Below are positions 1-64,000 of a stretch of 64,000 nucleotides of DNA, piece after piece. The position numbers and the translations under genes were made by a program. How positions within the stretch are numbered: position 1 is the first letter of the stretch; each line of letters opens with the position of its first letter. The stretch lies in contig ONFO01000002.1 of assembly GCA_900317155.1 (NCBI GenBank), forward strand, positions 94,112 through 158,111, written 5' to 3'. The stretch comes from an uncultured Bacteroidales bacterium. Its GTDB lineage: Bacteria; Bacteroidota; Bacteroidia; Bacteroidales; F082. A model generated the notes under the pieces. The model ran no database searches. It had not been told where the DNA came from and was given only the letters and a program-made list of their open reading frames with translations.

Positions 1-651
1 CTGGGTCAATGAGCCTCTGCGAATTGTACCACAATATGTTTTGCGGACATCTGCAAAAATGGAATGTGCATAATATCCAGACAACAACGAAAACATAGAA
101 TCATTGGAAGCCCTAATTTCTTCGAATCTAATGTTCTTTTCCTTCAAAAAAGAATTTCGCAACATTTTTGAAGTAGGGATGGGATTATGATAGCGCAATT
201 GTTTTTCCGCTGATTCTGAATGTGACTTTTCAAACTCCTCTACAAATAGATTCCGTTCTCCGTACCTGTTTGTTGGTTCAAGCGTATCTGAAAAACAAGC
301 TGTATGACCGAAGAATATTATATCGTAATCAGAATCCACATAGTCGTCCATGATTTCAAAGGCGTTTGGAGTGAAAAAGTCATCTGAATCAGAAAAGACA
401 ACCCATTTGCCTTCGGCCAAGGAAAGGCCAACGTTGCGGGCACCTCCTGCAAATTTTGATCGGGTAAGAAAAATAACTTGGATTCGCTCGTTGGCAAACG
501 ACTCCATCAACGTTCTTTCGCTTGCCGACAAATCACTGACATCATCGACCACGATAATCTGAATGTCATTCCTTTTAGGAATGCTATTCAAACATCGCTG
601 CAGCAAAGGTACGCAATTCTTATGCGGAATCACAACCGAATAAGTAAACAT
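1..651 (-). CDS. Family 2 glycosyltransferase, partial (C-terminus outside window)
   Basis: The reading frame starts at 651 and is still open at position 1, so at least 217 N-terminal residues are present and the C-terminus is missing. The N-terminus has the GT-A/GT2 pattern: VVIPHKN at the start, VVDD at residues 34-37, GGARNVG near 69-75 and the DxD-like SDSDD at 87-91, which would bind the metal and nucleotide sugar. It should transfer a sugar to the growing polysaccharide at the inner membrane. It lies 28 bases downstream of the ATP-grasp gene on the same strand, at the distal visible end of the polysaccharide operon. Donor and acceptor cannot be told from the sequence. Confidence 0.85.
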   Translation of the reverse strand, partial: MFTYSVVIPHKNCVPLLQRCLNSIPKRNDIQIIVVDDVSDLSASERTLMESFANERIQVIFLTRSKFAGGARNVGLSLAEGKWVVFSDSDDFFTPNAFEIMDDYVDSDYDIIFFGHTACFSDTLEPTNRYGERNLFVEEFEKSHSESAEKQLRYHNPIPTSKMLRNSFLKEKNIRFEEIRASNDSMFSLLSGYYAHSIFADVRKTYCGTIRRGSLTQ

Positions 652-679
652 AATAGAGAGTTTGTGGATAGAACCAAAA

Positions 680-1582
680 CTAGATCCTTTTTTTTGTATT
701 CTTTGGCGGCAGATTGACCATCTGACCAAATTTCAGTTGCGTTTCGGGCAATCGGTTCATGTCATAGCCACCGCCTGGTGTAAAGGTCAGTTCTCCGAAA
801 TATGCTTTTCCATTCTCCAAATAAAAGTCTGCCCTGACAAAAGGAAACGGCTTGGACAGTATTTCAGCATAATGGAACAAATCATCCATTCCCACAGGTT
901 TGGGCATGGTGAAGCCTTCGGGGGCTTCCTTGCCCATTTTATTAAAACGTTGCAGTTGCCAGTCCTTGTCAAAGAAATAAAAAGCTGGTCGGTGGTCTAT
1001 GCTTCTCCCGTAACAACACAACACATACTTGGCTTCTCCATTGAAACAATAAAACTTGTAATCGACAGGGGCTTCTCCGTTTTGGGTTTCAATAAACTTC
1101 TCACAAAGCAGCACCTTTTCAACATCATACTGAGGCTCTGCATATTTCAAATGTGGCTTTATCTTTTGGAAACGATTAAGCTCCTTTATTGCCTGTTTAC
1201 GATCAAGTTTCGATTTATCACTACAAATGATATTTCCACCATTGCTGAAATTCCATTTCAAAACGAATTTCTGAGGCAAGACATCCCAATTGATTTCATT
1301 CGCCGAATGATAGGTAGCTATCAAGTCGTTCAAAATATGCTCCAAGCCACAATTCTTAACATAATCCCTGACCCTGAACTTATCAGCACATTGATACACC
1401 AAAGGATTGTCTTTGTAATAATACAGTTTCATCCATTGTATCTTTTCATCCAAAGTCTTTGGATGTTCCAAATCCAATGGTTCCTTAAGGTAAATGCGAT
1501 ACCAAAACTTCACACTAAGTTTTGGTGAAATACCACATAACAAATAATGGAACCAAAGATGTTTAACGGTATGGATATACAT
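680..1582 (-). CDS. TupA-like ATP-grasp protein of a polysaccharide cluster
   Basis: This 300-residue protein resembles the TupA-like ATP-grasp family found in capsule and teichuronopeptide clusters. Visible hallmarks are the conserved N-terminal segment with KTLDEKIQWMKLY, the KFVLKWNFSNGGN strand and glycine loop (about 105-117) that would contact ATP, and the C-terminal VRADFY...GELTFTPGGG block (about 249-272) with acidic metal-binding positions. Members are thought to ligate an amino acid or similar group to a sugar or to modify a polysaccharide; the actual substrate here is unknown. It follows the Wzy-like polymerase by 26 bases, so it is probably cotranscribed and acts on the same glycan in the cytoplasm. 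Confidence 0.75.
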   Translation of the reverse strand: MYIHTVKHLWFHYLLCGISPKLSVKFWYRIYLKEPLDLEHPKTLDEKIQWMKLYYYKDNPLVYQCADKFRVRDYVKNCGLEHILNDLIATYHSANEINWDVLPQKFVLKWNFSNGGNIICSDKSKLDRKQAIKELNRFQKIKPHLKYAEPQYDVEKVLLCEKFIETQNGEAPVDYKFYCFNGEAKYVLCCYGRSIDHRPAFYFFDKDWQLQRFNKMGKEAPEGFTMPKPVGMDDLFHYAEILSKPFPFVRADFYLENGKAYFGELTFTPGGGYDMNRLPETQLKFGQMVNLPPKNTKKRI

Positions 1583-1608
1583 TTAAAAGCCTATTAAGAA
1601 TTTGAGAA

Positions 1609-2976
1609 TCACAAATTATTCATTGGGGGACATGTAGTTTCTTCAGGAAAAAGAAAACCAGACTCTGGTTGTTGTTCTTCCTCAATATTGTTTTCAGAAT
1701 GCTTCAATTCATTTATTGCCATCACGGATAGTATTCCCCAAAACCAAAACACAGGCGTGTCGTATACAGTTTCTCCTATACCTTCAAACAAATAAGCCAA
1801 GAAAATGGCAATCAAGAAATCCCAATCTCGTTTCTTTTTTCTAAATCGGAACAAATGTATAACTGTCGAAGCATAGTACATGAAAAAGAGTATCAATCCC
1901 ACAATTCCTGTTGCAGTCAGCAAATCGATATACAAATTGTCGGCATCAAGTGCAAAAATAGGCAAATTCTCATAATTCTCTTTACCGACACCAACACCTT
2001 TCACCAAATGGTACGGAATAACTTCTGTGAGAAGCACTTCCCAACTATAAAATCTTCCTGAACCCTCATCAGCTTCGATGGAGGATAACGAAAGTCGCTC
2101 TGATCGTCCAGCTCCGATACCAATGGAGTAAACACCTATAAATAAAACGACAAAAACTAATGATATGAGTATTTTTTTGAAAAACGAGGTCTTTAGAACA
2201 ATCATCAAATAGACAGCAGCAACAATCACCATAGTAAAGAAAGCTGTGCGGCTTCCCAAAAACATAATAGTACCCACATCCAACAAGGCAAATAGCATCA
2301 ACCAATATTTTTTGGTGCGGAATGCCTCACAATACAGAATGGTGAAAAGCAAGAGGACAATCTGTGCCACCGTATTGGGATTCATGTCGCTTCTTAACGA
2401 GTTTCGTCCATAAGTCTCCAAATCTGAATAGTATTGGACTGGTGCAAACAAAAGGACATATAAGCAATAAACAGAAAAGAATGCCGCAATGATATCTATA
2501 GAAGTTCGGCAAAAAGACATATCCCGCAAGCGGAGGCGAGAAATTATGTAAATCGGGATAATATATAAAGCCAATTTCACGGCACCATACCATACACCGG
2601 AAACAGAAGAAAAAGCTGTGGCAAAAATCCAAATGGCAAATAATAGAGAAAAACGAGCCGCTGGAAACGATGAAACGAAGGATACAGCTTTTTCTTTGTT
2701 AATAAGCAAAGAGATAAAAACAGATATAAAAAACAAAACCAGGTAATAGAAGAATGCAGCTAATCCCGGAAGTGCTGTAAATGAAATACTCCATGAAGAA
2801 ACAAACAACATCGGGATATATGCAAGCGGATTGGGTATCATTAAAATGGAACACAACACCAGTAAAAAAGGCTTTACTATCGATGTTGTTTCGCTCATCA
2901 ACAATACAGCACTCACCAAGTTTATTAAATAATAGAACAGCGTTCGTTTTTTTATCTTTTTAAATCTTATAATCAT
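1609..2976 (-). CDS. O-antigen polymerase/ligase-like membrane protein (Wzy/WaaL type)
   Basis: A 455-residue, very hydrophobic protein with about ten to twelve predicted membrane segments and one long hydrophilic loop near residues 300-350 (around GRSERLSLSSIEADEGSGRF), the usual topology of O-antigen polymerases and ligases. The loop has arginine and glutamate residues and a GVGVG turn, as in the Wzy_C/WaaL fold. The frame also opens upstream at a TTG at 3015, which would overlap the preceding gene; the ATG at 2976 (MIIRFKK) is preferred and leaves 25 bases after that gene. It probably polymerises the repeat unit made by the cluster on the periplasmic side of the inner membrane. Polymerase and ligase cannot be separated by eye. 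Confidence 0.7.
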   Translation of the reverse strand: MIIRFKKIKKRTLFYYLINLVSAVLLMSETTSIVKPFLLVLCSILMIPNPLAYIPMLFVSSWSISFTALPGLAAFFYYLVLFFISVFISLLINKEKAVSFVSSFPAARFSLLFAIWIFATAFSSVSGVWYGAVKLALYIIPIYIISRLRLRDMSFCRTSIDIIAAFFSVYCLYVLLFAPVQYYSDLETYGRNSLRSDMNPNTVAQIVLLLFTILYCEAFRTKKYWLMLFALLDVGTIMFLGSRTAFFTMVIVAAVYLMIVLKTSFFKKILISLVFVVLFIGVYSIGIGAGRSERLSLSSIEADEGSGRFYSWEVLLTEVIPYHLVKGVGVGKENYENLPIFALDADNLYIDLLTATGIVGLILFFMYYASTVIHLFRFRKKKRDWDFLIAIFLAYLFEGIGETVYDTPVFWFWGILSVMAINELKHSENNIEEEQQPESGFLFPEETTCPPMNNL

Positions 2977-3001
2977 AACGGTGTATTTGGTTGATGCAAA
3001 C

Positions 3002-3973
<972 letters not shown>

Positions 3974-3990
3974 TTATTATTGGCTAACAC

Positions 3991-4021
3991 TGTAGGGCTG
4001 TCATAGTATGGCAGCCCTACA
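3991..4021. repeat. Palindromic hairpin between nagB and the WlbA-like gene
   Basis: TGTAGGGCTG at 3991-4000 is exactly complementary to CAGCCCTACA at 4012-4021. The stem continues with CAT/ATG after one mismatch, leaving a 3-base loop. No T-run follows on either strand, so it does not look like an intrinsic terminator. It sits in the 65-base gap of an otherwise tight operon and resembles a REP-type intergenic palindrome; it might act as an mRNA-stabilising or processing hairpin. Confidence 0.6.
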
Positions 4022-4035
4022 TAGCCTCTATTGAT

Positions 4036-4827
4036 TTATAAATTGTTCTTCTCAATATCCTTGAAGTACTTGACCGTGCCATAGGTCATCTCATCGCAAG
4101 CGGCATCGTCGCAAACAATGATGCCTTTCGGGTGCATCTGCAGCACACTGACGGTCCACATCTGGCTGACCGCACCTTCGATGGCATGGGCCAAGGCACG
4201 AGCCTTGCCGTGGCCATTGGCCAAGATCATCACCTCACGGCTGTCCATGACGGTACCAACGCCTACGGTGAGGGCGGTCTTTGGCACCTTATTAATATCG
4301 TTGTCGAAGAAACGTGAGTTGGCGATAATCGTGTCGGAAGTCAAGGTCTTCACACGGGTGCGTGAGGTCAGGGAGCTGCCTGGCTCGTTGAAGGCGATGT
4401 GACCATCAGGACCAATGCCGCCCATGAAGAGGTCGATGCCGCCATAGCTCTTGATCTTTTCTTCATAGCGGGCACATTCGGCCTCAAGGTCTTCGGCGTT
4501 GCCATTCAAAATATTGACGTTTTCTTTCTTGATATCGATATGGCTGAAGAAATTGTTCCACATGAAACTATGGTAGCTCTCGGGGTGGTCTTCAGGGATG
4601 CGGACATATTCGTCCATGTTGAAGGTGACCACATTCTTGAAAGAGACTTGACCCTTTTTATAAAGTTTCACCAATTCCTTATAGGTTCCTATCGGAGTTG
4701 AACCAGTGGGAAGACCAAGGATAAATGGTTTTTTAGCAGTTGGCTTGAAAGCGTTGATGCGTTCGACAATGTGGTTGGCAGCCCAACGCGACATGGCATC
4801 ATAGTTTTTTTCGATTATGACTCTCAT
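4036..4827 (-). CDS. nagB: Glucosamine-6-phosphate deaminase
   Basis: A 263-residue protein that aligns end to end with NagB. It converts glucosamine-6-phosphate to fructose-6-phosphate plus ammonia, and can run in reverse. The catalytic residues are at the Escherichia coli numbering: Asp72 in NMDEYV, Asp141 and His143 in [12 protein letters not shown], and Glu148. The phosphate loop LPTGSTP is at 39-45. It lies within the polysaccharide operon between the DUF4954 gene and the WlbA-like gene, so here it may tune the amino-sugar pool for glycan synthesis rather than only degrade amino sugars. No nagA or transporter is adjacent. The 71 bases upstream contain repeated TTGTTTAA-type tracts and no clear promoter. 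Confidence 0.95.
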
Positions 4828-4898
4828 TGTTGTGTATTGTTTAATTGTTGATTGTTTAACTGTTTAAATCTTTGATTCGACGTAGTCAATTGTTGTAT

Positions 4899-7112
4899 TT
4901 ATGATAGATGATTTTTGATGTATTCTTGGATGGATTTCACGAATTCCTCTGTTTCTTCGCGAATCTGTTGAACGAAGCCCACCTCATCGATCTTGCCGAT
5001 GACAGCGATTTTTTCGTCTTCATTGCGGAAGGTGGCGTTGCGGAATTCGTTCTCGTAGTCTTTCTTGCGGCTTTCATAGACTTGTTCGCAGATGAAGTGC
5101 TGGATGCGTATGGCTTTATCCAAATTCTCACGCCACATCTCAGCAGTAAGCACATCGGCATCGTCCTTGTAAAGGAACATCAGCGAGAAGTAGGCATGAC
5201 GCAGCTTCTCCTTCTGATAGTTCTCCCAAAGCTCGTCATAGCGGTGGTGGATTTCATCCCAGGTATTGAGCACACCATCACGGATGTCGGCTCGAAGCTG
5301 GTCGACATATTCCTCAGGCATGGTCTGACCGCCGAGGTTGATCCACTTGCGAAGACGCTTGCCTTTCATGTGGTTCACGATGGCTTCCATATCAACATCG
5401 GGATGCTTTTTCAGGTAATCCAACAGGGTCTTGACAGCATAATAGGTAATCATGTCGCCGTATGCATGATAGGCATCCAATGGCTTGAGGATGCGTACCT
5501 TGCGCTTGCCTTTTTCCATGTGCTCGCCGAAGATTTCCAACGATTTCACCGTTTCAGGCTCGTTGTCAAGCAGGTTTTTGCCGCATTCGCGCAGGTCGTA
5601 ATACTCGTACTTTTCCGGGTCTTCACCTTTATTGCGAAGGTATGCCTTGGCCACCCAAACCTCAAGTAGCTTACGTGCCTCGATGGTCTCCTCGATAGTG
5701 TCAGGAGCGAGGGTTTCAAACTCGATGTTCTGGATCTTGCGTTTGCGCTTGTCGCGTTTCACATATTTCGAGGTGTTGCGCGCGATGGCGTACATGTTGT
5801 ACATCCACCAATAGGCAGGCATGACCTCCAGCTCGTTCTTTGCCGCGTTGTTGTTCACGAGGCAGAACGGCAGCATGATGTTGAGCTCGCTGGGGTAATC
5901 GGCCTTGCTGAGCAGGGTGAACGAGGCAAACTTCGATGAGTGCTTCACGCTGGAGCAGAGTCCAGGCCAGAAACCACGCGAAGCCACAATCTCGCCATCG
6001 GTGGCACGGCTGTTGTGGTTGGAGCCGATGGTGGCACCAGCAGCCATGTTGCTCTGTCCCATCACGCATGCGGAAATCAGGAACGAATTGTTGTGATGTT
6101 GCTCATGCGAGGGAAAAATCAAGTTGTTGAGTACTTCGCAGCAAGAAATGGTGGAGTTGTCGCCCAGCACAGAGTGAATCAAACGGGCTCCATACTTCAG
6201 GTTACAGTTGTCGCCCAACACAAATCGGGTTGCCACCACGGAATAGAAGATACGGCAGCCGTAACCAGTCACACCGTTCACAAGGATAACACCTTCACCG
6301 ATTTGCGAAGGCTCCTCTTCCGATGAATTAATGGTGACGTTCTTCAGCTTGCTTGCACCTTTGATATAGCAGTGCGGACCCACCTTGGCATCTTTCAGAA
6401 TCCAACAGTTTTTGATGACGCACGATTCACCAATGGTACCATAATAACCACGGTGGAAATCGACGCTGGCCTGAGTAATTTCCCCTAGGCGTTGCTGCAA
6501 CTTGGTATCGTCGGTATATTTGGCCCAAAGGTAGGCATCGGCTGTAATCATGCCATCGAAAGGCATGATTTTACGGGTTCCGACTTCGTTCATCACCTCA
6601 AGCCACACACGCACATCCTCAGGCTCGCCTTCCTTGATGGTACCGTTACCGAACTTGGAGTGGTCAGTGGTGGAGATTTCCTGAATATTGAACAGGATGC
6701 TCTTGTCGCCGATGATATAGTTGGCCATATAATGCACATCGTGAATGGCCACATCGTCACCAATGTCACAAGAGGTAATGCTACTGTTGGAAATGCCCAC
6801 CGGCACACGAAGGTCGTGGTATTGCAACACCTTGCGGCTGATGCGACCGATACGTACCTTACCGAAGAAATGGTTGTTATGCACCATATTGGTGTCGAAC
6901 TCGTCCGTCACCCAAATGTCTTCCCAATTCGTAGCGGAGTTGCTGTTTTTCACCAAACGTTCAATTTCATCGGTATGCAAACGTCTCCAACCACCAGCGG
7001 GCTTTTTCACCTGCTGGTCGCGGTAGTAATATTCGTCATGCCCGTGCAAGTACTTCTCATCAATGAAGTTCTTGTAAATCCGGTCATAATCTATGATTGT
7101 TACTTTATCCAT
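4899..7112 (-). CDS. DUF4954 family protein with left-handed beta-helix repeats
   Basis: A 737-residue protein of the DUF4954 family, common in Bacteroidota. Residues about 95-400 contain many imperfect hexapeptide repeats of the left-handed beta-helix type (for example IGDDVAI, IGESCVI, VGPHCYIKG, IGEGVIL, LGDNCNLKYGARL, LGDNSTIS, AAGATIGSNHNSR), as in sugar acyltransferases and nucleotidyltransferases. The C-terminal 300 residues are charged and helical (KRDKRKRK, then long acidic-basic helices). No catalytic function is established to my knowledge. It sits between the sugar aminotransferase and nagB, and since no other acetyltransferase is present in this operon it could supply an N-acylation step. 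That is only an inference from fold and neighbours. Confidence 0.8.
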   Translation of the reverse strand: MDKVTIIDYDRIYKNFIDEKYLHGHDEYYYRDQQVKKPAGGWRRLHTDEIERLVKNSNSATNWEDIWVTDEFDTNMVHNNHFFGKVRIGRISRKVLQYHDLRVPVGISNSSITSCDIGDDVAIHDVHYMANYIIGDKSILFNIQEISTTDHSKFGNGTIKEGEPEDVRVWLEVMNEVGTRKIMPFDGMITADAYLWAKYTDDTKLQQRLGEITQASVDFHRGYYGTIGESCVIKNCWILKDAKVGPHCYIKGASKLKNVTINSSEEEPSQIGEGVILVNGVTGYGCRIFYSVVATRFVLGDNCNLKYGARLIHSVLGDNSTISCCEVLNNLIFPSHEQHHNNSFLISACVMGQSNMAAGATIGSNHNSRATDGEIVASRGFWPGLCSSVKHSSKFASFTLLSKADYPSELNIMLPFCLVNNNAAKNELEVMPAYWWMYNMYAIARNTSKYVKRDKRKRKIQNIEFETLAPDTIEETIEARKLLEVWVAKAYLRNKGEDPEKYEYYDLRECGKNLLDNEPETVKSLEIFGEHMEKGKRKVRILKPLDAYHAYGDMITYYAVKTLLDYLKKHPDVDMEAIVNHMKGKRLRKWINLGGQTMPEEYVDQLRADIRDGVLNTWDEIHHRYDELWENYQKEKLRHAYFSLMFLYKDDADVLTAEMWRENLDKAIRIQHFICEQVYESRKKDYENEFRNATFRNEDEKIAVIGKIDEVGFVQQIREETEEFVKSIQEYIKNHLS

Positions 7113-7295
7113 TTATTTTTTTGTGAGTATTTATTTAGTTTTCAATTAGTTAATTTATCATTTATCGTTTCGACTAGGTTCGGGTTACGCCCGTCGTCCC
7201 AGTCTGAGATTACGGAAAAGGACTCACAACGACACCATAGCGTATGCCTTTGTTTCTAAAAAACGATATGTAATTCGTTGCACTCACTGATGTAG
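7113..7295. repeat. 183-base gap with an imperfect palindrome (7172-7204)
   Basis: This gap separates the aminotransferase from the DUF4954 gene within the minus-strand operon. It holds a hairpin-forming segment: GACT at 7172-7175 pairs with AGTC at 7201-7204, GG/CC continue the stem, and an inner CGGG/CCCG stem closes a 5-base loop at 7185-7189. No T-run and no TAnnTTTG box were found on the minus strand. It looks like an inserted small repeat rather than a terminator or promoter. Confidence 0.45.
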
Positions 7296-8405
7296 TTATT
7301 CAAAACGATTGATCAAATCAACAACGTAGTCCACCTCATCCAAAGTGATGGTCGGACCTATGGGCAAGCTCAGCTCATGGTCGGCAATGTATTCCGTGAT
7401 CGGCAGCGTCATCCCATTCCATTCCTTATAACATTCCTGCTTATGGGGTGCGATAGGATAATGAATGATGGTTCCCACGCCGTTCTTTTCAAGATAATAA
7501 TGCAATGTATCGCGCTTCTCGCAAAGGATGGGGAAGAGATGGTAAACATTCTGGCTGTCGAGCAAACGGTCGGGAAGGGAAATCAGGGGATGCTTGATGT
7601 GGTCGTAATAATAATTGGCTACCGCCTTGCGGTGTGCGTTGTCTTCCACCAAGTACTTCAACTTCACATCCAACACTGCTGCTTGGATTTCATCCAAACG
7701 GCTGTTGCGGCCAGTATATTTGAAGACATACTTTTTAGAAGAACCGTAGTTGGCCAAAGTGCGAACAGTTATTGCCAACTCATCGTCGTTGGTAGTTACG
7801 GCTCCACCGTCACCTAAGGCCCCAAGATTCTTGCCAGGATAAAACGAATGACCTGCTGCATCGCCAATACTACCTGTTATACGACCATCAGTGTGTTTGC
7901 AACCGTGAGCTTGAGCGTTATCCTCAACCAGTTTCAAGTTATATTTCTTGCATAACGCTCCAATTCTATCGGTATATGCGTTGCGACCATAGAGATGGAC
8001 AATGCAGATGGCTTTGGTCCTGGATGTAATCCGTTCTTCTATCTTGTCGTCGTCGATTTCCAAAGTGTTCAGCTTAGGTTCAACCAAAATGGGCTTGAGG
8101 TTGTTTTCGGTGATGGCTAAAATAGTAGCAATGTAGGTGTTGGCAGGAACAATTACTTCATCGCCATCTTGCATTACACCAAGTTCTTTATAAGCGCGGA
8201 AAATCCAAATCAACGCATCCAAACCGTTGGCACAGCCAATGGCATATTTGGAGCCGATAAACTTTGCATAGTCCGCCTCAAAGCGTTCGTTTTCCTTGCC
8301 CTGCAAATACCAACCGCTGTTCACCACACGTTTGACAGCCGCATTGATCTCGTCACCGTGAAGGGCTGTCACGTCTTTTAATGAAAGAAAGGGAATGTTC
8401 ATCAT
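7296..8405 (-). CDS. DegT/DnrJ/EryC1-type sugar aminotransferase (FdtB/QdtB-like)
   Basis: A 369-residue PLP enzyme of the DegT/DnrJ/EryC1/StrS family. The PLP-forming lysine is Lys192 in [16 protein letters not shown], the cofactor-binding acid is in EDNAQAHG (161-168), and the N-terminus [17 protein letters not shown] is typical of FdtB/QdtB/WbpE-type enzymes. It would transfer an amino group from glutamate to a 3-keto sugar nucleotide. The gene directly downstream of an FdtA-type ketoisomerase (13 bases apart) points to dTDP-3-keto-6-deoxyhexose as substrate, giving dTDP-Fuc3N or dTDP-Qui3N. A UDP-3-keto-GlcNAcA substrate, made by the WlbA-like enzyme, is the alternative. Confidence 0.85.
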
Positions 8406-8418
8406 CTAAGAATTAGCT

Positions 8419-9300
8419 TTACAAATGACTTCTAAACTCCAAAAACGCATCATAATCTCTGATATAGTCTTCGGCTTGGTAAACTTCCGAGGCCAACACC
8501 ATGCACACCGCGCCCGACGAGAAATCCTCAAGATCCCTCCACAAGCCTGGCCTGACGTAAAGCCCTTGATAAGGACGATTCAGGAAAAACGTTTTTTTGT
8601 TCGTTCCATCATCCAACGACACCTTGAAGGAACCGGATACTGCAACTATCAGTTGTTCCAAAGTTTTATGCGCATGGGCACCACGCGAAGCTCCTCCCGG
8701 GACATCATAAAGATAATACACCCTTTTGGTGCTAAAAGGAAACATCGTTCCGTTCTCAACCACAGTAAGATTACCCTTTCGGTCGCTGTGATGCTTGTCC
8801 AATTCCATTATCGAACAATCCTCGACATGAAAACATTTTTTCTCAAGATGTGATGGGACGGGCAAAGGTCGAACCACATGGGGCTCTATCGGATGCTTTG
8901 CAAATTCGCAAAACGCATCATAGTCTCTGATGTAGTCGTCTTCGCTATAAGGGATGCTCCCAAACTCCAGTGCCACTGCATTGGTAGAGAACTCCCGAAT
9001 CTCACGCCATACCCCCTTTGGGATATAAAGACCGTAATAGGAACGATTTAAGGTAAAAGTGCGGGTGTGCTCACCGTCATTGATCAAAATTTCAAAAGAG
9101 CCTGATAAGGCAATCACCAGTTCCTCATTGTTGATCTCTGCATGTCCGCCTCGGTTGATACCTCCTGGAACATCATACAGCCAATAAACGCGACGGATTT
9201 CAAAAGGCATCTGTGCAAACTGTTCGGCAAAAGAGAGGTTTCCTCTGGCATCCAACAATTTGGGCAGGTTTATTATTTTCGCCTCATCAACGCTCATCAT
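8419..9300 (-). CDS. Tandem WxcM/FdtA-like cupin: dTDP-4-keto-6-deoxyglucose 3,4-ketoisomerase
   Basis: A 293-residue protein made of two consecutive cupin domains of the FdtA/QdtA/WxcM type (about 1-135 and 150-293). Each has the YWLYDVPGG or YYLYDVPGG strand, an RGxHAx motif and an SGSF...DG turn. The second domain keeps the His-Ala-His pair of the active site (His209, His211), while the first has His-Ala-Glu (His53, Glu55), so only the C-terminal copy looks fully catalytic. The enzyme shifts the keto group from C4 to C3 of dTDP-4-keto-6-deoxyglucose, the step between RmlB (the upstream gene, overlapping by 4 bases) and the aminotransferase (downstream). Whether the product is galacto or gluco cannot be read from sequence. 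Confidence 0.85.
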   Translation of the reverse strand: MMSVDEAKIINLPKLLDARGNLSFAEQFAQMPFEIRRVYWLYDVPGGINRGGHAEINNEELVIALSGSFEILINDGEHTRTFTLNRSYYGLYIPKGVWREIREFSTNAVALEFGSIPYSEDDYIRDYDAFCEFAKHPIEPHVVRPLPVPSHLEKKCFHVEDCSIMELDKHHSDRKGNLTVVENGTMFPFSTKRVYYLYDVPGGASRGAHAHKTLEQLIVAVSGSFKVSLDDGTNKKTFFLNRPYQGLYVRPGLWRDLEDFSSGAVCMVLASEVYQAEDYIRDYDAFLEFRSHL

Positions 9301-10439
9301 CTGTTCTTATACATATCCTCATAATACTTCTGGTAGTCACCTGAAGTCACATTGTCCATCCATTCCTGGTTGTCTAAATACCAGCGGACGGTTTTTTCAA
9401 TGCCTTCCTCGAACTGCAAGGACGGCTCCCAACCGAGTTCTTTCTGGAGTTTGGTTGAGTCGATGGCATAGCGCATGTCGTGTCCGGCACGGTCGGTGAC
9501 GTAGGTAATCAAATCCATATCTGCACCTTCGGGGCGACCCAGCAGGCGGTCAACGGTATTGATTAAGACTTTGATGAGGTCGATGTTTTTCCATTCGTTG
9601 AAGCCACCGATGTTGTAAGTCTCTGCCACCTTGCCCTCGTGGAAGATAAGGTCAATGGCACGGGCATGGTCCACCACGTAGAGCCAGTCGCGCACATTCT
9701 CGCCCTTGCCATAGACAGGCAACGGTTTGCGGTGGCGGATGTTATTGATGAACAACGGAATCAGCTTCTCGGGGAACTGGTATGGACCGTAGTTGTTGGA
9801 ACAATTGGTTACCACGGTAGGCATGCCGTAGGTGTCGTGGAAAGCACGCACGAAATGGTCGCTACTGGCCTTGGCTGCGCTGTAGGGACTATGAGGTTGG
9901 TATTTCAGGTCCTCGGTGAAGAACTTGTCACCATAAGCCAGATGATGTTCGCCTGAGGAAGCTTTGGTGCTGAATGGAGGTTCAATGCCTTGAGGGTGGG
10001 TCAGCTCGAGGGCACCGTAAACTTCGTCGGTACTGATATGGTAGAAGCGTTTGCCTTCCCATTTCTCAGGCAAGGTTTCCCAATACAACTTGGCTGCCTG
10101 CAACAGGGACAACGTTCCCATCACATTGGTCTGGGCAAAGGTGAACGGGTCCTTGATGCTGCGGTCTACATGACTTTCGGCAGCGAGGTGGATGATGCCG
10201 TCAACGTGTTCGTCCTGCATCAGCTTATACACGCCTTCAAAGTCGCAGATGTCCTTCTTGACGAAGCGATAGTTCGGCTTATCCTCAATGTCCTTAAGGT
10301 TGGCGAGATTGCCGGCATAGGTCAACTTGTCGAGGTTGATGATTTTGTATTCGGGGTATTTGTTGACGAACAGACGGACGACATGGTTGCCGATGAAACC
10401 TGCTCCGCCAGTGATGATGATGGAACGTTTGTATGTCAT
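9297..10439 (-). CDS. rmlB: dTDP-glucose 4,6-dehydratase
   Basis: A 380-residue short-chain dehydrogenase/reductase of the RmlB type. The NAD-binding [12 protein letters not shown] is at residues 10-21, STDEVYG carries the Thr-Asp-Glu dehydratase residues, YSAAKASSDHFVRAF contains the Tyr-xxx-Lys pair, and NNYGPYQFPEKLIP and RDWLYVVDHARAID are typical RmlB blocks. It converts dTDP-glucose to dTDP-4-keto-6-deoxyglucose. It is somewhat longer than usual (about 350) because of a segment around KASSGEHHLAYGDKFF before the active site. Its product should feed the FdtA-like enzyme, since no rmlC or rmlD is present here. It is 11 bases downstream of rmlA. Confidence 0.95.
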   Translation of the reverse strand: MTYKRSIIITGGAGFIGNHVVRLFVNKYPEYKIINLDKLTYAGNLANLKDIEDKPNYRFVKKDICDFEGVYKLMQDEHVDGIIHLAAESHVDRSIKDPFTFAQTNVMGTLSLLQAAKLYWETLPEKWEGKRFYHISTDEVYGALELTHPQGIEPPFSTKASSGEHHLAYGDKFFTEDLKYQPHSPYSAAKASSDHFVRAFHDTYGMPTVVTNCSNNYGPYQFPEKLIPLFINNIRHRKPLPVYGKGENVRDWLYVVDHARAIDLIFHEGKVAETYNIGGFNEWKNIDLIKVLINTVDRLLGRPEGADMDLITYVTDRAGHDMRYAIDSTKLQKELGWEPSLQFEEGIEKTVRWYLDNQEWMDNVTSGDYQKYYEDMYKNR

Positions 10440-10450
10440 GGTTTTTGTTT

Positions 10451-11368
10451 TTAGCGTAGTTTTCTAAGTGTCTCAGAATTGACCTCTTCCTTCATCTCAT
10501 CGATGACACGCAACAGATACTGACCGTATTCGTTCTTGATCATGGGTTGGGCCAATTGGAGCATCTTCTCCTCGGTAATCCAGCCACGGCGATAGGCGAT
10601 GCCTTCCAAGCAGGCAACCTTCAGTCCAGTGCGTTTCTCGATGACTTCCACGAAAGTGGAGGCTTCGCTCAGCGAGTCGTGTGTACCCGTGTCCAACCAG
10701 GCAAAGCCGCGACCGAGGGTCTGCACCTTCAGTTCACCGTCTTTCAAGAACTCTTGGTTCACCGTAGTGATTTCCAACTCGCCACGAGCAGAAGGCTTGA
10801 TGCTCTTGGCCACACGGACCACCTTGTTGGGGTAGAAATACAAGCCCACCACGGCATAGTTGCTCTTGGGTTGTTTGGGTTTCTCCTCTATGCTGATGCA
10901 GTTGCCCAGTTTGTCGAACTCAGCCACGCCGTAGCGCTCGGGGTCGGCGACCCAATAGCCAAACACAGTGGCTTTGTTTTCTTTTTCGGCAGTACGTACT
11001 GCATCCTCAAGCATCTTGGTGAAGCCATTGCCGTAGAAGATGTTGTCGCCCAAAACGAGACAAGCGCAGTCGTCGCCGATGAACTTCTCACCGATGATGA
11101 AGGCTTGGGCCAGACCATCGGGGGAGGGTTGTTCGGCGTATTCGAAATGGACACCATAATCGGAGCCGTCACCCAAGAGACGCTTGAAGCCTGGCAGGTC
11201 GTATGGCGTGCTGATGATCAGGATGTCGCGGATGCCCGCAAGCATCAAAGCGCTGATGGGATAATACACCATCGGCTTGTCGTAGATGGGGAGCAACTGT
11301 TTGCTCACACCCTTGGTGATGGGGTACAATCTGGTGCCGGAGCCTCCGGCGAGTACTATGCCTTTCAT
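10451..11368 (-). CDS. rmlA: Glucose-1-phosphate thymidylyltransferase
   Basis: A 305-residue nucleotidyltransferase. The N-terminus [19 protein letters not shown] holds the signature GGxGTRLxP nucleotide loop, followed by [15 protein letters not shown], the catalytic-site LGDNIFYG and the [13 protein letters not shown] block, all diagnostic of RmlA. It makes dTDP-glucose from dTTP and glucose-1-phosphate in the cytoplasm, the entry step of the dTDP-sugar branch, and is commonly feedback-inhibited by the end product. It lies between galE and rmlB with gaps of 13 and 11 bases, consistent with one transcript. Confidence 0.96.
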
Positions 11369-11381
11369 ATTTTTTTGTGTT

Positions 11382-12392
11382 TTAATATCCGTTAGGGTTG
11401 TTTCTTTGCCAGTTCCACGAGTCGCGGCACATCTCTTCGAGGCCGAATTGTGCTTTCCAGCCTAATTCTCGTTCGGCCTTGGCGGGATTGGAATAACAGG
11501 TGGCGATGTCGCCCGCACGTCTGGGCTTGATGCTGTACGGAATCTTGATGCCGTTGACCTTCTCAAAGGTCTTCACCACATCCAACACCGAATAACCGTG
11601 CCCTGTGCCGAGGTTATAAATGGCACAGCCGCAGTTGCGTTCGATGGCTTGGAGGGCAGCCACGTGACCACGTGCCAGATCGACAACATGGATGTAGTCG
11701 CGGACACCTGTGCCGTCAGGGGTTGGATAGTCATTGCCGAATACGCCCAACTCAGCACGTTTGCCCACAGCAACTTGTGTAACATAAGGCATCAAGTTGT
11801 TCGGGATGCCGTTGGGGTTCTCCCCTATCCTACCACTGGGATGGGCACCGATGGGATTGAAATAGCGCAACAACACGATGTTCCATTCCTTGTCGGCTTT
11901 CTGCATGTCCATCATGATTTCCTCAAGCATGCTCTTGGTCTGGCCATAAGGATTGGTGCAATGTCCCTTGGGGCACTCCTCCGTGATGGGGATGATGGCA
12001 GGGTCGCCATAGACGGTGGCCGACGAAGAGAAGATGATGTTTTTGCATCTATGCTGACGCATCACATCAAGCAAAGTCAGTGTGCCGCTGATGTTGTTTT
12101 CGTAATATTCCCAAGGTTTTTCCACGCTCTCTCCCACGGCCTTCAGCCCAGCGAAGTGGATGCAGGCATCGAAACGATGGGCTTCCATCACACGGTTGAG
12201 GCTTTCGCGGTCGCGGATGTCGACTTCATAAAAAGGGATTTTCTTGCCCGTCAGTTCCGCCACGCGCTCCAACGACTTGCGGTTGGAGTTACTGAGGTTG
12301 TCGATGACGACGGTCTCGTGGCCTGAGGCAGTGAGTTCCACTAAAGTGTGCGAGCCAATGAAGCCAGCGCCGCCTGTGACTAAGATATTCAT
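11382..12392 (-). CDS. galE: UDP-glucose 4-epimerase
   Basis: A 336-residue extended SDR enzyme. It begins [20 protein letters not shown] and contains [21 protein letters not shown] with the active-site Ser/Thr, the Tyr-xxx-Lys pair in [10 protein letters not shown], and [15 protein letters not shown], all as in GalE. It interconverts UDP-glucose and UDP-galactose (or the N-acetyl forms), supplying galactose-type donors for the glycan. The frame extends to a TTG at 12407, which would overlap the methyltransferase stop; the ATG at 12392 starts exactly at the Rossmann strand and is preferred. It lies 11 bases downstream of the methyltransferase gene. Confidence 0.94.
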
Positions 12393-12403
12393 GGATTTAA
12401 TAT

Positions 12404-14122
12404 TCAAAATTTAAAATTTAAAATTAAGTCAATCTCTTCTGATTCAAGTTGATATAAAGAAAAGATGAGATTGTCGATTATATTTTGAGATTCAACATTA
12501 CCCTGCAAAGCTGCATCTACCAAAGCACTGAGTTTCTTATCGGTTTCATCACTGATCTTGGGGAAAGGCAAAGCCGAAAGGTTGCCTTTCAATATCTTGA
12601 GGTCGTTGAAGCGTTTGACATACAAAAAGTTAAATAACTCCGAATTAAGGAATGCCAACACCGTCTTGATACTCATGCCATCCACTTGAGGAATGAGGAT
12701 ATTGGCACTGTTGAGGAATAGGCGTTGCTGATTATCGTAAGTAAAGCAGAGACGGCTTGAGACGAATTTATACACCAATTTCTCCTTTGCGCGGTAGAAT
12801 TCATCTTTTGCACACTGCTGAAAATCAGGGCGGTTGTATTTGATGTAACGACTTGCTTTCTTCAAGCCGTATTTCGTAATGTCCTTACCCATAAAAATGG
12901 GTTCCAAGTCCTTCTGCGGTCTGTCTTTCAGAACTTTAGCATTGTTTCCCGTGATGATTCCCAAAGCCCATTGACTATGGGAGAGGTCATCATGACGTAG
13001 GCGCTCTGCTTTAGAAAGGATTTTTTCGGTGCGGTCGTCAAGCAAAGGAAGCGCACAAAAGTCATCATTACCAGGTTGCCACGTCTTCTTGAACACCTCA
13101 TTTCGGGCCGTCTTGACCCAATAGGTTTGACAGCCACTCACGGGGGACTTCCTGACTTTCAGACTGATGAAATCCGTAAACACACCCTTGAAACGCTCAT
13201 GGTATAGCTTCAACGTATCAATGCAGGTTTCTTGTGCCACAAAACGGCGGAAATCGGCGTGAACCTTGATTTTCAGCACCGACGACGGCATAAGGAAGTG
13301 CAATATCCCCTTGTCATTCAAAAACTTATAAGATTCCGTAAAGAACAAAGTCGCCTGCTCGTTCGACTGGATGATATCAGAACTGTGCTTTTTGCGTTTT
13401 TCACTGCCCCATGGCGGATTTGTGATGATATAATCAAACTTCAATCCAGCCAAGGCCGATTGGGCGTGCTGCAGGAAATCTATCTGGTAAATCTGAGGAT
13501 AAGTATTTGATTCATTGAACCTCACAATGAGATTCGCTTTGGCAATCATTACTGCGAGTGGATCGTTGTCGATGCCAAAAAGCTGTTCAAGACTCGCACC
13601 TTTGACTTTCAGTAAAAAAATGCCACTTCCGCAACAAGGATCCAAAAACCGTTGTCCTTCATAAACTTGCACCTCGGAAAGCATCTCTTCGACAATAACG
13701 GGCTTTGTATAGTACAAGCCTGTCAAAATGCGGCTCCCCTCTGTTGTAAGCGATTGATACACGTAGCCAATCCAGTCGTCCTGCCTGTTTTTCAGAATCT
13801 GTCTTGGTATCGACAGCGGCAGTCTTTCATAATGCGTGTATTCCTCAAAAAAACGATTCTTGTTGTCCTGATTGACTCTATTGTGTTCCAAATAGGCAGC
13901 GCAAAGACTGAAAATCAAGTCCTTGATTTGAAACTGCTGGGCTTTCAAATCCTCAACAAACCGAGGTAGACTTCCCGCGCTTACATAGCCTTCGGGAACA
14001 ATGATTTTTTGCGAGCGGACTTTATTGGCTCTTCTCGTCAAACGGTCTTTTTCACTCAACCGCAATTTGTCCCAATTCCGTCTTGTAGCTTTTGAAATCA
14101 TTTTTGTTGTTTCCGACTTCAT
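12404..14122 (-). CDS. Orphan adenine-specific DNA methyltransferase (N6-MTase with TaqI-like C-terminus)
   Basis: A 572-residue class I methyltransferase. The SAM-binding region is around FLDPCCGSGIFLLKV, the D-loop acid around FGIDNDPLAVMIAKANL, and the catalytic NPPW motif is in YIITNPPWGSEKRKK, typical of N6-adenine methylation. The C-terminal half (FMGKDITKYGL..., then ...NILIPQVDGMSIKTVLAFLNS) resembles the target-recognition region of Eco57I/TaqI-like enzymes. The start at 14122 is chosen because an AGGAGG Shine-Dalgarno lies 9 bases upstream, rare in this window; the frame continues to ATG 14146 and TTG 14185. No restriction subunit is adjacent, so it is solitary, and it heads the polysaccharide operon. 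Its composition is more A+T-rich than the sugar genes. Confidence 0.8.
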   Translation of the reverse strand: MKSETTKMISKATRRNWDKLRLSEKDRLTRRANKVRSQKIIVPEGYVSAGSLPRFVEDLKAQQFQIKDLIFSLCAAYLEHNRVNQDNKNRFFEEYTHYERLPLSIPRQILKNRQDDWIGYVYQSLTTEGSRILTGLYYTKPVIVEEMLSEVQVYEGQRFLDPCCGSGIFLLKVKGASLEQLFGIDNDPLAVMIAKANLIVRFNESNTYPQIYQIDFLQHAQSALAGLKFDYIITNPPWGSEKRKKHSSDIIQSNEQATLFFTESYKFLNDKGILHFLMPSSVLKIKVHADFRRFVAQETCIDTLKLYHERFKGVFTDFISLKVRKSPVSGCQTYWVKTARNEVFKKTWQPGNDDFCALPLLDDRTEKILSKAERLRHDDLSHSQWALGIITGNNAKVLKDRPQKDLEPIFMGKDITKYGLKKASRYIKYNRPDFQQCAKDEFYRAKEKLVYKFVSSRLCFTYDNQQRLFLNSANILIPQVDGMSIKTVLAFLNSELFNFLYVKRFNDLKILKGNLSALPFPKISDETDKKLSALVDAALQGNVESQNIIDNLIFSLYQLESEEIDLILNFKF

Positions 14123-14213
14123 ACAGCTTCGCCTCCTAAGTCCCATTAAAAAACTCTTAACGAACTCTTTTTCAACACCATACAAAACCGCATAATACGG
14201 TATTTAAAACTTG

Positions 14214-14221
14214 CAAATATA
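14214..14221 (-). promoter_or_regulatory. Promoter -7 box for the methyltransferase/polysaccharide operon
   Basis: On the minus strand this reads TATATTTG, a match to the Bacteroidota -7 consensus TAnnTTTG. It lies about 90 bases upstream of the methyltransferase start at 14122. A convincing -33 TTTG element at the usual spacing was not found. It is the only good -7 box found on this strand before the long run of minus-strand genes, so it may drive the whole series. Confidence 0.5.
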
Positions 14222-14302
14222 TGTTTTTTTTCAATACATTGCCCTTTTTATTATATAATAATTAATAAACACAGGAATAGCGAGTTAGATTTTAAAATTG
14301 TT

Positions 14303-14310
14303 TATTTTTG
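14303..14310 (+). promoter_or_regulatory. Promoter -7 box for tsaB
   Basis: TATTTTTG matches TAnnTTTG and is 23 bases upstream of the tsaB start codon, giving a short leader. It is divergent from the methyltransferase promoter box about 80 bases away. The -33 element is weak. Confidence 0.55.
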
Positions 14311-14332
14311 CACCACTAAAAAATATGCAACA

Positions 14333-15031
14333 ATGATACTATGTTTAGAAACGGCAACTCCGGTTTGTTCGGTCGCTCTTAATTCGGCTTGTTGTACGTT
14401 GGCAATGCGTGAGACTGAAGGTCAAAATGCACATTCTGAGAAGATTACCAATTTTATCAATGAAGTAATGAATGAAGCGGGCATTGGATATTCCCAATTG
14501 GACGCAGTGGCCGTAAGTCAAGGTCCTGGATCGTATACTGGGCTACGCATCGGAGTAAGTACAGCAAAAGGCATCTGCTATGCCGCCGACCTCCCTTTGA
14601 TGGCTATCGACACGTTGGAAGCCATGGCGCATGGCATGAAAGAAAAGTTAGGTAGCCAGATTGGACCCGACGACATCCTCATTCCCATGATTGATGCCCG
14701 AAGAATGGAAGTATATGCTTCCGTTTTCGATGCCAACTTACAAAAAATCAATGATACTGAAGCTCTTGTCATCGATGAAAACGCTTTCGAAGACTTGCGC
14801 AAGTCACATCGGCTGTGGCTCTTCGGTGATGGTGCACCAAAGTTAAAAAAATTATTTGAAAGCCAACCTAATATCAGCATTGTTGATGGTTTCAGACCCT
14901 CAGCGGCATATATGCGTCTTTTGGCGGAACAGGCTTTGCAGAAACAGCAGTTTGTCGACGTGGCATATTTCGAACCGTTTTATTTGAAGGACTTTATTGC
15001 CGGTAAACCACACGTGAAGGGTTTGGGGTAG
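14333..15031 (+). CDS. tsaB: tRNA threonylcarbamoyladenosine biosynthesis protein TsaB
   Basis: A 232-residue protein of the TsaB (YeaZ) family. The N-terminus ILCLETATPVCSVAL forms the first actin-like strand, and SQGPGSYTGLRIGVSTAKG is the family signature near residues 63-81. TsaB works with TsaD and TsaE to make the t6A37 modification of ANN-decoding tRNAs; it has the ASKHA fold but lacks the catalytic metal site. The gene stands alone between the divergent methyltransferase and the M28 peptidase gene 30 bases downstream, with which it may be cotranscribed. Confidence 0.93.
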   Translation: MILCLETATPVCSVALNSACCTLAMRETEGQNAHSEKITNFINEVMNEAGIGYSQLDAVAVSQGPGSYTGLRIGVSTAKGICYAADLPLMAIDTLEAMAHGMKEKLGSQIGPDDILIPMIDARRMEVYASVFDANLQKINDTEALVIDENAFEDLRKSHRLWLFGDGAPKLKKLFESQPNISIVDGFRPSAAYMRLLAEQALQKQQFVDVAYFEPFYLKDFIAGKPHVKGLG

Positions 15032-15061
15032 AATTGAGAGTTAAAAATTGAGAGTATTATA

Positions 15062-16279
15062 ATGAAGAAAATAGTATTTATCGCACTGTTTTTGGCGGTA
15101 AGCTTTGCGAGCAGCGCGCAGGCACCACATATCTATGAGCACACTTATCCAGTGATTGTAACCGAGAACCCGGAAATCCGTTCGCTCATGGATTCCGTCT
15201 CTGTCGATAGTATCGAAGCAAGCATTGCCCACCTAAGTTCGTACCACAACCGCCGATACGACAGTCGTTATATTTGGGAAGTACAAGACTGGCTTGTAAG
15301 CCGTTACAAGCAAATGGGATTCGACACGGTAGCGCTACACGATTTCCCTATCCCCGACACTGACATCGAGACTGCCGACAACATTCTCGCCATAAAATGG
15401 GGCACAAAGGCCCCTGAAGAGTACGTGATATGTGGGGCTCACTATGACTCATGGAACTCCGACGGTGCCGACCCCGACACCATCCGCTCTCCTGGTGCCG
15501 ACGACAATGCATCGGGTGTGGCAGGTATCCTTGAAACTGCAAGATTGTTAAGCAATTACACCTTTGACCGCACCCTCATCTTTGCCAACTGGTGTGCCGA
15601 AGAAATCGGTCTGATAGGCAGCGCAGCCTATGCGGCAGATTGTGCTGAAGCACGCATGGACATTGTAGGCTATTTCAACCTCGACATGATAGGCTACCTC
15701 AAAGAAGGCACAGACATTCATGTCCATCTGATGTACACCACACAAGATTCGCTCATTGCAAATTATGTCTACAACCTTAGCCATATTTATTTCCCTGATA
15801 TGCCTATCCGCCAAAACTGGCTGGCTTGGGGCGACAGCGATTATTCCTCCTTCAACCGCAACGGGTATGCCGCCATTCATCCTTTTGAAGACGTTCATGC
15901 CAGTTCGCCGTTTATCCACACAAGAAACGATGTTTTAGGCCTAAGTGTCAACAACATGAACCAAGCAAAACGCTTCACTGAACTTAACCTTGGGTTGGTG
16001 GCAACCCTAGCTGGATTAAATCATGATGGTGTCTCAGAAAACGAAGAAAACCAGGTGGCAATATATCCCAATCCAGCTCAAGACGCCGTCAATATCTTGA
16101 CTGAAGACGGTTTGCAACGGATTGAAATCTACAACCTTTTGGGACAAGCCATCGAGACCTTCGAAATGAATGGTGAATACCAAATCACCATCCATACAAG
16201 CCAATATAACTCTGGAATTTACATGGTAAGGATAACCACCGAAAGAAGTGTTGTGTCAAAACAACTAATCGTCAAATAA
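15062..16279 (+). CDS. Secreted M28-family zinc aminopeptidase with type IX secretion sorting domain
   Basis: A 405-residue exported peptidase. Residues 1-20 are a signal peptide ending near SSAQA. The M28 zinc site is complete: GAHYDS, GADDNASG, the catalytic CAEEIGL, NLDMIGY and a late histidine in SPFIHTRND. From about residue 325 there is a C-terminal sorting domain of the Por type (VAIYPNPAQD..., IEIYNLLGQ, GIYMVRI, KQLIVK), which routes proteins through the type IX secretion system and is then cleaved. The protein therefore probably acts outside the cell or on its surface, removing N-terminal amino acids from peptides. It converges on the DUF748 gene with only 2 bases between stops. Confidence 0.92.
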   Translation: MKKIVFIALFLAVSFASSAQAPHIYEHTYPVIVTENPEIRSLMDSVSVDSIEASIAHLSSYHNRRYDSRYIWEVQDWLVSRYKQMGFDTVALHDFPIPDTDIETADNILAIKWGTKAPEEYVICGAHYDSWNSDGADPDTIRSPGADDNASGVAGILETARLLSNYTFDRTLIFANWCAEEIGLIGSAAYAADCAEARMDIVGYFNLDMIGYLKEGTDIHVHLMYTTQDSLIANYVYNLSHIYFPDMPIRQNWLAWGDSDYSSFNRNGYAAIHPFEDVHASSPFIHTRNDVLGLSVNNMNQAKRFTELNLGLVATLAGLNHDGVSENEENQVAIYPNPAQDAVNILTEDGLQRIEIYNLLGQAIETFEMNGEYQITIHTSQYNSGIYMVRITTERSVVSKQLIVK

Positions 16280-16281
16280 GG

Positions 16282-18510
16282 TTATTCCATTTCCTCGTAG
16301 GTGAAGACATGCATCTCATAACGGGAAGGCTTCACAATAGTTTTCATCAGGCTCGTGTCAATGGTGGTCACGGTTATTTGCTCGGGTGACAGGCCTTTGA
16401 CATTTTGCAAGTAATCGGTGAGCAAATCGTTCCATCTATTCATCACACCCGAGAGAATCTTTTCCGATTTGTCGTGATACACCTCATAGGCCACTGAAGC
16501 CACATCCTTTTTGGAATGCAACTTCTTTTTCTTGGAATATTGGACTGCATATTCGCACAATCCCTTGTCGTTCAGCTTGATGTTTCGTATTACCTCGTGT
16601 GTCAAAAAGTCAACATCAGCAGATTGCAGTTCGGGGTGGATGGAGAGGTAATAATCGCGCTGCAGCTGCATGATACACAGCTGTTTGATAGTCTCTTCAT
16701 ACTGTATCTGCTCCTCTAAAACGATACTCAAGTCAGAACGGCTTTGGAGGGTGGTGGCCACATTGTCGATCATCACGTATTGGGCGGGTGAGAAATCGAA
16801 TTGCAAAGGATCGAAAGGAATGTATTTCAGGTTGTTTTCTTCGTCGGTCATCAGCCGAAATGGTGAAGCAGCCACTTTTGTCAGAAGATTGGAAAACACT
16901 TTGTTCAAAGCCTTTCGGTAGGAAAAAGCGGGGTCGTTCAAATTGCCTGAAACAGGCAAGTCGAGGCTGACATTATTGCTCTTGTCAGTAAGTAGATAAA
17001 AACCCAGTTTTAGCGGCACTTTTTCATACTGAGGATGAAAATGCTTCACTTTATCGCCAAGTTTTGGAGCTGCTATCTGTAACTTATTGATTCCATTTAA
17101 GTTGCCATTAGAAATGATATTTTGGCTTCGGAAGGAAAGCGTCCCGTTTTCTATCGGGAAGCCAAACAGTTGTATAGCATAAGGAGAAAAGTCGGCAACC
17201 TTCACATTGCTGAGCATCAGAGTGAGGTTATGATTGTCACGTCCACTGAAACGGCCTTGCCAATTTAAGCGGAGTTTGCCTACTTTATTGAGTGCGGCCT
17301 GCAATTGGATGGCATTGTCTCCATCATTAGAGAATTGCTTGGATGTCAGGTTGATATCCGAAATCATATAACGGAAAGTATCGGCAAGGGTGCAATCCTC
17401 ATACATCACTTTCGATTGATTGATATTCAAATCGGTAATGTTGACTTTCCAAGGTTTTTCCTCTTCATTTTCTTCCACCATCATTGTATCAACAACAGGC
17501 TGCATTTCAGTTGAATCGCGATAAAAATAACTGCCCAACACCAAATCGAAATTTGAAGTACTGTCGGACTTGATGATGTAAGTCGTATTCAGTCCAGAAA
17601 GATAGAGTTGGTTAAGGTCAATAATCTTATCTTCGAGACGCAAACTGCGAATCTCTGCATAAACCGAATCGATGGCACCTAATGGATTGCCTGTCGTATC
17701 TTGCAAGGTTAACGCATTGAGTGCAAGGTTGCCCGTAATGTCAAAATCAAAGATGTGGTCCGTTGAGCCTTGGGCCACCAAATCCAAATTGGCCAAACCT
17801 TCCAGCAACTCAACAGGATAATACTGTTGCACATAAGGCTCGATGAATTCAACGTCTATATTATTCAGTTTCAGATTAATGGTATATTCCTTCGCATTTT
17901 CGGAAAGGCGAATATCGGTATGTAAAGTGGCATTGTCAGAGAGCGATAAGTCGAGACCAACATCAGTATTCAAATCTGAAAAATCGATGCTGGGAATCCG
18001 TAACGAAATGTCACGTAACAAAACCTCGTTGCCCAAGGCCAAATCGGCATAACGGATGTCGCTTTTGTCGAGAAGGATGTCATTGAGAATCAATCCAAAA
18101 GTATAGGATTTATTATCTGTGGTATCGGAGGCGAACCGTTCCAACAGACTGTTGAAATTGAACCAATCGTGATCTTGTTCCACGTTAACCTTCAATCCAG
18201 AAAGCGTGGCTTCTTTGATCTGCAGACGGCGGCTTAGCAAGTCGCGCCACCTTATTTTCGTTTCGAAGCGTTCAAAACTTACAAATGGTGCGGTATCATT
18301 ATCTTCAAAAAGCGTCAAGTCCTTGATTTTCACTTTGCCTGTGAAAACATTTACATCAATTTTTCCAATGTCCAATTCACGGCCTATCAATTCCTTGTCG
18401 TGTTTTTCTGCATACTTTTTTGTTATTGGTGCAGCCAAAAAATTAGCCACAAGGAGCAGAACAACAACGACTCCCAGAATAATAAGTGGGATTTTGAACG
18501 CTTTTTTCAT
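16282..18510 (-). CDS. DUF748/AsmA-like envelope protein
   Basis: A 742-residue protein with one N-terminal membrane segment (about 7-27) followed by a large periplasmic part. The opening ITKKYAEKHDKELIGRELDIGKIDVNVFTGKVKIKDLTL block and the following repeated beta-strand units match DUF748/AsmA-like proteins, whose relatives (TamB, YhdP) form a hydrophobic groove that may carry lipids between membranes. C-terminal helices follow after about residue 590. It lies 2 bases downstream of gltX and reads in the same direction, so cotranscription is likely although the functions are unrelated. Exact substrate is unknown. Confidence 0.8.
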   Translation of the reverse strand: MKKAFKIPLIILGVVVVLLLVANFLAAPITKKYAEKHDKELIGRELDIGKIDVNVFTGKVKIKDLTLFEDNDTAPFVSFERFETKIRWRDLLSRRLQIKEATLSGLKVNVEQDHDWFNFNSLLERFASDTTDNKSYTFGLILNDILLDKSDIRYADLALGNEVLLRDISLRIPSIDFSDLNTDVGLDLSLSDNATLHTDIRLSENAKEYTINLKLNNIDVEFIEPYVQQYYPVELLEGLANLDLVAQGSTDHIFDFDITGNLALNALTLQDTTGNPLGAIDSVYAEIRSLRLEDKIIDLNQLYLSGLNTTYIIKSDSTSNFDLVLGSYFYRDSTEMQPVVDTMMVEENEEEKPWKVNITDLNINQSKVMYEDCTLADTFRYMISDINLTSKQFSNDGDNAIQLQAALNKVGKLRLNWQGRFSGRDNHNLTLMLSNVKVADFSPYAIQLFGFPIENGTLSFRSQNIISNGNLNGINKLQIAAPKLGDKVKHFHPQYEKVPLKLGFYLLTDKSNNVSLDLPVSGNLNDPAFSYRKALNKVFSNLLTKVAASPFRLMTDEENNLKYIPFDPLQFDFSPAQYVMIDNVATTLQSRSDLSIVLEEQIQYEETIKQLCIMQLQRDYYLSIHPELQSADVDFLTHEVIRNIKLNDKGLCEYAVQYSKKKKLHSKKDVASVAYEVYHDKSEKILSGVMNRWNDLLTDYLQNVKGLSPEQITVTTIDTSLMKTIVKPSRYEMHVFTYEEME

Positions 18511-18512
18511 TC

Positions 18513-20030
18513 TTATCCTAAGGCTTTCACGCCAGCATCGATGCGTTTCAAAGTCTCTTCCTTACCTAAAAGTTCAAGAATTTCACCGATGTGTGGACCT
18601 TTTCCGGCACCCACCACCATCAGACGAAGGCCGTTCATCACCAGGCCCATGTTCAGCTCGTTGCTGGTAATCCAGTTGTTGAGTGTCTCATCAATGTTGG
18701 CCAAGCTGAAGTCCTCAATACCCTTGATGACTTCCTTTACCTTGAGCATAGTTTCGGCAGAGTTTTCCTTCCAACGCTTCTTCACGGTGACAGGATCGTA
18801 TTCCGTAGGAGCCTCAAAGAAGAAGAAGCTTTGGTCCCAAATCTCTTTCACGAAGTTGACCCTATCTTTCACCAAACCAGCCACTTTCACGGCAAAGTCA
18901 AGCGGCGTATCAATACCTTTTTCGGCTTTCAGCCAAGTTTGGTAATCCTTGCCGACTTCCTCGTTTGTTTTGCGCATAAGCCATTCGTGGTTGAACCATT
19001 TGGTCTTCTCCACGTTGAACTTGGCGCCACTCTTGCTGCAGCGCTCCAACGAAAAGGCCTGGATAAGCTCATCCATGGTAAAGATTTCCTGTTCAGTACC
19101 AGGATTCCAACCCAAAAGCGCAAGCATGTTGATGAAAGCCTCGGGGTAGTAACCTGATTGCTTGTAACCCATTGCCGTATCGCCAGTCTTCGGGTCGACC
19201 CAATACATCGGGAAAACGGGGAAACCAAGGCGGTCGCCGTCGCGTTTGCTGAGTTTGCCGTTACCATCGGGTTTGAGCAAGAGCGGCAAATGGGCAAACT
19301 GAGGAGCCTCCCAACCGAAAGCCTCATACAGCATAATGTGCAAAGGCATGGAAGGCAGCCACTCCTCGCCACGAATCACATGACTGATTTTCATCAGGTG
19401 ATCGTCGACGATGTTGGCCAAATGATAGGTGGGCATGCCATCAGACTTGAACAAAACTTTGTCGTCCAATGTATTGGTCTGCACATGCACCTCGCCACGA
19501 ATCAGGTCATGCATGACGATTTCACGGTCCTCAGGAATCATGAAACGTACTGTGTAAGGCGTGCCGTCAGCGATAAGCTTGTCGACTTCTTCCTTGCTCA
19601 TGGTCAAGCTGTTGCGTAAGTGTTTACGGCTTTGGCAGTTGTAGATAAAGGTCTGCTTGTTGGCTTCGGCTTCTTTACGGTATTTGTCAAGTTCCTCAGC
19701 GGTATCGAAGGCGATATAGGCGCAGCCTTTGGCCAACAATTCATCGCTATATTGTTTGTAAAGATGTTTGCGGTTGCTCTGTTTGTAAGGACCATATTCG
19801 CCCCCCACATAGTCGCTCTCGTCAAACTTGATGCCGCACCAGTCCAAAGACTCCACGATGTATTGCTCGGCTCCTGGTACAAAGCGGGTTTGGTCGGTAT
19901 CTTCAATGCGAAGAATCATCTTTCCTCCGTTCTTCTTGGCAAACAGATAGTTATATAATGCAGTACGCACACCCCCGATGTGCAAGGGACCCGTCGGGCT
20001 AGGGGCAAATCTTACTCTGACTTCTTTCAT
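18513..20030 (-). CDS. gltX: Glutamyl-tRNA synthetase
   Basis: A 505-residue class I aminoacyl-tRNA synthetase. The N-terminal [26 protein letters not shown] contains the HIGH-type ATP motif, and [14 protein letters not shown] is the KMSKS-type loop. The C-terminal helical anticodon-binding region follows from about residue 330, and the length is normal for bacterial GluRS. It charges tRNA-Glu with glutamate. A -7 box TATTTTTG lies 26 bases upstream on the minus strand. Confidence 0.97.
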
Positions 20031-20056
20031 TTTTGTATGGATTACGTTTGAGGCTG

Positions 20057-20064
20057 CAAAAATA
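20057..20064 (-). promoter_or_regulatory. Promoter -7 box for gltX
   Basis: The minus strand reads TATTTTTG here, matching TAnnTTTG, 26 bases before the gltX start. No good -33 TTTG is seen at about 19 bases, only a TTTA. Confidence 0.55.
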
Positions 20065-20110
20065 CAGATTCTGTGTTATTAAAGGTATTTCATTCTTGAT
20101 AATTGCAAAC

Positions 20111-20140
20111 AAAAAAAGCAGGCCGAGACCTGCTTTTTCT
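20111..20140 (-). terminator. Intrinsic terminator after the DUF2135-type lipoprotein gene
   Basis: AAAAAGCAGG at 20113-20122 pairs with CCTGCTTTTT at 20129-20138 around a 6-base loop. The minus-strand transcript of the 20159-21103 gene would form this hairpin about 20 bases after its stop and run into a U-tract. The structure is symmetrical, so it could work in both directions. Confidence 0.85.
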
Positions 20141-20158
20141 GGTTTTCGTTACAAAAAA

Positions 20159-21103
20159 TCAATTATTTGCGCTCATTTCTAACTTTTCCATGGCACTTGG
20201 TGTCAAGGGTTTTGGTGCAAATTTCTTGGTCTTTGCTTGACCATGATCCGGAATGAGGAACGTCATTACTGGTTCAAGATTGTCAAGGTTGTTATAGTTG
20301 CTTGGTGCATCTATCGGGAAAGTGCCAGCAACAGGGTTGGAACCTGATTCGGCAGAAATCAAAGCACCACCATAATAAACAGAGACAACATAATTGGTTT
20401 TAACGGAAGGATCGCAGTTTTCCCAAAGGTCAACATACACCGTATAGAGACCAGGTTCAACATAAGCCTCTTCACCATAGGTGATGTTTTCGTTGTTTAC
20501 GTAATCAAGGCTACAACCGGCATTGGAGTCAAGGTCAAGCTCACCGCCGTTTTCACTTGTGCTATGTCCATAATAGATATGCTCGCCGTTAGGTTCAATC
20601 ACATGAAGGTCAACGTCTTTTGCCGTGTCGAATGAAAGGCTAATTTGCAACAAACCAGTACCTACTTCTATCAATTCGACAGTTTTTTCAACGACTTCGC
20701 TCACTTTACCGTTGTTGTCCAAAATGGACACCAAAATGACGAAATCATCGTCTTCCTCACCTAAAGTAATATCCTGATTGACAAGGATAACGAACTCATA
20801 GTTGGTGCTGCTGGGAACCCATTCATAATAACCAAATTCATTATCAACACCCACATAGACTTTCTTAACCGTAACAGGTGAATCCACATTGACGATAGAT
20901 GTACCGCCAGGAATCACCTTCTTGTTCATCGTTACATCAATGTTCACATCAGAACTGGCTGCTGGAATTTCTTTGGCAACCAAAGTACCGTCTTTAACAG
21001 TGATGTATTTGTTAACTGTTGTCTCTTTCGTTTTGGTACATTCAACCAAAAGAAATGCTGCCATAACAAAAAGGCAACCTAATGCAAAAATCCTTTTTTT
21101 CAT
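20159..21103 (-). CDS. Lipoprotein with a DUF2135/YfaP-like domain
   Basis: A 314-residue protein with a signal peptide ending in LLVEC (lipid-modified cysteine near residue 22), so it should be a lipoprotein. Residues about 150-250 contain DVDLHVIEPNGEHIYYGH followed by GGELDLDSNAGC and a YTVYVDLWENC segment, the pattern of the DUF2135/YfaP beta-sandwich. The first half is beta-rich and resembles Ig-like modules. The C-terminal tail is lysine- and proline-rich. It is monocistronic, with its own -7 box (21150-21157) and terminator. Role unknown; surface or periplasmic location is inferred from the lipobox. Confidence 0.7.
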   Translation of the reverse strand: MKKRIFALGCLFVMAAFLLVECTKTKETTVNKYITVKDGTLVAKEIPAASSDVNIDVTMNKKVIPGGTSIVNVDSPVTVKKVYVGVDNEFGYYEWVPSSTNYEFVILVNQDITLGEEDDDFVILVSILDNNGKVSEVVEKTVELIEVGTGLLQISLSFDTAKDVDLHVIEPNGEHIYYGHSTSENGGELDLDSNAGCSLDYVNNENITYGEEAYVEPGLYTVYVDLWENCDPSVKTNYVVSVYYGGALISAESGSNPVAGTFPIDAPSNYNNLDNLEPVMTFLIPDHGQAKTKKFAPKPLTPSAMEKLEMSANN

Positions 21104-21149
21104 AACAATTTAAATTTTAGTTAGACAATAATTTTCGAAATTTTCGATG

Positions 21150-21157
21150 CAAAAATA
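21150..21157 (-). promoter_or_regulatory. Promoter -7 box for the DUF2135-type lipoprotein gene
   Basis: The minus strand reads TATTTTTG, matching TAnnTTTG, 47 bases upstream of the start codon at 21103. The surrounding intergenic region (21104-21365) is A+T-rich and also holds the divergent wecC box. Confidence 0.55.
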
Positions 21158-21336
21158 CAAAGAATTCAATACACCCGTAAAGAAAACACCTTTTTTTAAA
21201 CAATTCTATGGATTGGAGATTCTTTTTTGACAAAAAACACAAATAAAATGTCCAATTATTTTTTCTCAAGTTTTAATGACAGAACACATTATATCCAAAA
21301 AATTTGTCTGCATTCCAAATCAATATATTTATTTGT

Positions 21337-21344
21337 TACTTTTG
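21337..21344 (+). promoter_or_regulatory. Promoter -7 box for wecC-wecB
   Basis: TACTTTTG matches TAnnTTTG and ends 21 bases upstream of the wecC start. The -33 element at the expected spacing is poor; a TTTG at 21303-21306 is too far upstream for the usual spacer. Confidence 0.55.
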
Positions 21345-21365
21345 CAGCGTTTTAAATAAAGGCGA

Positions 21366-22589
21366 ATGATTAACGTAATTGGACTCGGATATATTGGTTT
21401 ACCCACCGCTCTGATGATGGCTTCACACGGTGTGGAAGTAATTGGAACGGATTACAACAAAGAACTAGTTGCCACGCTCAACGCGGGCAAGACCACATTC
21501 AAGGAAGATGGATTGGACGAACTCTTTGCTGCCGCACTGAAAGCGGGCATCAAGTTCACCACGGAATACCAAAAGACGGACATGTACATCGTCAGCGTAC
21601 CCACGCCTTACGACAAGTTCAGCAAGAAAGTCGATGCGTGTTATGTGGTGGCGGCGGTGAAGGAAGTGATGAAAGTCTGCCCTAAAGGTGCCACTGTGGT
21701 CGTTGAGTCGACCGTCAGCCCTGGCACGATGGACAAGTTCGTGCGTCCCGTGGTGGAGGCCAACGGCTTCAAGATCGGCGAAGACATCCATCTGGTGCAT
21801 GCTCCCGAGCGTATCATCCCAGGCAACATGGTCTATGAGCTGCTCCACAACAACCGCACCATCGGTGCCGACAGCCGCGAGATTGGCGAGAAGGTGAAGC
21901 AGTACTACGCTTCTTTCTGCCAAGGCGAGATCGTGGTGACCGACATCCGCACCGCCGAGATGACCAAGGTGGTGGAGAACACCTACCGAGCCGTCAACAT
22001 CGCCTTTGCCAATGAATTGAGCCGCATCTGCCGTCACGACAACATGGATGTCTATGAAATCATCCGCATCTGCAACATGCACCCGCGTGTCAACATCCTG
22101 CAGCCCGGTCCTGGCGTGGGCGGCCATTGCATCAGCGTCGACCCATGGTTCCTCGTGGGCGACTATCCGCAGTTGGCCAAGGTCATCGACGAAAGTATGA
22201 AGACCAACGACAGCCAGCCCGTGTTCGTCTTGGAGCGCATCTACGAAATCATGAAGGAGAAGGGCATCACCGACAACCGCCGCGTGGGTCTTTATGGAAT
22301 CACGTATAAAGAAAACGTGGACGATATCCGTGAGAGCCCGACCTTGCAGATGCTCGATATCCAAGAGCGTCATCTGGCCCGTCCGCTGAAGAGCTTCGAC
22401 CCGTTCTTTACTGAAAAGGAAATTGTCCCGAACCAAATCCTTGACTTCGACCAATTCCTCAACGAAGTCGACATGGTGGTCATCATGGTGAAACATGACC
22501 ATATCAAGCAGAACTGGGACAAGCTGAAAAATAAGGTGATTTTGGATTGCCATAATATTTGTCCGTTGGAGGGTGTTTACCATATTTAA
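21366..22589 (+). CDS. wecC: UDP-N-acetyl-D-mannosamine dehydrogenase (nucleotide-sugar dehydrogenase)
   Basis: A 407-residue UDP-sugar dehydrogenase. It has the N-terminal Rossmann loop GLGYIGLPTA (6-15), STVSPGT, a HAPERIIPGN block typical of the WecC branch, the helix lysine region TEMTKVVENTYRAVNIAFANE, and the catalytic cysteine in GVGGHCISVDPWF. It oxidises C6 of UDP-ManNAc in two NAD-dependent steps to UDP-ManNAcA. The epimerase that makes its substrate is encoded 11 bases downstream, which supports WecC over UDP-glucose or UDP-GlcNAc dehydrogenase. The gene is G+C-richer than its surroundings. Confidence 0.92.
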   Translation: MINVIGLGYIGLPTALMMASHGVEVIGTDYNKELVATLNAGKTTFKEDGLDELFAAALKAGIKFTTEYQKTDMYIVSVPTPYDKFSKKVDACYVVAAVKEVMKVCPKGATVVVESTVSPGTMDKFVRPVVEANGFKIGEDIHLVHAPERIIPGNMVYELLHNNRTIGADSREIGEKVKQYYASFCQGEIVVTDIRTAEMTKVVENTYRAVNIAFANELSRICRHDNMDVYEIIRICNMHPRVNILQPGPGVGGHCISVDPWFLVGDYPQLAKVIDESMKTNDSQPVFVLERIYEIMKEKGITDNRRVGLYGITYKENVDDIRESPTLQMLDIQERHLARPLKSFDPFFTEKEIVPNQILDFDQFLNEVDMVVIMVKHDHIKQNWDKLKNKVILDCHNICPLEGVYHI

Positions 22590-22600
22590 TCCGAAAGCCG

Positions 22601-23752
22601 ATGAAAAAAATCATGCTTGTCTTCGGTACAAGACCAGAGGCAATCAAAATGTGTCCTTTGGTCAAGGAGTTCCAAAAAAAACCTGAAGAGTTCGAAACTA
22701 TAGTTTGTGTCACTGGTCAGCACCGCGAGATGCTCGACCAAGTGCTGCGTATCTTTGAAGTTCAGCCCGACTATGACCTCAACATCATGAAACAAGGGCA
22801 AGATTTGTACGATGTGACCGCTCGGGTGTTGGTGGGTATGCGTGACGTGCTAAGAAAATGTCAGCCTGATGTGGTATTGGTTCACGGCGACACCACCACT
22901 TCCACCGCTGCCGCACTTGCAGCTTTCTATCAACAGATTCCGGTCGGACATGTGGAGGCTGGTTTGCGTACCTACAACATTTACAGTCCTTGGCCTGAGG
23001 AGATGAACCGGCAAATCACGAGTCGTATCGCCACTTATGACTTCGCCCCTACCCCATTGAGCAAAACTAATCTTCTGAACGAAAATGTTAGCGAGGACAA
23101 GATTTTCGTAACAGGCAATACTGTGATAGATGCCCTACACATGGTAGTAGAGAAACTAAACACAGACCTGGATCTTGCCAAGGAACAAGAGCAAGTTTTA
23201 CTCACCGCTGGTTACGATGTCAAACGTTTGGGTAATGGCAAGAGACTTGTTCTCATCACTGGTCATCGCCGCGAAAACTTTGGCGAGGGTTTCATCAGTA
23301 TGGTCACCGCCATGAAAGACCTTTCCGAGCAATATCCCGATGTGGACTTCGTCTATCCCATGCACCTCAACCCCAATGTGCGCAAGCCAATCCACGAGGT
23401 GTTTGGCGAAGACTTGACGGTTTACAAGAACTTTTTCTTCATTGAGCCGCTTCAATACTTGGAGTTCGTTTACTTAATGGAAAAGAGCTATCTGGTGCTG
23501 ACCGACAGCGGTGGGATTCAAGAAGAAGCCCCTGGGCTTGGCAAGCCCGTGCTCGTGATGCGCAACACCACGGAACGACCTGAAGCCCTTGATGCTGGAA
23601 CGGTGAAGCTGGTAGGAACAGACCACGATTTGATTGTTAGCGAAGTAAGCCGACTTCTTGAGGATTCATCCTATTACGACAAGATGAGCAAGGCCGTGAA
23701 TCCATACGGTGATGGATTGGCTTGCGGAAGAATCGTGCAAGCTTTCATTTGA
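22601..23752 (+). CDS. wecB: UDP-N-acetylglucosamine 2-epimerase (non-hydrolysing)
   Basis: A 383-residue GT-B-fold epimerase. MLVFGTRPEAIKMCPLV opens the protein, followed by VHGDTTTS, HVEAGLRT, TGHRRENFGEG and LTDSGGIQEEAPGLGKPVLVMR, the full set of WecB signatures. It interconverts UDP-GlcNAc and UDP-ManNAc, feeding the WecC enzyme encoded just upstream. The frame opens at 22559 inside wecC; the ATG at 22601 is chosen because it begins exactly at the first beta-strand. The product UDP-ManNAcA is probably used for a surface glycan, but no matching transferase is adjacent. Confidence 0.94.
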   Translation: MKKIMLVFGTRPEAIKMCPLVKEFQKKPEEFETIVCVTGQHREMLDQVLRIFEVQPDYDLNIMKQGQDLYDVTARVLVGMRDVLRKCQPDVVLVHGDTTTSTAAALAAFYQQIPVGHVEAGLRTYNIYSPWPEEMNRQITSRIATYDFAPTPLSKTNLLNENVSEDKIFVTGNTVIDALHMVVEKLNTDLDLAKEQEQVLLTAGYDVKRLGNGKRLVLITGHRRENFGEGFISMVTAMKDLSEQYPDVDFVYPMHLNPNVRKPIHEVFGEDLTVYKNFFFIEPLQYLEFVYLMEKSYLVLTDSGGIQEEAPGLGKPVLVMRNTTERPEALDAGTVKLVGTDHDLIVSEVSRLLEDSSYYDKMSKAVNPYGDGLACGRIVQAFI

Positions 23753-23824
23753 CAAAATCACATATTGTTGTCAAGATAATGCTTGATAATGCAATAAGTC
23801 CATCTCCCTTTCACGAAAAATCTC

Positions 23825-23832
23825 TATCTTTG
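23825..23832 (+). promoter_or_regulatory. Promoter -7 box for the DUF4175-ybeY transcript
   Basis: TATCTTTG matches TAnnTTTG, 20 bases upstream of the ATG at 23853. No clear -33 element is visible. Confidence 0.55.
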
Positions 23833-23852
23833 CAGATTATTCTATTTTGGAT

Positions 23853-26800
23853 ATGTCTGCACCTAATAAATTGATAGAGAAAATTGAAGGTTTCACACGA
23901 AAGTATTACCTTAACCGCTTGATACAAGGTGTATTGGTGGGTGCTGTATTGTGGATTGTCTTCTATCTACTCATCAACGGGTTGGAGTATTTCTCCTGGT
24001 TTCCGCCTAAAGGGCGTTTTGTTCTGCTATTGTTTTTGCTGGCAGGCAGTTCCTTCGTTTTGGTGTATCATTTCCTCATCCCTCTTGCCAACCTCATCCG
24101 CTTCCGAAAGAAGATGTCGGTTGAACAAGCCTCAGTATTGATTGGAAAGTTCTTCCCTGAAATCAAGGACAAACTGCTGAATACAATACAGTTGACCCAT
24201 CAGATGGAAAACTCCAACAATGGAGTCGGCCCTTCGACGGGCACAGGAACCTCCGATGACAACGCTCTTTTGGCTGCCACCATCGAACAACGCAGTGCCC
24301 GCCTCTCCCCTATCCGCTTCTCCGACGCCGTTGATTTGCGTGGCAATCTGAAATATCTCGGCATCTTTTTCGGTTCGCTCCTATTCTTAATTGCACTTAT
24401 GGTGTTTCTGCCATCGTTTGCCTTACAACCTACGCAACGTATCGTCAACTATGAGCAGCATTTCGAGAAGCCCCTCCCCTATCAAGTTGAAATCGGACAG
24501 GAAGAAATTGAGACCACGCAAGGCAAGGAGGTAAAGTTCAGCATCCACGTTACGGGCGACCGCATTCCTGACGCTTTTTATGTGAAAAGTGAGTTGGGAC
24601 AGCAGCTCATGACCAAAGGCTCGGCCAACGACTTTAGTTATACCTTCAAGAACTTGTTCAATGACCTAACCTTTAATGTGATTGGCGGTGAATACACAAG
24701 CCGTCCCCTACACATCACGGTGCACCCCAACCCTACCCTACTCTCCTACCGCTGCGAATTGCAATATCCTACTTATATTCATCGCACCAACGAGACCTTA
24801 GAAGCCAAGACCCGACTTATCGTACCTCAAGGCACCCGTCTTACTTTCAGCTTCACCACCCGCGACACTGAGCAGATGTCTGTTACGTGCGACTCGCTGA
24901 CCACCGAACTGAATGCACAAGACAACATCTTTGAATACCAATTCGTAGCTGCACAATCTACCAAATTTGAGGTACAAGTGCAAAATGCATGGAACCAAAG
25001 CTTAGAACCTCTCCCTTTCTCTGTCGACGTGTTGCCTGACGCCTATCCAGACATTCGTGTGGAATCGTTCGACGAGCAGCTTTCCACTGACGTGTATTTT
25101 TCTGGTCTCGTCACCGACGACTACGGTTTCAGCCGCCTGACCTTCAACTGCATCGTGAAGGAACCCATAGAAAAAAACATCGTCAAGACCGTGCCCTTTG
25201 ATCTCAAACAGACCCGCACCTCATTCTTCTATCAATTCAATATGGACAGTCTCGGCATCATGCCTGGACAGAACATGGAGGTTTACTTCGTGGTTTGGGA
25301 CAACGATGGTTTCCACGGACCCAAGTCGAAGCGCTCAGAAACATTCACTTATTATAAGCCTTCGGAGTCGGCTTTGGACAGCATTGCCAACCAACAATCG
25401 GAAGACATCATGGAGCGTCTTCAGGAAAAATCGCAAGAGGCCGACAAACTGCAAGACGAAATTGAGAAGATGTTGCAAGACCTCATCCAAAAGAAAGATT
25501 TGGATTGGTCCGACAAAGAAAAAATGAAAGACCTGCTTGAAAAACAGCAGCAGATTCAAGACGAATGGAACAAGTTGCAAGAAGAGCAGGATAAGTTGTC
25601 CGATTTCATGAAAGAGCATGATTTGGCCAACGAAGACCTCATCAAGAAGCAAGAGCAAATCAACAAACTCTTCAACGAGGTGATACCCGAAGAGTTGAAA
25701 AAAATGATGGAACAGATTGACAAATTGCTTGAGGAGATGCCGCGCGAGCAGATGCAACAAATGATGCAGGACATCAAGAAAAACAACCAATCGATGCAAG
25801 AACTGCTCGACCGCAACTTGTCGCTTTTGGAGCAACTCAAGATGGAGAAAGACCTCAACGACTTGGCCAACAAATTGGATAAACTTGGCGAGGAATTGCA
25901 GAAAGAAGAGTCGGAAAATCAGAAAAAAGAAGGGGAGGAGACAGACCCAAAAACGGCTGAAGAAGCCAAAGAGGAATTCGACAAGATGATGGACGAACTC
26001 GACCAACTCTTGGAGAAAAACCAAGACTTGCAGCAGCCTTTCGACATGCAAAAAGACGAAGAGATGCAAGAGAGCATCGACCAAGATCTTCAAGACGCCA
26101 TGCAGAACGAGCAAAATAGCCAACAGCAACAGTCGCAGCAGAATAAGCAAAATGCCGGTCAGAAGATGCAACAGATGGCTAACCAAATGAAAATGCAAAT
26201 GCAGATGCAAGGCATGGAACAGATGGCCGAGGATGCCCATTTGATGCGTATCTTGCTCGAGAATGTCGTCCACGCCTCGCACGAGCAAGAAGCTTTGATG
26301 AGCGAAATCGGCACACTGCGTGTTGATGACCCATCGTTGGTTGAAAAGATTATCCATCAAAAAGAAATTGCCGACAACTTCAATATGGTCCGCGACTCGT
26401 TGCGCAGCATGGCTATGCGTCAGCCTATGATCCAGAATTTTGTCTTCGATGAACTGCACACCATAGAGAATCAGACAGAAAATGCGATGAAATTCCTCAA
26501 CGACTTGAAACTTTCTCAGGCTGTGCGTCACCAGCAGACCGCCATGATGTCAATGAACAACCTGGCTCTGATGTTGGCCGAGTCGTTGGAGAATATGGAA
26601 AACAGTATGGAATCTATGGGCATGCCGATGTCATGTTCCATGCCCAAACCAGGTCAAGGCCAATCGAGCATGCAAAAGATGCAGCAGCTACAGCAACAGC
26701 TCAGCGAACAACTCAAACAAATGCAACAGCAAATGGAGAAATCCGGACAGCAAACACCCAACTCAATGAGCGAAGAGTTTGCCCGCATGGCCGCTGAACA

Positions 26801-27194
26801 AGAGATGCTACGACAGGGAATGCAACAGATGCTGAACGACATGAAGGAAAACGGACAAATCGGAGACGACGGCCTGAATGAAATCATCAAGGACATGGAG
26901 AAACTTGAAGAAGAGTTGGTAAACAAGAAAATCAACCGCCAGATGATTGAGCGCAGCCAACGTATTGAATCCAGAATGTTAGAATCGCAGAAAGCGCAAG
27001 AGAAACGCGAACAAGAAGAAAAGCGCAAGTCGAACGAATACAAAGGCTCGCATTTCGACCGACAAATCGACGAGTTCCTCTATAAGGAAACGCTGAAGAA
27101 AAACCAAGAGTTCCTTAAGACCAACCCGATTGAATATTTCCCTTATTACCAGAATAAGATTAATGAGTATTATTTGAAGAAAAACACACATTGA
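23853..27194 (+). CDS. DUF4175 family large coiled-coil membrane protein
   Basis: A 1113-residue protein resembling the Bacteroidota DUF4175 family. Two or three membrane segments lie in the first 70 residues and another near 170-190. Beta-rich extracytoplasmic modules follow (about 200-510), and then a very long, glutamine-, lysine- and glutamate-rich coiled-coil region from about 520 to 1060 (repeated KMQQMANQMKMQMQMQG-like and EEFDKMMDELDQLLE-like heptads). The C-terminal end turns towards FPYYQNKINEYY. The start is ATG 23853 rather than the TTG at 23847. It is followed after one base by ybeY. Function is unknown; a structural or scaffolding role at the envelope is a guess. Residues about 125-135 derive from a small palindromic repeat. 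Confidence 0.8.
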   Translation: MSAPNKLIEKIEGFTRKYYLNRLIQGVLVGAVLWIVFYLLINGLEYFSWFPPKGRFVLLLFLLAGSSFVLVYHFLIPLANLIRFRKKMSVEQASVLIGKFFPEIKDKLLNTIQLTHQMENSNNGVGPSTGTGTSDDNALLAATIEQRSARLSPIRFSDAVDLRGNLKYLGIFFGSLLFLIALMVFLPSFALQPTQRIVNYEQHFEKPLPYQVEIGQEEIETTQGKEVKFSIHVTGDRIPDAFYVKSELGQQLMTKGSANDFSYTFKNLFNDLTFNVIGGEYTSRPLHITVHPNPTLLSYRCELQYPTYIHRTNETLEAKTRLIVPQGTRLTFSFTTRDTEQMSVTCDSLTTELNAQDNIFEYQFVAAQSTKFEVQVQNAWNQSLEPLPFSVDVLPDAYPDIRVESFDEQLSTDVYFSGLVTDDYGFSRLTFNCIVKEPIEKNIVKTVPFDLKQTRTSFFYQFNMDSLGIMPGQNMEVYFVVWDNDGFHGPKSKRSETFTYYKPSESALDSIANQQSEDIMERLQEKSQEADKLQDEIEKMLQDLIQKKDLDWSDKEKMKDLLEKQQQIQDEWNKLQEEQDKLSDFMKEHDLANEDLIKKQEQINKLFNEVIPEELKKMMEQIDKLLEEMPREQMQQMMQDIKKNNQSMQELLDRNLSLLEQLKMEKDLNDLANKLDKLGEELQKEESENQKKEGEETDPKTAEEAKEEFDKMMDELDQLLEKNQDLQQPFDMQKDEEMQESIDQDLQDAMQNEQNSQQQQSQQNKQNAGQKMQQMANQMKMQMQMQGMEQMAEDAHLMRILLENVVHASHEQEALMSEIGTLRVDDPSLVEKIIHQKEIADNFNMVRDSLRSMAMRQPMIQNFVFDELHTIENQTENAMKFLNDLKLSQAVRHQQTAMMSMNNLALMLAESLENMENSMESMGMPMSCSMPKPGQGQSSMQKMQQLQQQLSEQLKQMQQQMEKSGQQTPNSMSEEFARMAAEQEMLRQGMQQMLNDMKENGQIGDDGLNEIIKDMEKLEEELVNKKINRQMIERSQRIESRMLESQKAQEKREQEEKRKSNEYKGSHFDRQIDEFLYKETLKKNQEFLKTNPIEYFPYYQNKINEYYLKKNTH
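24224..24260 (+). repeat. Small palindromic repeat in frame inside the DUF4175 gene
   Basis: GCCC at 24229-24232 and GGGC at 24239-24242 form a hairpin around TTCGAC, followed by ACAGGAACC. The wording resembles a dispersed CCCTTCGACGGGCTCAGGAACC-type intergenic repeat seen in Bacteroidota. It is translated as the low-complexity linker GPSTGTGTSDD between two helical segments. Confidence 0.4.
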
Positions 27195-27195
27195 C

Positions 27196-27615
27196 ATGAT
27201 CAGATTCAGTACACTGGATGTAGAGATGCCGCCAATCAAACCGCAATCCGTGAAGCTATGGATTGAAGAAGTGGTGGAAAAACATGGCAAGACGGTAGGG
27301 GAGTTGTACTACTATTTTTGCAGCGACGAGAAGCTGTTAGAGATCAACAGTGAGCGTCTCGGTCATGATTTCTATACAGACATTGTGACCTTCCCGTTGA
27401 CCGATTGTGAGACGGTCTTGTCGAGTGAGTTCTGTATCAGTGTTGACCGCATCAAAGAAAATGCCGTAACCTTTGGCCGCACTTACGAAAGCGAATTGCA
27501 TCGCGTCATCATTCATGGTGTGTTGCATCTCATCGGTTTTGATGACCTTACTGACGAAGAAGAAATAGAGATGCGTGAAAAAGAGGAAGAAGCGTTGAAA
27601 TCATTATTTAGTTAA
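27196..27615 (+). CDS. ybeY: Endoribonuclease YbeY (rRNA maturation)
   Basis: A 139-residue protein of the YbeY family, which takes part in 16S rRNA 3'-end maturation and ribosome quality control. The metal motif is HGVLHLIGFDD: His107 and His111 are kept, while the third histidine of the usual HGxLHLxGxDH is Asp117. Upstream, FPLTD and SSEFCISVDRI match the YbeY core strands. The Asp variant seems to occur in Bacteroidota relatives too, so it is not taken as evidence of inactivation. It starts one base after the DUF4175 stop, so the two are translated from one message. Confidence 0.9.
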   Translation: MIRFSTLDVEMPPIKPQSVKLWIEEVVEKHGKTVGELYYYFCSDEKLLEINSERLGHDFYTDIVTFPLTDCETVLSSEFCISVDRIKENAVTFGRTYESELHRVIIHGVLHLIGFDDLTDEEEIEMREKEEEALKSLFS

Positions 27616-27640
27616 TTAAATATCAGTTTGTTAATATAAT

Positions 27641-27656
27641 TGTTTCCCGTGAAACA
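27641..27656 (+). promoter_or_regulatory. parS-like ParB-binding site upstream of mnmG
   Basis: TGTTTCCCGTGAAACA matches the widely conserved chromosomal parS sequence TGTTTCACGTGAAACA at 15 of 16 positions. It lies 12 bases before the mnmG start codon. A second 15/16 match lies just after mnmG. ParB spreading from such sites drives origin segregation in many bacteria. Confidence 0.65.
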
Positions 27657-27668
27657 CTAATCAAAGAA

Positions 27669-29540
27669 ATGTATTTTGAACCGTATGACATCATCGTAGT
27701 AGGAGCTGGTCACGCCGGATGTGAGGCGGCAGCGGCAGCAGCCAACATGGGCAGCAAGGTGTTGTTGGTCACCATGGATTTGCGTTTGATGGCCTCCATG
27801 TCGTGCAACCCAGCCATGGGTGGCATCGCTAAAGGACAAATCGTCCGGGAGATTGACGCTATGGGAGGCTATTCAGGCATCGTCAGCGACCGGACCATGA
27901 TACAATTTAGGATGCTTAACAAGTCGAAAGGACCGGCTATGTGGAGCCCAAGATGCCAAAGCGACAAAATGATGTTCTCAGCAGAATGGCGAAGCATGCT
28001 TGAAAAAACCAAAAATCTCGACTTTTGGCAAGACACCGTTACAGGACTCTTGGTCAGCGGCGACAAGGTGAAGGGGGTGAAGACCATGATGGGAGGGGAG
28101 ATTGAAAGCAAAGCCGTAATCCTCACTAATGGGACTTTTTTGAACGGCTTAATCCATATCGGTGAACAACATTTCGCAGGAGGAAGGATGGGTGAAGTAG
28201 CCAGTCATGGCATCACTGAACAGCTCAAGGAATACGGTTTTGAAGCAAAACGGCTCAAGACAGGCACACCAGTCAGAATTGATGGTCGTACTATAGATTT
28301 CAGCAAACTCATCGAGCAAAAGGGCGATGACGAGGTGGTTGGTTTTTCCTATATCGAGCCCTTCAAAATCACAAAACAAAGGAGCTGCTGGATTGCCCAT
28401 ACCTCGATAAAAGTACATGAGACTCTTCGAAAAGGATTCAAATACTCGCCCATGTTCAATGGCCGAATCAAAGGTGTGGGACCAAGATATTGTCCAAGCA
28501 TAGAAGACAAAATTGAACGGTTCTCGGGGAAAGACAGCCACCAACTCTTTGTTGAGCCAGAAGGCTGGACAACGCAAGAATACTATCTAAATGGCTTCAG
28601 TTCTTCGCTACCCGATTACATCCAATATGAAGCCTTGCGACAAATAGAAGGCTTCGAAAACGCCAAGATTTATCGTCCCGGCTACGCCATCGAATACGAC
28701 TATTTCCCGCCAGAACAGCTACACCATTCCTTAGAAACACGGCTGATGCACGGACTGTATTTCGCAGGACAGATTAACGGTACCACAGGCTATGAAGAAG
28801 CAGCTTGCCAAGGTCTGATGGCCGGCATCAACGCCAGCCTTGCGTTGCGGGATGATACGCCCCTAGTGCTATCAAGATACGAAGCTTATATTGGCGTGCT
28901 AATTGATGACCTCATCACGAAAGGTGTTGACGAACCCTATAGAATGTTCACCAGTAGGGCGGAGTACAGAATTCTATTGAGGCAGGATAACGCCGATGCA
29001 AGACTGACAGAATTGTCGCATAAAATAGGCTTAGCCCAAGAAGATCGCTTTCAAAAATATTTGGAGAAACGCGAAAAAGTTGAAGAAATCAAACGCTTCT
29101 TAAACGAAAATCATGTCTATCCTGACGAAATAAACGGCTTCTTAGAGCAAAAAGAAAGTACAAAGATAGACCAAAAGATGAAAATGTCCTATCTATTATT
29201 GCGACCTCAAATCAGCCTTTCAGAAATGATTGAGATTTTGCCTTCATTAGAGCATTTCAGAAATCAAGACAGATTCGTCAGAGAATGTCTCGAAGAAGCA
29301 GAGATACAAATCAAATACGCAAGCTACATTGAAAAAGAGGATGAACTTGCCGACAAACTCAGACGCTTGGAGAACGTGAAACTACCAAAAGATTTTGATT
29401 TCCACAATCTGCAATCACTATCATACGAGTCTAGAGAGAAACTCAACAAATACCAACCTGCAACTTTGGGAGAAGCCTCAAGGATAAGCGGGATTTCGCC
29501 AGCTGACATCAATGTGCTGGCCATATTTTTAGGAAGGTAA
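27669..29540 (+). CDS. mnmG: tRNA uridine-5-carboxymethylaminomethyl modification enzyme MnmG (GidA)
   Basis: A 623-residue FAD-dependent tRNA-modifying enzyme of normal length. The N-terminal dinucleotide motif VVGAGHAGCEAAAAAANMG (10-28) is followed by SCNPAMGGIAKGQIVREIDAMGG, the GTFLNGLIHIG block, FAGQINGTTGYEEAACQGL, and the C-terminal helical domain that binds MnmE and tRNA. With MnmE it makes cmnm5U at the wobble position of tRNAs reading split codon boxes. It is flanked by two parS-like 16-mers; mnmG/gidA is a classic neighbour of the replication origin and parAB in other bacteria, though no parAB or oriC is visible here. Confidence 0.97.
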   Translation: MYFEPYDIIVVGAGHAGCEAAAAAANMGSKVLLVTMDLRLMASMSCNPAMGGIAKGQIVREIDAMGGYSGIVSDRTMIQFRMLNKSKGPAMWSPRCQSDKMMFSAEWRSMLEKTKNLDFWQDTVTGLLVSGDKVKGVKTMMGGEIESKAVILTNGTFLNGLIHIGEQHFAGGRMGEVASHGITEQLKEYGFEAKRLKTGTPVRIDGRTIDFSKLIEQKGDDEVVGFSYIEPFKITKQRSCWIAHTSIKVHETLRKGFKYSPMFNGRIKGVGPRYCPSIEDKIERFSGKDSHQLFVEPEGWTTQEYYLNGFSSSLPDYIQYEALRQIEGFENAKIYRPGYAIEYDYFPPEQLHHSLETRLMHGLYFAGQINGTTGYEEAACQGLMAGINASLALRDDTPLVLSRYEAYIGVLIDDLITKGVDEPYRMFTSRAEYRILLRQDNADARLTELSHKIGLAQEDRFQKYLEKREKVEEIKRFLNENHVYPDEINGFLEQKESTKIDQKMKMSYLLLRPQISLSEMIEILPSLEHFRNQDRFVRECLEEAEIQIKYASYIEKEDELADKLRRLENVKLPKDFDFHNLQSLSYESREKLNKYQPATLGEASRISGISPADINVLAIFLGR

Positions 29541-29546
29541 AATATT

Positions 29547-29562
29547 TGTTTCACATGAAACA
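29547..29562 (+). promoter_or_regulatory. parS-like ParB-binding site downstream of mnmG
   Basis: TGTTTCACATGAAACA matches TGTTTCACGTGAAACA at 15 of 16 positions, 6 bases after the mnmG stop codon. It differs from the upstream site in a different central base, so the two are not simple copies of each other. Confidence 0.65.
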
Positions 29563-29571
29563 CGAAAAAAG

Positions 29572-30447
29572 ATGAACAACAAATGCCCGTGGTGCGGATC
29601 CGAAAAAGCACAAATCAACCTTTGGCTAAAGGATGAATTCCTAAGCAAAGAAGACTTCCACATCTGCGAATGCCTAAACTGTGGCTTATCATACACCATG
29701 CCACGACCCAACAAAGAAAAAATAGGCGAGTATTACAAATCAGAAGAATATTACAGTCACCAGGAAAACAAGAAAGGCTTCATTCCACGACTGTACGAAT
29801 CCGTGAAAAAAGTCAATCTAAAGCATAAATACAAATTAGCTACCCAAGGTTTAAATATTGGAAAAATGTTGGACATAGGCTGTGGAGTAGGGGACTTTCT
29901 ACACACAGCGGAAGAACACGGCTGGACATGTACAGGTGTAGAACCCTCAGAGGACGCCAAAGCCATTGCCAAGGCCAAAACCAAAGCCAACATCATCAAT
30001 AGTGAAGACATGGAAAAGATTCCTGACGCTACATTTGATTTGATAACCATGTGGCACGTGTTAGAACATGTTGATGATTTGAAATGGCAAATCGAGCAAT
30101 TACATCGACTCACCAAAACCAAAGGCAGAATTGTCATCGCCGTTCCAAACTATAAATCTTACGATGCTCAATACTATAAAGAACTATGGGCTGCCTACGA
30201 TGTACCCCGACACTTAAGCCACTTCAACAAGAATGTATTGACAAAGATTTTTAAAAGCAAAAACCTAGAATTGGTTCGAACAGATAAACTGATTTGGGAC
30301 GCCTATTACATTTCCTATATGAGCGAACAATACAAACAACATAAATTTCCCTTACTGAAAGGCACCTTCAGAGGATGCATTTCCAACTGTAAGGCAAGAC
30401 ACACGAAAGAATGGTCAAGTATGGTATACATTTTTGAGAAGAAATAA
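29572..30447 (+). CDS. Class I SAM-dependent methyltransferase with N-terminal zinc-ribbon-like motif
   Basis: A 291-residue protein. The N-terminus has two CxxC-type pairs (CPWCGS at 5-10 and CECLNCGLSY near 33-42), a likely zinc ribbon. The methyltransferase core follows: MLDIGCGVGDFL (SAM-binding loop, about 98-109), TGVEPSE (acidic loop), DLITMWHVLEHVDD and RIVIAVPNY, matching the Methyltransf_23 group. Relatives modify sugars, lipids or small metabolites; nothing here identifies the substrate. The C-terminal third is basic. It starts 9 bases after the second parS-like site and precedes the NtrY-like kinase. Confidence 0.8.
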   Translation: MNNKCPWCGSEKAQINLWLKDEFLSKEDFHICECLNCGLSYTMPRPNKEKIGEYYKSEEYYSHQENKKGFIPRLYESVKKVNLKHKYKLATQGLNIGKMLDIGCGVGDFLHTAEEHGWTCTGVEPSEDAKAIAKAKTKANIINSEDMEKIPDATFDLITMWHVLEHVDDLKWQIEQLHRLTKTKGRIVIAVPNYKSYDAQYYKELWAAYDVPRHLSHFNKNVLTKIFKSKNLELVRTDKLIWDAYYISYMSEQYKQHKFPLLKGTFRGCISNCKARHTKEWSSMVYIFEKK

Positions 30448-30460
30448 GCGAATTTAAAAA

Positions 30461-30494
30461 TTTAGACGTTTTTAGGCGTTTTAAGGCGTTTTTG
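30461..30494 (+). repeat. Three-copy 10-bp tandem repeat before the sensor kinase gene
   Basis: TTTAGACGTT, TTTAGGCGTT and TTAAGGCGTT follow one another without gaps (30461-30490), with a degenerate fourth start. The period equals one turn of the helix, which would present identical groove faces to a DNA-binding protein. It lies between the methyltransferase stop and the kinase start. Confidence 0.5.
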
Positions 30495-30604
30495 GATAAA
30501 AATAAAGATTGGTATCAAACAGAGGAGAAAAAGCGAACAGAAAGAAAGTTTATAATACACTCAAAACCAACGGAAAAGCAGCATTTGCGATAATTCGAAG
30601 AAAA

Positions 30605-33592
30605 ATGAAGAACAAAAGAGTAAAAAGAACAGGACTAACATTGATTGGGACAAGCATAGGCTTATTCTTGTTGCTCGGCATAGTTTACCTGCTTTCAACG
30701 AGGGAAGATGTACTTAACAAACGCATACAGCAATCCGTGCTGCGCATCGACAACGAAATGCAGCAACTGATTGGCAAAGGACTCAACAATACCGAACTTG
30801 AAAAAGAAAAAATTGGATTGGTGGTTTTCATGAACGACACCTTGGTATATTGGAACAATAACGACGTCCATCCAAAACTGATGAAACGAAAGGTGAAAGT
30901 GGGCAACGACACCATTTGCCATCTGCTTAATGGCAATTATTTCATCAAATCATACCAAACTGGATCGATGACCTATTATTTATTCAAACTACTTAACACC
31001 ACCTATCCCATTGAGAATCGCTACTTCCAAAACTACAGCACGCTTTACCCTCAGTTTATCGATGTTGACATCAGCTTTGAACAGGAAAGAGAAGGACGTA
31101 ACATACACAACCATGAAGGAAAAACACTTACCCGATGCCAAATCAACACACAACCCAAAATCAAAAAACCATACGCCTATTTGCCATATTTGTTCCTGAT
31201 CTTACTACTTGCTGGAATAATTATGGCCTTCGGAAGTAAAAATAAAAACACAAGAAAGAGAAAAGGTTTCAATATTGAATTAGGCATTGGTATCAGCATA
31301 ATAGTCGCAATTCTAGCCACTTATCTTTACGATAAGATAACGATAAACAAAGAAAACGAAAGACTGGCCAACATAGCTGAAAGCCTACTCAAGAAACGAG
31401 ATGCTGACTTCGAACAATCCTATGTCCAATTCGTTCAAAAGATAGAAGCCGATACCACGCTCCATGAAATGCTTTTTGCGGAAAGCAATATCTTGGCCGA
31501 CGTCATATTAGGCTACTCCAAAGAATTACTTTTCGACGAAACAATGCAAGCCTACATTGCATCCCTTACCGTATGTTCTCCCAACGATGAAATCAGCATA
31601 CAACCTGAAGGCTATATTGAGAACTGTGATGATTACTTCCTTGAAAAGATAGCCAATAACAAACAGCAAAGGGTGGGCAACGGATTGTATTTCATGGATT
31701 ATTACACACTCGACCCAAATTACCTGGGAAAGATAAGAATACATTCGGCAGACTCATTGCAGCAAAAGACACTCTATTTTGAGTTCTATAAACCTATCGC
31801 CCCAGAAGGTTTTGGATTTCCGCAGCTCCTGCAAGAGTCAAAAAATCAAAAGCCTTACGATTATTCAGTAGCCAATTATCGCGACAACCAACTCGTTTAC
31901 AAATACGGTCGTTATATCTATCCGAATTTCCTTAATAGCTTGAATTTCAAAGACCGAGAGTTCCTTTATGGCAGCGTTTATAAACACTACACCATTAAAA
32001 ATGGAGAAAACAACGCATTAGTCATCAGCGCACCCCGAAAAGGCTGGTCAGAAATAACTGCTCCGTTTGCTATGTTTTTCTTGGGTCTATTAATACCTTA
32101 TTTATTGATTTACTGGTTAATAAGGCCAAAAGAGAACCACAAATGGCGCGATAGAAGCTTCCGCCAGCGCCTGCAAACCATCATCCTAATGACCCTTGGC
32201 GTCGCATTCTTGGCTATCGGTCCCGTTTCCGTCATCTATATGCAAAGCCTCTACAACAAAAAGACCACAACTACCCAATTTGAGACTACGAGAACGCTCA
32301 CCATCGAGATGCAGAACGACCTTGATTTTGCAAGACTGCTGAGAACAGCCTCAAGAGACAGCTGGACAGAGATTCTACAACACTACTCCAACACTTTCTT
32401 CACCGACCTGAACCTTTACCAACTTAACGGCCAACTTCTTGCCACCACAAGACCCGAAATCACGGACCTCAACCTAAAAGCACCTATTATGAACGCCGAT
32501 GCTTACCATAGTATGCATCGCAACAAAGCCCTGTTTTATACCCATGAAGAGCATCTCGGAAAAGGTGTTTACGAATCGGCTTATATACCTCTGACCGATG
32601 TCAACGGAAATACTTTAGCCTATCTCAATACCCCATATTTTTCGAGTACCACAGACCTACACAATGAAATCAAGAACTTCGTACTCACCTACATTAATAT
32701 CATCTTGGTCACCTTGGGCATCGCCTTGATTTTCATCCTAAGAATCTCAAAACGTCTCACCCAACCTTTAGCATTGATTCAGAATAAATTAGGCGACATC
32801 AAGATCGACCAAAAGAACGAGCCCATCGAATGGGAAAGAAAAGATGAGATTGGTGCCTTGGTCATGCAATACAACCAGCTCATCGTGGAGTTGGAAAAGA
32901 GTGCCGCCGAACTGAAGCGAACCACAACAGAAACAGCCTGGCGCGGCGTTGCACGACAAGTGGCGCACGAAATCAAGAACTCGTTGACCCCAATGCGCCT
33001 CAGTGTACAACTGTTGCAACGCAACGTCGACAACGGCAAGGCCACACCAGAACAAATCCAACGCACCACCAATACCTTGATTGAACAAATTGATGCCTTA
33101 TCGGACATTGCATCCTCATTCTCGCGTTACGCCAAACTGCCAGAAAACCATCCACAACCCTTAGATTTGGCTGAACTGGTTGGTAATGTGGTGAACCTAT
33201 ATGACAATGCTGAAAACATCGAATTCCATTACGATTTCGACAAGACAAAAGACCATACCTATAACGGCGACAAGACCAACTTGAACAGTGCTGTAAGTAA
33301 TCTCGTCAAGAATGCTGTTCAAGCCATCGGTTCAAAGCCTATGGGTCGCATCGATGTAAGCTTGAAAGATACAGAAAAAGCTTTCATTATCAGCGTGAGA
33401 GACAACGGCAAAGGCATCAAGGAAGAAGACAAAGACCGTATTTTCCTGCCCAATTTCACAACCAAATCGGGCGGGTCGGGAGTAGGACTATCGCTGACTT
33501 ATAACATCGTGCAGGCCGCCGGGGGAACGATTACTTTCGAAAGCCAAGAAGGAGAGGGAGCAGAGTTTGTCATCGAATTGCTGAAAAATTGA
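30605..33592 (+). CDS. NtrY-like membrane sensor histidine kinase
   Basis: A 995-residue kinase with several membrane segments (about 13-32, 200-215, 235-252, 485-505, 525-545 and 690-710), two large extracytoplasmic stretches, a HAMP-like linker and a C-terminal kinase core. The phospho-accepting histidine is His788 in RQVAHEIKNSLTPMRLSVQLL, followed by the N box (NAVSNLVKNAVQAIG), the G1 box DNGKGI and the G2 box GGSGVGLSLTYNIV. The AWRxVARxxAHEIKNxLTPM wording is that of NtrY-type kinases. The ATG at 30605 is used; a TTG at 30509 would add 32 basic residues. No response regulator is adjacent, so the partner is unknown. Confidence 0.85.
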   Translation: MKNKRVKRTGLTLIGTSIGLFLLLGIVYLLSTREDVLNKRIQQSVLRIDNEMQQLIGKGLNNTELEKEKIGLVVFMNDTLVYWNNNDVHPKLMKRKVKVGNDTICHLLNGNYFIKSYQTGSMTYYLFKLLNTTYPIENRYFQNYSTLYPQFIDVDISFEQEREGRNIHNHEGKTLTRCQINTQPKIKKPYAYLPYLFLILLLAGIIMAFGSKNKNTRKRKGFNIELGIGISIIVAILATYLYDKITINKENERLANIAESLLKKRDADFEQSYVQFVQKIEADTTLHEMLFAESNILADVILGYSKELLFDETMQAYIASLTVCSPNDEISIQPEGYIENCDDYFLEKIANNKQQRVGNGLYFMDYYTLDPNYLGKIRIHSADSLQQKTLYFEFYKPIAPEGFGFPQLLQESKNQKPYDYSVANYRDNQLVYKYGRYIYPNFLNSLNFKDREFLYGSVYKHYTIKNGENNALVISAPRKGWSEITAPFAMFFLGLLIPYLLIYWLIRPKENHKWRDRSFRQRLQTIILMTLGVAFLAIGPVSVIYMQSLYNKKTTTTQFETTRTLTIEMQNDLDFARLLRTASRDSWTEILQHYSNTFFTDLNLYQLNGQLLATTRPEITDLNLKAPIMNADAYHSMHRNKALFYTHEEHLGKGVYESAYIPLTDVNGNTLAYLNTPYFSSTTDLHNEIKNFVLTYINIILVTLGIALIFILRISKRLTQPLALIQNKLGDIKIDQKNEPIEWERKDEIGALVMQYNQLIVELEKSAAELKRTTTETAWRGVARQVAHEIKNSLTPMRLSVQLLQRNVDNGKATPEQIQRTTNTLIEQIDALSDIASSFSRYAKLPENHPQPLDLAELVGNVVNLYDNAENIEFHYDFDKTKDHTYNGDKTNLNSAVSNLVKNAVQAIGSKPMGRIDVSLKDTEKAFIISVRDNGKGIKEEDKDRIFLPNFTTKSGGSGVGLSLTYNIVQAAGGTITFESQEGEGAEFVIELLKN

Positions 33593-33645
33593 TGCCTACC
33601 CAATATAAACAAAATTTTTGCGTTTGAAATAACAAGATCAACAAC

Positions 33646-35148
33646 ATGGCAGAAAACAGATTAGGCTCTTTAGCGAAACAGACCGCCATTTACGGTTTGA
33701 GCAGCATTATAGGCAGGTTTTTGAACTACCTGCTCGTTCCGCTGTATACCTACAAAATCGCCGCTGAATCAGGAGGCTACGGTATCGTAACAAACCTATA
33801 TGCCTACACTGCCTTGCTTCTTGTCCTCTTGACCTTTGGCATGGAGACAACTTTTTTCCGCTTCTCCAACAAGGAAGGCGTTGACCCTAATAAGGCCTTT
33901 TCTACTTCAGCCTTGGCAGTAGGATTTGTCTCTCTGCTATTTGTGGTTTTGGTTAGCATTTTCCTTAAGCCCATCTCCAATGCCTTGCACTATGCTAACC
34001 ATCCTGAGTATGTGGAAATCATGGCCGTCATCGTGGCTTTGGATGCCTTTCAAGCCATCTTGTTTGCCCGGTTGCGTTACGAAAACAAGGCCATTAAATT
34101 TGCCACATTAAAACTGCTGTTCATCTTCTTAAATATTGGACTAAACTTGTTCATTTTCTTGGTTGCGCCTGGGTTGAAAGAGAACCATCCTGCACTAATG
34201 GGTTGGTATGAAAACAGCTATCAGGTTGGTTATATCTTCATCGTCAACCTTATATGCACGAGTTTGATAACACTCTGCTTCATCCCTGAAATCAAGAAGT
34301 TGCGTTTCGGCCTTGACCGTGATTTGCTGAAACAAATGCTGCATTACACATGGCCGTTGCTGCTCTTAGGTTTAGCTGGCATTCTTAACCAAGTTGCTGA
34401 TAAGATTTGTTATCGTTTTATCGTTCCAGGCGAGGAGGGAGATGTGCAGTTGGGCATCTACGGCGCTTGTGTGAAAATCGCGATGATCATGGCGATGATT
34501 ACGCAAGCCTTCCGTTATGCCTATGAGCCTTTCGTCTTTGGTGGGAAGCGCGACTCCGCCGACAAGGAAACCCAAGCCAAGGTGATGAAATACTTCATTA
34601 TCTTTACGCTGTTGGCTTTCCTTGCCGTGGTGATGTACATGCCTATCTTGAAATACATCATCAAGTCCGACTATTGGGAAGGCCTGCGTGTGGTGCCCAT
34701 CGTGATGATGGCCGAAATCTTCATGGGCATCTATTTCAACCTCTCGTTCTGGTACAAACTCACCGATGAGACCTGGTGGGGAGCCATTTTTAGTGCCATC
34801 GGCTGCGTGGTATTGCTGGCCATCAACTTCATTTTTGTGCCCAAATACGGTTATATGGCTTGCGCCTGGGGCGGCTTTGCTGGTTATGGCACTTGCATGG
34901 TACTATCATATTTCGTCGGACAGAAGAAAGCCCCTATACCTTATGAATTGAAGTCAGCTTTCATCTATTTTGCCTTGGCTGTCGCCCTGTTTTTCGTCCA
35001 AAAAAACATCCATATTGAGAGCACCATTTGGACATTGGTTGTCAACACAGGCCTACTGTTGGTCTTCTTCGCTTTCATCTGCTGGAAAGAAAAGGACCTA
35101 GTGAATGGTGTTGTCTCTTTCGCCAAAAGAAAAATCTCCAAATCTTGA
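33646..35148 (+). CDS. Polysaccharide flippase of the MATE/Wzx superfamily
   Basis: A 500-residue integral membrane protein with about 14 predicted helices in the Polysacc_synt/MATE pattern. The opening LAKQTAIYGLSSIIGRFLNYLLVPLYT is characteristic of oligosaccharide flippases. It should move lipid-linked saccharides, or possibly a cell-wall precursor, across the inner membrane. From memory of Bacteroides genomes, a flippase of this type commonly precedes dut and a TPR protein, as it does here, so it may serve a conserved envelope function rather than the variable capsule loci in this window. Confidence 0.82.
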   Translation: MAENRLGSLAKQTAIYGLSSIIGRFLNYLLVPLYTYKIAAESGGYGIVTNLYAYTALLLVLLTFGMETTFFRFSNKEGVDPNKAFSTSALAVGFVSLLFVVLVSIFLKPISNALHYANHPEYVEIMAVIVALDAFQAILFARLRYENKAIKFATLKLLFIFLNIGLNLFIFLVAPGLKENHPALMGWYENSYQVGYIFIVNLICTSLITLCFIPEIKKLRFGLDRDLLKQMLHYTWPLLLLGLAGILNQVADKICYRFIVPGEEGDVQLGIYGACVKIAMIMAMITQAFRYAYEPFVFGGKRDSADKETQAKVMKYFIIFTLLAFLAVVMYMPILKYIIKSDYWEGLRVVPIVMMAEIFMGIYFNLSFWYKLTDETWWGAIFSAIGCVVLLAINFIFVPKYGYMACAWGGFAGYGTCMVLSYFVGQKKAPIPYELKSAFIYFALAVALFFVQKNIHIESTIWTLVVNTGLLLVFFAFICWKEKDLVNGVVSFAKRKISKS

Positions 35149-35194
35149 ATCTTAAAATTTTAAATCTTGAATTTTGAATCTTTAAATTACAAAT

Positions 35195-35632
35195 ATGAAA
35201 TTACCCATCGTCAACACCTCAAATAACCCCCTGCCCGCTTACGAGACGAAAAACTCGGCTGGCATGGACCTCCGTGCCTATCTACCCGAAGGCCCTATAA
35301 CCCTTGAACCCATGCAACGCAGCCTTGTGCCAACCGGTCTCTATATGGAAATCCCTGAAGGCTACGAAGGCCAAGTGCGGCCACGCAGCGGCGTTGCGCT
35401 CAAAAGCGGCATCACCGTCTTGAACTCACCAGGCACCATCGACGCCGACTATCGTGGGCAGATTTGTGTCATACTTATCAACCTGTCCGACAAGCCTTTC
35501 GTCATCAACAGCGGCGACCGCATTGCCCAAATGATTATTGCCAAATGCGAACAAGCCGAAGTCGTGCAAGTGGAGGTTCTTTCGGAAACCGAGCGCGGTG
35601 CCGGGGGATTCGGTCATACAGGGAAAAACTAA
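35195..35632 (+). CDS. dut: Deoxyuridine 5'-triphosphate nucleotidohydrolase
   Basis: A 145-residue trimeric-type dUTPase with all five motifs: [30 protein letters not shown] (with the catalytic aspartate), [11 protein letters not shown] and the C-terminal arm [11 protein letters not shown]. It hydrolyses dUTP to dUMP, keeping uracil out of DNA and providing the precursor for dTMP. It follows the flippase by 46 A+T-rich bases that contain repeated TTGAATCTTAAAT-like text. Confidence 0.97.
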
Positions 35633-35636
35633 AAAA

Positions 35637-35708
35637 ACGCCCACGATTTTTATCTCTAATTCCAAAAATACTTCAGTAAAAATCTCTAATTCTCAAATTC
35701 TTAATAAA
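35637..35708 (+). repeat. Truncated, diverged copy of the 171-bp repeat
   Basis: CACGATTTTTATCTCTAATT, then CTCTAATTCTCAAATTCTTA, run parallel to the right-hand half of the repeats at 45559 and 46154. It sits directly after the dut stop codon, as the two full copies sit directly after stop codons. The left half is missing. Confidence 0.6.
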
Positions 35709-35727
35709 AGAAACTTATTGAAATTCA

Positions 35728-37347
35728 ATGAATAAGCTAAAATCCATACTCATCACTACCTTGATTTGTTGTCTTTACTTCAACGGCATCGCGCAACAAG
35801 TGGAATCGGAATACAACGGCCAGCCCGACAAGAAGAAGAACGCCACCTACTTCTCGAACGGCCTTCAGAGCAAGTACCGCGAGGACACCGAAGGTGCCAT
35901 CCGCAACTTCGAGCAAGCTTTGCGCTACTGGCCCAACGACGATGCCAGCATGTACGAACTGAGCGAGCAATACTACAACGCCGGGCGCGTTGAAGAAGCT
36001 TTCAGTATGATACAGAAAGCCGTCAAAACAAACCCTGAGAACAAGTGGTATCAACTGCGTTTAGGCTTGTTTTACCGTAATTTGGAGCAATACGACGACT
36101 TCATCAACCTCTATGAAGAACTCACCAAAAAATACCCCGACGATACCGAAGTGCTGAGTGAATTAATTGACGCTTACCTGAGTATGGGACAACTCGACAA
36201 AGCCTTGACCTATATGAACCTGTTGGAAGAACAAGTCGGGCCAACCGAAATCATCACCGAGCAACGCCTCAACATCTACAAGCGTCAGGGCAACGACAAG
36301 AAGCTCATAGCCGAATTGGAGAAACTCATCAAGGAGAACCCGGAGAACGTGCGCTATTACAGCATGTTGGCTCAAGTCTACACCGAAAACGGAAAGGAAA
36401 AGGAAGCGTTGAAGGCCTTTGAGAAAATCAAGGAACTCGACCCCAACGACCCTTATATCAACATCTCTTTGCTTGAGTTTTACGAAAAGAACGGCGACAA
36501 AGACAAGGCTTTCGATGAGCTGATTGCCGCCATCCGCAACAAAAACCTCGACCTCACCACCAAGGCCAACATCTATGACTATTGGATGAACAATAACCAA
36601 GGCTCATCGCAAATGGAAATGCAAGCGAAGCAATGTGGCGAAGCTTTCATTGAGACCCATCCCGACAACAAACTCGGCTATCTCATTCTTGGTTCATACT
36701 ACATCATCAATGAGAACGCTGTGAAGTCGAAAGAGCTGTACCAGAAAGCCTTGGTCATCGACAGCACCGACTTCTATGGCTGGCAAAACCTCATCATCAG
36801 CGAAAGCCGACTCGACGAGAACCAGGCTGTCCGTGACCATGCCGTGGCTGCCTTGAAATACTATCCCATGCAGCCTGTGTTCTATTGGTACGCGGGTGTG
36901 GCGAGTGCCGTTTTGAAAGATAACGAAAACGCTATTACCTATTTAGAAAAGGGGAGGAGATATACCACCGACAAAGTGCAAATGGCCAACTTCGATGCCT
37001 TTTTGGGCGACCTCTACCATGAGCAAGGCGATGAAGAAAAGGCATTTGAGGCCTACGACCGCACCTTGCGCAACGACCCTGACAATGTGTTGGTTCTCAA
37101 CAACTACGCCTATTATCTTGCCCTAAAAGGCCAAGACTTGGATAAGGCCTTGGAGATGTCGACCAAAGCCATCGCCGCCGAGCCTGACAACCCTATTTAT
37201 TTGGACACACACGCCTGGGTGCTCTACATGAAAGGCAACTACAAGGAAGCTGAAAAGCACATGAAAAAAGCCCTGAAACTGCTGAAAGAGCCTGACGAGA
37301 CCTATACCAAACACTACGAGGCCATCATGAATAAACTGAAAAATTGA
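35728..37347 (+). CDS. Exported tetratricopeptide repeat protein
   Basis: A 539-residue protein with a signal peptide (1-22, ending near NGIAQQ) followed almost entirely by TPR motifs. About ten 34-residue units can be recognised, for example around residues 38-71, 72-105, 210-243, 385-420 and 420-490 (FEAYDRTLRNDPDNVLVLNNYAYYLAL is a canonical unit). TPR arrays are protein-interaction scaffolds; related Bacteroidota proteins next to dut are presumed envelope-assembly factors. It probably belongs with the flippase, dut, DUF4292 and EnvC-like genes, though the last two now lie beyond an insert. A strong terminator ends the transcript at 37460-37493. Confidence 0.85.
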   Translation: MNKLKSILITTLICCLYFNGIAQQVESEYNGQPDKKKNATYFSNGLQSKYREDTEGAIRNFEQALRYWPNDDASMYELSEQYYNAGRVEEAFSMIQKAVKTNPENKWYQLRLGLFYRNLEQYDDFINLYEELTKKYPDDTEVLSELIDAYLSMGQLDKALTYMNLLEEQVGPTEIITEQRLNIYKRQGNDKKLIAELEKLIKENPENVRYYSMLAQVYTENGKEKEALKAFEKIKELDPNDPYINISLLEFYEKNGDKDKAFDELIAAIRNKNLDLTTKANIYDYWMNNNQGSSQMEMQAKQCGEAFIETHPDNKLGYLILGSYYIINENAVKSKELYQKALVIDSTDFYGWQNLIISESRLDENQAVRDHAVAALKYYPMQPVFYWYAGVASAVLKDNENAITYLEKGRRYTTDKVQMANFDAFLGDLYHEQGDEEKAFEAYDRTLRNDPDNVLVLNNYAYYLALKGQDLDKALEMSTKAIAAEPDNPIYLDTHAWVLYMKGNYKEAEKHMKKALKLLKEPDETYTKHYEAIMNKLKN

Positions 37348-37459
37348 TGGTTTTGAGGCTTTGGAAACAAAAATCATAGGGACAAAACCTAAGCCCCGAT
37401 TTTTTCAAACCATTATTTTACAATCATCTACAATTTTCAAAACCAAAAAAAATATGGAC

Positions 37460-37493
37460 AAACCGCCTTGGGGTCTTGACAAGGCGGTTTTTG
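37460..37493 (+). terminator. Intrinsic terminator after the TPR gene
   Basis: AAACCGCCTTG (37460-37470) pairs exactly with CAAGGCGGTTT (37480-37490) around a 9-base loop, followed by TTTTG. This 11-bp stem stands 113 bases after the TPR stop and just before a promoter box. Confidence 0.85.
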
Positions 37494-37508
37494 TGTTGGG
37501 TATTGTTT

Positions 37509-37516
37509 TACTTTTG
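37509..37516 (+). promoter_or_regulatory. Promoter -7 box for the beta-barrel gene
   Basis: TACTTTTG matches TAnnTTTG, 57 bases upstream of the start at 37574. A TTTG at 37490-37493, within the tail of the terminator, lies 15 bases upstream, slightly short for a -33 element. Confidence 0.5.
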
Positions 37517-37573
37517 CCGTAAAATTCAAAACACGAATCAATTGGCAGGAACAAACAACTAAAACACAATACA

Positions 37574-38263
37574 ATGAAGAGAACCATAATTATTGCAGCC
37601 TTGATGTGCTGCCTTGTGTCGGCCACGGCACAACAAACCAAGAACACAAAGAGAGTCAACAACACATTAGGCATTTGCATGATGGGCAAAACGATGCAAT
37701 GCAACGGTGTCACAATGTCATATATCGCATCGGAGCAAGGAAAGATGACGCTTGCCTACGGCCTGGAATATGACCGCGAATATATGCTAGGCAAGACTCC
37801 TCTAGGAATTGTGACAGGCATCCGCATGGAGTATAGCCGCCCCTACGCCAAATTCGAGGAAGAGGGAGAAATCCTCGAGGTGAAAGCGCATGACTTTACG
37901 GGTGTGCTTCCTATTATGTTGCAATACCATGACAAGCTGGGTGACCACACCGAACTTCAGCTTTTCACAGGCCCTAGCCTCGATTTGGTGATTTTCCGCA
38001 AGACGTATGCCTCTGGAATCATATCGGGAAGCGGTAGCTATATCTTTGGGAGTCCACTTGAAAACAGCGGCAAACCTACATGGTATTGGATTGGTCTATC
38101 GTGGAATTTCGGTATCGGAATCCAATATAACGACATCGCCTTCAGGATTTCTTCATCACTTGGCCTGCTGAACCATTTTGACAAAGACTATACGGCACAA
38201 TATATGGGCTATCCACTGCGCATTAACAGACCTATTGTGGGAACGGTGATGTTTAAGCTGTAA
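37574..38263 (+). CDS. Exported protein, probable small outer-membrane beta-barrel
   Basis: A 229-residue protein with a signal peptide ending at SATAQQ (about residue 20). The mature part alternates short amphipathic strands with turns (MTLAYGLEYDREYML, GIVTGIRMEYSRPYA, TELQLFTGPSLDLVIF, WYWIGLSWNFGIGIQYNDIAFRISSSLGLL) and ends in a hydrophobic strand VGTVMFKL with a late aromatic, as in outer-membrane barrels of about 8 to 10 strands. I do not recognise the exact family; a PorT-like or general porin-family barrel is likely. It has its own terminator-promoter boundary upstream and lies in the accessory insert between the TPR and DUF4292 genes. Confidence 0.6.
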   Translation: MKRTIIIAALMCCLVSATAQQTKNTKRVNNTLGICMMGKTMQCNGVTMSYIASEQGKMTLAYGLEYDREYMLGKTPLGIVTGIRMEYSRPYAKFEEEGEILEVKAHDFTGVLPIMLQYHDKLGDHTELQLFTGPSLDLVIFRKTYASGIISGSGSYIFGSPLENSGKPTWYWIGLSWNFGIGIQYNDIAFRISSSLGLLNHFDKDYTAQYMGYPLRINRPIVGTVMFKL

Positions 38264-38296
38264 TGCTCGAATGGGGCTGAATAGGCTAAAGTTTGA

Positions 38297-38515
38297 CTGA
38301 ATTATAAAAAAGGTATAATCATTCCCGTTGCAAGCACTAAAACTGACGGGAACGGCCATTATGAACTCAAAATCGACAACCCGAAAAAAGATGTTTTATA
38401 TGCCATAGACTTCAAAATTACCAAATACGGTTGCCTCTATTCCTATTCAAATTTTGTGGACGAATAAAAGGCCCTTCAGGAAATCAATGCGGTGTTGAAG
38501 AAAGAGGGGAAGTAA
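38297..38515 (+). pseudogene. Remnant of a carboxypeptidase-regulatory-like domain gene with in-frame stop
   Basis: No start codon is present, but the frame opening at 38297 encodes IIPVASTKTDGNGHYELKID and continues to VDE, then a TAA at 38465-38467, and then in the same frame KALQEINAVLKKEGK and a second stop at 38513-38515. The TxxxGHYEL pattern is that of CarboxypepD_reg-like beta-sandwich domains. The lack of a start and the internal stop suggest a decayed 3' end of a larger gene. Confidence 0.55.
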
Positions 38516-38545
38516 GCACCTGATTTGCAGATTTATGAAAAAGAG

Positions 38546-38583
38546 AAAGCCTCAATCCGGCAAAAGGGTTGAGGCTTTTTTTG
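38546..38583 (+). terminator. Intrinsic terminator after the gene remnant
   Basis: AAAGCCTCAA (38546-38555) pairs with TTGAGGCTTT (38569-38578), and a run of seven Ts follows from 38576. It would end a transcript from the beta-barrel gene or the remnant. Confidence 0.85.
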
Positions 38584-38631
38584 TGTGTAGAAAATATACA
38601 TCCCTATATTGCGTGTTTGAGGAGTTTGTAG

Positions 38632-38639
38632 TATTTTTG
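38632..38639 (+). promoter_or_regulatory. Promoter -7 box for the RhuM-family gene
   Basis: TATTTTTG matches TAnnTTTG, with TTG at 38609-38611 as a possible -33 element 20 bases upstream. The start codon at 38660 is 20 bases downstream. Confidence 0.5.
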
Positions 38640-38659
38640 TGCCATATTTATTCAATATC

Positions 38660-39568
38660 ATGGATCAAGGCGAAAACATGTTTCTTTTACCAGCCTCGAC
38701 TAACACTGGGGAAATCGTTCTTTACCAGCCCAATGACCAACTTTCATTGGAAGTCAAATTAGAGAACGAAACGGTATGGCTAACCCAACAGCAAATGGCA
38801 GTCTTGTTTGATGTAAAAGAGAACAACATAACTTACCATATTCAAAGTGTTTTCAAAACCCATGAACTCGACCCGGAGGCAACTACTCAAAAAATTAGAG
38901 TAGTTCGAAAAGAGGGAAACCGACAAGTAAGCCGCAACATCGATTTCTATAACCTTGACATGATTATCTCTGTTGGCTATCGGGTTAATAGTGCAAACGC
39001 AACGCAGTTTCGCCGTTGGGCCACCTCTATTTTAAAAGAATACATGTTGAAAGGCTATGCGGTAAACCAGAGGTTGATTGCGATGGAAGAACGCATTGAC
39101 AGACGGCTTGCCCAACATGAGAGTGTTTTACAAGAACATCAAGAAAAGATAGATTTTTTTGTCCGTACAAACTTGCCACCAGTGGAGCAAGTGTTTTTCG
39201 AGGGGGAGTTTTTCGAAGCCCGTGTGTTGCTTGAAAAACTCATCAAAAGCGCACAAAAACGGATTGTTATCATTGATGGATATATAGATGCCGTTATTTT
39301 CGAGATACTTGATGTACGCAATCAAGGTGTTTCAGCCGACATCTATTCAGGCAAAGACTTAACCAATTTAAGGAATACTCACAATGCCTCTTCAGGTGCT
39401 GGGCTGATAGAAACGCATTTGTGGTCAAAGCCTTCACATGACCGTTGGATAATCATAGACGATTCTCTGTATCATTGTGGACACTCACTAAAGGACATGG
39501 GAAAAAAACTTTCTGCCATTATGCTGATGGGAACTGCTCCCGAAACCATACTTGACCAAATAAGATAA
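38660..39568 (+). CDS. RhuM-family protein with PLD-like C-terminal region
   Basis: A 302-residue protein. The N-terminal half (WLTQQQMAVLFDVKENNITYHI..., EGNRQVSRNIDFYNLDMIISVGYRVNS, FRRWATSILKEYMLKGYAVN) matches the RhuM/Fic-adjacent family named from a Salmonella pathogenicity island. A short coiled coil follows, and the C-terminal part (VEQVFFEGEFFEA..., then KRIVIIDGYID and HDRWIIIDDSLYHCG) resembles a phospholipase-D-like half-domain with an HD pair. Such proteins are common in mobile or accessory DNA; their activity is not established. ATG 38660 is used rather than the GTG at 38639. It lies in the insert that separates the TPR gene from DUF4292. Confidence 0.75.
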   Translation: MDQGENMFLLPASTNTGEIVLYQPNDQLSLEVKLENETVWLTQQQMAVLFDVKENNITYHIQSVFKTHELDPEATTQKIRVVRKEGNRQVSRNIDFYNLDMIISVGYRVNSANATQFRRWATSILKEYMLKGYAVNQRLIAMEERIDRRLAQHESVLQEHQEKIDFFVRTNLPPVEQVFFEGEFFEARVLLEKLIKSAQKRIVIIDGYIDAVIFEILDVRNQGVSADIYSGKDLTNLRNTHNASSGAGLIETHLWSKPSHDRWIIIDDSLYHCGHSLKDMGKKLSAIMLMGTAPETILDQIR

Positions 39569-39604
39569 TTATCTAAAACATCGAATTTCGAAAGAAAAAC
39601 TAAT

Positions 39605-40156
39605 GTGAAAAACCTAACTCTATTAACATTCCTCGCCTTGCTGTTGGCCGTCTCTTCCTGCGCCTTGCGCAAGAAAACCGTGCAGCCGCAGCAGCCGAAA
39701 TCCTTTGAATGGCTCACCGCCAACATGGCCATCCAAGCTGAGGGCAATGGCATGGCTTATAACGACTTGTCAGGGCAACTCAGGATGCGGAAAGACAGCC
39801 TCATTTGGCTCAACGTGACCGCCACCATGGGTGTGGAAGTGCTACGCGCCAAAATCAGCAATGATTCCGTTTGGATTGTCAACCGCATGGAAAAGACCTA
39901 TTTGGCTGAGCCTTTGGACACCGTTTCCGCACAACTTGGTATGCCGCTCAGTCTGACGTTGGTGCAAATTTTGCTTTTGGACAATAATCAAGGTCTTCCT
40001 CCCGTTGAAAACCAAACCGTTCAGTTGAAAACCTTCTTGATGGGCGAACTATCCGCCAAAATCAGATACAACAACATCCGCTTGAACGAGGAAACGACTT
40101 TCCCACTCAAAATCACTGACAAGATGGAACGGTTCCGACTACTGAAAAAGCAATGA
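39605..40156 (+). CDS. DUF4292 family lipoprotein
   Basis: A 183-residue protein with a lipoprotein signal ending at AVSSC (cysteine near residue 19). The body (WLTANMAIQAEG..., SGQLRMRKDSLIWLNVTATMGVEVLRAKISNDSVWIVNRMEKTYL) has the LolA/LppX-like half-barrel pattern described for DUF4292, suggesting a lipid- or lipoprotein-binding role at the periplasmic face. The start codon is GTG at 39605, since the nearby ATG at 39603 is followed directly by a stop. Its TGA overlaps the ATG of the EnvC-like gene, so the pair is translationally coupled. Confidence 0.82.
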   Translation: MKNLTLLTFLALLLAVSSCALRKKTVQPQQPKSFEWLTANMAIQAEGNGMAYNDLSGQLRMRKDSLIWLNVTATMGVEVLRAKISNDSVWIVNRMEKTYLAEPLDTVSAQLGMPLSLTLVQILLLDNNQGLPPVENQTVQLKTFLMGELSAKIRYNNIRLNEETTFPLKITDKMERFRLLKKQ

Positions 40157-41433
40157 AGAAACTGCATATCATATTGGTTTTATTGCTCCTGGCACTTGTT
40201 TCACCGACTTTCGGCCAAAAAACGAAAGGTAAGTCGAAGAAGCAATTGCAGAGCGAAATTAATTCGTTGCAGAAAGAAATCTCGACCGCCAACCAACTGC
40301 TGAAAAAGACCAAAAAGGACAAGGAAATGACCCTTAATGAAGTCAACCTACTCGACAAGAAAATCAAGCAGCGCGAGAACCTCATCAAGGCCTACAACCA
40401 GCAAATCGCTGTCTTAGACGAGGAAATCAACACGGGACAAAGCAACATCAAAACGCTCAATTCCGACTTGAAGAAACTTCGCAAGGAATACGCGAAAATG
40501 ATTGTCTTCGCCAACAAAAACCGCAGCCATTATGATATGTTAGGTTTTGTTTTCGCTTCCAAGGATTTCAATCAAGCTTTCAGACGGCTACGCTACATCC
40601 GTGAGTTCAACGAGGCCAGAAAGGTCAAAATCGACCAAATCGTCAGCACCGAACGGCGCATCAACGACGAGGTGGAAGCCAGCCAAAAAGCCCGCGAAGA
40701 ACAAGCTGCCATGCTGAAAGACGAGAAGGCCCAACAGGAAGCCCTACAAAAAGAAAAGAAAGACCTCAACGGGCAAGTGGCCAAGCTCAAGAAAAAAGAA
40801 GGTAGCATCCAGCAAGATATCAAGAACAAGCAGCAGCAGGCCAAGAAACTACAAAAAGCCATCGACGACATTATCGCCGAAGAAATACGCAAGGCCAATG
40901 CGGAAGCCGAGAGGAAACGAAAGGAAGAGGCCAAGAAAAATGCCAATAAAGGCAAGGCCACTACAGCACCCGCACCCAAAGAAAAAGGCATGGCCTTGAC
41001 TCCCGCTGAGAAGACGCTGTCGTCCAACTTCGTCAACAACAAAGGCAACTTGCCCTGGCCCGTGGAACGCGGCGTCATCTCCTCATCCTTCGGCAAGCAC
41101 GCTTCTGTGGTCTCCGACAAGGTCACCGTCACCAACAACGGCATCGACATTGCCACCACCGAAGGTGCCCAAGCCCGCGCTGTGTTCGAAGGTGAGGTGG
41201 CCAGCGTAGTCAAACTGACGGGTGCCAATACCGTCGTCATCATCCGCCATGGCGAGTATTTCACCGTGTATTCCAACCTCGAAAATGTCACTGTAAAACG
41301 CGGCGACAAGGTAAAGACCAAACAGAACATCGGAACGGTGCACACCAACAAGACCGAGGACAAGACGGAGCTCCACTTCGAGCTACTAAAGGAACAAAAC
41401 CGACAAAACCCAGCGAATTGGTTATCGAAATGA
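40153..41433 (+). CDS. EnvC-like murein hydrolase activator (M23 domain with coiled coil)
   Basis: A 426-residue exported protein: signal peptide (1-22), a long coiled coil (about 25-250, with repeated KKxKxxLQ heptads and an arginine-rich joint FRRLRYIREFNEARK), a linker (270-295) and a C-terminal LytM/M23 domain (LPWPVERGVISSSFGKHAS..., GIDIATTEGAQARAVFEGEV..., TELHFELLKEQ). The final HxH-type zinc motif reads LHFEL with one histidine, and the first HxxxD is GIDI, without histidine, so the domain is probably a non-catalytic amidase activator, as EnvC is. It should control septal peptidoglycan splitting. It is overlapped by its neighbours on both sides. Confidence 0.88.
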   Translation: MKKLHIILVLLLLALVSPTFGQKTKGKSKKQLQSEINSLQKEISTANQLLKKTKKDKEMTLNEVNLLDKKIKQRENLIKAYNQQIAVLDEEINTGQSNIKTLNSDLKKLRKEYAKMIVFANKNRSHYDMLGFVFASKDFNQAFRRLRYIREFNEARKVKIDQIVSTERRINDEVEASQKAREEQAAMLKDEKAQQEALQKEKKDLNGQVAKLKKKEGSIQQDIKNKQQQAKKLQKAIDDIIAEEIRKANAEAERKRKEEAKKNANKGKATTAPAPKEKGMALTPAEKTLSSNFVNNKGNLPWPVERGVISSSFGKHASVVSDKVTVTNNGIDIATTEGAQARAVFEGEVASVVKLTGANTVVIIRHGEYFTVYSNLENVTVKRGDKVKTKQNIGTVHTNKTEDKTELHFELLKEQNRQNPANWLSK

Positions 41434-41609
41434 AAAACAAATTATTGATATTATTGTTGTTATGCTCGACACTAGTGGCCTCGTCATGTAAAACCAAGGA
41501 AGTGCCAGGTCGTCGCCGCACACCACGCCACTGCAACACCTGCACGAAATGGAGCTATGTGCCTCAAGAGGCAATAGAACTCGAACTTTTGCACAACGAT
41601 GAAGGCTGA
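41430..41609 (+). CDS. Small cysteine-containing lipoprotein
   Basis: A 59-residue protein: signal peptide with lipobox VASSC (cysteine 20), then a short basic tail KTKEVPGRRRTPRHCNTCTKWS with a CxxC pair and an acidic end. The ATG at 41430 overlaps the TGA of the EnvC-like gene, and its own 3' end overlaps the SprT-like gene start at 41599, so it is embedded in a coupled series. After lipidation only about 40 residues remain. Function is unknown; similar small RxCxxC lipoproteins are seen in Bacteroidota. Confidence 0.7.
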   Translation: MKNKLLILLLLCSTLVASSCKTKEVPGRRRTPRHCNTCTKWSYVPQEAIELELLHNDEG

Positions 41610-42216
41610 AGAACTCGAACTGCTGAAACGCTATTTCCCCGAAGCATCGGTGACGATGGTCGCACAAATCTATGAGCAAAGGCGTTTTATGCTACACTTC
41701 AAGCGGCCACGTAGCTCCAAGTTGGGCGATTTCCGTCCACCGCGCACCAAAAACGGCATCTGCACCATCACCCTAAACTTCGACTTGAACCCTTACCAGA
41801 TGCTCATCACTTATGTCCATGAAGTAGCGCATTACGATGTGTATCAACAATATGGCTCAAGAAGTGTGCAACCTCACGGCACAGAATGGCAAAACCAATT
41901 CACTACACTTTTATTGCCTTTCATGACCGAAGCCATCTTCCCGAAAGACATCCTCACCGCCCTGCAAAAGCATTTGCACCACATCAAGGCGAGCAGTACC
42001 GCTGACCAAAACCTCCAAAGGGTGCTGAAGCATTACGACAAACATGTCGAAACCATTACGACTGTGGAAAGTCTACCTGATGGAGCCAGATTTGTGCTGA
42101 AAAACGGTTTGGTCTTCCAGAAAGGGGAGAAGCAGCGCACCCGCTACAAATGCTATTGCGAGAGCAATGGTCGCTGGTATTTCGTGAGTGCTTTAGCAGA
42201 AGCCAAAGCCTTATAA
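41599..42216 (+). CDS. SprT-like zinc metalloprotease-type protein
   Basis: A 205-residue cytosolic protein with the SprT-like metal site HEVAH (about residues 74-78), followed by QPHGTEW, which supplies the third ligand, and a C-terminal CKCYCESNG-type region (YKCYCESNGRWYF) that may bind a second zinc. The family includes eukaryotic SPRTN, which cuts DNA-protein crosslinks; the bacterial members are poorly known. It overlaps the small lipoprotein gene by 11 bases and is the last gene of the coupled series before a 143-base gap with the gmd promoter box. Confidence 0.85.
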   Translation: MKAEELELLKRYFPEASVTMVAQIYEQRRFMLHFKRPRSSKLGDFRPPRTKNGICTITLNFDLNPYQMLITYVHEVAHYDVYQQYGSRSVQPHGTEWQNQFTTLLLPFMTEAIFPKDILTALQKHLHHIKASSTADQNLQRVLKHYDKHVETITTVESLPDGARFVLKNGLVFQKGEKQRTRYKCYCESNGRWYFVSALAEAKAL

Positions 42217-42330
42217 AAACATAGGCAACGTTGAATTATCATCTCAACAATTCAACAATAAACAAATCGAAGATTGGCTAACGCCGAATGATCATTTCAA
42301 CGAAGTTAATTCAATAATAAAACATTTCCT

Positions 42331-42338
42331 TATCTTTG
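42331..42338 (+). promoter_or_regulatory. Promoter -7 box for the fucose locus (gmd)
   Basis: TATCTTTG matches TAnnTTTG, 21 bases upstream of the gmd ATG. No good -33 box is visible at the usual spacing. Confidence 0.55.
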
Positions 42339-42359
42339 CACCCAAAATCTATCATTAAT

Positions 42360-43442
42360 ATGGGTAAGACTGCATTAATCACTGGTATTACAGGACAAGA
42401 CGGCTCTTTTCTCGCCGAGTTCTTGTTGGAAAAAGGCTATGACGTACACGGCATTATCCGCCGTTCATCTTCATTCAACACAGGCCGTATCGAGCACCTC
42501 TATCTTGACGAATGGGTGCGCGACATGAAGAACAAACGCCTGCTCACCTTGCATTACGGCGACATGACCGACTCATCGTCGCTTGTGCGCATCATCCAGA
42601 AAATACAGCCCGATGAAATCTATAACTTAGCGGCCCAGAGCCATGTGAAAGTCTCGTTCGACTGCCCTGAATACACTGCCGAAGCCGACGCCGTGGGTAC
42701 ATTGCGCCTCCTTGAAGCCGTGCGCATCTTAGGCTTGGAGAAGAAATGCAAGATTTATCAAGCCTCCACTTCGGAGTTGTTTGGTCTGGTGCAGGAAGTG
42801 CCACAGAAAGAGACGACACCTTTCTATCCACGTTCGCCATACGGCGTAGCTAAGCAATACGGCTTCTGGATTGTAAAGAACTACCGCGAGAGCTACGGCA
42901 TGTTTGCCGTCAACGGCATTCTCTTCAATCATGAGAGCGAAAGGAGAGGGGAGACCTTCGTGACACGAAAGATTACCTTGGCCGCCGCCCGTATCAAACA
43001 GGGCTATCAAGACAAGCTCTATCTTGGCAACCTTGACGCCCTTCGCGACTGGGGCTATGCTAAGGATTACGTGGAGTGCATGTGGCTCATCCTGCAACAG
43101 GAAAAGCCAGAGGATTTCGTCATCGCTACGGGTGAATATCACACTGTGCGCGAGTTTTGCACTTTGGCCTTCAAGCATGTAGGCATTGATTTGCGCTGGG
43201 AAGGCAAGGGTGTTGACGAAAAAGGCATCGATATAGCCACAGGTAAAACGCTTGTTGAGGTTGATCCTCGTTTCTTCCGTCCCGCTGAGGTAGAACAACT
43301 CCTCGGTGACCCCACCAAAGCCAAGACCCTTCTTGGCTGGAATCCGCGCAAGACTTCATTTGAAGATTTGATCAAGATCATGGTCGAGCACGATATGCGA
43401 TTTGTGAAAAAACTGTATCTCAAAGCCCACATGGAGGATTAA
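42360..43442 (+). CDS. gmd: GDP-mannose 4,6-dehydratase
   Basis: A 360-residue extended SDR. The N-terminus [35 protein letters not shown], the [20 protein letters not shown] block, STSELFG and the Tyr-xxx-Lys pair in [11 protein letters not shown] are diagnostic of Gmd. It converts GDP-mannose to GDP-4-keto-6-deoxymannose, the first step to GDP-L-fucose. The frame extends to 42336, but the ATG at 42360 begins at the Rossmann strand and leaves a normal leader. fcl follows 2 bases after its stop. GDP-mannose could come from the ManC encoded at 53940. Confidence 0.96.
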
Positions 43443-43444
43443 GA

Positions 43445-44386
43445 ATGAACAAAAACAGTAAAATATATGTTGCAGGACACCGTGGCATGGTGGGCTCTGC
43501 AATTGTGCGCGAATTACAGCGCCAAGGCTACCATAATATCATCACCCGCACCCATAAGGAACTTGACCTCTGCCGTCAAGAACAAGTGGAAGCTTTCTTT
43601 GCCGCCGAGAAGCCAGAATATGTCTTCCTCGCCGCCGCCAAAGTCGGAGGTATCATCGCAAACCAAAACGCCCTCGCCGACTTCATGTACGACAACATGA
43701 TCCTCGAAATGAACGTCATCCATTCCGCTTGGAAGAACGGCTGCAAGAAATTGGAGTTCCTCGGCTCGTCATGCATCTATCCCCGCATGGCACCACAGCC
43801 CATGACAGAAAGCTGCCTGCTCACGGGAGAGTTGGAGAAAACCAATGAAGCCTATGCTTTGGCAAAAATATCAGGCCTGAAATACTGCGAGTTCCTCAAC
43901 CGCCAGTACGGCACCGATTACATCAGCGTGATGCCCACTAATCTTTATGGGCCCAACGACAACTATCATCCCGAACACAGCCATGTGCTGCCCGCCTTGA
44001 TTCGTCGTTTTCATGAGGCCAAGGTCAACGGGCTGAAGGAAGTGACCTGTTGGGGCGACGGTTCGCCCTTGCGTGAGTTCCTTTATGTGGACGACCTTGC
44101 CAACCTCTGCGTCTTCCTGATGAACAACTATAGCGGCAACGAGACCGTCAATGCTGGAACAGGCAAGGAACTGACCATCAAAGCTCTGACGGAATTGGTG
44201 GCCAAGGTGGTCGGTTATGAAGGCGAAATCAAATGGGATACCACACGTCCGAACGGCACACCCCGTAAGTTGTTGGATGTTAGCAAGGCTGAGAAGTTGG
44301 GGTGGCGTTATAAGACGGAGTTGGAAGATGGCATTCGTTTGGCTTATGATGACTTTTTGAATAATCCGATGAGAGCGGAAAGATGA
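43445..44386 (+). CDS. fcl: GDP-L-fucose synthase
   Basis: A 313-residue SDR of the Fcl/WcaG type. AGHRGMVGSAIVREL (NADPH-binding, about 10-24), AAAKVGGI, LGSSCIYPRMAPQPM and the Tyr-xxx-Lys pair in NEAYALAKISGLKYCE are all present, as is the C-terminal NGTPRKLLDVSKAEKLGW. It epimerises C3 and C5 and reduces C4 of GDP-4-keto-6-deoxymannose to GDP-L-fucose. The fusion gene at 44383 overlaps its stop codon by 4 bases. Confidence 0.96.
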   Translation: MNKNSKIYVAGHRGMVGSAIVRELQRQGYHNIITRTHKELDLCRQEQVEAFFAAEKPEYVFLAAAKVGGIIANQNALADFMYDNMILEMNVIHSAWKNGCKKLEFLGSSCIYPRMAPQPMTESCLLTGELEKTNEAYALAKISGLKYCEFLNRQYGTDYISVMPTNLYGPNDNYHPEHSHVLPALIRRFHEAKVNGLKEVTCWGDGSPLREFLYVDDLANLCVFLMNNYSGNETVNAGTGKELTIKALTELVAKVVGYEGEIKWDTTRPNGTPRKLLDVSKAEKLGWRYKTELEDGIRLAYDDFLNNPMRAER

Positions 44387-45552
44387 CAAAAAAAGTATTC
44401 GTTTCCGGCTGTTACGACCTCCTGCATAGCGGTCACGTTGAATTCTTTCGACAAGCTTCGCAATATGGCGACCTATACGTCGGCATCGGCTCCGACGAAA
44501 CCATCCTACATTACAAAAAACACAAGACGCTTTATCCCGAAAACGAACGCCTTTTCATGGTTAAGGCTATCCGCTACGTGAAAGACGCTTTCATCAACGA
44601 TGGGGCAGGGGTGATGGACTTCATCGGCACGGTCGACAGACTGAAACCCGATATCTTTGTGGTCAATGAGGATGGAGCTTCTGATGAAAAACGTCAGTTT
44701 TGCGAGGAACGTGGCATTGAATACGTGGTGCTGCAACGCACCCCTTCCGAAGGACTGGAAGCCCGTTCATCGACAGCTTTGAAGAAAGACCTTTGCCAGA
44801 TTCCCACTCGCTTGGACCTCGCCGGCACTTGGATTGATCAACCCTACGTCTCATTTTTTGCTCCAGGATGGGCTATCACCATTTCTTTGGAGCCCACCTT
44901 CGAGGTGCGCGAACGTTGTGGCCTTTCCACTTCGACACGCAACATGATCAAGAAAATCTGGCCGATGAAGCTGCCCGACATGGATCCCGAGATTTTAGCC
45001 AAGCTGGTCTTCTGTTTTGAGAACGACCCTGAGCGCAACGACGGCATCATCAGCGGGGCGCAAGACAGCATCGGCATCTGTATACCTGGCCTGGTGCGGC
45101 ATTATTACGACAAACTCTACTGGCCCATTAAATTCGAGACTTGCCAAGACGAAACCATCCTTAGTTGGCTTGAGCAACACCTCATTATGATACCCATGGA
45201 ACCGCGGCAACCAGGTTGCTCGGTAGTGGACGGCAAAGACATCACGGAGCCGAAAGTCAAGGCGTTGGCCAAGGCCGCTGATGACTGCTGGAAGGCTATC
45301 ATGAAAAGAGATTTAGAGGATTTTGCAGCGGCCTATAAAGCCTCGTTCAACGCCCAAACCGCCATGTTCCCCGCAATGATTCAAGGCTCGGTGCAGGATT
45401 ATATTGACAAATATTCCGCTATGGACGAAGTGTTGGCCTGGAAAATGCCTGGAGCCGGAGGAGGAGGTTACCTTGCTTGCGTGGTCAAAGATTCGGTTGC
45501 TTTTTATCAGGCTCATCCCGAAGCTATTTGTCTTGTTATTAGAAGAAAGTAA
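44383..45552 (+). CDS. Cytidylyltransferase-like/GHMP kinase-like fusion protein
   Basis: A 389-residue two-domain protein. Residues 1-137 form a nucleotidyltransferase of the cytidylyltransferase type: GCYDLLHSGH (9-18) is the HxGH motif and ARSSTALKK (127-135) the second signature. Residues 138-389 resemble a GHMP sugar kinase of the fucokinase/HddA branch: PTRLDLAGTWID (141-152), GAQD (225-228) and GAGGGGYLACVV (357-368). The usual GLGSSSA phosphate loop is not clear; CGLSTSTRN at 179-187 may be a degenerate form. It overlaps fcl by 4 bases and precedes the fucP and mutarotase genes, so a role in activating a fucose-type sugar is plausible but unproven. No FKP gene is present in the window. 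Confidence 0.75.
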   Translation: MTKKVFVSGCYDLLHSGHVEFFRQASQYGDLYVGIGSDETILHYKKHKTLYPENERLFMVKAIRYVKDAFINDGAGVMDFIGTVDRLKPDIFVVNEDGASDEKRQFCEERGIEYVVLQRTPSEGLEARSSTALKKDLCQIPTRLDLAGTWIDQPYVSFFAPGWAITISLEPTFEVRERCGLSTSTRNMIKKIWPMKLPDMDPEILAKLVFCFENDPERNDGIISGAQDSIGICIPGLVRHYYDKLYWPIKFETCQDETILSWLEQHLIMIPMEPRQPGCSVVDGKDITEPKVKALAKAADDCWKAIMKRDLEDFAAAYKASFNAQTAMFPAMIQGSVQDYIDKYSAMDEVLAWKMPGAGGGGYLACVVKDSVAFYQAHPEAICLVIRRK

Positions 45553-45558
45553 TTATTT

Positions 45559-45729
45559 ATCAAGAATTTGAGAATTAGAGAAAAATGCCGAGTCGAGTTA
45601 TACAGAAGTTTTGCACCTTCGGTGCGTTGAATTGGAGAACCGAAAATCGTTCACGATTTTCATCTCTAATTCTAAAAATTCAAATGAAGACCCAAAATGA
45701 AAATTCTAAAATTCTCTAATTCTTGATAA
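45559..45729 (+). repeat. 171-bp structured repeat, left copy (R1)
   Basis: Identical to 46154-46324 except at 5 positions (97%). The ends are imperfect inverted repeats: TCAAGAATTTGAGAATTAGA at the left, and the complement of the right end reads TCAAGAATTAGAGAATTTCA. Inside are two perfect hairpins, GCACC-TTC-GGTGC and GAAAATCG-4-base loop-CGATTTTC. It starts 6 bases after the stop codon of the fusion gene. No open reading frame of note is inside. It looks like a MITE- or REPIN-like element. Confidence 0.9.
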
Positions 45730-45745
45730 GACAAAACAACGTGAT

Positions 45746-46147
45746 ATGAGCGGTTTAATTTACCCAACAGAGAGTGGAAAACTATTTGGCTTAGCATTGC
45801 AACTTCATAAAGAACTTGGATGTGGCTTTAAAGAGAAAGTGTATCAAGACGCTTTTGAAGTGCTTTTGCAAGAAAACAATATTCCATACGAAAGAGAAAA
45901 ACACATTGAGATAGAGTATCATGGAGTTGTTTTGGAACATGGTTTTTTCTATGATTTCTTATGTTATGACAAAATCGGCGTCGAGCTGAAAGCATTTACT
46001 GAAATTACTGGAGAATTTGAAAGTCAACTGATCAACTATCTTCACGTTGGAAATCATCAACTTGGATTATTGCTGAATTTCGGATCAAGCAGTCTGCAAT
46101 ATAAGTGGATTCCAAACAGAAAAGATTATAAAGGAAAGCGAATATAA
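45746..46147 (+). CDS. GxxExxY family protein, PD-(D/E)xK nuclease-like
   Basis: A 133-residue protein with the family signature GFKEKVY at residues 27-33 (GxxExxY). A PD-(D/E)xK-type active site appears intact: Asp70 in FFYDFL, Glu80-x-Lys82 in VELKAF, and Gln94 in ESQLINYL. GxxExxY proteins are short, occur in many paralogous copies in Bacteroidota, cyanobacteria and planctomycetes, and have no established activity to my knowledge. The gene is framed tightly by two 171-bp direct repeats, with 16 bases before the start and 6 after the stop. It interrupts the fucose locus between the fusion gene and fucP. Codon use is more A+T-rich than its neighbours, which suggests a separate origin. Confidence 0.88.
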   Translation: MSGLIYPTESGKLFGLALQLHKELGCGFKEKVYQDAFEVLLQENNIPYEREKHIEIEYHGVVLEHGFFYDFLCYDKIGVELKAFTEITGEFESQLINYLHVGNHQLGLLLNFGSSSLQYKWIPNRKDYKGKRI

Positions 46148-46153
46148 ATAATA

Positions 46154-46324
46154 ATCAAGAATTTGAGAATTAGAGAAAAATGCCGAGTCGAGTCATACAG
46201 AAGTTTTGCACCTTCGGTGCGTTGAATTGGAGAACCGAAAATCGTTCTCGATTTTCATCTCTAATTCTAAAAATTCAAATGAAGACCCGAAATGGAAATT
46301 CTGAAATTCTCTAATTCTTGATAA
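46154..46324 (+). repeat. 171-bp structured repeat, right copy (R2)
   Basis: Same element and orientation as 45559-45729, offset by exactly 595 bases with no indel. Four of the 5 differences are transitions (at rep positions corresponding to 46194, 46284, 46289 and 46297, approximately), and the fifth (A/T) falls in the loop of the GAAAATCG hairpin, so pairing is kept. It starts 6 bases after the GxxExxY stop codon and ends 26 bases before fucP. Confidence 0.9.
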
Positions 46325-46350
46325 AACCAATTGATATAAAATACTTGAAT

Positions 46351-47646
46351 ATGAATAAAGTAGTAGAAAGAAAGTACCTCTTGGCCTTCGTGCTGGTGAC
46401 GTGTTGCTTTGCCCTTTGGGGCTTCGCCAACGACATCACCAACCCCATGGTGAAGGCCTTCTCGAAAATCTTCCGCATGAGCGTCACCGACGGCGCCTTG
46501 GTGCAATTGGCCTTCTATGGCGGCTATTTCTGCATGGCCCTGCCTGCCGCGCTTTTTGTGCGCAAGTTCTCCTACAAAGCCGGTCTCTTGATGGGTCTCG
46601 GACTCTATGCCGTAGGTGCCTTGATGTTCATTCCCGCTAAGGCGACAGGCAATTATTACCCCTTCCTCATCGCCTATTTCGTGCTGACTTGCGGCCTCTC
46701 TTTCCTCGAAACCACAGCCAACCCTTACATTCTTTCCTTGGGCGACAAGGAAACCGCCACGCGCCGCCTCAACCTGGCGCAAGCCTTCAATCCCATAGGC
46801 TCTTTAGCAGGCATGTTCGTGGCGATGAAGTTCATTCAGGCCAAACTCAATCCGTTGAGCACCGAGGAACGTGCCTTACTCTCAGAAGACCAATTTGAGG
46901 CTGTGAAAAGTGCCGACCTCGCTGTACTGAGCCGACCCTATGTCATCATCGGAGCGGTGTTAGTAGCGTTCTTTATCGTCATTCTGCTGTTGGTGAAAAC
47001 TCAAGCTAAGACAGACGAAAGCTCTGACCAAAATTTCGGTTCCACGGTGAAACGGCTTTGGCAGAACAAACCCTATCGTTATGGTGTACTGGCACAGTTT
47101 TTCTATGTCGGTGTGCAAATCATGTGCTGGACCTTCATCATCCAATATGGCACGCGTGTCTTCATGAACGAAGGCATGACAGAACAGGCCGCTGAAGTGC
47201 TCTCGCAACGCTACAACATCGTGGCTATGGCCATCTTTTGTGTAAGCCGATTCATCTGCACCTTCTTGCTGAAATACATCAGTCCCTCCAAGCTGCTCAC
47301 CTATTTGGGCATTGCTGGAGCCGTGCTGGTTTTAGGTGTGATTTTCCTCGACGGTCGTGCTGGAATGTATTGCCTGGTGGCGGTCTCTGCCTGCATGAGC
47401 CTTATGTTCCCGACCATCTACGGCATCGCCTTGACCAATACCGGCGACGATGCCAAGTTGGGTGCCGCTGGCCTCATCATGGCCATCTTGGGTGGCTCGG
47501 TGCTGCCTCCTTTGCAGGCCCGCATTATCGATGGCGGCGGAATCGGAAGCATTGCTTCGGTGAATTTGAGCTTCATCCTGCCGCTGATTTGCTTTATTGT
47601 CATCGTACTTTACGGTCATTTCGTTACCAAACTCAATAAACAATGA
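46351..47646 (+). CDS. fucP: L-fucose:H+ symporter
   Basis: A 431-residue major facilitator protein with 12 predicted helices. The N-terminal LVTCCFALWGFANDITNPMVKAFSKIFRMS is the hallmark of the FucP/sugar-porter branch that includes fucose and glucose/galactose permeases, followed by GLSFLETTANPYILSLG and the C-terminal FPTIYGIALTNTGDDAKLGAAGLIMAILGG. It should import L-fucose with protons across the inner membrane. Start is ATG 46351; the frame opens at 46318 inside the repeat. It overlaps the mutarotase gene by 4 bases. The lack of nearby fucI/fucK/fucA argues for use of imported fucose in glycan synthesis, but catabolic genes could be elsewhere. Confidence 0.9.
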   Translation: MNKVVERKYLLAFVLVTCCFALWGFANDITNPMVKAFSKIFRMSVTDGALVQLAFYGGYFCMALPAALFVRKFSYKAGLLMGLGLYAVGALMFIPAKATGNYYPFLIAYFVLTCGLSFLETTANPYILSLGDKETATRRLNLAQAFNPIGSLAGMFVAMKFIQAKLNPLSTEERALLSEDQFEAVKSADLAVLSRPYVIIGAVLVAFFIVILLLVKTQAKTDESSDQNFGSTVKRLWQNKPYRYGVLAQFFYVGVQIMCWTFIIQYGTRVFMNEGMTEQAAEVLSQRYNIVAMAIFCVSRFICTFLLKYISPSKLLTYLGIAGAVLVLGVIFLDGRAGMYCLVAVSACMSLMFPTIYGIALTNTGDDAKLGAAGLIMAILGGSVLPPLQARIIDGGGIGSIASVNLSFILPLICFIVIVLYGHFVTKLNKQ

Positions 47647-47966
47647 AACGCTATTGCCAAACTTTAGAACTCGTCGATGACCCTGAACTCATCGAAAGAT
47701 ATTGTGACATCCATGCCCATGTGTGGCCTGAAGTGATTGAAGGCCAAAGAGCTGTCGGTATCCTTGATATGCAAATATACCGCTTTGAAAATCAAGTATT
47801 TATGATTTGCGACACAGTAGATGATTTCGACTGGGACCGCGATATGGCACGGTTGGCCCAATTGCCTCGTCAGGCCGAATGGGAAGCCTATGTAGCCCAA
47901 TGCCAAGGTGCCGACCCCAACTTGCCTTCCACTGGAAAATGGCATTTAATGGAAAAAATCTTTTGA
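47643..47966 (+). CDS. L-fucose/L-rhamnose mutarotase (RhaM/DUF718 family)
   Basis: A 107-residue protein of the RhaM/DUF718 family, with RYCQTLELVDDPELIERYCDIHAHVWPEV at the start (catalytic His in HAHVWPE) and DVDFDWDRD-like text around residue 60 (VDDFDWDRDMARL). These enzymes speed up interconversion of the anomers of deoxy-sugars. Translational coupling to fucP (ATGA overlap) argues that L-fucose is the substrate here, as in fungal and bacterial FucM-like members, rather than rhamnose. Confidence 0.85.
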   Translation: MKRYCQTLELVDDPELIERYCDIHAHVWPEVIEGQRAVGILDMQIYRFENQVFMICDTVDDFDWDRDMARLAQLPRQAEWEAYVAQCQGADPNLPSTGKWHLMEKIF

Positions 47967-47982
47967 ATTGTTGAAAAAAACT

Positions 47983-48012
47983 TTTGAAATATTGAAAATA
48001 GCAGTACTTTTG
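47983..48012 (+). promoter_or_regulatory. Promoter for the CapD-like gene (-33 TTTG, -7 TACTTTTG)
   Basis: TTTG at 47983-47986 and TACTTTTG at 48005-48012 are 18 bases apart, the best full match to the Bacteroidota TTTG-N19-TAnnTTTG consensus in this window. The start codon at 48033 is 20 bases downstream. Confidence 0.75.
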
Positions 48013-48032
48013 CACGTTAAATCAATTTGTAT

Positions 48033-49955
48033 ATGCGTGATTCCAACATAATTAAGAAATTCTGTAATTTCATTTTTGGTAAACATAAGAGCAACACCCT
48101 GCCGCGTTATTGGATTCTTATCGCCGATATGGTCATTGTCATTGCTGCGTTTGTATTGGCCATTTTTATGTTGTATTTCAGAGACATTGGTGCTTCGGGG
48201 TATGATTGGAGCCGTATTTGGATAGTTCTCGCTGTGTATTTGATTGCCTTTTTGGCTACCAGAACATACGATGGAATGTTGCGTTACTCGGGCTTCCTCG
48301 ACATTCAAAAGATTCTGTTTTCTTGTACTGCGGCTGTCACATTTCTTATCATCAGTAAATTAATTGTCCATCAAATCAGACCGGAATGGAGTACTTTGGT
48401 TTACCCACGATATTCCACATTGATCTACCATTATCTAATCACCTTGGTTTCAATGATTATTATGCGACTCACTATCAGGCGCTTGTATAATGAGGTCTAC
48501 AAAAACCCAATCCAAAAGGAAAACACGCTTATCTATGGTGCGGGCGATGGTGGTACCATGTTGCTGCGCACTTTGAGTCAAGATACGGCTTCAATTTATA
48601 AAGTGAAGGCCTTTGCCGATGATGACCCAAAACGCGTTGGCATACAAATCAATACGGTGAAAGTGTATTCCCCTGCTGAGGCTTTGACGAAAAGCTTCAT
48701 CAAGAAAAACAATATCAAGGTGATGATTTTGGCTATTCCCAGTCTTAGTGAGGATCGCCGTAAACAAATCATCGAAAAAGGTTTGGCATTGAACTTGGTG
48801 GTGAAAACCATTCCCTCATTCTTAAAATGGATGGATGGAGAAATCAAGTCCAACCAAATTGAGGACATCAAGATTGAAGACCTTTTGGGCCGCACACCCA
48901 TCCAACTCGGGAAGGAAAATGTGACCCGCGAAATCAATAACAAAGTGGTTCTGGTCACGGGTGCTGCCGGTTCCATCGGAAGCGAGATTTGCCGTCAGGT
49001 GATGCGTTATAATCCTACCAAGCTTGTCATGCTCGACCAAGCCGAGTCGCCGATGTACGACTTCCAGTTTGAGATGAACAACACGCCCGATTTCAAGGAG
49101 TTGCGCGACAAGATGGCATTCGTCATCACCAACGTGAAAGACCCAGTTCGCATGAGAATGGTCTTCGAGACCTACCATCCGCAAGTGGTGTTCCATGCTG
49201 CTGCCTACAAGCATGTGCCTTTCATGGAGGAGAACGCTTACGAAGCCGTGTTTGTCAACGTGTTTGGCACCAAACTCGTAGCCGACTTGGCCGTTGAATA
49301 TGGTGTGGAAAAATTCGTCATGATTTCGACCGACAAGGCCGTCAACCCGACCAATGTGATGGGAGCCACCAAACGTATCGCTGAGATTTACACACAAAGC
49401 CGCAAGGGCAACACCAAGTTCATCACCACGCGCTTCGGCAATGTGTTGGGCTCGAATGGCTCGGTGGTGCCGTTGTTCCGCAAGCAGATTGCCCAAGGTG
49501 GACCTATCACCGTCACTGACCGTCGCATCACGCGCTACTTCATGACCATCCCCGAAGCCTGCAGCCTCGTGCTCGAAGCCGGTTCAATCGGCGAGGGTGG
49601 CGACATCTTCGTGTTCGATATGGGTGAGAAGGTCAAGATCTGGGATTTGGCCGAAAAGATGCGCAAGCTGGCCCATCGTCCTGAAATTGAAATCATCGAA
49701 ACGGGATTACGCCCTGGCGAGAAACTGTATGAGGAGGTATTGGCCAACGAAGAGAACACCATCAAGACCGACAACGAGAAGATCATGCACGCCGTGGTGC
49801 GGAAATACGAAACCACTGATGTCGACAACATGATTGCCAAACTCCACACCGAACTTGAGACCTGCGACCCAATGAAGATTGTGGCACAGATGAAGGTCAT
49901 CGTGCCTGAGTTCAAGAGCAATAACAGCATTTTCAGCACGTTGGACAAAGCCTGA
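48033..49955 (+). CDS. CapD/WbpM-type nucleotide-sugar 4,6-dehydratase, membrane-bound
   Basis: A 640-residue protein. Four membrane helices occupy about residues 20-150, followed by a CoA-binding-like domain (LIYGAGDGGTMLLR near 165) and a C-terminal SDR domain with VVLVTGAAGSIGSEICRQ (about 305-322), VFHAAAYKHVPFMEENAYEA, and STDKAVNPTNVMGATKR with the Lys of the active site (Met replaces Tyr in this family). Members such as WbpM convert UDP-GlcNAc to UDP-2-acetamido-2,6-dideoxy-4-keto-hexose. It is a monocistronic-looking gene with its own promoter, directly before the FAD/Fe-S gene. Confidence 0.9.
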   Translation: MRDSNIIKKFCNFIFGKHKSNTLPRYWILIADMVIVIAAFVLAIFMLYFRDIGASGYDWSRIWIVLAVYLIAFLATRTYDGMLRYSGFLDIQKILFSCTAAVTFLIISKLIVHQIRPEWSTLVYPRYSTLIYHYLITLVSMIIMRLTIRRLYNEVYKNPIQKENTLIYGAGDGGTMLLRTLSQDTASIYKVKAFADDDPKRVGIQINTVKVYSPAEALTKSFIKKNNIKVMILAIPSLSEDRRKQIIEKGLALNLVVKTIPSFLKWMDGEIKSNQIEDIKIEDLLGRTPIQLGKENVTREINNKVVLVTGAAGSIGSEICRQVMRYNPTKLVMLDQAESPMYDFQFEMNNTPDFKELRDKMAFVITNVKDPVRMRMVFETYHPQVVFHAAAYKHVPFMEENAYEAVFVNVFGTKLVADLAVEYGVEKFVMISTDKAVNPTNVMGATKRIAEIYTQSRKGNTKFITTRFGNVLGSNGSVVPLFRKQIAQGGPITVTDRRITRYFMTIPEACSLVLEAGSIGEGGDIFVFDMGEKVKIWDLAEKMRKLAHRPEIEIIETGLRPGEKLYEEVLANEENTIKTDNEKIMHAVVRKYETTDVDNMIAKLHTELETCDPMKIVAQMKVIVPEFKSNNSIFSTLDKA

Positions 49956-49958
49956 TCC

Positions 49959-52900
49959 ATGTTTAAGCTTTACACCGACCCCTTGCACCGCATCGCCTAC
50001 GCCACCGATGCGTCGGCTTATCGTGAGGTTCCTGAAGCCGTGACTTATCCCGAAAACGAACAGGATATTGTCAACTTGACCCAAATGGCACGCGAACGCC
50101 AGACCCACCTCATCCCAAGAGCTGGTGGCACTTCCATCGCTGGACAAGTGGTGGGAAGTGGCATAGTGGTCGACATCAGCAAACATTTCAAGAAAATACT
50201 GGAAATCAACAAGGAAGAACGTTGGGCGAGAGTACAGCCAGGTGTCGTCCTGGATGAATTGAACCTTGCTTTGGAGCCATACGGCCTGTTCTTTAGCCCC
50301 GAAACCTCCACCAGCAACCGTTGTTGCATCGGCGGCATGTTCGGCAATAACTCCTGCGGCTCGCACTCCCTAATTTATGGCAGCACCCGCCATCATGTGT
50401 TGGAAGCCCGAGGCGTGCTTTGCGATGGCAGCATTGAGGTGTTCAAAACATACACTATCAAAGAGTTGGAAGAACGCTTTGGCTCCCGCTTTTGGGAAAC
50501 TAACCGCTTATGTCATTCCGAGCAGGGGTTTGCGGGAATGGAATCTATAAGCGGTCAGTTTCAGCAGACCTCATTAATCCAAAGCATTTACTCACAACTT
50601 ATTAATTGGGCTTTAGACGAGAAAACCGTCCATCTGATAGAAGAAAACTACCCCGACAAGAGCCTACGCCGCCGTTCCTGCGGCTATGCTATCGATGAAG
50701 TTATTGAAGACCTGCACAATACGGCCAAACCGCTTGAGGAACGTACTATCAACCTCTGTAAAGTGGTGGCCGGCAGCGAAGGCACCTTGGCTTTCATCAC
50801 CGAAATCAAAGTCGACCTCGACCCCTTGCCACCCAAAGAGAAAATGGTGGTCTGCGCCCATTGCGACACGCTTCAAAAGAGTTTTTTGGGCAATCTCGTT
50901 GCCTTAAAATTCCAGCCTTCGGCCGTTGAACTGATGGATCGCAACATCCTGGAACTCAGCAAACAGAATGTCGAGCAACAGAAAAACCGCTTCTTTGTGC
51001 AAGGCGACCCTGCCGCTATCCTCATCATCGAATTGCGTGGTGAAACAAGGGCTGAAATCGATGCTGTTGCCGACCAATTGGAAAAGGCCTTAATCGAAAA
51101 CGAAGAACAATTGGTTTACGCTTGCTCAAGAGTTTACGGTTCCGAAATCAGCAAGGTGTGGAGTCTGCGCAAAGCGGGGTTAGGCTTGCTCACCGGCATG
51201 AAAGGCGATGCCAAACCTATCGGTGTCATCGAAGACACTGCTGTGGCACCCGAGAAACTGCCTGCTTACATGGCCGACTTTGCCCAAATGCTCGAAAACC
51301 TCGGCTTGAGTTGCGTTTATCATGCACATATCAGCACGGGTGAGTTGCATTTACGACCCATTATCAACATCAAGGAAGCGGAAGGCAAGCGGAAATTCCG
51401 TGAAGTGGCCTATCAGACCGCCTTGTTGGTCAAGAAATACAAAGGCTCGCTCAGCGGCGAGCATGGCGACGGTCGTTTGCGCGGTGAGTTCATCCAATTG
51501 CTTTATGGCGATGAAGTCTATGCCTTGATGCAAAACCTCAAAAAGTGTTGGGACCCGATGCAAGTGTTCAATCTGCACAAGATTGTCGACACCTTGCCTA
51601 TGGATAGCATGTTGCGCTTTGAGGTTGACCAGCAATATGCTATTGAAAAAGTAATTGGCAAAGGTAAGACCTATTACAATTGGAAAGCTGCTTTTGACGA
51701 ATGCAAGGTGGAAGGTGCCACAGGTGCAAAAAACCAACTTCATGCCTTGATGTGCAGCATCGAACAATGCAATGGTGCCGGAGATTGCCGCAAGTCGAAT
51801 TTGATTGGAGGCACACTTTGTCCCGCCTTTAAGGTGAGTGGCGACGAGACCAAGGCCACACGCGCTCGCGCCAATGTGCTTCGCGAAATCCTGACGAGAG
51901 GGTGGGAGAGTGAGGCCTTCACTGTCGCAAATTGCGTCCCGCAATTTGAAAAAGGCAATTCATCGAACTGCGAGACGCAGTTCTCGACAATGAAAAGTAT
52001 CTTAAAATCGAAAGAGTTAGCAGAAGTTTTGGACAGTTGTTTGGCCTGTAAAGGCTGTCGCAGCGAGTGTCCCTCCAATGTCGATATGACCCGACTGCGC
52101 TCCGAAATTTTGCAGCAAAAATACAATGTGAGTGCCATGCCTTTGCGTTCCTTTGCTGTGTCGTATATGGCCACAGTGGAGCAGTTGGGGCATTTCGTTT
52201 GGCCGTTGTACAACCTATTTGCATCGTGGAAGTTCTCGTCCAATATCATCAAAAACATCATCAAGTTCGCCACTGAGCGTGATATCCCGACGTTGAGCCG
52301 CGTCACAATGCGAACCGCCGTGAAACGCGAAAGCCAACAACACAAGAGCAAAGCCACAAAAGGAAAAGTCTATCTTTTTGCTGACGAGTTCACCAACTTC
52401 CAAGAGGCTGAACTGGGTTTGACTTTTGCCAAACTGCTATTACATTTGGGCTACGAAGTGGAAATCCCAAAGCACGTGGAAAGCGGTCGCGCCGCCATGT
52501 CGAAAGGCAACTTGAAGCTCGCCAAGAAGTTTGCCCTAAAGAATGTCAATTTGTTGAAAGACAAGGTTACAGCGCAAACGCCTTTGGTCGGCATCGAGCC
52601 TTCGTGCATCCTTAGCTTCCGCGACGAATACCCTGATTTGGTGCCTGCAGAATTGCGTCACGAAGCCAAAGCATTGGGTCGTAATGCATTGCTTTTCGAT
52701 GAATTCATCATGCGCGAAGTGGCCGCAGGACGTATCTCAGCCGAGGATTTCAAGACGGATACGGTGGAAATATGGCTCCATGGCCATTGTCACCAAAAGG
52801 CTTTGGTTGGCACAGAAAAGACTGTTGCCATGTTGAAGCTGCTAAAAGGTTCTAATGTGCATGTCATTCCCTCAGGCTGTTGTGGTATGGCGGGATCGTT

Positions 52901-53108
52901 CGGCTACGAGAAAGAGCACTACAAGACTTCTTTAGCTATTGGCGAAATGGTGCTTTTCCCGACTATCCGCAAAGCCATGTCTAACACTGATGGTGTCGTT
53001 CCATGTATTGTATCAGCCCCAGGCACCTCCTGCCGTCAGCAAATACTTGACGGAACGGGCGTTCATGCCGTACATCCCATCGAGATTCTCTATCGCTGGG
53101 TGAAATAA
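49959..53108 (+). CDS. FAD-linked oxidase/Fe-S/CCG-domain oxidoreductase (GlcD-GlcF-like fusion)
   Basis: A 1049-residue protein combining an FAD_binding_4 domain (PRAGGTSIAGQVVGSGIVVDISKH, GGMFGNNSCGSHSLIYG), the FAD-oxidase C-terminal domain (SGEHGDGRLRGEF), Fe-S clusters (CSIEQCNGAGDC; CLACKGCRSEC near 690) and two CCG motifs (EPSCILSFRDEY; SGCCGMAGSFGYEKEHY). This layout is that of membrane-associated D-lactate or 2-hydroxyacid dehydrogenases that feed electrons to quinone. It is about 80 residues longer than expected because of two in-frame palindromic insertions (residues about 182-199 and 650-675). Substrate is not certain; it starts 3 bases after the CapD-like gene. Confidence 0.88.
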   Translation: MFKLYTDPLHRIAYATDASAYREVPEAVTYPENEQDIVNLTQMARERQTHLIPRAGGTSIAGQVVGSGIVVDISKHFKKILEINKEERWARVQPGVVLDELNLALEPYGLFFSPETSTSNRCCIGGMFGNNSCGSHSLIYGSTRHHVLEARGVLCDGSIEVFKTYTIKELEERFGSRFWETNRLCHSEQGFAGMESISGQFQQTSLIQSIYSQLINWALDEKTVHLIEENYPDKSLRRRSCGYAIDEVIEDLHNTAKPLEERTINLCKVVAGSEGTLAFITEIKVDLDPLPPKEKMVVCAHCDTLQKSFLGNLVALKFQPSAVELMDRNILELSKQNVEQQKNRFFVQGDPAAILIIELRGETRAEIDAVADQLEKALIENEEQLVYACSRVYGSEISKVWSLRKAGLGLLTGMKGDAKPIGVIEDTAVAPEKLPAYMADFAQMLENLGLSCVYHAHISTGELHLRPIINIKEAEGKRKFREVAYQTALLVKKYKGSLSGEHGDGRLRGEFIQLLYGDEVYALMQNLKKCWDPMQVFNLHKIVDTLPMDSMLRFEVDQQYAIEKVIGKGKTYYNWKAAFDECKVEGATGAKNQLHALMCSIEQCNGAGDCRKSNLIGGTLCPAFKVSGDETKATRARANVLREILTRGWESEAFTVANCVPQFEKGNSSNCETQFSTMKSILKSKELAEVLDSCLACKGCRSECPSNVDMTRLRSEILQQKYNVSAMPLRSFAVSYMATVEQLGHFVWPLYNLFASWKFSSNIIKNIIKFATERDIPTLSRVTMRTAVKRESQQHKSKATKGKVYLFADEFTNFQEAELGLTFAKLLLHLGYEVEIPKHVESGRAAMSKGNLKLAKKFALKNVNLLKDKVTAQTPLVGIEPSCILSFRDEYPDLVPAELRHEAKALGRNALLFDEFIMREVAAGRISAEDFKTDTVEIWLHGHCHQKALVGTEKTVAMLKLLKGSNVHVIPSGCCGMAGSFGYEKEHYKTSLAIGEMVLFPTIRKAMSNTDGVVPCIVSAPGTSCRQQILDGTGVHAVHPIEILYRWVK
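50503..50555 (+). repeat. Palindromic repeat inserted in frame in the FAD/Fe-S gene (copy 1)
   Basis: ACCGCTTAT (50503-50511) pairs exactly with ATAAGCGGT (50547-50555), and inside, TCATTCC (50513-50519) pairs with GGAATGGA (50535-50542) with one bulge. The wording TGTCATTCCGAGC...GGAATCT is that of dispersed Bacteroidota intergenic repeats. It is translated between FWETN and LIQSIYSQL, where relatives have no such segment. Confidence 0.65.
51926..51983 (+). repeat. Two hairpins inserted in frame in the FAD/Fe-S gene (copy 2)
   Basis: CAAATTGCG-TCC-CGCAATTTG (51928-51948) and GAACTGCG-AGA-CGCAGTTC (51965-51983) are both perfect stems with 3-base loops, 16 bases apart. They are translated as VANCVPQFEKGNSSNCETQF between the linker after REILTRGW and the MKSILKSKELAEVLDSC helix before the second Fe-S motif. 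Confidence 0.65.
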
Positions 53109-53118
53109 TATGCCAATA

Positions 53119-53148
53119 TTGCCGTTATCTGAAAAAGCAGTATATTTG
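53119..53148 (+). promoter_or_regulatory. Promoter for the DUF3298 lipoprotein gene (TTG/TATATTTG)
   Basis: TATATTTG at 53141-53148 matches TAnnTTTG, and ATTG ending at 53121 gives a -33-like TTG at a 19-base spacing. The start codon at 53175 is 26 bases downstream. Confidence 0.6.
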
Positions 53149-53174
53149 CAACATTGAATTAATACTCATTCATC

Positions 53175-53933
53175 ATGAAAAAGCTAATCTTCGCCCTTGC
53201 CTTACTTCTCATGGTCATTGTAGGATGCAACCGCAGCAAGGAAAACCCCAACGAAGTTACAGTGGAGACTTACACCCTTAACGACAGTGTTTTCCTCGAA
53301 AATGAGTATGGTCAAGATTATTCCCGTTATTACATCTATCTTGAACTTCCTATCACAAAGAACGACAGCTTGCGCCAAAATATCATGGAATGGATGCTTG
53401 AACCAGGAACCGAGGATTATGTTGCTTTTTTTAATGCTGACAAAAATCGTTTCTTTGCTGAAGAAGGAGACGAACCAGAGTCAGAATTCAATGGGAGTTA
53501 TGCACTACTGGAACAAACAGACTCTTACGTTACCTATATTGCAGACGGCTATAGCTATACTGGCGGTGCCCATCCCATGCCTTGGTATTATGGAATTACA
53601 TTCAGCAAACTTGACGGAAGTGTGCTAGGCTATGACATGTTTGACGATAATGCGTTTGATGCTCCCGAGCCGCTTATCGAACTCATATCAAACAACATCC
53701 GCGAACAATATTTCGACAAAATCAACAATGAGGAGGAAGAATACCTCTTTGAACCCGACGACTTTTTCCCCCTCCCCACCAACCAGCCTTGGGTTGAATC
53801 CGACAGCATCGTGTTTTGTTACGGTCCTTTCGAAATCGCCCCATACGCAGCGGGAATGCCACTCTGCAAGATTTCCATCAAAGACCTGCAGCCCTATTTG
53901 AGCGAAAAAGGAAAATCCTTACTCAACAATTAA
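53175..53933 (+). CDS. DUF3298-domain lipoprotein (RsiV-like fold)
   Basis: A 252-residue lipoprotein with lipobox VIVGC (cysteine 18). The middle (YTYIADGYSYTGGAHPMPWYYGITFSKLDGSVLGYDMFDD region) carries the TGGAHP motif, and the end (VFCYGPFEIAPYAAGMPLCKISIKDLQPYL) carries the YxPFEIAPYAxG motif of the DUF3298/PdaC-RsiV family. In Bacillus RsiV this domain binds lysozyme; in Bacteroidota the role is unknown. It has its own promoter and is followed after 6 bases by manC, with which it may be cotranscribed. Confidence 0.85.
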   Translation: MKKLIFALALLLMVIVGCNRSKENPNEVTVETYTLNDSVFLENEYGQDYSRYYIYLELPITKNDSLRQNIMEWMLEPGTEDYVAFFNADKNRFFAEEGDEPESEFNGSYALLEQTDSYVTYIADGYSYTGGAHPMPWYYGITFSKLDGSVLGYDMFDDNAFDAPEPLIELISNNIREQYFDKINNEEEEYLFEPDDFFPLPTNQPWVESDSIVFCYGPFEIAPYAAGMPLCKISIKDLQPYLSEKGKSLLNN

Positions 53934-53939
53934 ACCTCT

Positions 53940-54995
53940 ATGAACAACAACTATTGCATCATAATGGCTGGCGGCATCGGAAGCCGTTTTTGGCCCCTCA
54001 GCAAAGACAATTATCCGAAACAATTCCTTGATATATTAGGCACGGGTAAAAGCTTCATCAGAAGCACCTACGAACGTTTCAGTCCCGTCATCCCCGACGA
54101 AAACTTCCTCGTGGTGACCAACAAAGCCTATAAACAACTCGTTTTGGAGCACCTTCCTATGCTCAAGCCGGATCAAGTGCTTTGTGAGCCAGCCCGACGC
54201 AATACAGCACCTTGCATCGCCTATGCTGCCTACCACATCCAGTCTTGCTGCAAGGAAGCCAACATCGTGGTCACACCTGCCGACCATTTGGTGACCAACG
54301 AAACCGAATTCCAACGTATTATTCGCCTTGGATTCGATTTCTTGACAAAGCACCAAAATGCATTGATGACCATAGGCATCAAGCCCAGTCGTCCAGAAAC
54401 GGGCTATGGATATATCCAAGTGCCTAAACAGGATGTGCTTCCCGAGGTGGTTAAGGTTGAAATGTTTAAGGAGAAACCTAACTATGAAACTGCGGTGAAG
54501 TTTGTGGCTGAAGGAAATTACTTCTGGAACAGTGGAATCTTCCTCTGGACGTTGGATGGCATCATGCAGGCGTTCAAACAATACTTGCCAGAGATGGTCG
54601 AAGTGTTTGAGAAAGGCAAGCACCTTTTCGGAACGCCTAAGGAGCAGGACTTTATCAGCGAGCATTTTGTAGACTGCCCCAACATCAGCATTGACTATGG
54701 TGTGATGGAAAAGTCACCAAACACTTACACCATTCCAGCCGACTTTGGTTGGAGCGACATTGGCACTTGGGGCTCATTGTTCACCCATGCAAAAAAAGAC
54801 AACAACGGCAACGCCCTGCGTGGTAAAGTGGTTTCGGTGGATAACAAGAACACAATCATCAATATTGAAGAGGGTTTTGAAGCCGTGGTGGAAGGCTTGG
54901 AAGACTATCTTGTGGCCTATCGCGACCACTCCTTACTCGTTTGCAAGCTCCATGATGAGCAACAGATTAAGATTTGGATTGAAGGACTGAAATAA
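53940..54995 (+). CDS. manC: Mannose-1-phosphate guanylyltransferase
   Basis: A 351-residue nucleotidyltransferase. CIIMAGGIGSRFWPLSKDNYPKQFLDI carries the GGxGSRxWPxS nucleotide loop and the lysine of the active site; EPARRNTAPCIAYAA, VTPADHLV, ETGYGYI, FKEKP and the acidic SIDYGVMEKSP block are typical of GDP-mannose pyrophosphorylases. It lacks the C-terminal phosphomannose isomerase domain found in longer forms. It provides GDP-mannose, the substrate of Gmd in the fucose locus, and for mannosylation. Confidence 0.95.
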   Translation: MNNNYCIIMAGGIGSRFWPLSKDNYPKQFLDILGTGKSFIRSTYERFSPVIPDENFLVVTNKAYKQLVLEHLPMLKPDQVLCEPARRNTAPCIAYAAYHIQSCCKEANIVVTPADHLVTNETEFQRIIRLGFDFLTKHQNALMTIGIKPSRPETGYGYIQVPKQDVLPEVVKVEMFKEKPNYETAVKFVAEGNYFWNSGIFLWTLDGIMQAFKQYLPEMVEVFEKGKHLFGTPKEQDFISEHFVDCPNISIDYGVMEKSPNTYTIPADFGWSDIGTWGSLFTHAKKDNNGNALRGKVVSVDNKNTIINIEEGFEAVVEGLEDYLVAYRDHSLLVCKLHDEQQIKIWIEGLK

Positions 54996-55007
54996 AAATA
55001 TACTGCC

Positions 55008-55766
55008 GTGGAAAGTCAGCCTTTGGTATCGATAATCATGCCCAGCTATAATGCCGAAAACTATATAGCCGAAAGCATCCAATCCGTGTTGCATCAAACC
55101 TATTCGAATTGGGAACTCATCATAACGGACGATTGTTCAAACGACCAAACCCCTGCTATTGTACAATCTTTTTGCAGACAAGACTCGAGAATCGATTTTG
55201 TCATAGCCCAACAGCACTCTGGCATTGCTGGCACCCGAAACCAATGTCTTTCAAGAGCCAAAGGCCGATTTGTCGCCTTTCTTGATAACGATGATCTATG
55301 GTATCCTGAAAAACTTGAGAAACAAGTCCGTTTCCTAACCGAAAATGCCTATCCCTTCGCCTATTCGGAATACGAGCTCATGAATGAAGACGGTACACCT
55401 AAAGGAAAAACCATCAAGACCGCAGGTGTGATTGACTATGACAAGTATTTGAAAAACACTATAATAGGCAGTGGGACCATCATGCTCGACACAAACAAGA
55501 CAGGAAGCCTGCAAATGCCCGACAATGCTACAAGTGACGACATGGCCTTGTGGTGCAAAATCTTGAAGGACGGTCATCGCGCCTATCCCATGAAAGAAAT
55601 CTTGATGAAATACAGGGTTAGAAGCAACTCAGCTTCCGCTAACAAACTGAAAGCCGCCAAAGATGTATGGCTCGTTTATCGGAAACAAGAAAAACTATCC
55701 TTTTTCTACGCCCTGACTTGTTTCTGTTGCTATGCTTTTAATGCCACCATCAAACGGATTTTCTGA
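55008..55766 (+). CDS. Family 2 glycosyltransferase
   Basis: A 252-residue GT2 enzyme: VSIIMPSYNAENYIAESIQSVLHQTYSNWELIITDDCSNDQT covers the nucleotide-binding part, GTRNQCLSRAKGRFVAFLDNDDLW contains the DxD-type DNDD, and DDMALWCKILKDG follows in the acceptor domain. The C-terminal tail is hydrophobic, as in membrane-associated members. The start is a GTG at 55008, 13 bases after manC; no in-frame ATG lies near the first strand. Its stop overlaps the start of the FemAB-like gene by one base. Confidence 0.9.
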   Translation: MESQPLVSIIMPSYNAENYIAESIQSVLHQTYSNWELIITDDCSNDQTPAIVQSFCRQDSRIDFVIAQQHSGIAGTRNQCLSRAKGRFVAFLDNDDLWYPEKLEKQVRFLTENAYPFAYSEYELMNEDGTPKGKTIKTAGVIDYDKYLKNTIIGSGTIMLDTNKTGSLQMPDNATSDDMALWCKILKDGHRAYPMKEILMKYRVRSNSASANKLKAAKDVWLVYRKQEKLSFFYALTCFCCYAFNATIKRIF

Positions 55767-56569
55767 TGCAGGATTTCTACCTTTATCGCCAAGCATGGCG
55801 CTTCGATGGAGCGCCTCATGAAGAGCAAAAACTGCAAAAAAAGGAATGGAAAGCGCTTCTCAAGCAAAGCGGATTAATGGTCAGAAACACATACGATTTT
55901 GACTGCCAAGAGACCTGTTTTTGGAACCTGATTAAAGACCATTTTGGAGGACTTGAGGAGTTGTCGGGCAACACAAGAAAGAAAGTCCGTCGTTCACTCG
56001 AGCATTTGGAATTCCGACGCATAGATAATGAACCCATCCTCAAATTAGGTTACCCTATTTTAAGAGCCACTTTTGACGATTATGCTGTCACCGACCGCCT
56101 CACCAACCGTCAGACGTTTGAAGCCTATATGAAATGGTGTGAAATGAAGCATTACGATTATTGGGGGGTTTATGATCGAGTAGAGGATACTTTTATCGGT
56201 TTTTGTGCCAACCGTGTTTGGGCTGATGCTTGTGAATACGGTGTTGTGGGCATCAAACCGGAATACAAAAGGAAAAGCACAGCTTATCCATACTATGGAT
56301 TATTCTATTCCATGAACAAGTATTATTTACAAGAAAAAGGCTTTCGTTATGTCACAGATGGCTCACGTAGCATTACGGAACACTCTCATATTCAAGATTT
56401 TCTAATTGATAAATTCCATTTTCGTAAATCTTACTGCAAATTAGCTGTCCATTATCGATGGTGGTTAAAGATAATGGTCAATTTGTTGTACCCATTCAGA
56501 AAAATCATAACTTTGCCGCGTATTAGGGCAATTCTCAATATGGAGGCCATGCAGCGTGGAGAAAAATAA
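55766..56569 (+). CDS. FemAB/GNAT-like acyltransferase of a polysaccharide cluster
   Basis: A 267-residue protein. The segment SGNTRKKVRRSLEHLEFRRID and the later GFCANRVWADACEYGVVGIKPEYKRKSTAYPYYGLFYSMNKYYL region resemble the GNAT-fold of FemAB-like acyltransferases found in exopolysaccharide clusters. These transfer acyl or aminoacyl groups to a glycan. I do not recognise a specific family with certainty. It overlaps the GT2 gene before it (by one base) and the sugar transferase gene after it (by 14 bases), so the three are strongly coupled. Confidence 0.6.
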   Translation: MQDFYLYRQAWRFDGAPHEEQKLQKKEWKALLKQSGLMVRNTYDFDCQETCFWNLIKDHFGGLEELSGNTRKKVRRSLEHLEFRRIDNEPILKLGYPILRATFDDYAVTDRLTNRQTFEAYMKWCEMKHYDYWGVYDRVEDTFIGFCANRVWADACEYGVVGIKPEYKRKSTAYPYYGLFYSMNKYYLQEKGFRYVTDGSRSITEHSHIQDFLIDKFHFRKSYCKLAVHYRWWLKIMVNLLYPFRKIITLPRIRAILNMEAMQRGEK

Positions 56570-57158
56570 ACACAACATAGGATTCTTTTTCAAATGGTGC
56601 TTCGATCGCATCGTGGCATTAGTAGGTCTTATTCTTCTGTTTCTTCCTTTGCTCTTCATTGCCATTCTTATCAAATTGGATTCAAAAGGGCCTGTTTTCT
56701 TCATGCAATGGCGTATTGGAAAGGATGGCAAACCCTTTAGGATCTGTAAGTTCCGAACTATGCACATGAAAGTGCAAGGCGATTCCGTCACCATTGCCAA
56801 CGATCCCCGTGTAACACGGATTGGCCATTGGCTGCGTCACAGCAAGGTGGATTGCCTTACCGAACTTGTCAATGTATTCATCGGACAAATGAGCTTTGTA
56901 GGACCGCGTCCCGATGTGCCTGGATATGCTGATCAACTACAGGGTGATGACCGTCGCATCCTTCAACTTCGTCCTGGCATCACAGGACCAGCCAGTATCA
57001 AATACCGCAACGAGGAAGAACTCCTTGCCCAGCAAGCCGACCCAAAATGGTATAATGACAATGTTATTTGGCCTGACAAAGTGAAAATCAATCTAGATTA
57101 TTTGGATCATTGGAGTTTCTTTGGAGATATTAAATTGATTTTTAAGACTATATTTTAA
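56556..57158 (+). CDS. Undecaprenyl-phosphate sugar phosphotransferase (bacterial sugar transferase family)
   Basis: A 200-residue monotopic phosphoglycosyl transferase: one hydrophobic re-entrant helix (about 20-40), then SKGPVFFMQWRIGKDGKPFRICKFRTM, and MSFVGPRPDVPGYAD at 112-126. It should start repeat-unit assembly by moving a phosphosugar to undecaprenyl phosphate. Unusually, the catalytic Asp-Glu-Leu-Pro region reads KVDCLTELVN (97-106): Asp99 is kept, but the partner glutamate is Cys100 and the proline is Thr. Start is a GTG at 56556 inside the previous gene. Its product is probably acted on by the neighbouring GT2 enzyme. Confidence 0.85.
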   Translation: MEKNKHNIGFFFKWCFDRIVALVGLILLFLPLLFIAILIKLDSKGPVFFMQWRIGKDGKPFRICKFRTMHMKVQGDSVTIANDPRVTRIGHWLRHSKVDCLTELVNVFIGQMSFVGPRPDVPGYADQLQGDDRRILQLRPGITGPASIKYRNEEELLAQQADPKWYNDNVIWPDKVKINLDYLDHWSFFGDIKLIFKTIF

Positions 57159-57162
57159 TATC

Positions 57163-58662
57163 ATGAACCAACAAAGCCCTATAGAAAGAATTGTCAACAG
57201 TAAGTTTTATCCCTTGCTGTTGTTTTTTGTTTCCTTTGTGTTTGTGACTTTGTTTTCACGTTCAACATCGTTTCTTTACATCACTGAAGGAAGCGATCCT
57301 TCATTATTTAAATCAATGGGGATGGCTATACTAAAAGGCCACACACTTTACATTGATTATTTCGACAACAAGGGCTATATTCTTTATTTCATATACGCTT
57401 TGGGAGTATGGTTGGGAGGAAATCTTCCACTTTTATTAATGCAAAGTTTGTCACTGACAATCACCCTCATTATTTGGGACAAGATGCTAGCGCTTTATCG
57501 TGATGAGCATTTCCGATTCATCGGTCTTGCTGTTGCTTTGCTGTTGCTCTTGTGTTTTTATACCGAGGGTGGTTTAACCCAAGAGTGGTGTTTGCCTTTA
57601 GCATCCTATCCTCTGCTGATTTATTTTCGCTCATTGAAAACAAATCAGGAAATCCACTCTTTGCAAATGTTCACTATAGGATTATGCTTCGGAATCATCA
57701 CATTTATTCAAATCAACAATGCTACACCATTCCTTGGTTTCTTAGCATATATTTGGATTCGTCAACTTTTGGAAAAAAGAATCAACAATTTTATTTCGAG
57801 TTTGATGTGTTTTATTTTGGGTCTATTACCAATAGTTATAATAAGCGTACTCTATTTTTATCTAAAAGCTGGATGGCATGGTGTTTATGAAATGGTTTAT
57901 GCTTCTTTTCTATCCAATTTTGAATATCTGAGTGCAATTTCTCACTCTCACATTCATTATGTCGTTTTCTACTTTTTGTTTCTCATTTCCTTTTTGTTGT
58001 TTGCAATCATTTCCTGTCAAGATAAGAAAGTCTTAATCCCTCTGCTTCTCTCAACGGCAATGTTTATTGTCTCATACGGAAAGTTATGCCACATCTATTA
58101 CCTAATGGCATTTGTGCCATTATGTATTGTTGGTTTTATGACCTTTGATTTTTCGGAGAAAAAGAAATTGAAAATAGTATTGGTGGGGCTGTCATCCATT
58201 AGTTTAATCTTTTACATCATAAAACCTCTACATTTGTTGGTGAATGATCTCATTCTAGGAAACGAAAAAGAAGTTGCTATCTATCGCGATTTTCACAATT
58301 TTGTTGAAAGCATCCCTGAAGAGGAACACGATTCCATTTACAATTATAACTTAAACAGTTACGGAACCTCCATGATGCAACACGAAGGCTTGTTGCAATG
58401 TAATAGGGTGTTGTTCTCCACTTTAGCTTTCAAACTGCCAAAACTACACGAAGAAGAAGTAAACAAATCTTTTTCTGCTCCTTTATGGATTATGATTTCA
58501 TGGAAAAAAACCTATAAAAAAAATGACGCATACTTCATTTTGAACAACTACGAACTAAAGTATTCATTTATTTACGACAGGATATACCTTACCAAACCAA
58601 AAATTGGTAAAGCTTTTGAAATATGCCTTTACCGTCGCAAAGACCCCGTCCCAGCCCCGTAG
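57163..58662 (+). CDS. Multi-pass membrane protein, GT-C-like glycosyltransferase candidate
   Basis: A 499-residue protein with about 11 predicted helices. The N-terminal loop has ITEGSDPSLFKSMG and YIDYFDNKGYILYFIYALG, like the first extracytoplasmic loop of GT39/GT-C enzymes (acidic residues near the first helix, then a FDxKGP-like motif). The C-terminus is a soluble domain of about 120 residues. The last residues PVPAP come from a GCCCC-GTA-GGGGC repeat that also supplies the stop codon. Probably a polyprenyl-sugar-dependent transferase, but no firm family is recognised. It is the last gene of the second polysaccharide set. Confidence 0.65.
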   Translation: MNQQSPIERIVNSKFYPLLLFFVSFVFVTLFSRSTSFLYITEGSDPSLFKSMGMAILKGHTLYIDYFDNKGYILYFIYALGVWLGGNLPLLLMQSLSLTITLIIWDKMLALYRDEHFRFIGLAVALLLLLCFYTEGGLTQEWCLPLASYPLLIYFRSLKTNQEIHSLQMFTIGLCFGIITFIQINNATPFLGFLAYIWIRQLLEKRINNFISSLMCFILGLLPIVIISVLYFYLKAGWHGVYEMVYASFLSNFEYLSAISHSHIHYVVFYFLFLISFLLFAIISCQDKKVLIPLLLSTAMFIVSYGKLCHIYYLMAFVPLCIVGFMTFDFSEKKKLKIVLVGLSSISLIFYIIKPLHLLVNDLILGNEKEVAIYRDFHNFVESIPEEEHDSIYNYNLNSYGTSMMQHEGLLQCNRVLFSTLAFKLPKLHEEEVNKSFSAPLWIMISWKKTYKKNDAYFILNNYELKYSFIYDRIYLTKPKIGKAFEICLYRRKDPVPAP

Positions 58663-58700
58663 GGGCGACACCATTTTAAACAGGCTAGGTGAGTCCCAAC
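58654..58700 (+). repeat. GCCCC/GGGGC palindromic repeat at the end of the GT-C-like gene
   Basis: GCCCC (58654-58658) pairs with GGGGC (58662-58666) around GTA. The TAG of this loop region serves as the stop codon of the upstream gene. The CCCCGTAGGGGCGACA wording matches a dispersed repeat type of Bacteroidota. The remaining region to 58735 shows no gene. Confidence 0.55.
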
Positions 58701-58735
58701 CTTTTTCATGCAGTCTTCCAAACAGCTGACCACAT

Positions 58736-58758
58736 AAAAAAACCCCGTAGAAACGGGG
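58736..58758 (-). terminator. Intrinsic terminator of the minus-strand tRNA-like transcript
   Basis: On the minus strand, CCCCGT-TTCT-ACGGGG is followed by TTTTTTT. It lies about 45 bases after the truncated tRNA-Asn. On the plus strand there is no T-run, so it serves minus-strand transcription. Confidence 0.7.
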
Positions 58759-58802
58759 AGAATCTACGAGGCCAAAAAATTAATAACATGAAACATAAAA
58801 AT

Positions 58803-58855
58803 TGCGCCCCCTTCAGGACTTGAACCTGAGACCCCCTGATTAACAGTCAGATTGC
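58803..58855 (-). pseudogene. Truncated tRNA-Asn (GTT): anticodon arm to 3' end only
   Basis: The minus strand reads CTGA-CTGTTAA-TCAG, an anticodon arm with GTT (asparagine), then a variable loop, a T arm with GGTTCAAGTCC and an acceptor-like GGGGGCGCA end. No matching 5' acceptor strand (GCGCCCC) or D arm is found upstream; instead there is CAGAA-AG-TTCTG, an unrelated hairpin. It is therefore either a tRNA remnant, such as an attachment-site scar of an integrative element, or a tRNA-derived small RNA. Confidence 0.7.
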
Positions 58856-58887
58856 ACAATGTCACAGAACTTTCTGTTTTGCGGTTG

Positions 58888-58895
58888 CAAAAGTA
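58888..58895 (-). promoter_or_regulatory. Promoter -7 box for the tRNA-Asn-like transcript
   Basis: The minus strand reads TACTTTTG, matching TAnnTTTG. Transcription would begin near 58880, pass through the tRNA-Asn remnant and end at the terminator at 58736-58758, giving an RNA of about 145 bases. Confidence 0.45.
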
Positions 58896-59130
58896 CAGCT
58901 TTTTTCATTACTGACAATATTTTTCCGACAAAATTTTTCAAATATTTTATATCTAATTGATAATCAATATGAAAATTTAATCACTATAGACAGAAGTATT
59001 CCTAAGAAAATGGCGTTTTTGTCTTTAGTTACATGCGGCGGCTAAGAAAGCTTACGACCTTTACAATTTGTCAACCACCGCTATTGAGCTATAAAACGTG
59101 CTCCATCCCCGAAGGGAATCTCTTTTTTCT
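58896..59130. other. Intergenic region without recognised gene
   Basis: Between the tRNA-like unit and the pfkB promoter the sequence is A+T-rich, has stops in all frames and contains no hairpin-plus-T-run. Part of it (around 59070-59115) looks like decayed repeat text. Nothing else can be supported. Confidence 0.4.
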
Positions 59131-59138
59131 TACCTTTG
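59131..59138 (+). promoter_or_regulatory. Promoter -7 box for the PfkB-family kinase gene
   Basis: TACCTTTG matches TAnnTTTG. It is followed by a 48-base leader made of repeated TTGAATTTTGAATATTAAAT-like text, also seen at 12393-12420 and 35143-35194. Confidence 0.5.
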
Positions 59139-59186
59139 CACAAATTTTGAATCTTGAATTTTGAATATTAAATCCTTGAATCCCAA

Positions 59187-60164
59187 ATGAAGAAAATCCT
59201 CGGAATAGGAAGCACCTTGGTCGACATCCTTAGTCAGGTGCCCAACGAAGAAGTGCTAAACGAACTCAACCTCCCCAAAGGGAGCATGACCTATGTCAAC
59301 ATCAACGACGCCGTCAGTATTGGCGAACGCCTCGCCCAACAATATGGTAGCCAACGTGCCGCCGGTGACTCGGCAGCCAACACAATGAGTGGCCTCGCCC
59401 GACTCGGTGCAAAGTCTGGCTTCCTCACCATGATGGGTAACGACGAGATGGGGCAGTTTTTCACCAATGAAATGACCCGCACTGGCGTAGAGATGCTTGC
59501 CCTTAAAAGTGATACCCCGACAGGCCGCGTCATCGCCATGGTGACCCCCGACGGCGAACGCACTTTCGCCACCTGCCTCGGTGCCTCTATCGAACTCAGC
59601 CCCGATGACATCAAGCCTGAACTGTTCGACAACTGGGACATCTTCTATATCGAAGGTTACCTCGTGGCTAACCCCGACATGCTGCGCAAAGCCATCAGCA
59701 CGGCAAAAGATAAAGGTTTGAAAATCGCCATTGACCTAGCCAGCTATAACGTGGTAGAAGAAAGCCGCGATTTCCTTCTTGAACTCGTCAACAACTATGT
59801 CGACATCGTGTTTGCCAATGAACAAGAAGCTCTGGCCCTCACAGGTATGGAACCAGAAAACGCTTTACACTATATCGCAGAGCGTTGCGAAATCGCCGTG
59901 GTAAAAATAGGAGCCAAGGGAGCATACATCCAACGAGGCAATGAAATCGTCACCATTCCGCCCTTGAAGGCTGATGTGGTCGACACCACCGGCGCTGGCG
60001 ACATGTGGGCCGCTGGTTTTCTCGCAGGACTCGTCAAAGGCGAAAACCTACAAAAATGCGGCATGATGGGTGCCATCGTAGCCAAAAACATTATCGAAGT
60101 TATGGGTGCCAAGATGGACGATGAACGCTGGGATAATATTCATAAGGCCATAGCAGAATTATAA
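59187..60164 (+). CDS. PfkB-family carbohydrate/nucleoside kinase
   Basis: A 325-residue ribokinase-fold kinase. GSAANT-type substrate loop (AAGDSAANTMSGLARLGAKSGF), a central PTGRVIAMVTPDGERTF and the anion-hole motif VVDTTGAGDMWAAGFLAGL with the catalytic aspartate are present. The N-terminus (ILGIGSTLVDI) resembles the adenosine-kinase-like subgroup common in Bacteroidota. The actual substrate (sugar or nucleoside) is not clear. It is followed by a palindromic repeat and then the EF-G paralog. Confidence 0.85.
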   Translation: MKKILGIGSTLVDILSQVPNEEVLNELNLPKGSMTYVNINDAVSIGERLAQQYGSQRAAGDSAANTMSGLARLGAKSGFLTMMGNDEMGQFFTNEMTRTGVEMLALKSDTPTGRVIAMVTPDGERTFATCLGASIELSPDDIKPELFDNWDIFYIEGYLVANPDMLRKAISTAKDKGLKIAIDLASYNVVEESRDFLLELVNNYVDIVFANEQEALALTGMEPENALHYIAERCEIAVVKIGAKGAYIQRGNEIVTIPPLKADVVDTTGAGDMWAAGFLAGLVKGENLQKCGMMGAIVAKNIIEVMGAKMDDERWDNIHKAIAEL

Positions 60165-60166
60165 AA

Positions 60167-60260
60167 ATGCTGGATGCTGAATTAGGAATGCTGAATGACG
60201 CGAAGCGATGTATAAACTCGTCTCCATTCCGCATTCCGCATTCATCATTCCTCATTAATT
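60167..60260. repeat. Imperfect inverted repeat of ATGCTGAAT/ATTCCGCAT type
   Basis: The left arm (about 60167-60201: AATGCTGGATGCTGAATT..., GGAATGCTGAATGACG) and the complement of the right arm (about 60221-60260) are largely the same, giving a long stem around a loop of about 20 bases. The arms are built from ATTCCGCAT-type units known as dispersed repeats in Bacteroidales. There is no T-run. Confidence 0.6.
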
Positions 60261-60295
60261 TGTAGCATTATTGCTTAAGGTATCAATTTATTTTG

Positions 60296-60303
60296 TACCT
60301 TTG
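60296..60303 (+). promoter_or_regulatory. Promoter -7 box for the EF-G paralog gene
   Basis: TACCTTTG matches TAnnTTTG, 60 bases upstream of the start. A TTG at 60271-60273 gives a loose -33 element at 22 bases. The leader of about 55 bases is longer than at most genes here, so post-transcriptional control is possible. Confidence 0.55.
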
Positions 60304-60363
60304 CGCCCACTATAGTTATTTTCGCGAGAATTAAATATTTAATAATTAGCTAGTTAGATAAAA

Positions 60364-62499
60364 ATGAAGGAATTCCAAACAAAAGACATCCGTAATGTTG
60401 CCCTCATCGGTGCAGCTAAGTCGGGTAAGACCATCCTTGCCGAAAACATGCTTTATGAAGGCAAGCTCATCAACAGAAAAGGTAGCACCGAAGAGAAGAA
60501 CACTGTTTCCGACTACCGTCCCATCGAGATGGAACGTCAGATTTCGGTGAACGCCTCCATGATGTACACGATTTACAACGACAAGAAAATCAACATCCTG
60601 GATACCCCTGGTTTCAGTGATTTCTCAGGCGATATTGTCAGCTGCCTTACCGCTGCCGACATCGCTGTCTGCACTGTGAACGCCCAATCGGGTGTGGAAG
60701 CTACCACCGAAAACGCCTGGCGCCATGCTGCCAACACCAACAAGCCTGTTGTGTTCTTCATGAACCAACTCGACCACAGCAACGCCAACTTCGACAACAC
60801 AGTCCGCGAACTGAAAGAATACTTCGGCGATAAGGTTACGCCTATCCAATATCCTGTCAATACAGGTGAAGACTTCAACGCCGTCATCGATTTGATCATG
60901 ATGAAGATGTTGGTCTTCAAGAATGGCAACGGTGCCCCTGAGATTCAGGACATTCCTGCTGCCGAAATGGCCAAGGCCGAAGAGATGCACAACAACCTCA
61001 TCGAGCACGCCGCTGAAGGTGAAGAGGCTCTGATGGAGAAGTTCTTCGAAGAGATGACTCTGAGCGAGGAAGACATGGAACGCGGTATCCATCTGGGTAT
61101 CGTCAACCGTGAGATGTTCCCCGTGCTCTGCGGCGCTGCCAAGCGTGGCGTGGGTGTCACCCGTCTGATGGAGTTCCTCATCAACGCCTGCCCGTCGCCT
61201 GCCGACATGCCTGCTATAAAAGCCAACAACGGCCAAGAGTTCCACAACAGCGTCGACGACCCGACCGCTTTGTTCATCTTCAAGGTCACTACCGAACAGA
61301 ACCTCGGCGATGTGGCCTGGATGCGCGTCTATGGCGGTACCGTGGTGAAGAGCCAAGACCTCATCAACCCGCGTACGGGCAACAAGGAGCGTCTCTCACA
61401 GCTGCTGGTGTTCCGTGGCAAGAACCGTGAAGAGGTAGAGAAAGTCAACGCTGGTGATATCATCTGCACCATCAAGTTGAAGGACGGCCGCATCGGTGAC
61501 TCGCTCGTCGACGCCAAGGTTGCTGAAGCCACCTTCCCAGAGATTCCGTTCCCGACCCCGATCTTCTCGATTGCCGTCAAGGCCGTCAACTCACAAGAAG
61601 ACGAGAAGCTGGGCAGCATCCTCAACGACATCCACAAGACCGACCCGACCGTCATCGCCGGCATGTCGCGCGAGCTGCGCCAGAACATCCTGCAATGCCA
61701 GGGCGAATATCACTTCAACACCCTGAAGTGGTACTTCGACAATGTCTATAAGATCGCCATCGAGACGGCTTCGCCGAAGATCCCGTATCGTGAGACCATC
61801 ACCAAGAGCGCAAGCGCCAGCTACCGTCACAAGAAACAATCCGGTGGTAGCGGTCAGTTCGGTGAGGTGCACATGCAATTGGCTCCTTACTTCGAGGGTT
61901 ACACCGACCCGAGCGAACTGCAGGTGCGCGACAAGCAAGAGTACGAACTGCCTTGGGGTGGTAAGCTCATCTTCGCCAACTGCGTCGTCGGTGGTGCCAT
62001 CGATGCCCGCTTCATGCCCGCCATCCTGAAGGGTGTGAACGAACGTCTTGAGCAAGGCCCGCTGACGGGTTCCTACGCCCGCGACATCATCGTCTACATC
62101 TACGACGGTAAGATGCACCCGGTCGACTCCAACGAAATGGCCTTTAAGATCGCCGGTCGTATGGCCTTCAGTGCCGCCTTTAAGAACGCTGGCCCGAAGA
62201 TCATGGAACCTATCTACGACCTCGACGTGCGCATGCCCGCCGACCTCATGGGTGCCGTGATGACCGACCTGCAAGGCCGTCGTGCCATCGTCATGGGCAT
62301 GGACAGCGACCACAACTACCAGACCATCCACGCCAAGGTTCCGTTGGCCGAGATGGACCGCTATTCAACCTCACTGAGCTCACTGACCTCGGGCCGTGGC
62401 ACCTTCACCATGAAGTATGCTGAATACCAGCAAGTGCCCACCGACGTTCAGAACCGCCTCCTCAAGGAGTACGAAGAGAGCCAGAAGGAAGAAGAATAA
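60364..62499 (+). CDS. fusA2: Elongation factor G paralog (EF-G2-like)
   Basis: A 711-residue protein with the full EF-G layout (G domain, domains II to V). The G1 loop GAAKSGKT is at 16-23, but G3 reads DTPGF (80-84) instead of DTPGH, so the catalytic histidine is lacking, and G4 is NQLD (134-137) instead of NKMD. Domains III-V are well conserved (KKQSGGSGQFGEVHMQL, SYARDIIVYIYDGKMHPVDS). A paralog lacking GTPase activity, EF-G2 of Bacteroides thetaiotaomicron, is known to support translation during gut colonisation and carbon limitation; this gene looks like its counterpart. It has strong, G+C-rich, highly biased codon use, implying high expression. Confidence 0.88.
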   Translation: MKEFQTKDIRNVALIGAAKSGKTILAENMLYEGKLINRKGSTEEKNTVSDYRPIEMERQISVNASMMYTIYNDKKINILDTPGFSDFSGDIVSCLTAADIAVCTVNAQSGVEATTENAWRHAANTNKPVVFFMNQLDHSNANFDNTVRELKEYFGDKVTPIQYPVNTGEDFNAVIDLIMMKMLVFKNGNGAPEIQDIPAAEMAKAEEMHNNLIEHAAEGEEALMEKFFEEMTLSEEDMERGIHLGIVNREMFPVLCGAAKRGVGVTRLMEFLINACPSPADMPAIKANNGQEFHNSVDDPTALFIFKVTTEQNLGDVAWMRVYGGTVVKSQDLINPRTGNKERLSQLLVFRGKNREEVEKVNAGDIICTIKLKDGRIGDSLVDAKVAEATFPEIPFPTPIFSIAVKAVNSQEDEKLGSILNDIHKTDPTVIAGMSRELRQNILQCQGEYHFNTLKWYFDNVYKIAIETASPKIPYRETITKSASASYRHKKQSGGSGQFGEVHMQLAPYFEGYTDPSELQVRDKQEYELPWGGKLIFANCVVGGAIDARFMPAILKGVNERLEQGPLTGSYARDIIVYIYDGKMHPVDSNEMAFKIAGRMAFSAAFKNAGPKIMEPIYDLDVRMPADLMGAVMTDLQGRRAIVMGMDSDHNYQTIHAKVPLAEMDRYSTSLSSLTSGRGTFTMKYAEYQQVPTDVQNRLLKEYEESQKEEE

Positions 62500-62540
62500 A
62501 AACAGAACAAGAGTATTTTTTCATAAGTATTGCATTTTTT

Positions 62541-62574
62541 CCCCGCTGCACGTTTGCTGTGGCGGGGTTTTTTT
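62541..62574 (+). terminator. Intrinsic terminator after the EF-G paralog
   Basis: CCCCGC (62541-62546) pairs with GCGGGG (62562-62567), followed by seven Ts. The loop is 15 bases and contains TTTG at 62553-62556, which can also be the -33 element of the next gene's promoter. Confidence 0.8.
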
Positions 62575-62585
62575 GTATACCTTTG
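62553..62585 (+). promoter_or_regulatory. Promoter of the TPR lipoprotein gene, overlapping the terminator
   Basis: TTTG at 62553-62556 and TACCTTTG at 62578-62585 are 21 bases apart. The start codon begins at 62590, only 4 bases after the -7 box, where transcription itself is expected to begin, so the message may be leaderless. Confidence 0.6.
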
Positions 62586-62589
62586 CGCC

Positions 62590-64000
62590 ATGAAGCAAAT
62601 GCTGACCATAGGATTTCTTTGGGTATTGATGGCCTTAGCCGCCTGCAATCCATCGGCTGAGGTCGCTGAACGTGGGCGAAGCGAAGAAGGGCCGAATCCA
62701 GAGTTATCCGCCATCGACAGCCTGATGTGGCTCCAGCCCGACAGCGCCTTGGCTGTGCTGCAGCAGTTTGCGGCAAGCCCTCAGACAGACAGCCTTGATG
62801 AGTTTAATGGGCATTATATCCAGCTGCTGATTTCGGAACTGCTTTATAAAAACTATTATGGCCAAAGCAACCGAGAAGGGTTGTTACATGCGGTGGATTA
62901 TTTTGATTCGTTGACGGCAAACACACACATTGTGCCACAACAAAATCGAAATGTGTTTTTAGATGCAAGGGCACATTGTTTTAACGGTGTTGGTTTTTAC
63001 GAACAAGGGAATGTAGTGCAGACGTGTGCTGAATACCTAAAAGCGGTAGAAGTAATGGAAGAGTCTTTTGAGGAAAAAGCACTGACAGGAGAAAAGGCTG
63101 TGTTTATGGATATCGTCTTTAGTCGTTTACTGGAGCTTTTTTCGACACAGTTTATGATGGATCCTGCTATTGCCTGCGGTGAGCAGGCCTTGGCCTACTG
63201 CCAAAAAGAGCCAACGCTATCCCAAGAAATACCTATTATATATTATCATATTGGGAAGCAATATGACAAGAAGGGAAACAAGGATATTGCAAGAGACTAT
63301 TATACTAAGGCAATAAAAGGTATCTCGAATCCTCAAAATGTTGTATATAGAGATATAATATCTACCAAAGCTCTCTGTGATTATCAAGTTGGTTTAGGAA
63401 TAGAGCAATCTTTGAATGATATTAGACAGCTTTTTGTTCTTTCAAATAATAATAATGAACTATTGACTCGATATATGACTATAGGTGCAATATATTCTGA
63501 AGAAGGAATATATGATTCGGCTCTAAGATATTTAGAACCTGTGTTTGAAAATAAAGATGACAAAATATCTCAAATACAAGCAGCAAATTATTTGCGTTTC
63601 ATTTATGATAGTATTGGGGACCAAGAAAAGTCAAATGAATGTACTCGTTTTTTAGCTGATTTCAAGAAAACTGAAGGAGAAAACAAAGCGATGGTCTCAA
63701 AACTTGAAGATTTATTCAAGGAATATATGAATCAAAAACAGAAGAAGGAAGCTGAGGAAATGCGAGAAATGTCAATCAAAAAAACAATTGGCATCATTGT
63801 GCCTATTGCCATTGTGGCTGCTTTGTTCATCATTGTTTTCGCGAAACTTAAGAGCAAGAAACTATTGAAAGAGCAGCAAGAGGAAGCGAAAAGAGCCTTG
63901 AAAGAAGCGGGAAGACAGCATGAACAGGAACTCATCCAGCAACGAGAGGAAGCCTTGGCAGCCGAGCGAACGCACAGGATTCAGCAATCCGCCCTTTCCA
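62590..64000 (+). CDS. TPR lipoprotein with central membrane segment and coiled coil, partial
   Basis: The frame is open from ATG 62590 to the window end (470 residues shown; no stop yet). A lipoprotein signal ends at MALAAC (cysteine 18-19), TPR-like helical pairs occupy about 45-375 (for example IIYYHIGKQYDKKGNKDIARDYYTKAI), a membrane segment lies at about 397-417 (TIGIIVPIAIVAALFIIVF), and a charged coiled coil follows. Bacteroidales encode many such TPR-TM-coiled coil proteins, often ending in a DNA-binding or signalling region, so this could be a membrane-bound regulator. Residues 22-34 (VAERGRSEEGPN) appear to derive from a dispersed repeat. Confidence 0.8.
   Translation, partial: MKQMLTIGFLWVLMALAACNPSAEVAERGRSEEGPNPELSAIDSLMWLQPDSALAVLQQFAASPQTDSLDEFNGHYIQLLISELLYKNYYGQSNREGLLHAVDYFDSLTANTHIVPQQNRNVFLDARAHCFNGVGFYEQGNVVQTCAEYLKAVEVMEESFEEKALTGEKAVFMDIVFSRLLELFSTQFMMDPAIACGEQALAYCQKEPTLSQEIPIIYYHIGKQYDKKGNKDIARDYYTKAIKGISNPQNVVYRDIISTKALCDYQVGLGIEQSLNDIRQLFVLSNNNNELLTRYMTIGAIYSEEGIYDSALRYLEPVFENKDDKISQIQAANYLRFIYDSIGDQEKSNECTRFLADFKKTEGENKAMVSKLEDLFKEYMNQKQKKEAEEMREMSIKKTIGIIVPIAIVAALFIIVFAKLKSKKLLKEQQEEAKRALKEAGRQHEQELIQQREEALAAERTHRIQQSALS

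Follow-up and report, generated by a model that had tools for sequence, protein, structure and literature searches.

Short word arrays bracket GxxExxY genes of predicted nucleases: a candidate repeat-associated system

Genes of the GxxExxY family are often bracketed by arrays of short DNA words, and the arrangement found in the window, the 64,000-nt stretch of DNA from an uncultured Bacteroidales bacterium that was analysed here, is one case of this general pattern. The best reading of the pattern, to which a probability of about one half is assigned, is a repeat-associated nuclease system that resembles a REPtron in its working and is built from unrelated parts. Searches of the open-access literature found no description of repeats around GxxExxY genes and no role for the family.

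The window gene and its palindromic repeats

The GxxExxY gene of the window lies between two repeats, R1 and R2 (Table 1). Re-reading of the sequence showed that the layout reported by the first-pass annotation is exact (R1, 16 nt, the gene, 6 nt and R2), and it confirmed that the repeats have the same orientation and 97% identity across 171 nt, with a TAA stop 6 nt ahead of each. A repeat search listed R1 and R2 as the sole direct-repeat family in 45000-47000. Palindromes had gone unmentioned in that annotation, and their recognition is an addition to it: each repeat is itself palindromic, with terminal inverted repeats of 24-26 nt (88% complementary) and inner hairpins. When the 171-bp repeat was sought genome-wide, a third full-length copy (78%) was found at C44:11417-11579, and six shorter relatives occur elsewhere in the source genome. 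The gene sits between protein genes, outside 23S rRNA, and its neighbours are sugar genes. No transposase was found among the five window genes scanned for domains, and Rfam over 45400-46500 returned a single chance-level match (E 0.7) that is not credible. A RhuM-family gene (PF13310) is located at 38639-39568 of the window, ~6 kb upstream of the GxxExxY gene.

Table 1. Positions in the window of the GxxExxY gene, its repeats and its neighbours
Feature	Position	Strand	Evidence
Solo truncated right half of R-type element, directly 3' of TAA stop	35633-35708	+	end point by eye
Cytidylyltransferase-like fusion gene of fucose locus, upstream neighbour	44383-45552	+	PF01467 E 6.3e-15
R1, palindromic 171-bp repeat	45559-45729	+	97% identity to R2; terminal inverted repeats 88% complementary
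R1 left arm, GAATTAGA-type words, 8-9 nt period	45559-45582	+	inverted-pair search
R1 inner hairpin GCACCTTCGGTGC	45613-45625		from sequence; folding
R1 inner hairpin GAAAATCGTTCACGATTTTC	45642-45661		repeat search and folding
R1 right arm, reverse complement of left arm	45706-45729	-	repeat search
GxxExxY protein, small PD-(D/E)XK nuclease family, 133 aa	45746-46147	+	TIGR04256 E 1.9e-33, PF13366 E 3.6e-31
R2, palindromic 171-bp repeat	46154-46324	+	repeat search, alignment to R1
R2 inner hairpin GCACCTTCGGTGC	46208-46220		from sequence
R2 inner hairpin GAAAATCGTTCTCGATTTTC	46237-46256		repeat search
MFS transporter, downstream neighbour (fucP in the first-pass annotation)	46354-47646	+	PF07690 E 2.3e-18

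The window protein scored 115.3 bits against the TIGR04256 profile (curated cut-off 35) and 108.4 bits against PF13366 (curated cut-off 22). PDDEXK_3 was the sole Pfam domain in the gene, and HUH-Y1, DDE and other known transposase domains were absent from it by Pfam. The nuclease-type residues noted earlier, D70, E80, K82 and Q94, are intact and invariant across an alignment of 47 sequences that includes the window protein, and Y98 is nearly so. An AlphaFold2 model made with this alignment as input had a pLDDT of 91.5, and the closest solved folds found by Foldseek were Cas4 SSO0001 and lambda exonuclease (4ic1, E 1.1e-4; 6m9k, E 3.6e-4); a sequence search of solved structures gave four matches, the best at E 0.054 and none credible. 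By its predicted fold and motif residues, the protein is thus predicted to be a small PD-(D/E)XK nuclease of the Cas4/RecB/lambda-exonuclease type. It shares the QxxxY motif with Cas4 and lambda exonuclease, and differs from them in its length of ~130 residues and its sugar-gene neighbours. A defence role was set aside, as PADLOC defence models yielded zero match to E 0.1 and PHROGs none for the window protein; the relative L030 matched PHROGs weakly (best E 1e-4, unknown function; E 9e-4, CRISPR/Cas associated).

Word arrays around GxxExxY genes

Three further GxxExxY genes are present elsewhere in the source genome, each flanked by a distinct repeat as judged by eye; by automatic flank score, L013 falls short of the cut that L012 and L014 clear (scores 21-22). 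Across the order, TIGR04256 matches occurred in 53 of the 99 sampled genomes, with a maximum of 12 per genome. The loci read numbered 104 (14 from the source genome, plus 30 and 60 from the longer match list) and gave 92 distinct genes, 88 of them with both flanks. A gene was counted as bracketed when a direct or inverted repeat common to both flanks scored higher than in 99% of mismatched flank pairs. Such a repeat was found in 62/88 genes, as against at most ~2% of mismatched pairs, and the other 26/88 had none above the cut. Named genomes were represented by the best 80 of 588 relatives, of which 76 had an open reading frame and 72 full flanks; here a fixed cut was passed by 46/72 genes vs 8/179 neighbouring open reading frames on the same contigs (Fisher 1.8e-23). 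A pooled set of 239 distinct genes, 232 with both arms, overlaps the order and named-genome sets. Within it, a C-initial pentamer was present at least twice in each arm of 145/232 genes (18.2% of mismatched pairs) and at least three times in each arm of 68/232 (3.9%). Finally, 17 of the 28 analysed loci (30 fetched) were bracketed in ten named genomes, including Planctomycetota, Acidobacteriota and Verrucomicrobiota, a set chosen via ten of the 80 named-genome loci, so that part of its genes were already counted. As a control, ParE toxin genes passed at 3 of 18 usable loci (30 fetched), and these repeats were non-periodic by eye. With the mismatched-pair, neighbouring-frame and ParE controls, low complexity and the composition of intergenic DNA were rejected as sources of the pattern. 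Whether repeats flank other GxxExxY genes had been raised by the first-pass annotation, and the order, named-genome and pooled samples all show that they flank many.

The 171-bp repeat itself was rejected as the general unit, as relatives have the same word-array layout with a different sequence. The general unit is a word of 8-10 bp, present in tandem copies with short spacers on both sides of the gene; examples include CACAAAGG, CGCAAAG, CACAGAGT, CACGAATT, ACGGATT and ACAGATT. A recurrent arm design, recognised by eye, consists of TTTAAC followed by four words at spacings of 9/10, 12/13 and 9/10 nt. The two arms of a gene are often in inverted orientation, and some family members carry simple inverted arms alone; at loci with direct matches, the flanks can be palindromic elements in their own right, free of any gene, as R1 and R2 are in the window. 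Words vary from gene to gene, and the two arms of one gene tend to agree. The bracketing counts may be low, because an arm of the TTGTCTGAA-CAGGATT type, seen by eye in one subfamily, fell below the cut in some loci. At many of the ychF-NUDIX loci (L310-L314 and L333-L357), short hairpins were also observed on the inner side of the arms (GGACGCAAGCGTCC on the left, GCAGCTNNAGCTGC on the right), and these are kept when the words differ.

The fucP junction and the inheritance of its gene

The junction between the fusion gene and fucP was surveyed in 30 genomes of the genus sample, in which 23 fusion-gene loci were readable downstream (the source genome and 21 congeners, one of them, G126, twice) and junction types were told by eye. 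R-type elements accompany the gene in the source genome, in G114 (stub R2) and in G119 (shortened R2), and an R-type solo without the gene, its outer flanks matching, occupies the junction of G122. Solos or arrays of other words are found in seven congeners (G116, G109, G124, G115, G113, G127, where the element is short, and G108, where the gene after the fusion gene is not fucP). In G103 the repeat is of a different type, with CCCGCAATGAGG units, and in G101 an S23 gene (PF05635) lies between inverted AAACTCT arrays. The junction is empty in G126, G105, G117, G110, G102 and G121, where the two genes overlap or lie at most 16 nt apart and no repeat was present; four loci had another context (G106, G107, G112 and the second copy in G126). 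Further gene-bearing alleles, fetched later, came from G178, G185, G186 and G174, the last with a tandem pair of repeats on one flank of the gene. A GxxExxY element is found immediately upstream of the fusion gene in G109 and G124 and one gene further up in G115, and in these three genomes the solo 3' of the fusion gene and the nearby GxxExxY element use the same word by eye. A GIY-YIG gene (PF01541; L173, 2787-3269, minus strand) is positioned just upstream of the G101 fusion gene, and this family may join GxxExxY and S23 as a third one associated with repeats.

The first-pass annotation had cast the window gene as a homing-like cargo, whose nuclease would cleave a resident solo repeat and whose repeat-gene-repeat donor would repair the break. 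Parts of this proposal stand: relatives are flanked as well, and the single empty repeat sought at the junction is present in one congener, G122. Species-specific features common to R1 and R2 in G000 and in G117 are in its favour, as is the variation of R copy number near the gene (the G114 stub, the short palindrome of G119 and the tandem pair of G174). However, the G122 solo could equally result from gene loss through recombination between R1 and R2, simple inverted-arm forms exist (e.g., in G120), and the six repeat-free empty junctions do not fit a site that merely serves as a resident target, the role given to it in that proposal.

Homing would also be expected to leave a trace of transfer in the gene, and a consistent one was not found at four-fold sites. 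Compared with the source genome, four-fold identity in G174 was 47% for the gene and 48% for the fusion gene, and in four nearer species it was 62-65% vs 51-52% (p 0.20-0.27), so that the gene did not significantly exceed the fusion gene in 5/6 comparisons. G186 is the exception, with the gene at 89% vs 67% for the fusion gene (p 0.005) and 76% for fucP (p 0.09), and it speaks for homing. Recent horizontal spread as a general cause was otherwise not borne out at these sites. The window protein is 95-99% identical across the six compared species, and in G174 it retains 95% amino acid identity at 47% four-fold identity; the gene is therefore under strong purifying selection. From these sequence comparisons, the gene at the window junction looks to be inherited mainly vertically. 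What it shares with homing endonuclease genes is a small predicted nuclease product and an apparent link to a site in DNA; it differs in the absence of a consistent four-fold transfer signal and in having a cleavage site that is putative. On this balance, homing is an unlikely explanation.

At other loci, G117 (~80%) and G120 (69%) have homologues of the window gene that are flanked left and right by R-type repeats, in G120 as simple inverted arms only. R-type repeats were present in 5/5 genomes of the genus sample with a homologue at least 69% identical vs 9/25 without one (p 0.014), a count that takes in the gene's own flanks, G120 being without another copy. Gene-free repeat copies are dispersed in genomes at low copy number, and solos were few in three 400-kb samples.

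An ordinary transposon, with terminal inverted repeats, a PD-(D/E)XK transposase and the solos as its MITEs, would account for the inverted arms immediately next to the gene, for gene-free palindromic copies and for the different insertions seen at one junction in different species. It is a rather improbable explanation nonetheless, since many species keep the genes at constant sites and comparison by eye of one junction, that between the fusion gene and fucP, revealed no evident target-site duplication. In addition, L030 as query matched 8/72,556 plasmid records and no phage record, and its small alignment matched three viral contigs. The terminal inverted repeats and gene-free copies are shared with MITEs and insertion sequences, from which the window element differs in that its gene has no DDE or HUH domain and in the lack of a target duplication by eye.

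Concerted words and a candidate nuclease-repeat system

A second site showed how words differ among orthologous elements. Relatives of the G105 gene, 64-100% identical, were found in 27/99 genomes of the genus, and 26/27 sit between ychF (PF06071) and a NUDIX gene (PF00293) that is presumably idi. Context was judged by eye, the ychF and NUDIX families were domain-tested in one locus, and the 27th relative, in another context in G112, was left out. Depending on the species, the words at this site are CAGAT, CGGAT or CGAAT, and hairpins and layout are largely retained. Word letters of the left and right arms agreed in 48/52 and 46/52 comparisons (54% across species for the first word), and spacer letters in 25/52 (31% across species). 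The two-letter word agreed between arms in 22/26 species, as against a permuted mean of 8.3 and a maximum of 19 in 20,000 permutations. Because the words agree between arms beyond the spacers, it is the word, more than arm complementarity, that is kept equal. Agreement in wider sets was 44/79 and 35/53 (permuted means 12.8 and 10.5, maxima 27 and 22); phylogenetically independent pairs in these sets were few and below significance (N2, 4.9 same and 0 opposite, p 0.06; N1, fewer).

Across whole genomes, word pairs tend to match the word of the gene. Eight CAGAT species had 21 CGGAT vs 60 CAGAT pairs and eight CGGAT species had 99 CGGAT vs 18 CAGAT pairs (Mann-Whitney p 0.0011; 0.007 when two element matches per genome were subtracted), the two groups of species being largely two clades. 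A reversed-pattern control gave 0 matches for CGGAT in the eight CGGAT species and 14 for CAGAT in the eight CAGAT species; 11 of the latter were in G158, where they outnumber the 5 CAGAT pairs. Left out of the test were the mixed-word G179 (3 CGGAT/12 CAGAT), G144 (0/0), G106 (1/0) and G159 (0/1). The six CGAAT species had 48 CGGAT vs 9 CAGAT pairs, owing to G169, G116 and G178. Misfits to simple word matching were G169 (29/0) and G116 (10/2) among CGAAT species, and G124 (3/4) and G101 (2/5) among genomes with CGGAT-type GxxExxY arms. In the ychF set, the residue two past the Tyr of QxxxY is His in CAGAT elements, except in G159 (Thr), and Lys or Arg in CGAAT and CGGAT elements. A single-residue recognition code is suggestive in this set and was not upheld across the wider family.

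S23 genes are familiar from 23S rRNA intervening sequences, which lie inside rRNA and are excised by RNase III. Among S23 genes (TIGR02436, a four-helix bundle; L105-L134), flanking arrays common to both sides were found in 12/24 usable loci (30 fetched), mostly inverted and with a period of ~7 nt; at most 0.05% of mismatched S23 flank pairs lay above the cut, and the difference in bracketing from ParE had p 0.049. S23 genes are not known to encode nucleases, and they are bracketed too, so the arrays might owe their origin and their uniformity to a host process common to both families; S23 bracketing is the main ground for caution over the nuclease-repeat reading. The intervening sequences with an S23 open reading frame (PF05635/TIGR02436) likewise combine a small open reading frame with repeats, and the window element differs from them in lying between protein genes and encoding a predicted nuclease fold. 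Inverted repeats are reported for such intervening sequences, and tandem heptamers ahead of the S23 open reading frame for the Coxiella one (PMC4990558); the heptamers suggest that elements of this kind belong to the same wider design as the GxxExxY arrays.

The S23 and Coxiella arrangements are also consistent with arrays that serve as regulatory or RNA-processing signals (an operator or hairpin), the protein acting on the transcript, as are the complementarity of the arms and the location of elements between same-strand neighbours (fusion gene-fucP and ychF-NUDIX); this explanation is no more probable than a transposon, since base pairing alone would not be expected to make words agree more than spacers, words are also tandem within one arm, and solos are located away from the gene.

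The observations that the nuclease-repeat reading has to explain are direct ones: bracketing, word structure, arm agreement, solos, presence and absence at one junction, and concerted word differences at an orthologous site, to which purifying selection on the protein and its predicted nuclease fold with the motif residues are added. Word binding by the GxxExxY protein, cleavage, and copying or mobilisation are steps that we infer, recognition because it would account most simply for arms that agree and words that switch together. In this scheme, a small Cas4/RecB-like PD-(D/E)XK nuclease would recognise a short DNA word, several copies of which, about one helical turn apart, would make one arm, and two inverted arms would bracket the gene or form a gene-free solo element. 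The nuclease would cut or nick at its own arms, and repair or replication would copy arms and solos into new intergenic sites, with the gene itself mostly staying put and being passed on vertically. As the preferred word of the protein drifted, the copies on which it could act would drift too, and words would switch in concert. The arrangement in the window would then be a gene with a solo-type element, R1 or R2, on either side.

The closest known parallel in working is the REPtron, described as one long-kept chromosomal RAYT nuclease gene per repeat type, flanked by palindromic REP repeats, with gene-free repeat copies scattered in intergenic DNA (PMC6006769, PMC8049555). The GxxExxY gene is similarly flanked by a cognate repeat with dispersed gene-free copies, and is similarly mainly vertical and under purifying selection, one of six comparisons lying above the fusion gene. 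However, the enzyme is a predicted PD-(D/E)XK nuclease whereas RAYT is HUH-Y1, the repeats are tandem 8-10 bp words in inverted arms, and the words vary among orthologous elements with the two arms agreeing. Copy number differs as well, with at most 29 word pairs per genome (two words counted) vs the 69-235 REPINs given for E. coli genomes (PMC8049555). The GxxExxY system is not a REPtron member, because the HUH domain is missing, and it is set apart from REPtrons because enzyme, repeat and repeat evolution all differ.

Taken more widely, GxxExxY genes and their word arrays may form a widespread, unrecognised nuclease-repeat class, in which each nuclease has a DNA-word specificity of its own and every arm and solo with that word evolves in concert with the protein, and to whose design S23 genes, and perhaps GIY-YIG genes, conform; this wider proposal is tentative, at a little under even odds. 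Cognate word arrays give the GxxExxY family a testable function, and the link would account for a group of short repeats in intergenic DNA. Where orthologous elements use different words, they supply matched protein-site pairs for binding assays, and, if each nuclease does have its own word, they would make up a natural nuclease-target series that could reveal a recognition code. Should the nuclease move the repeats, the family would represent a second, independently evolved REPtron-like system based on a Cas4-like fold.
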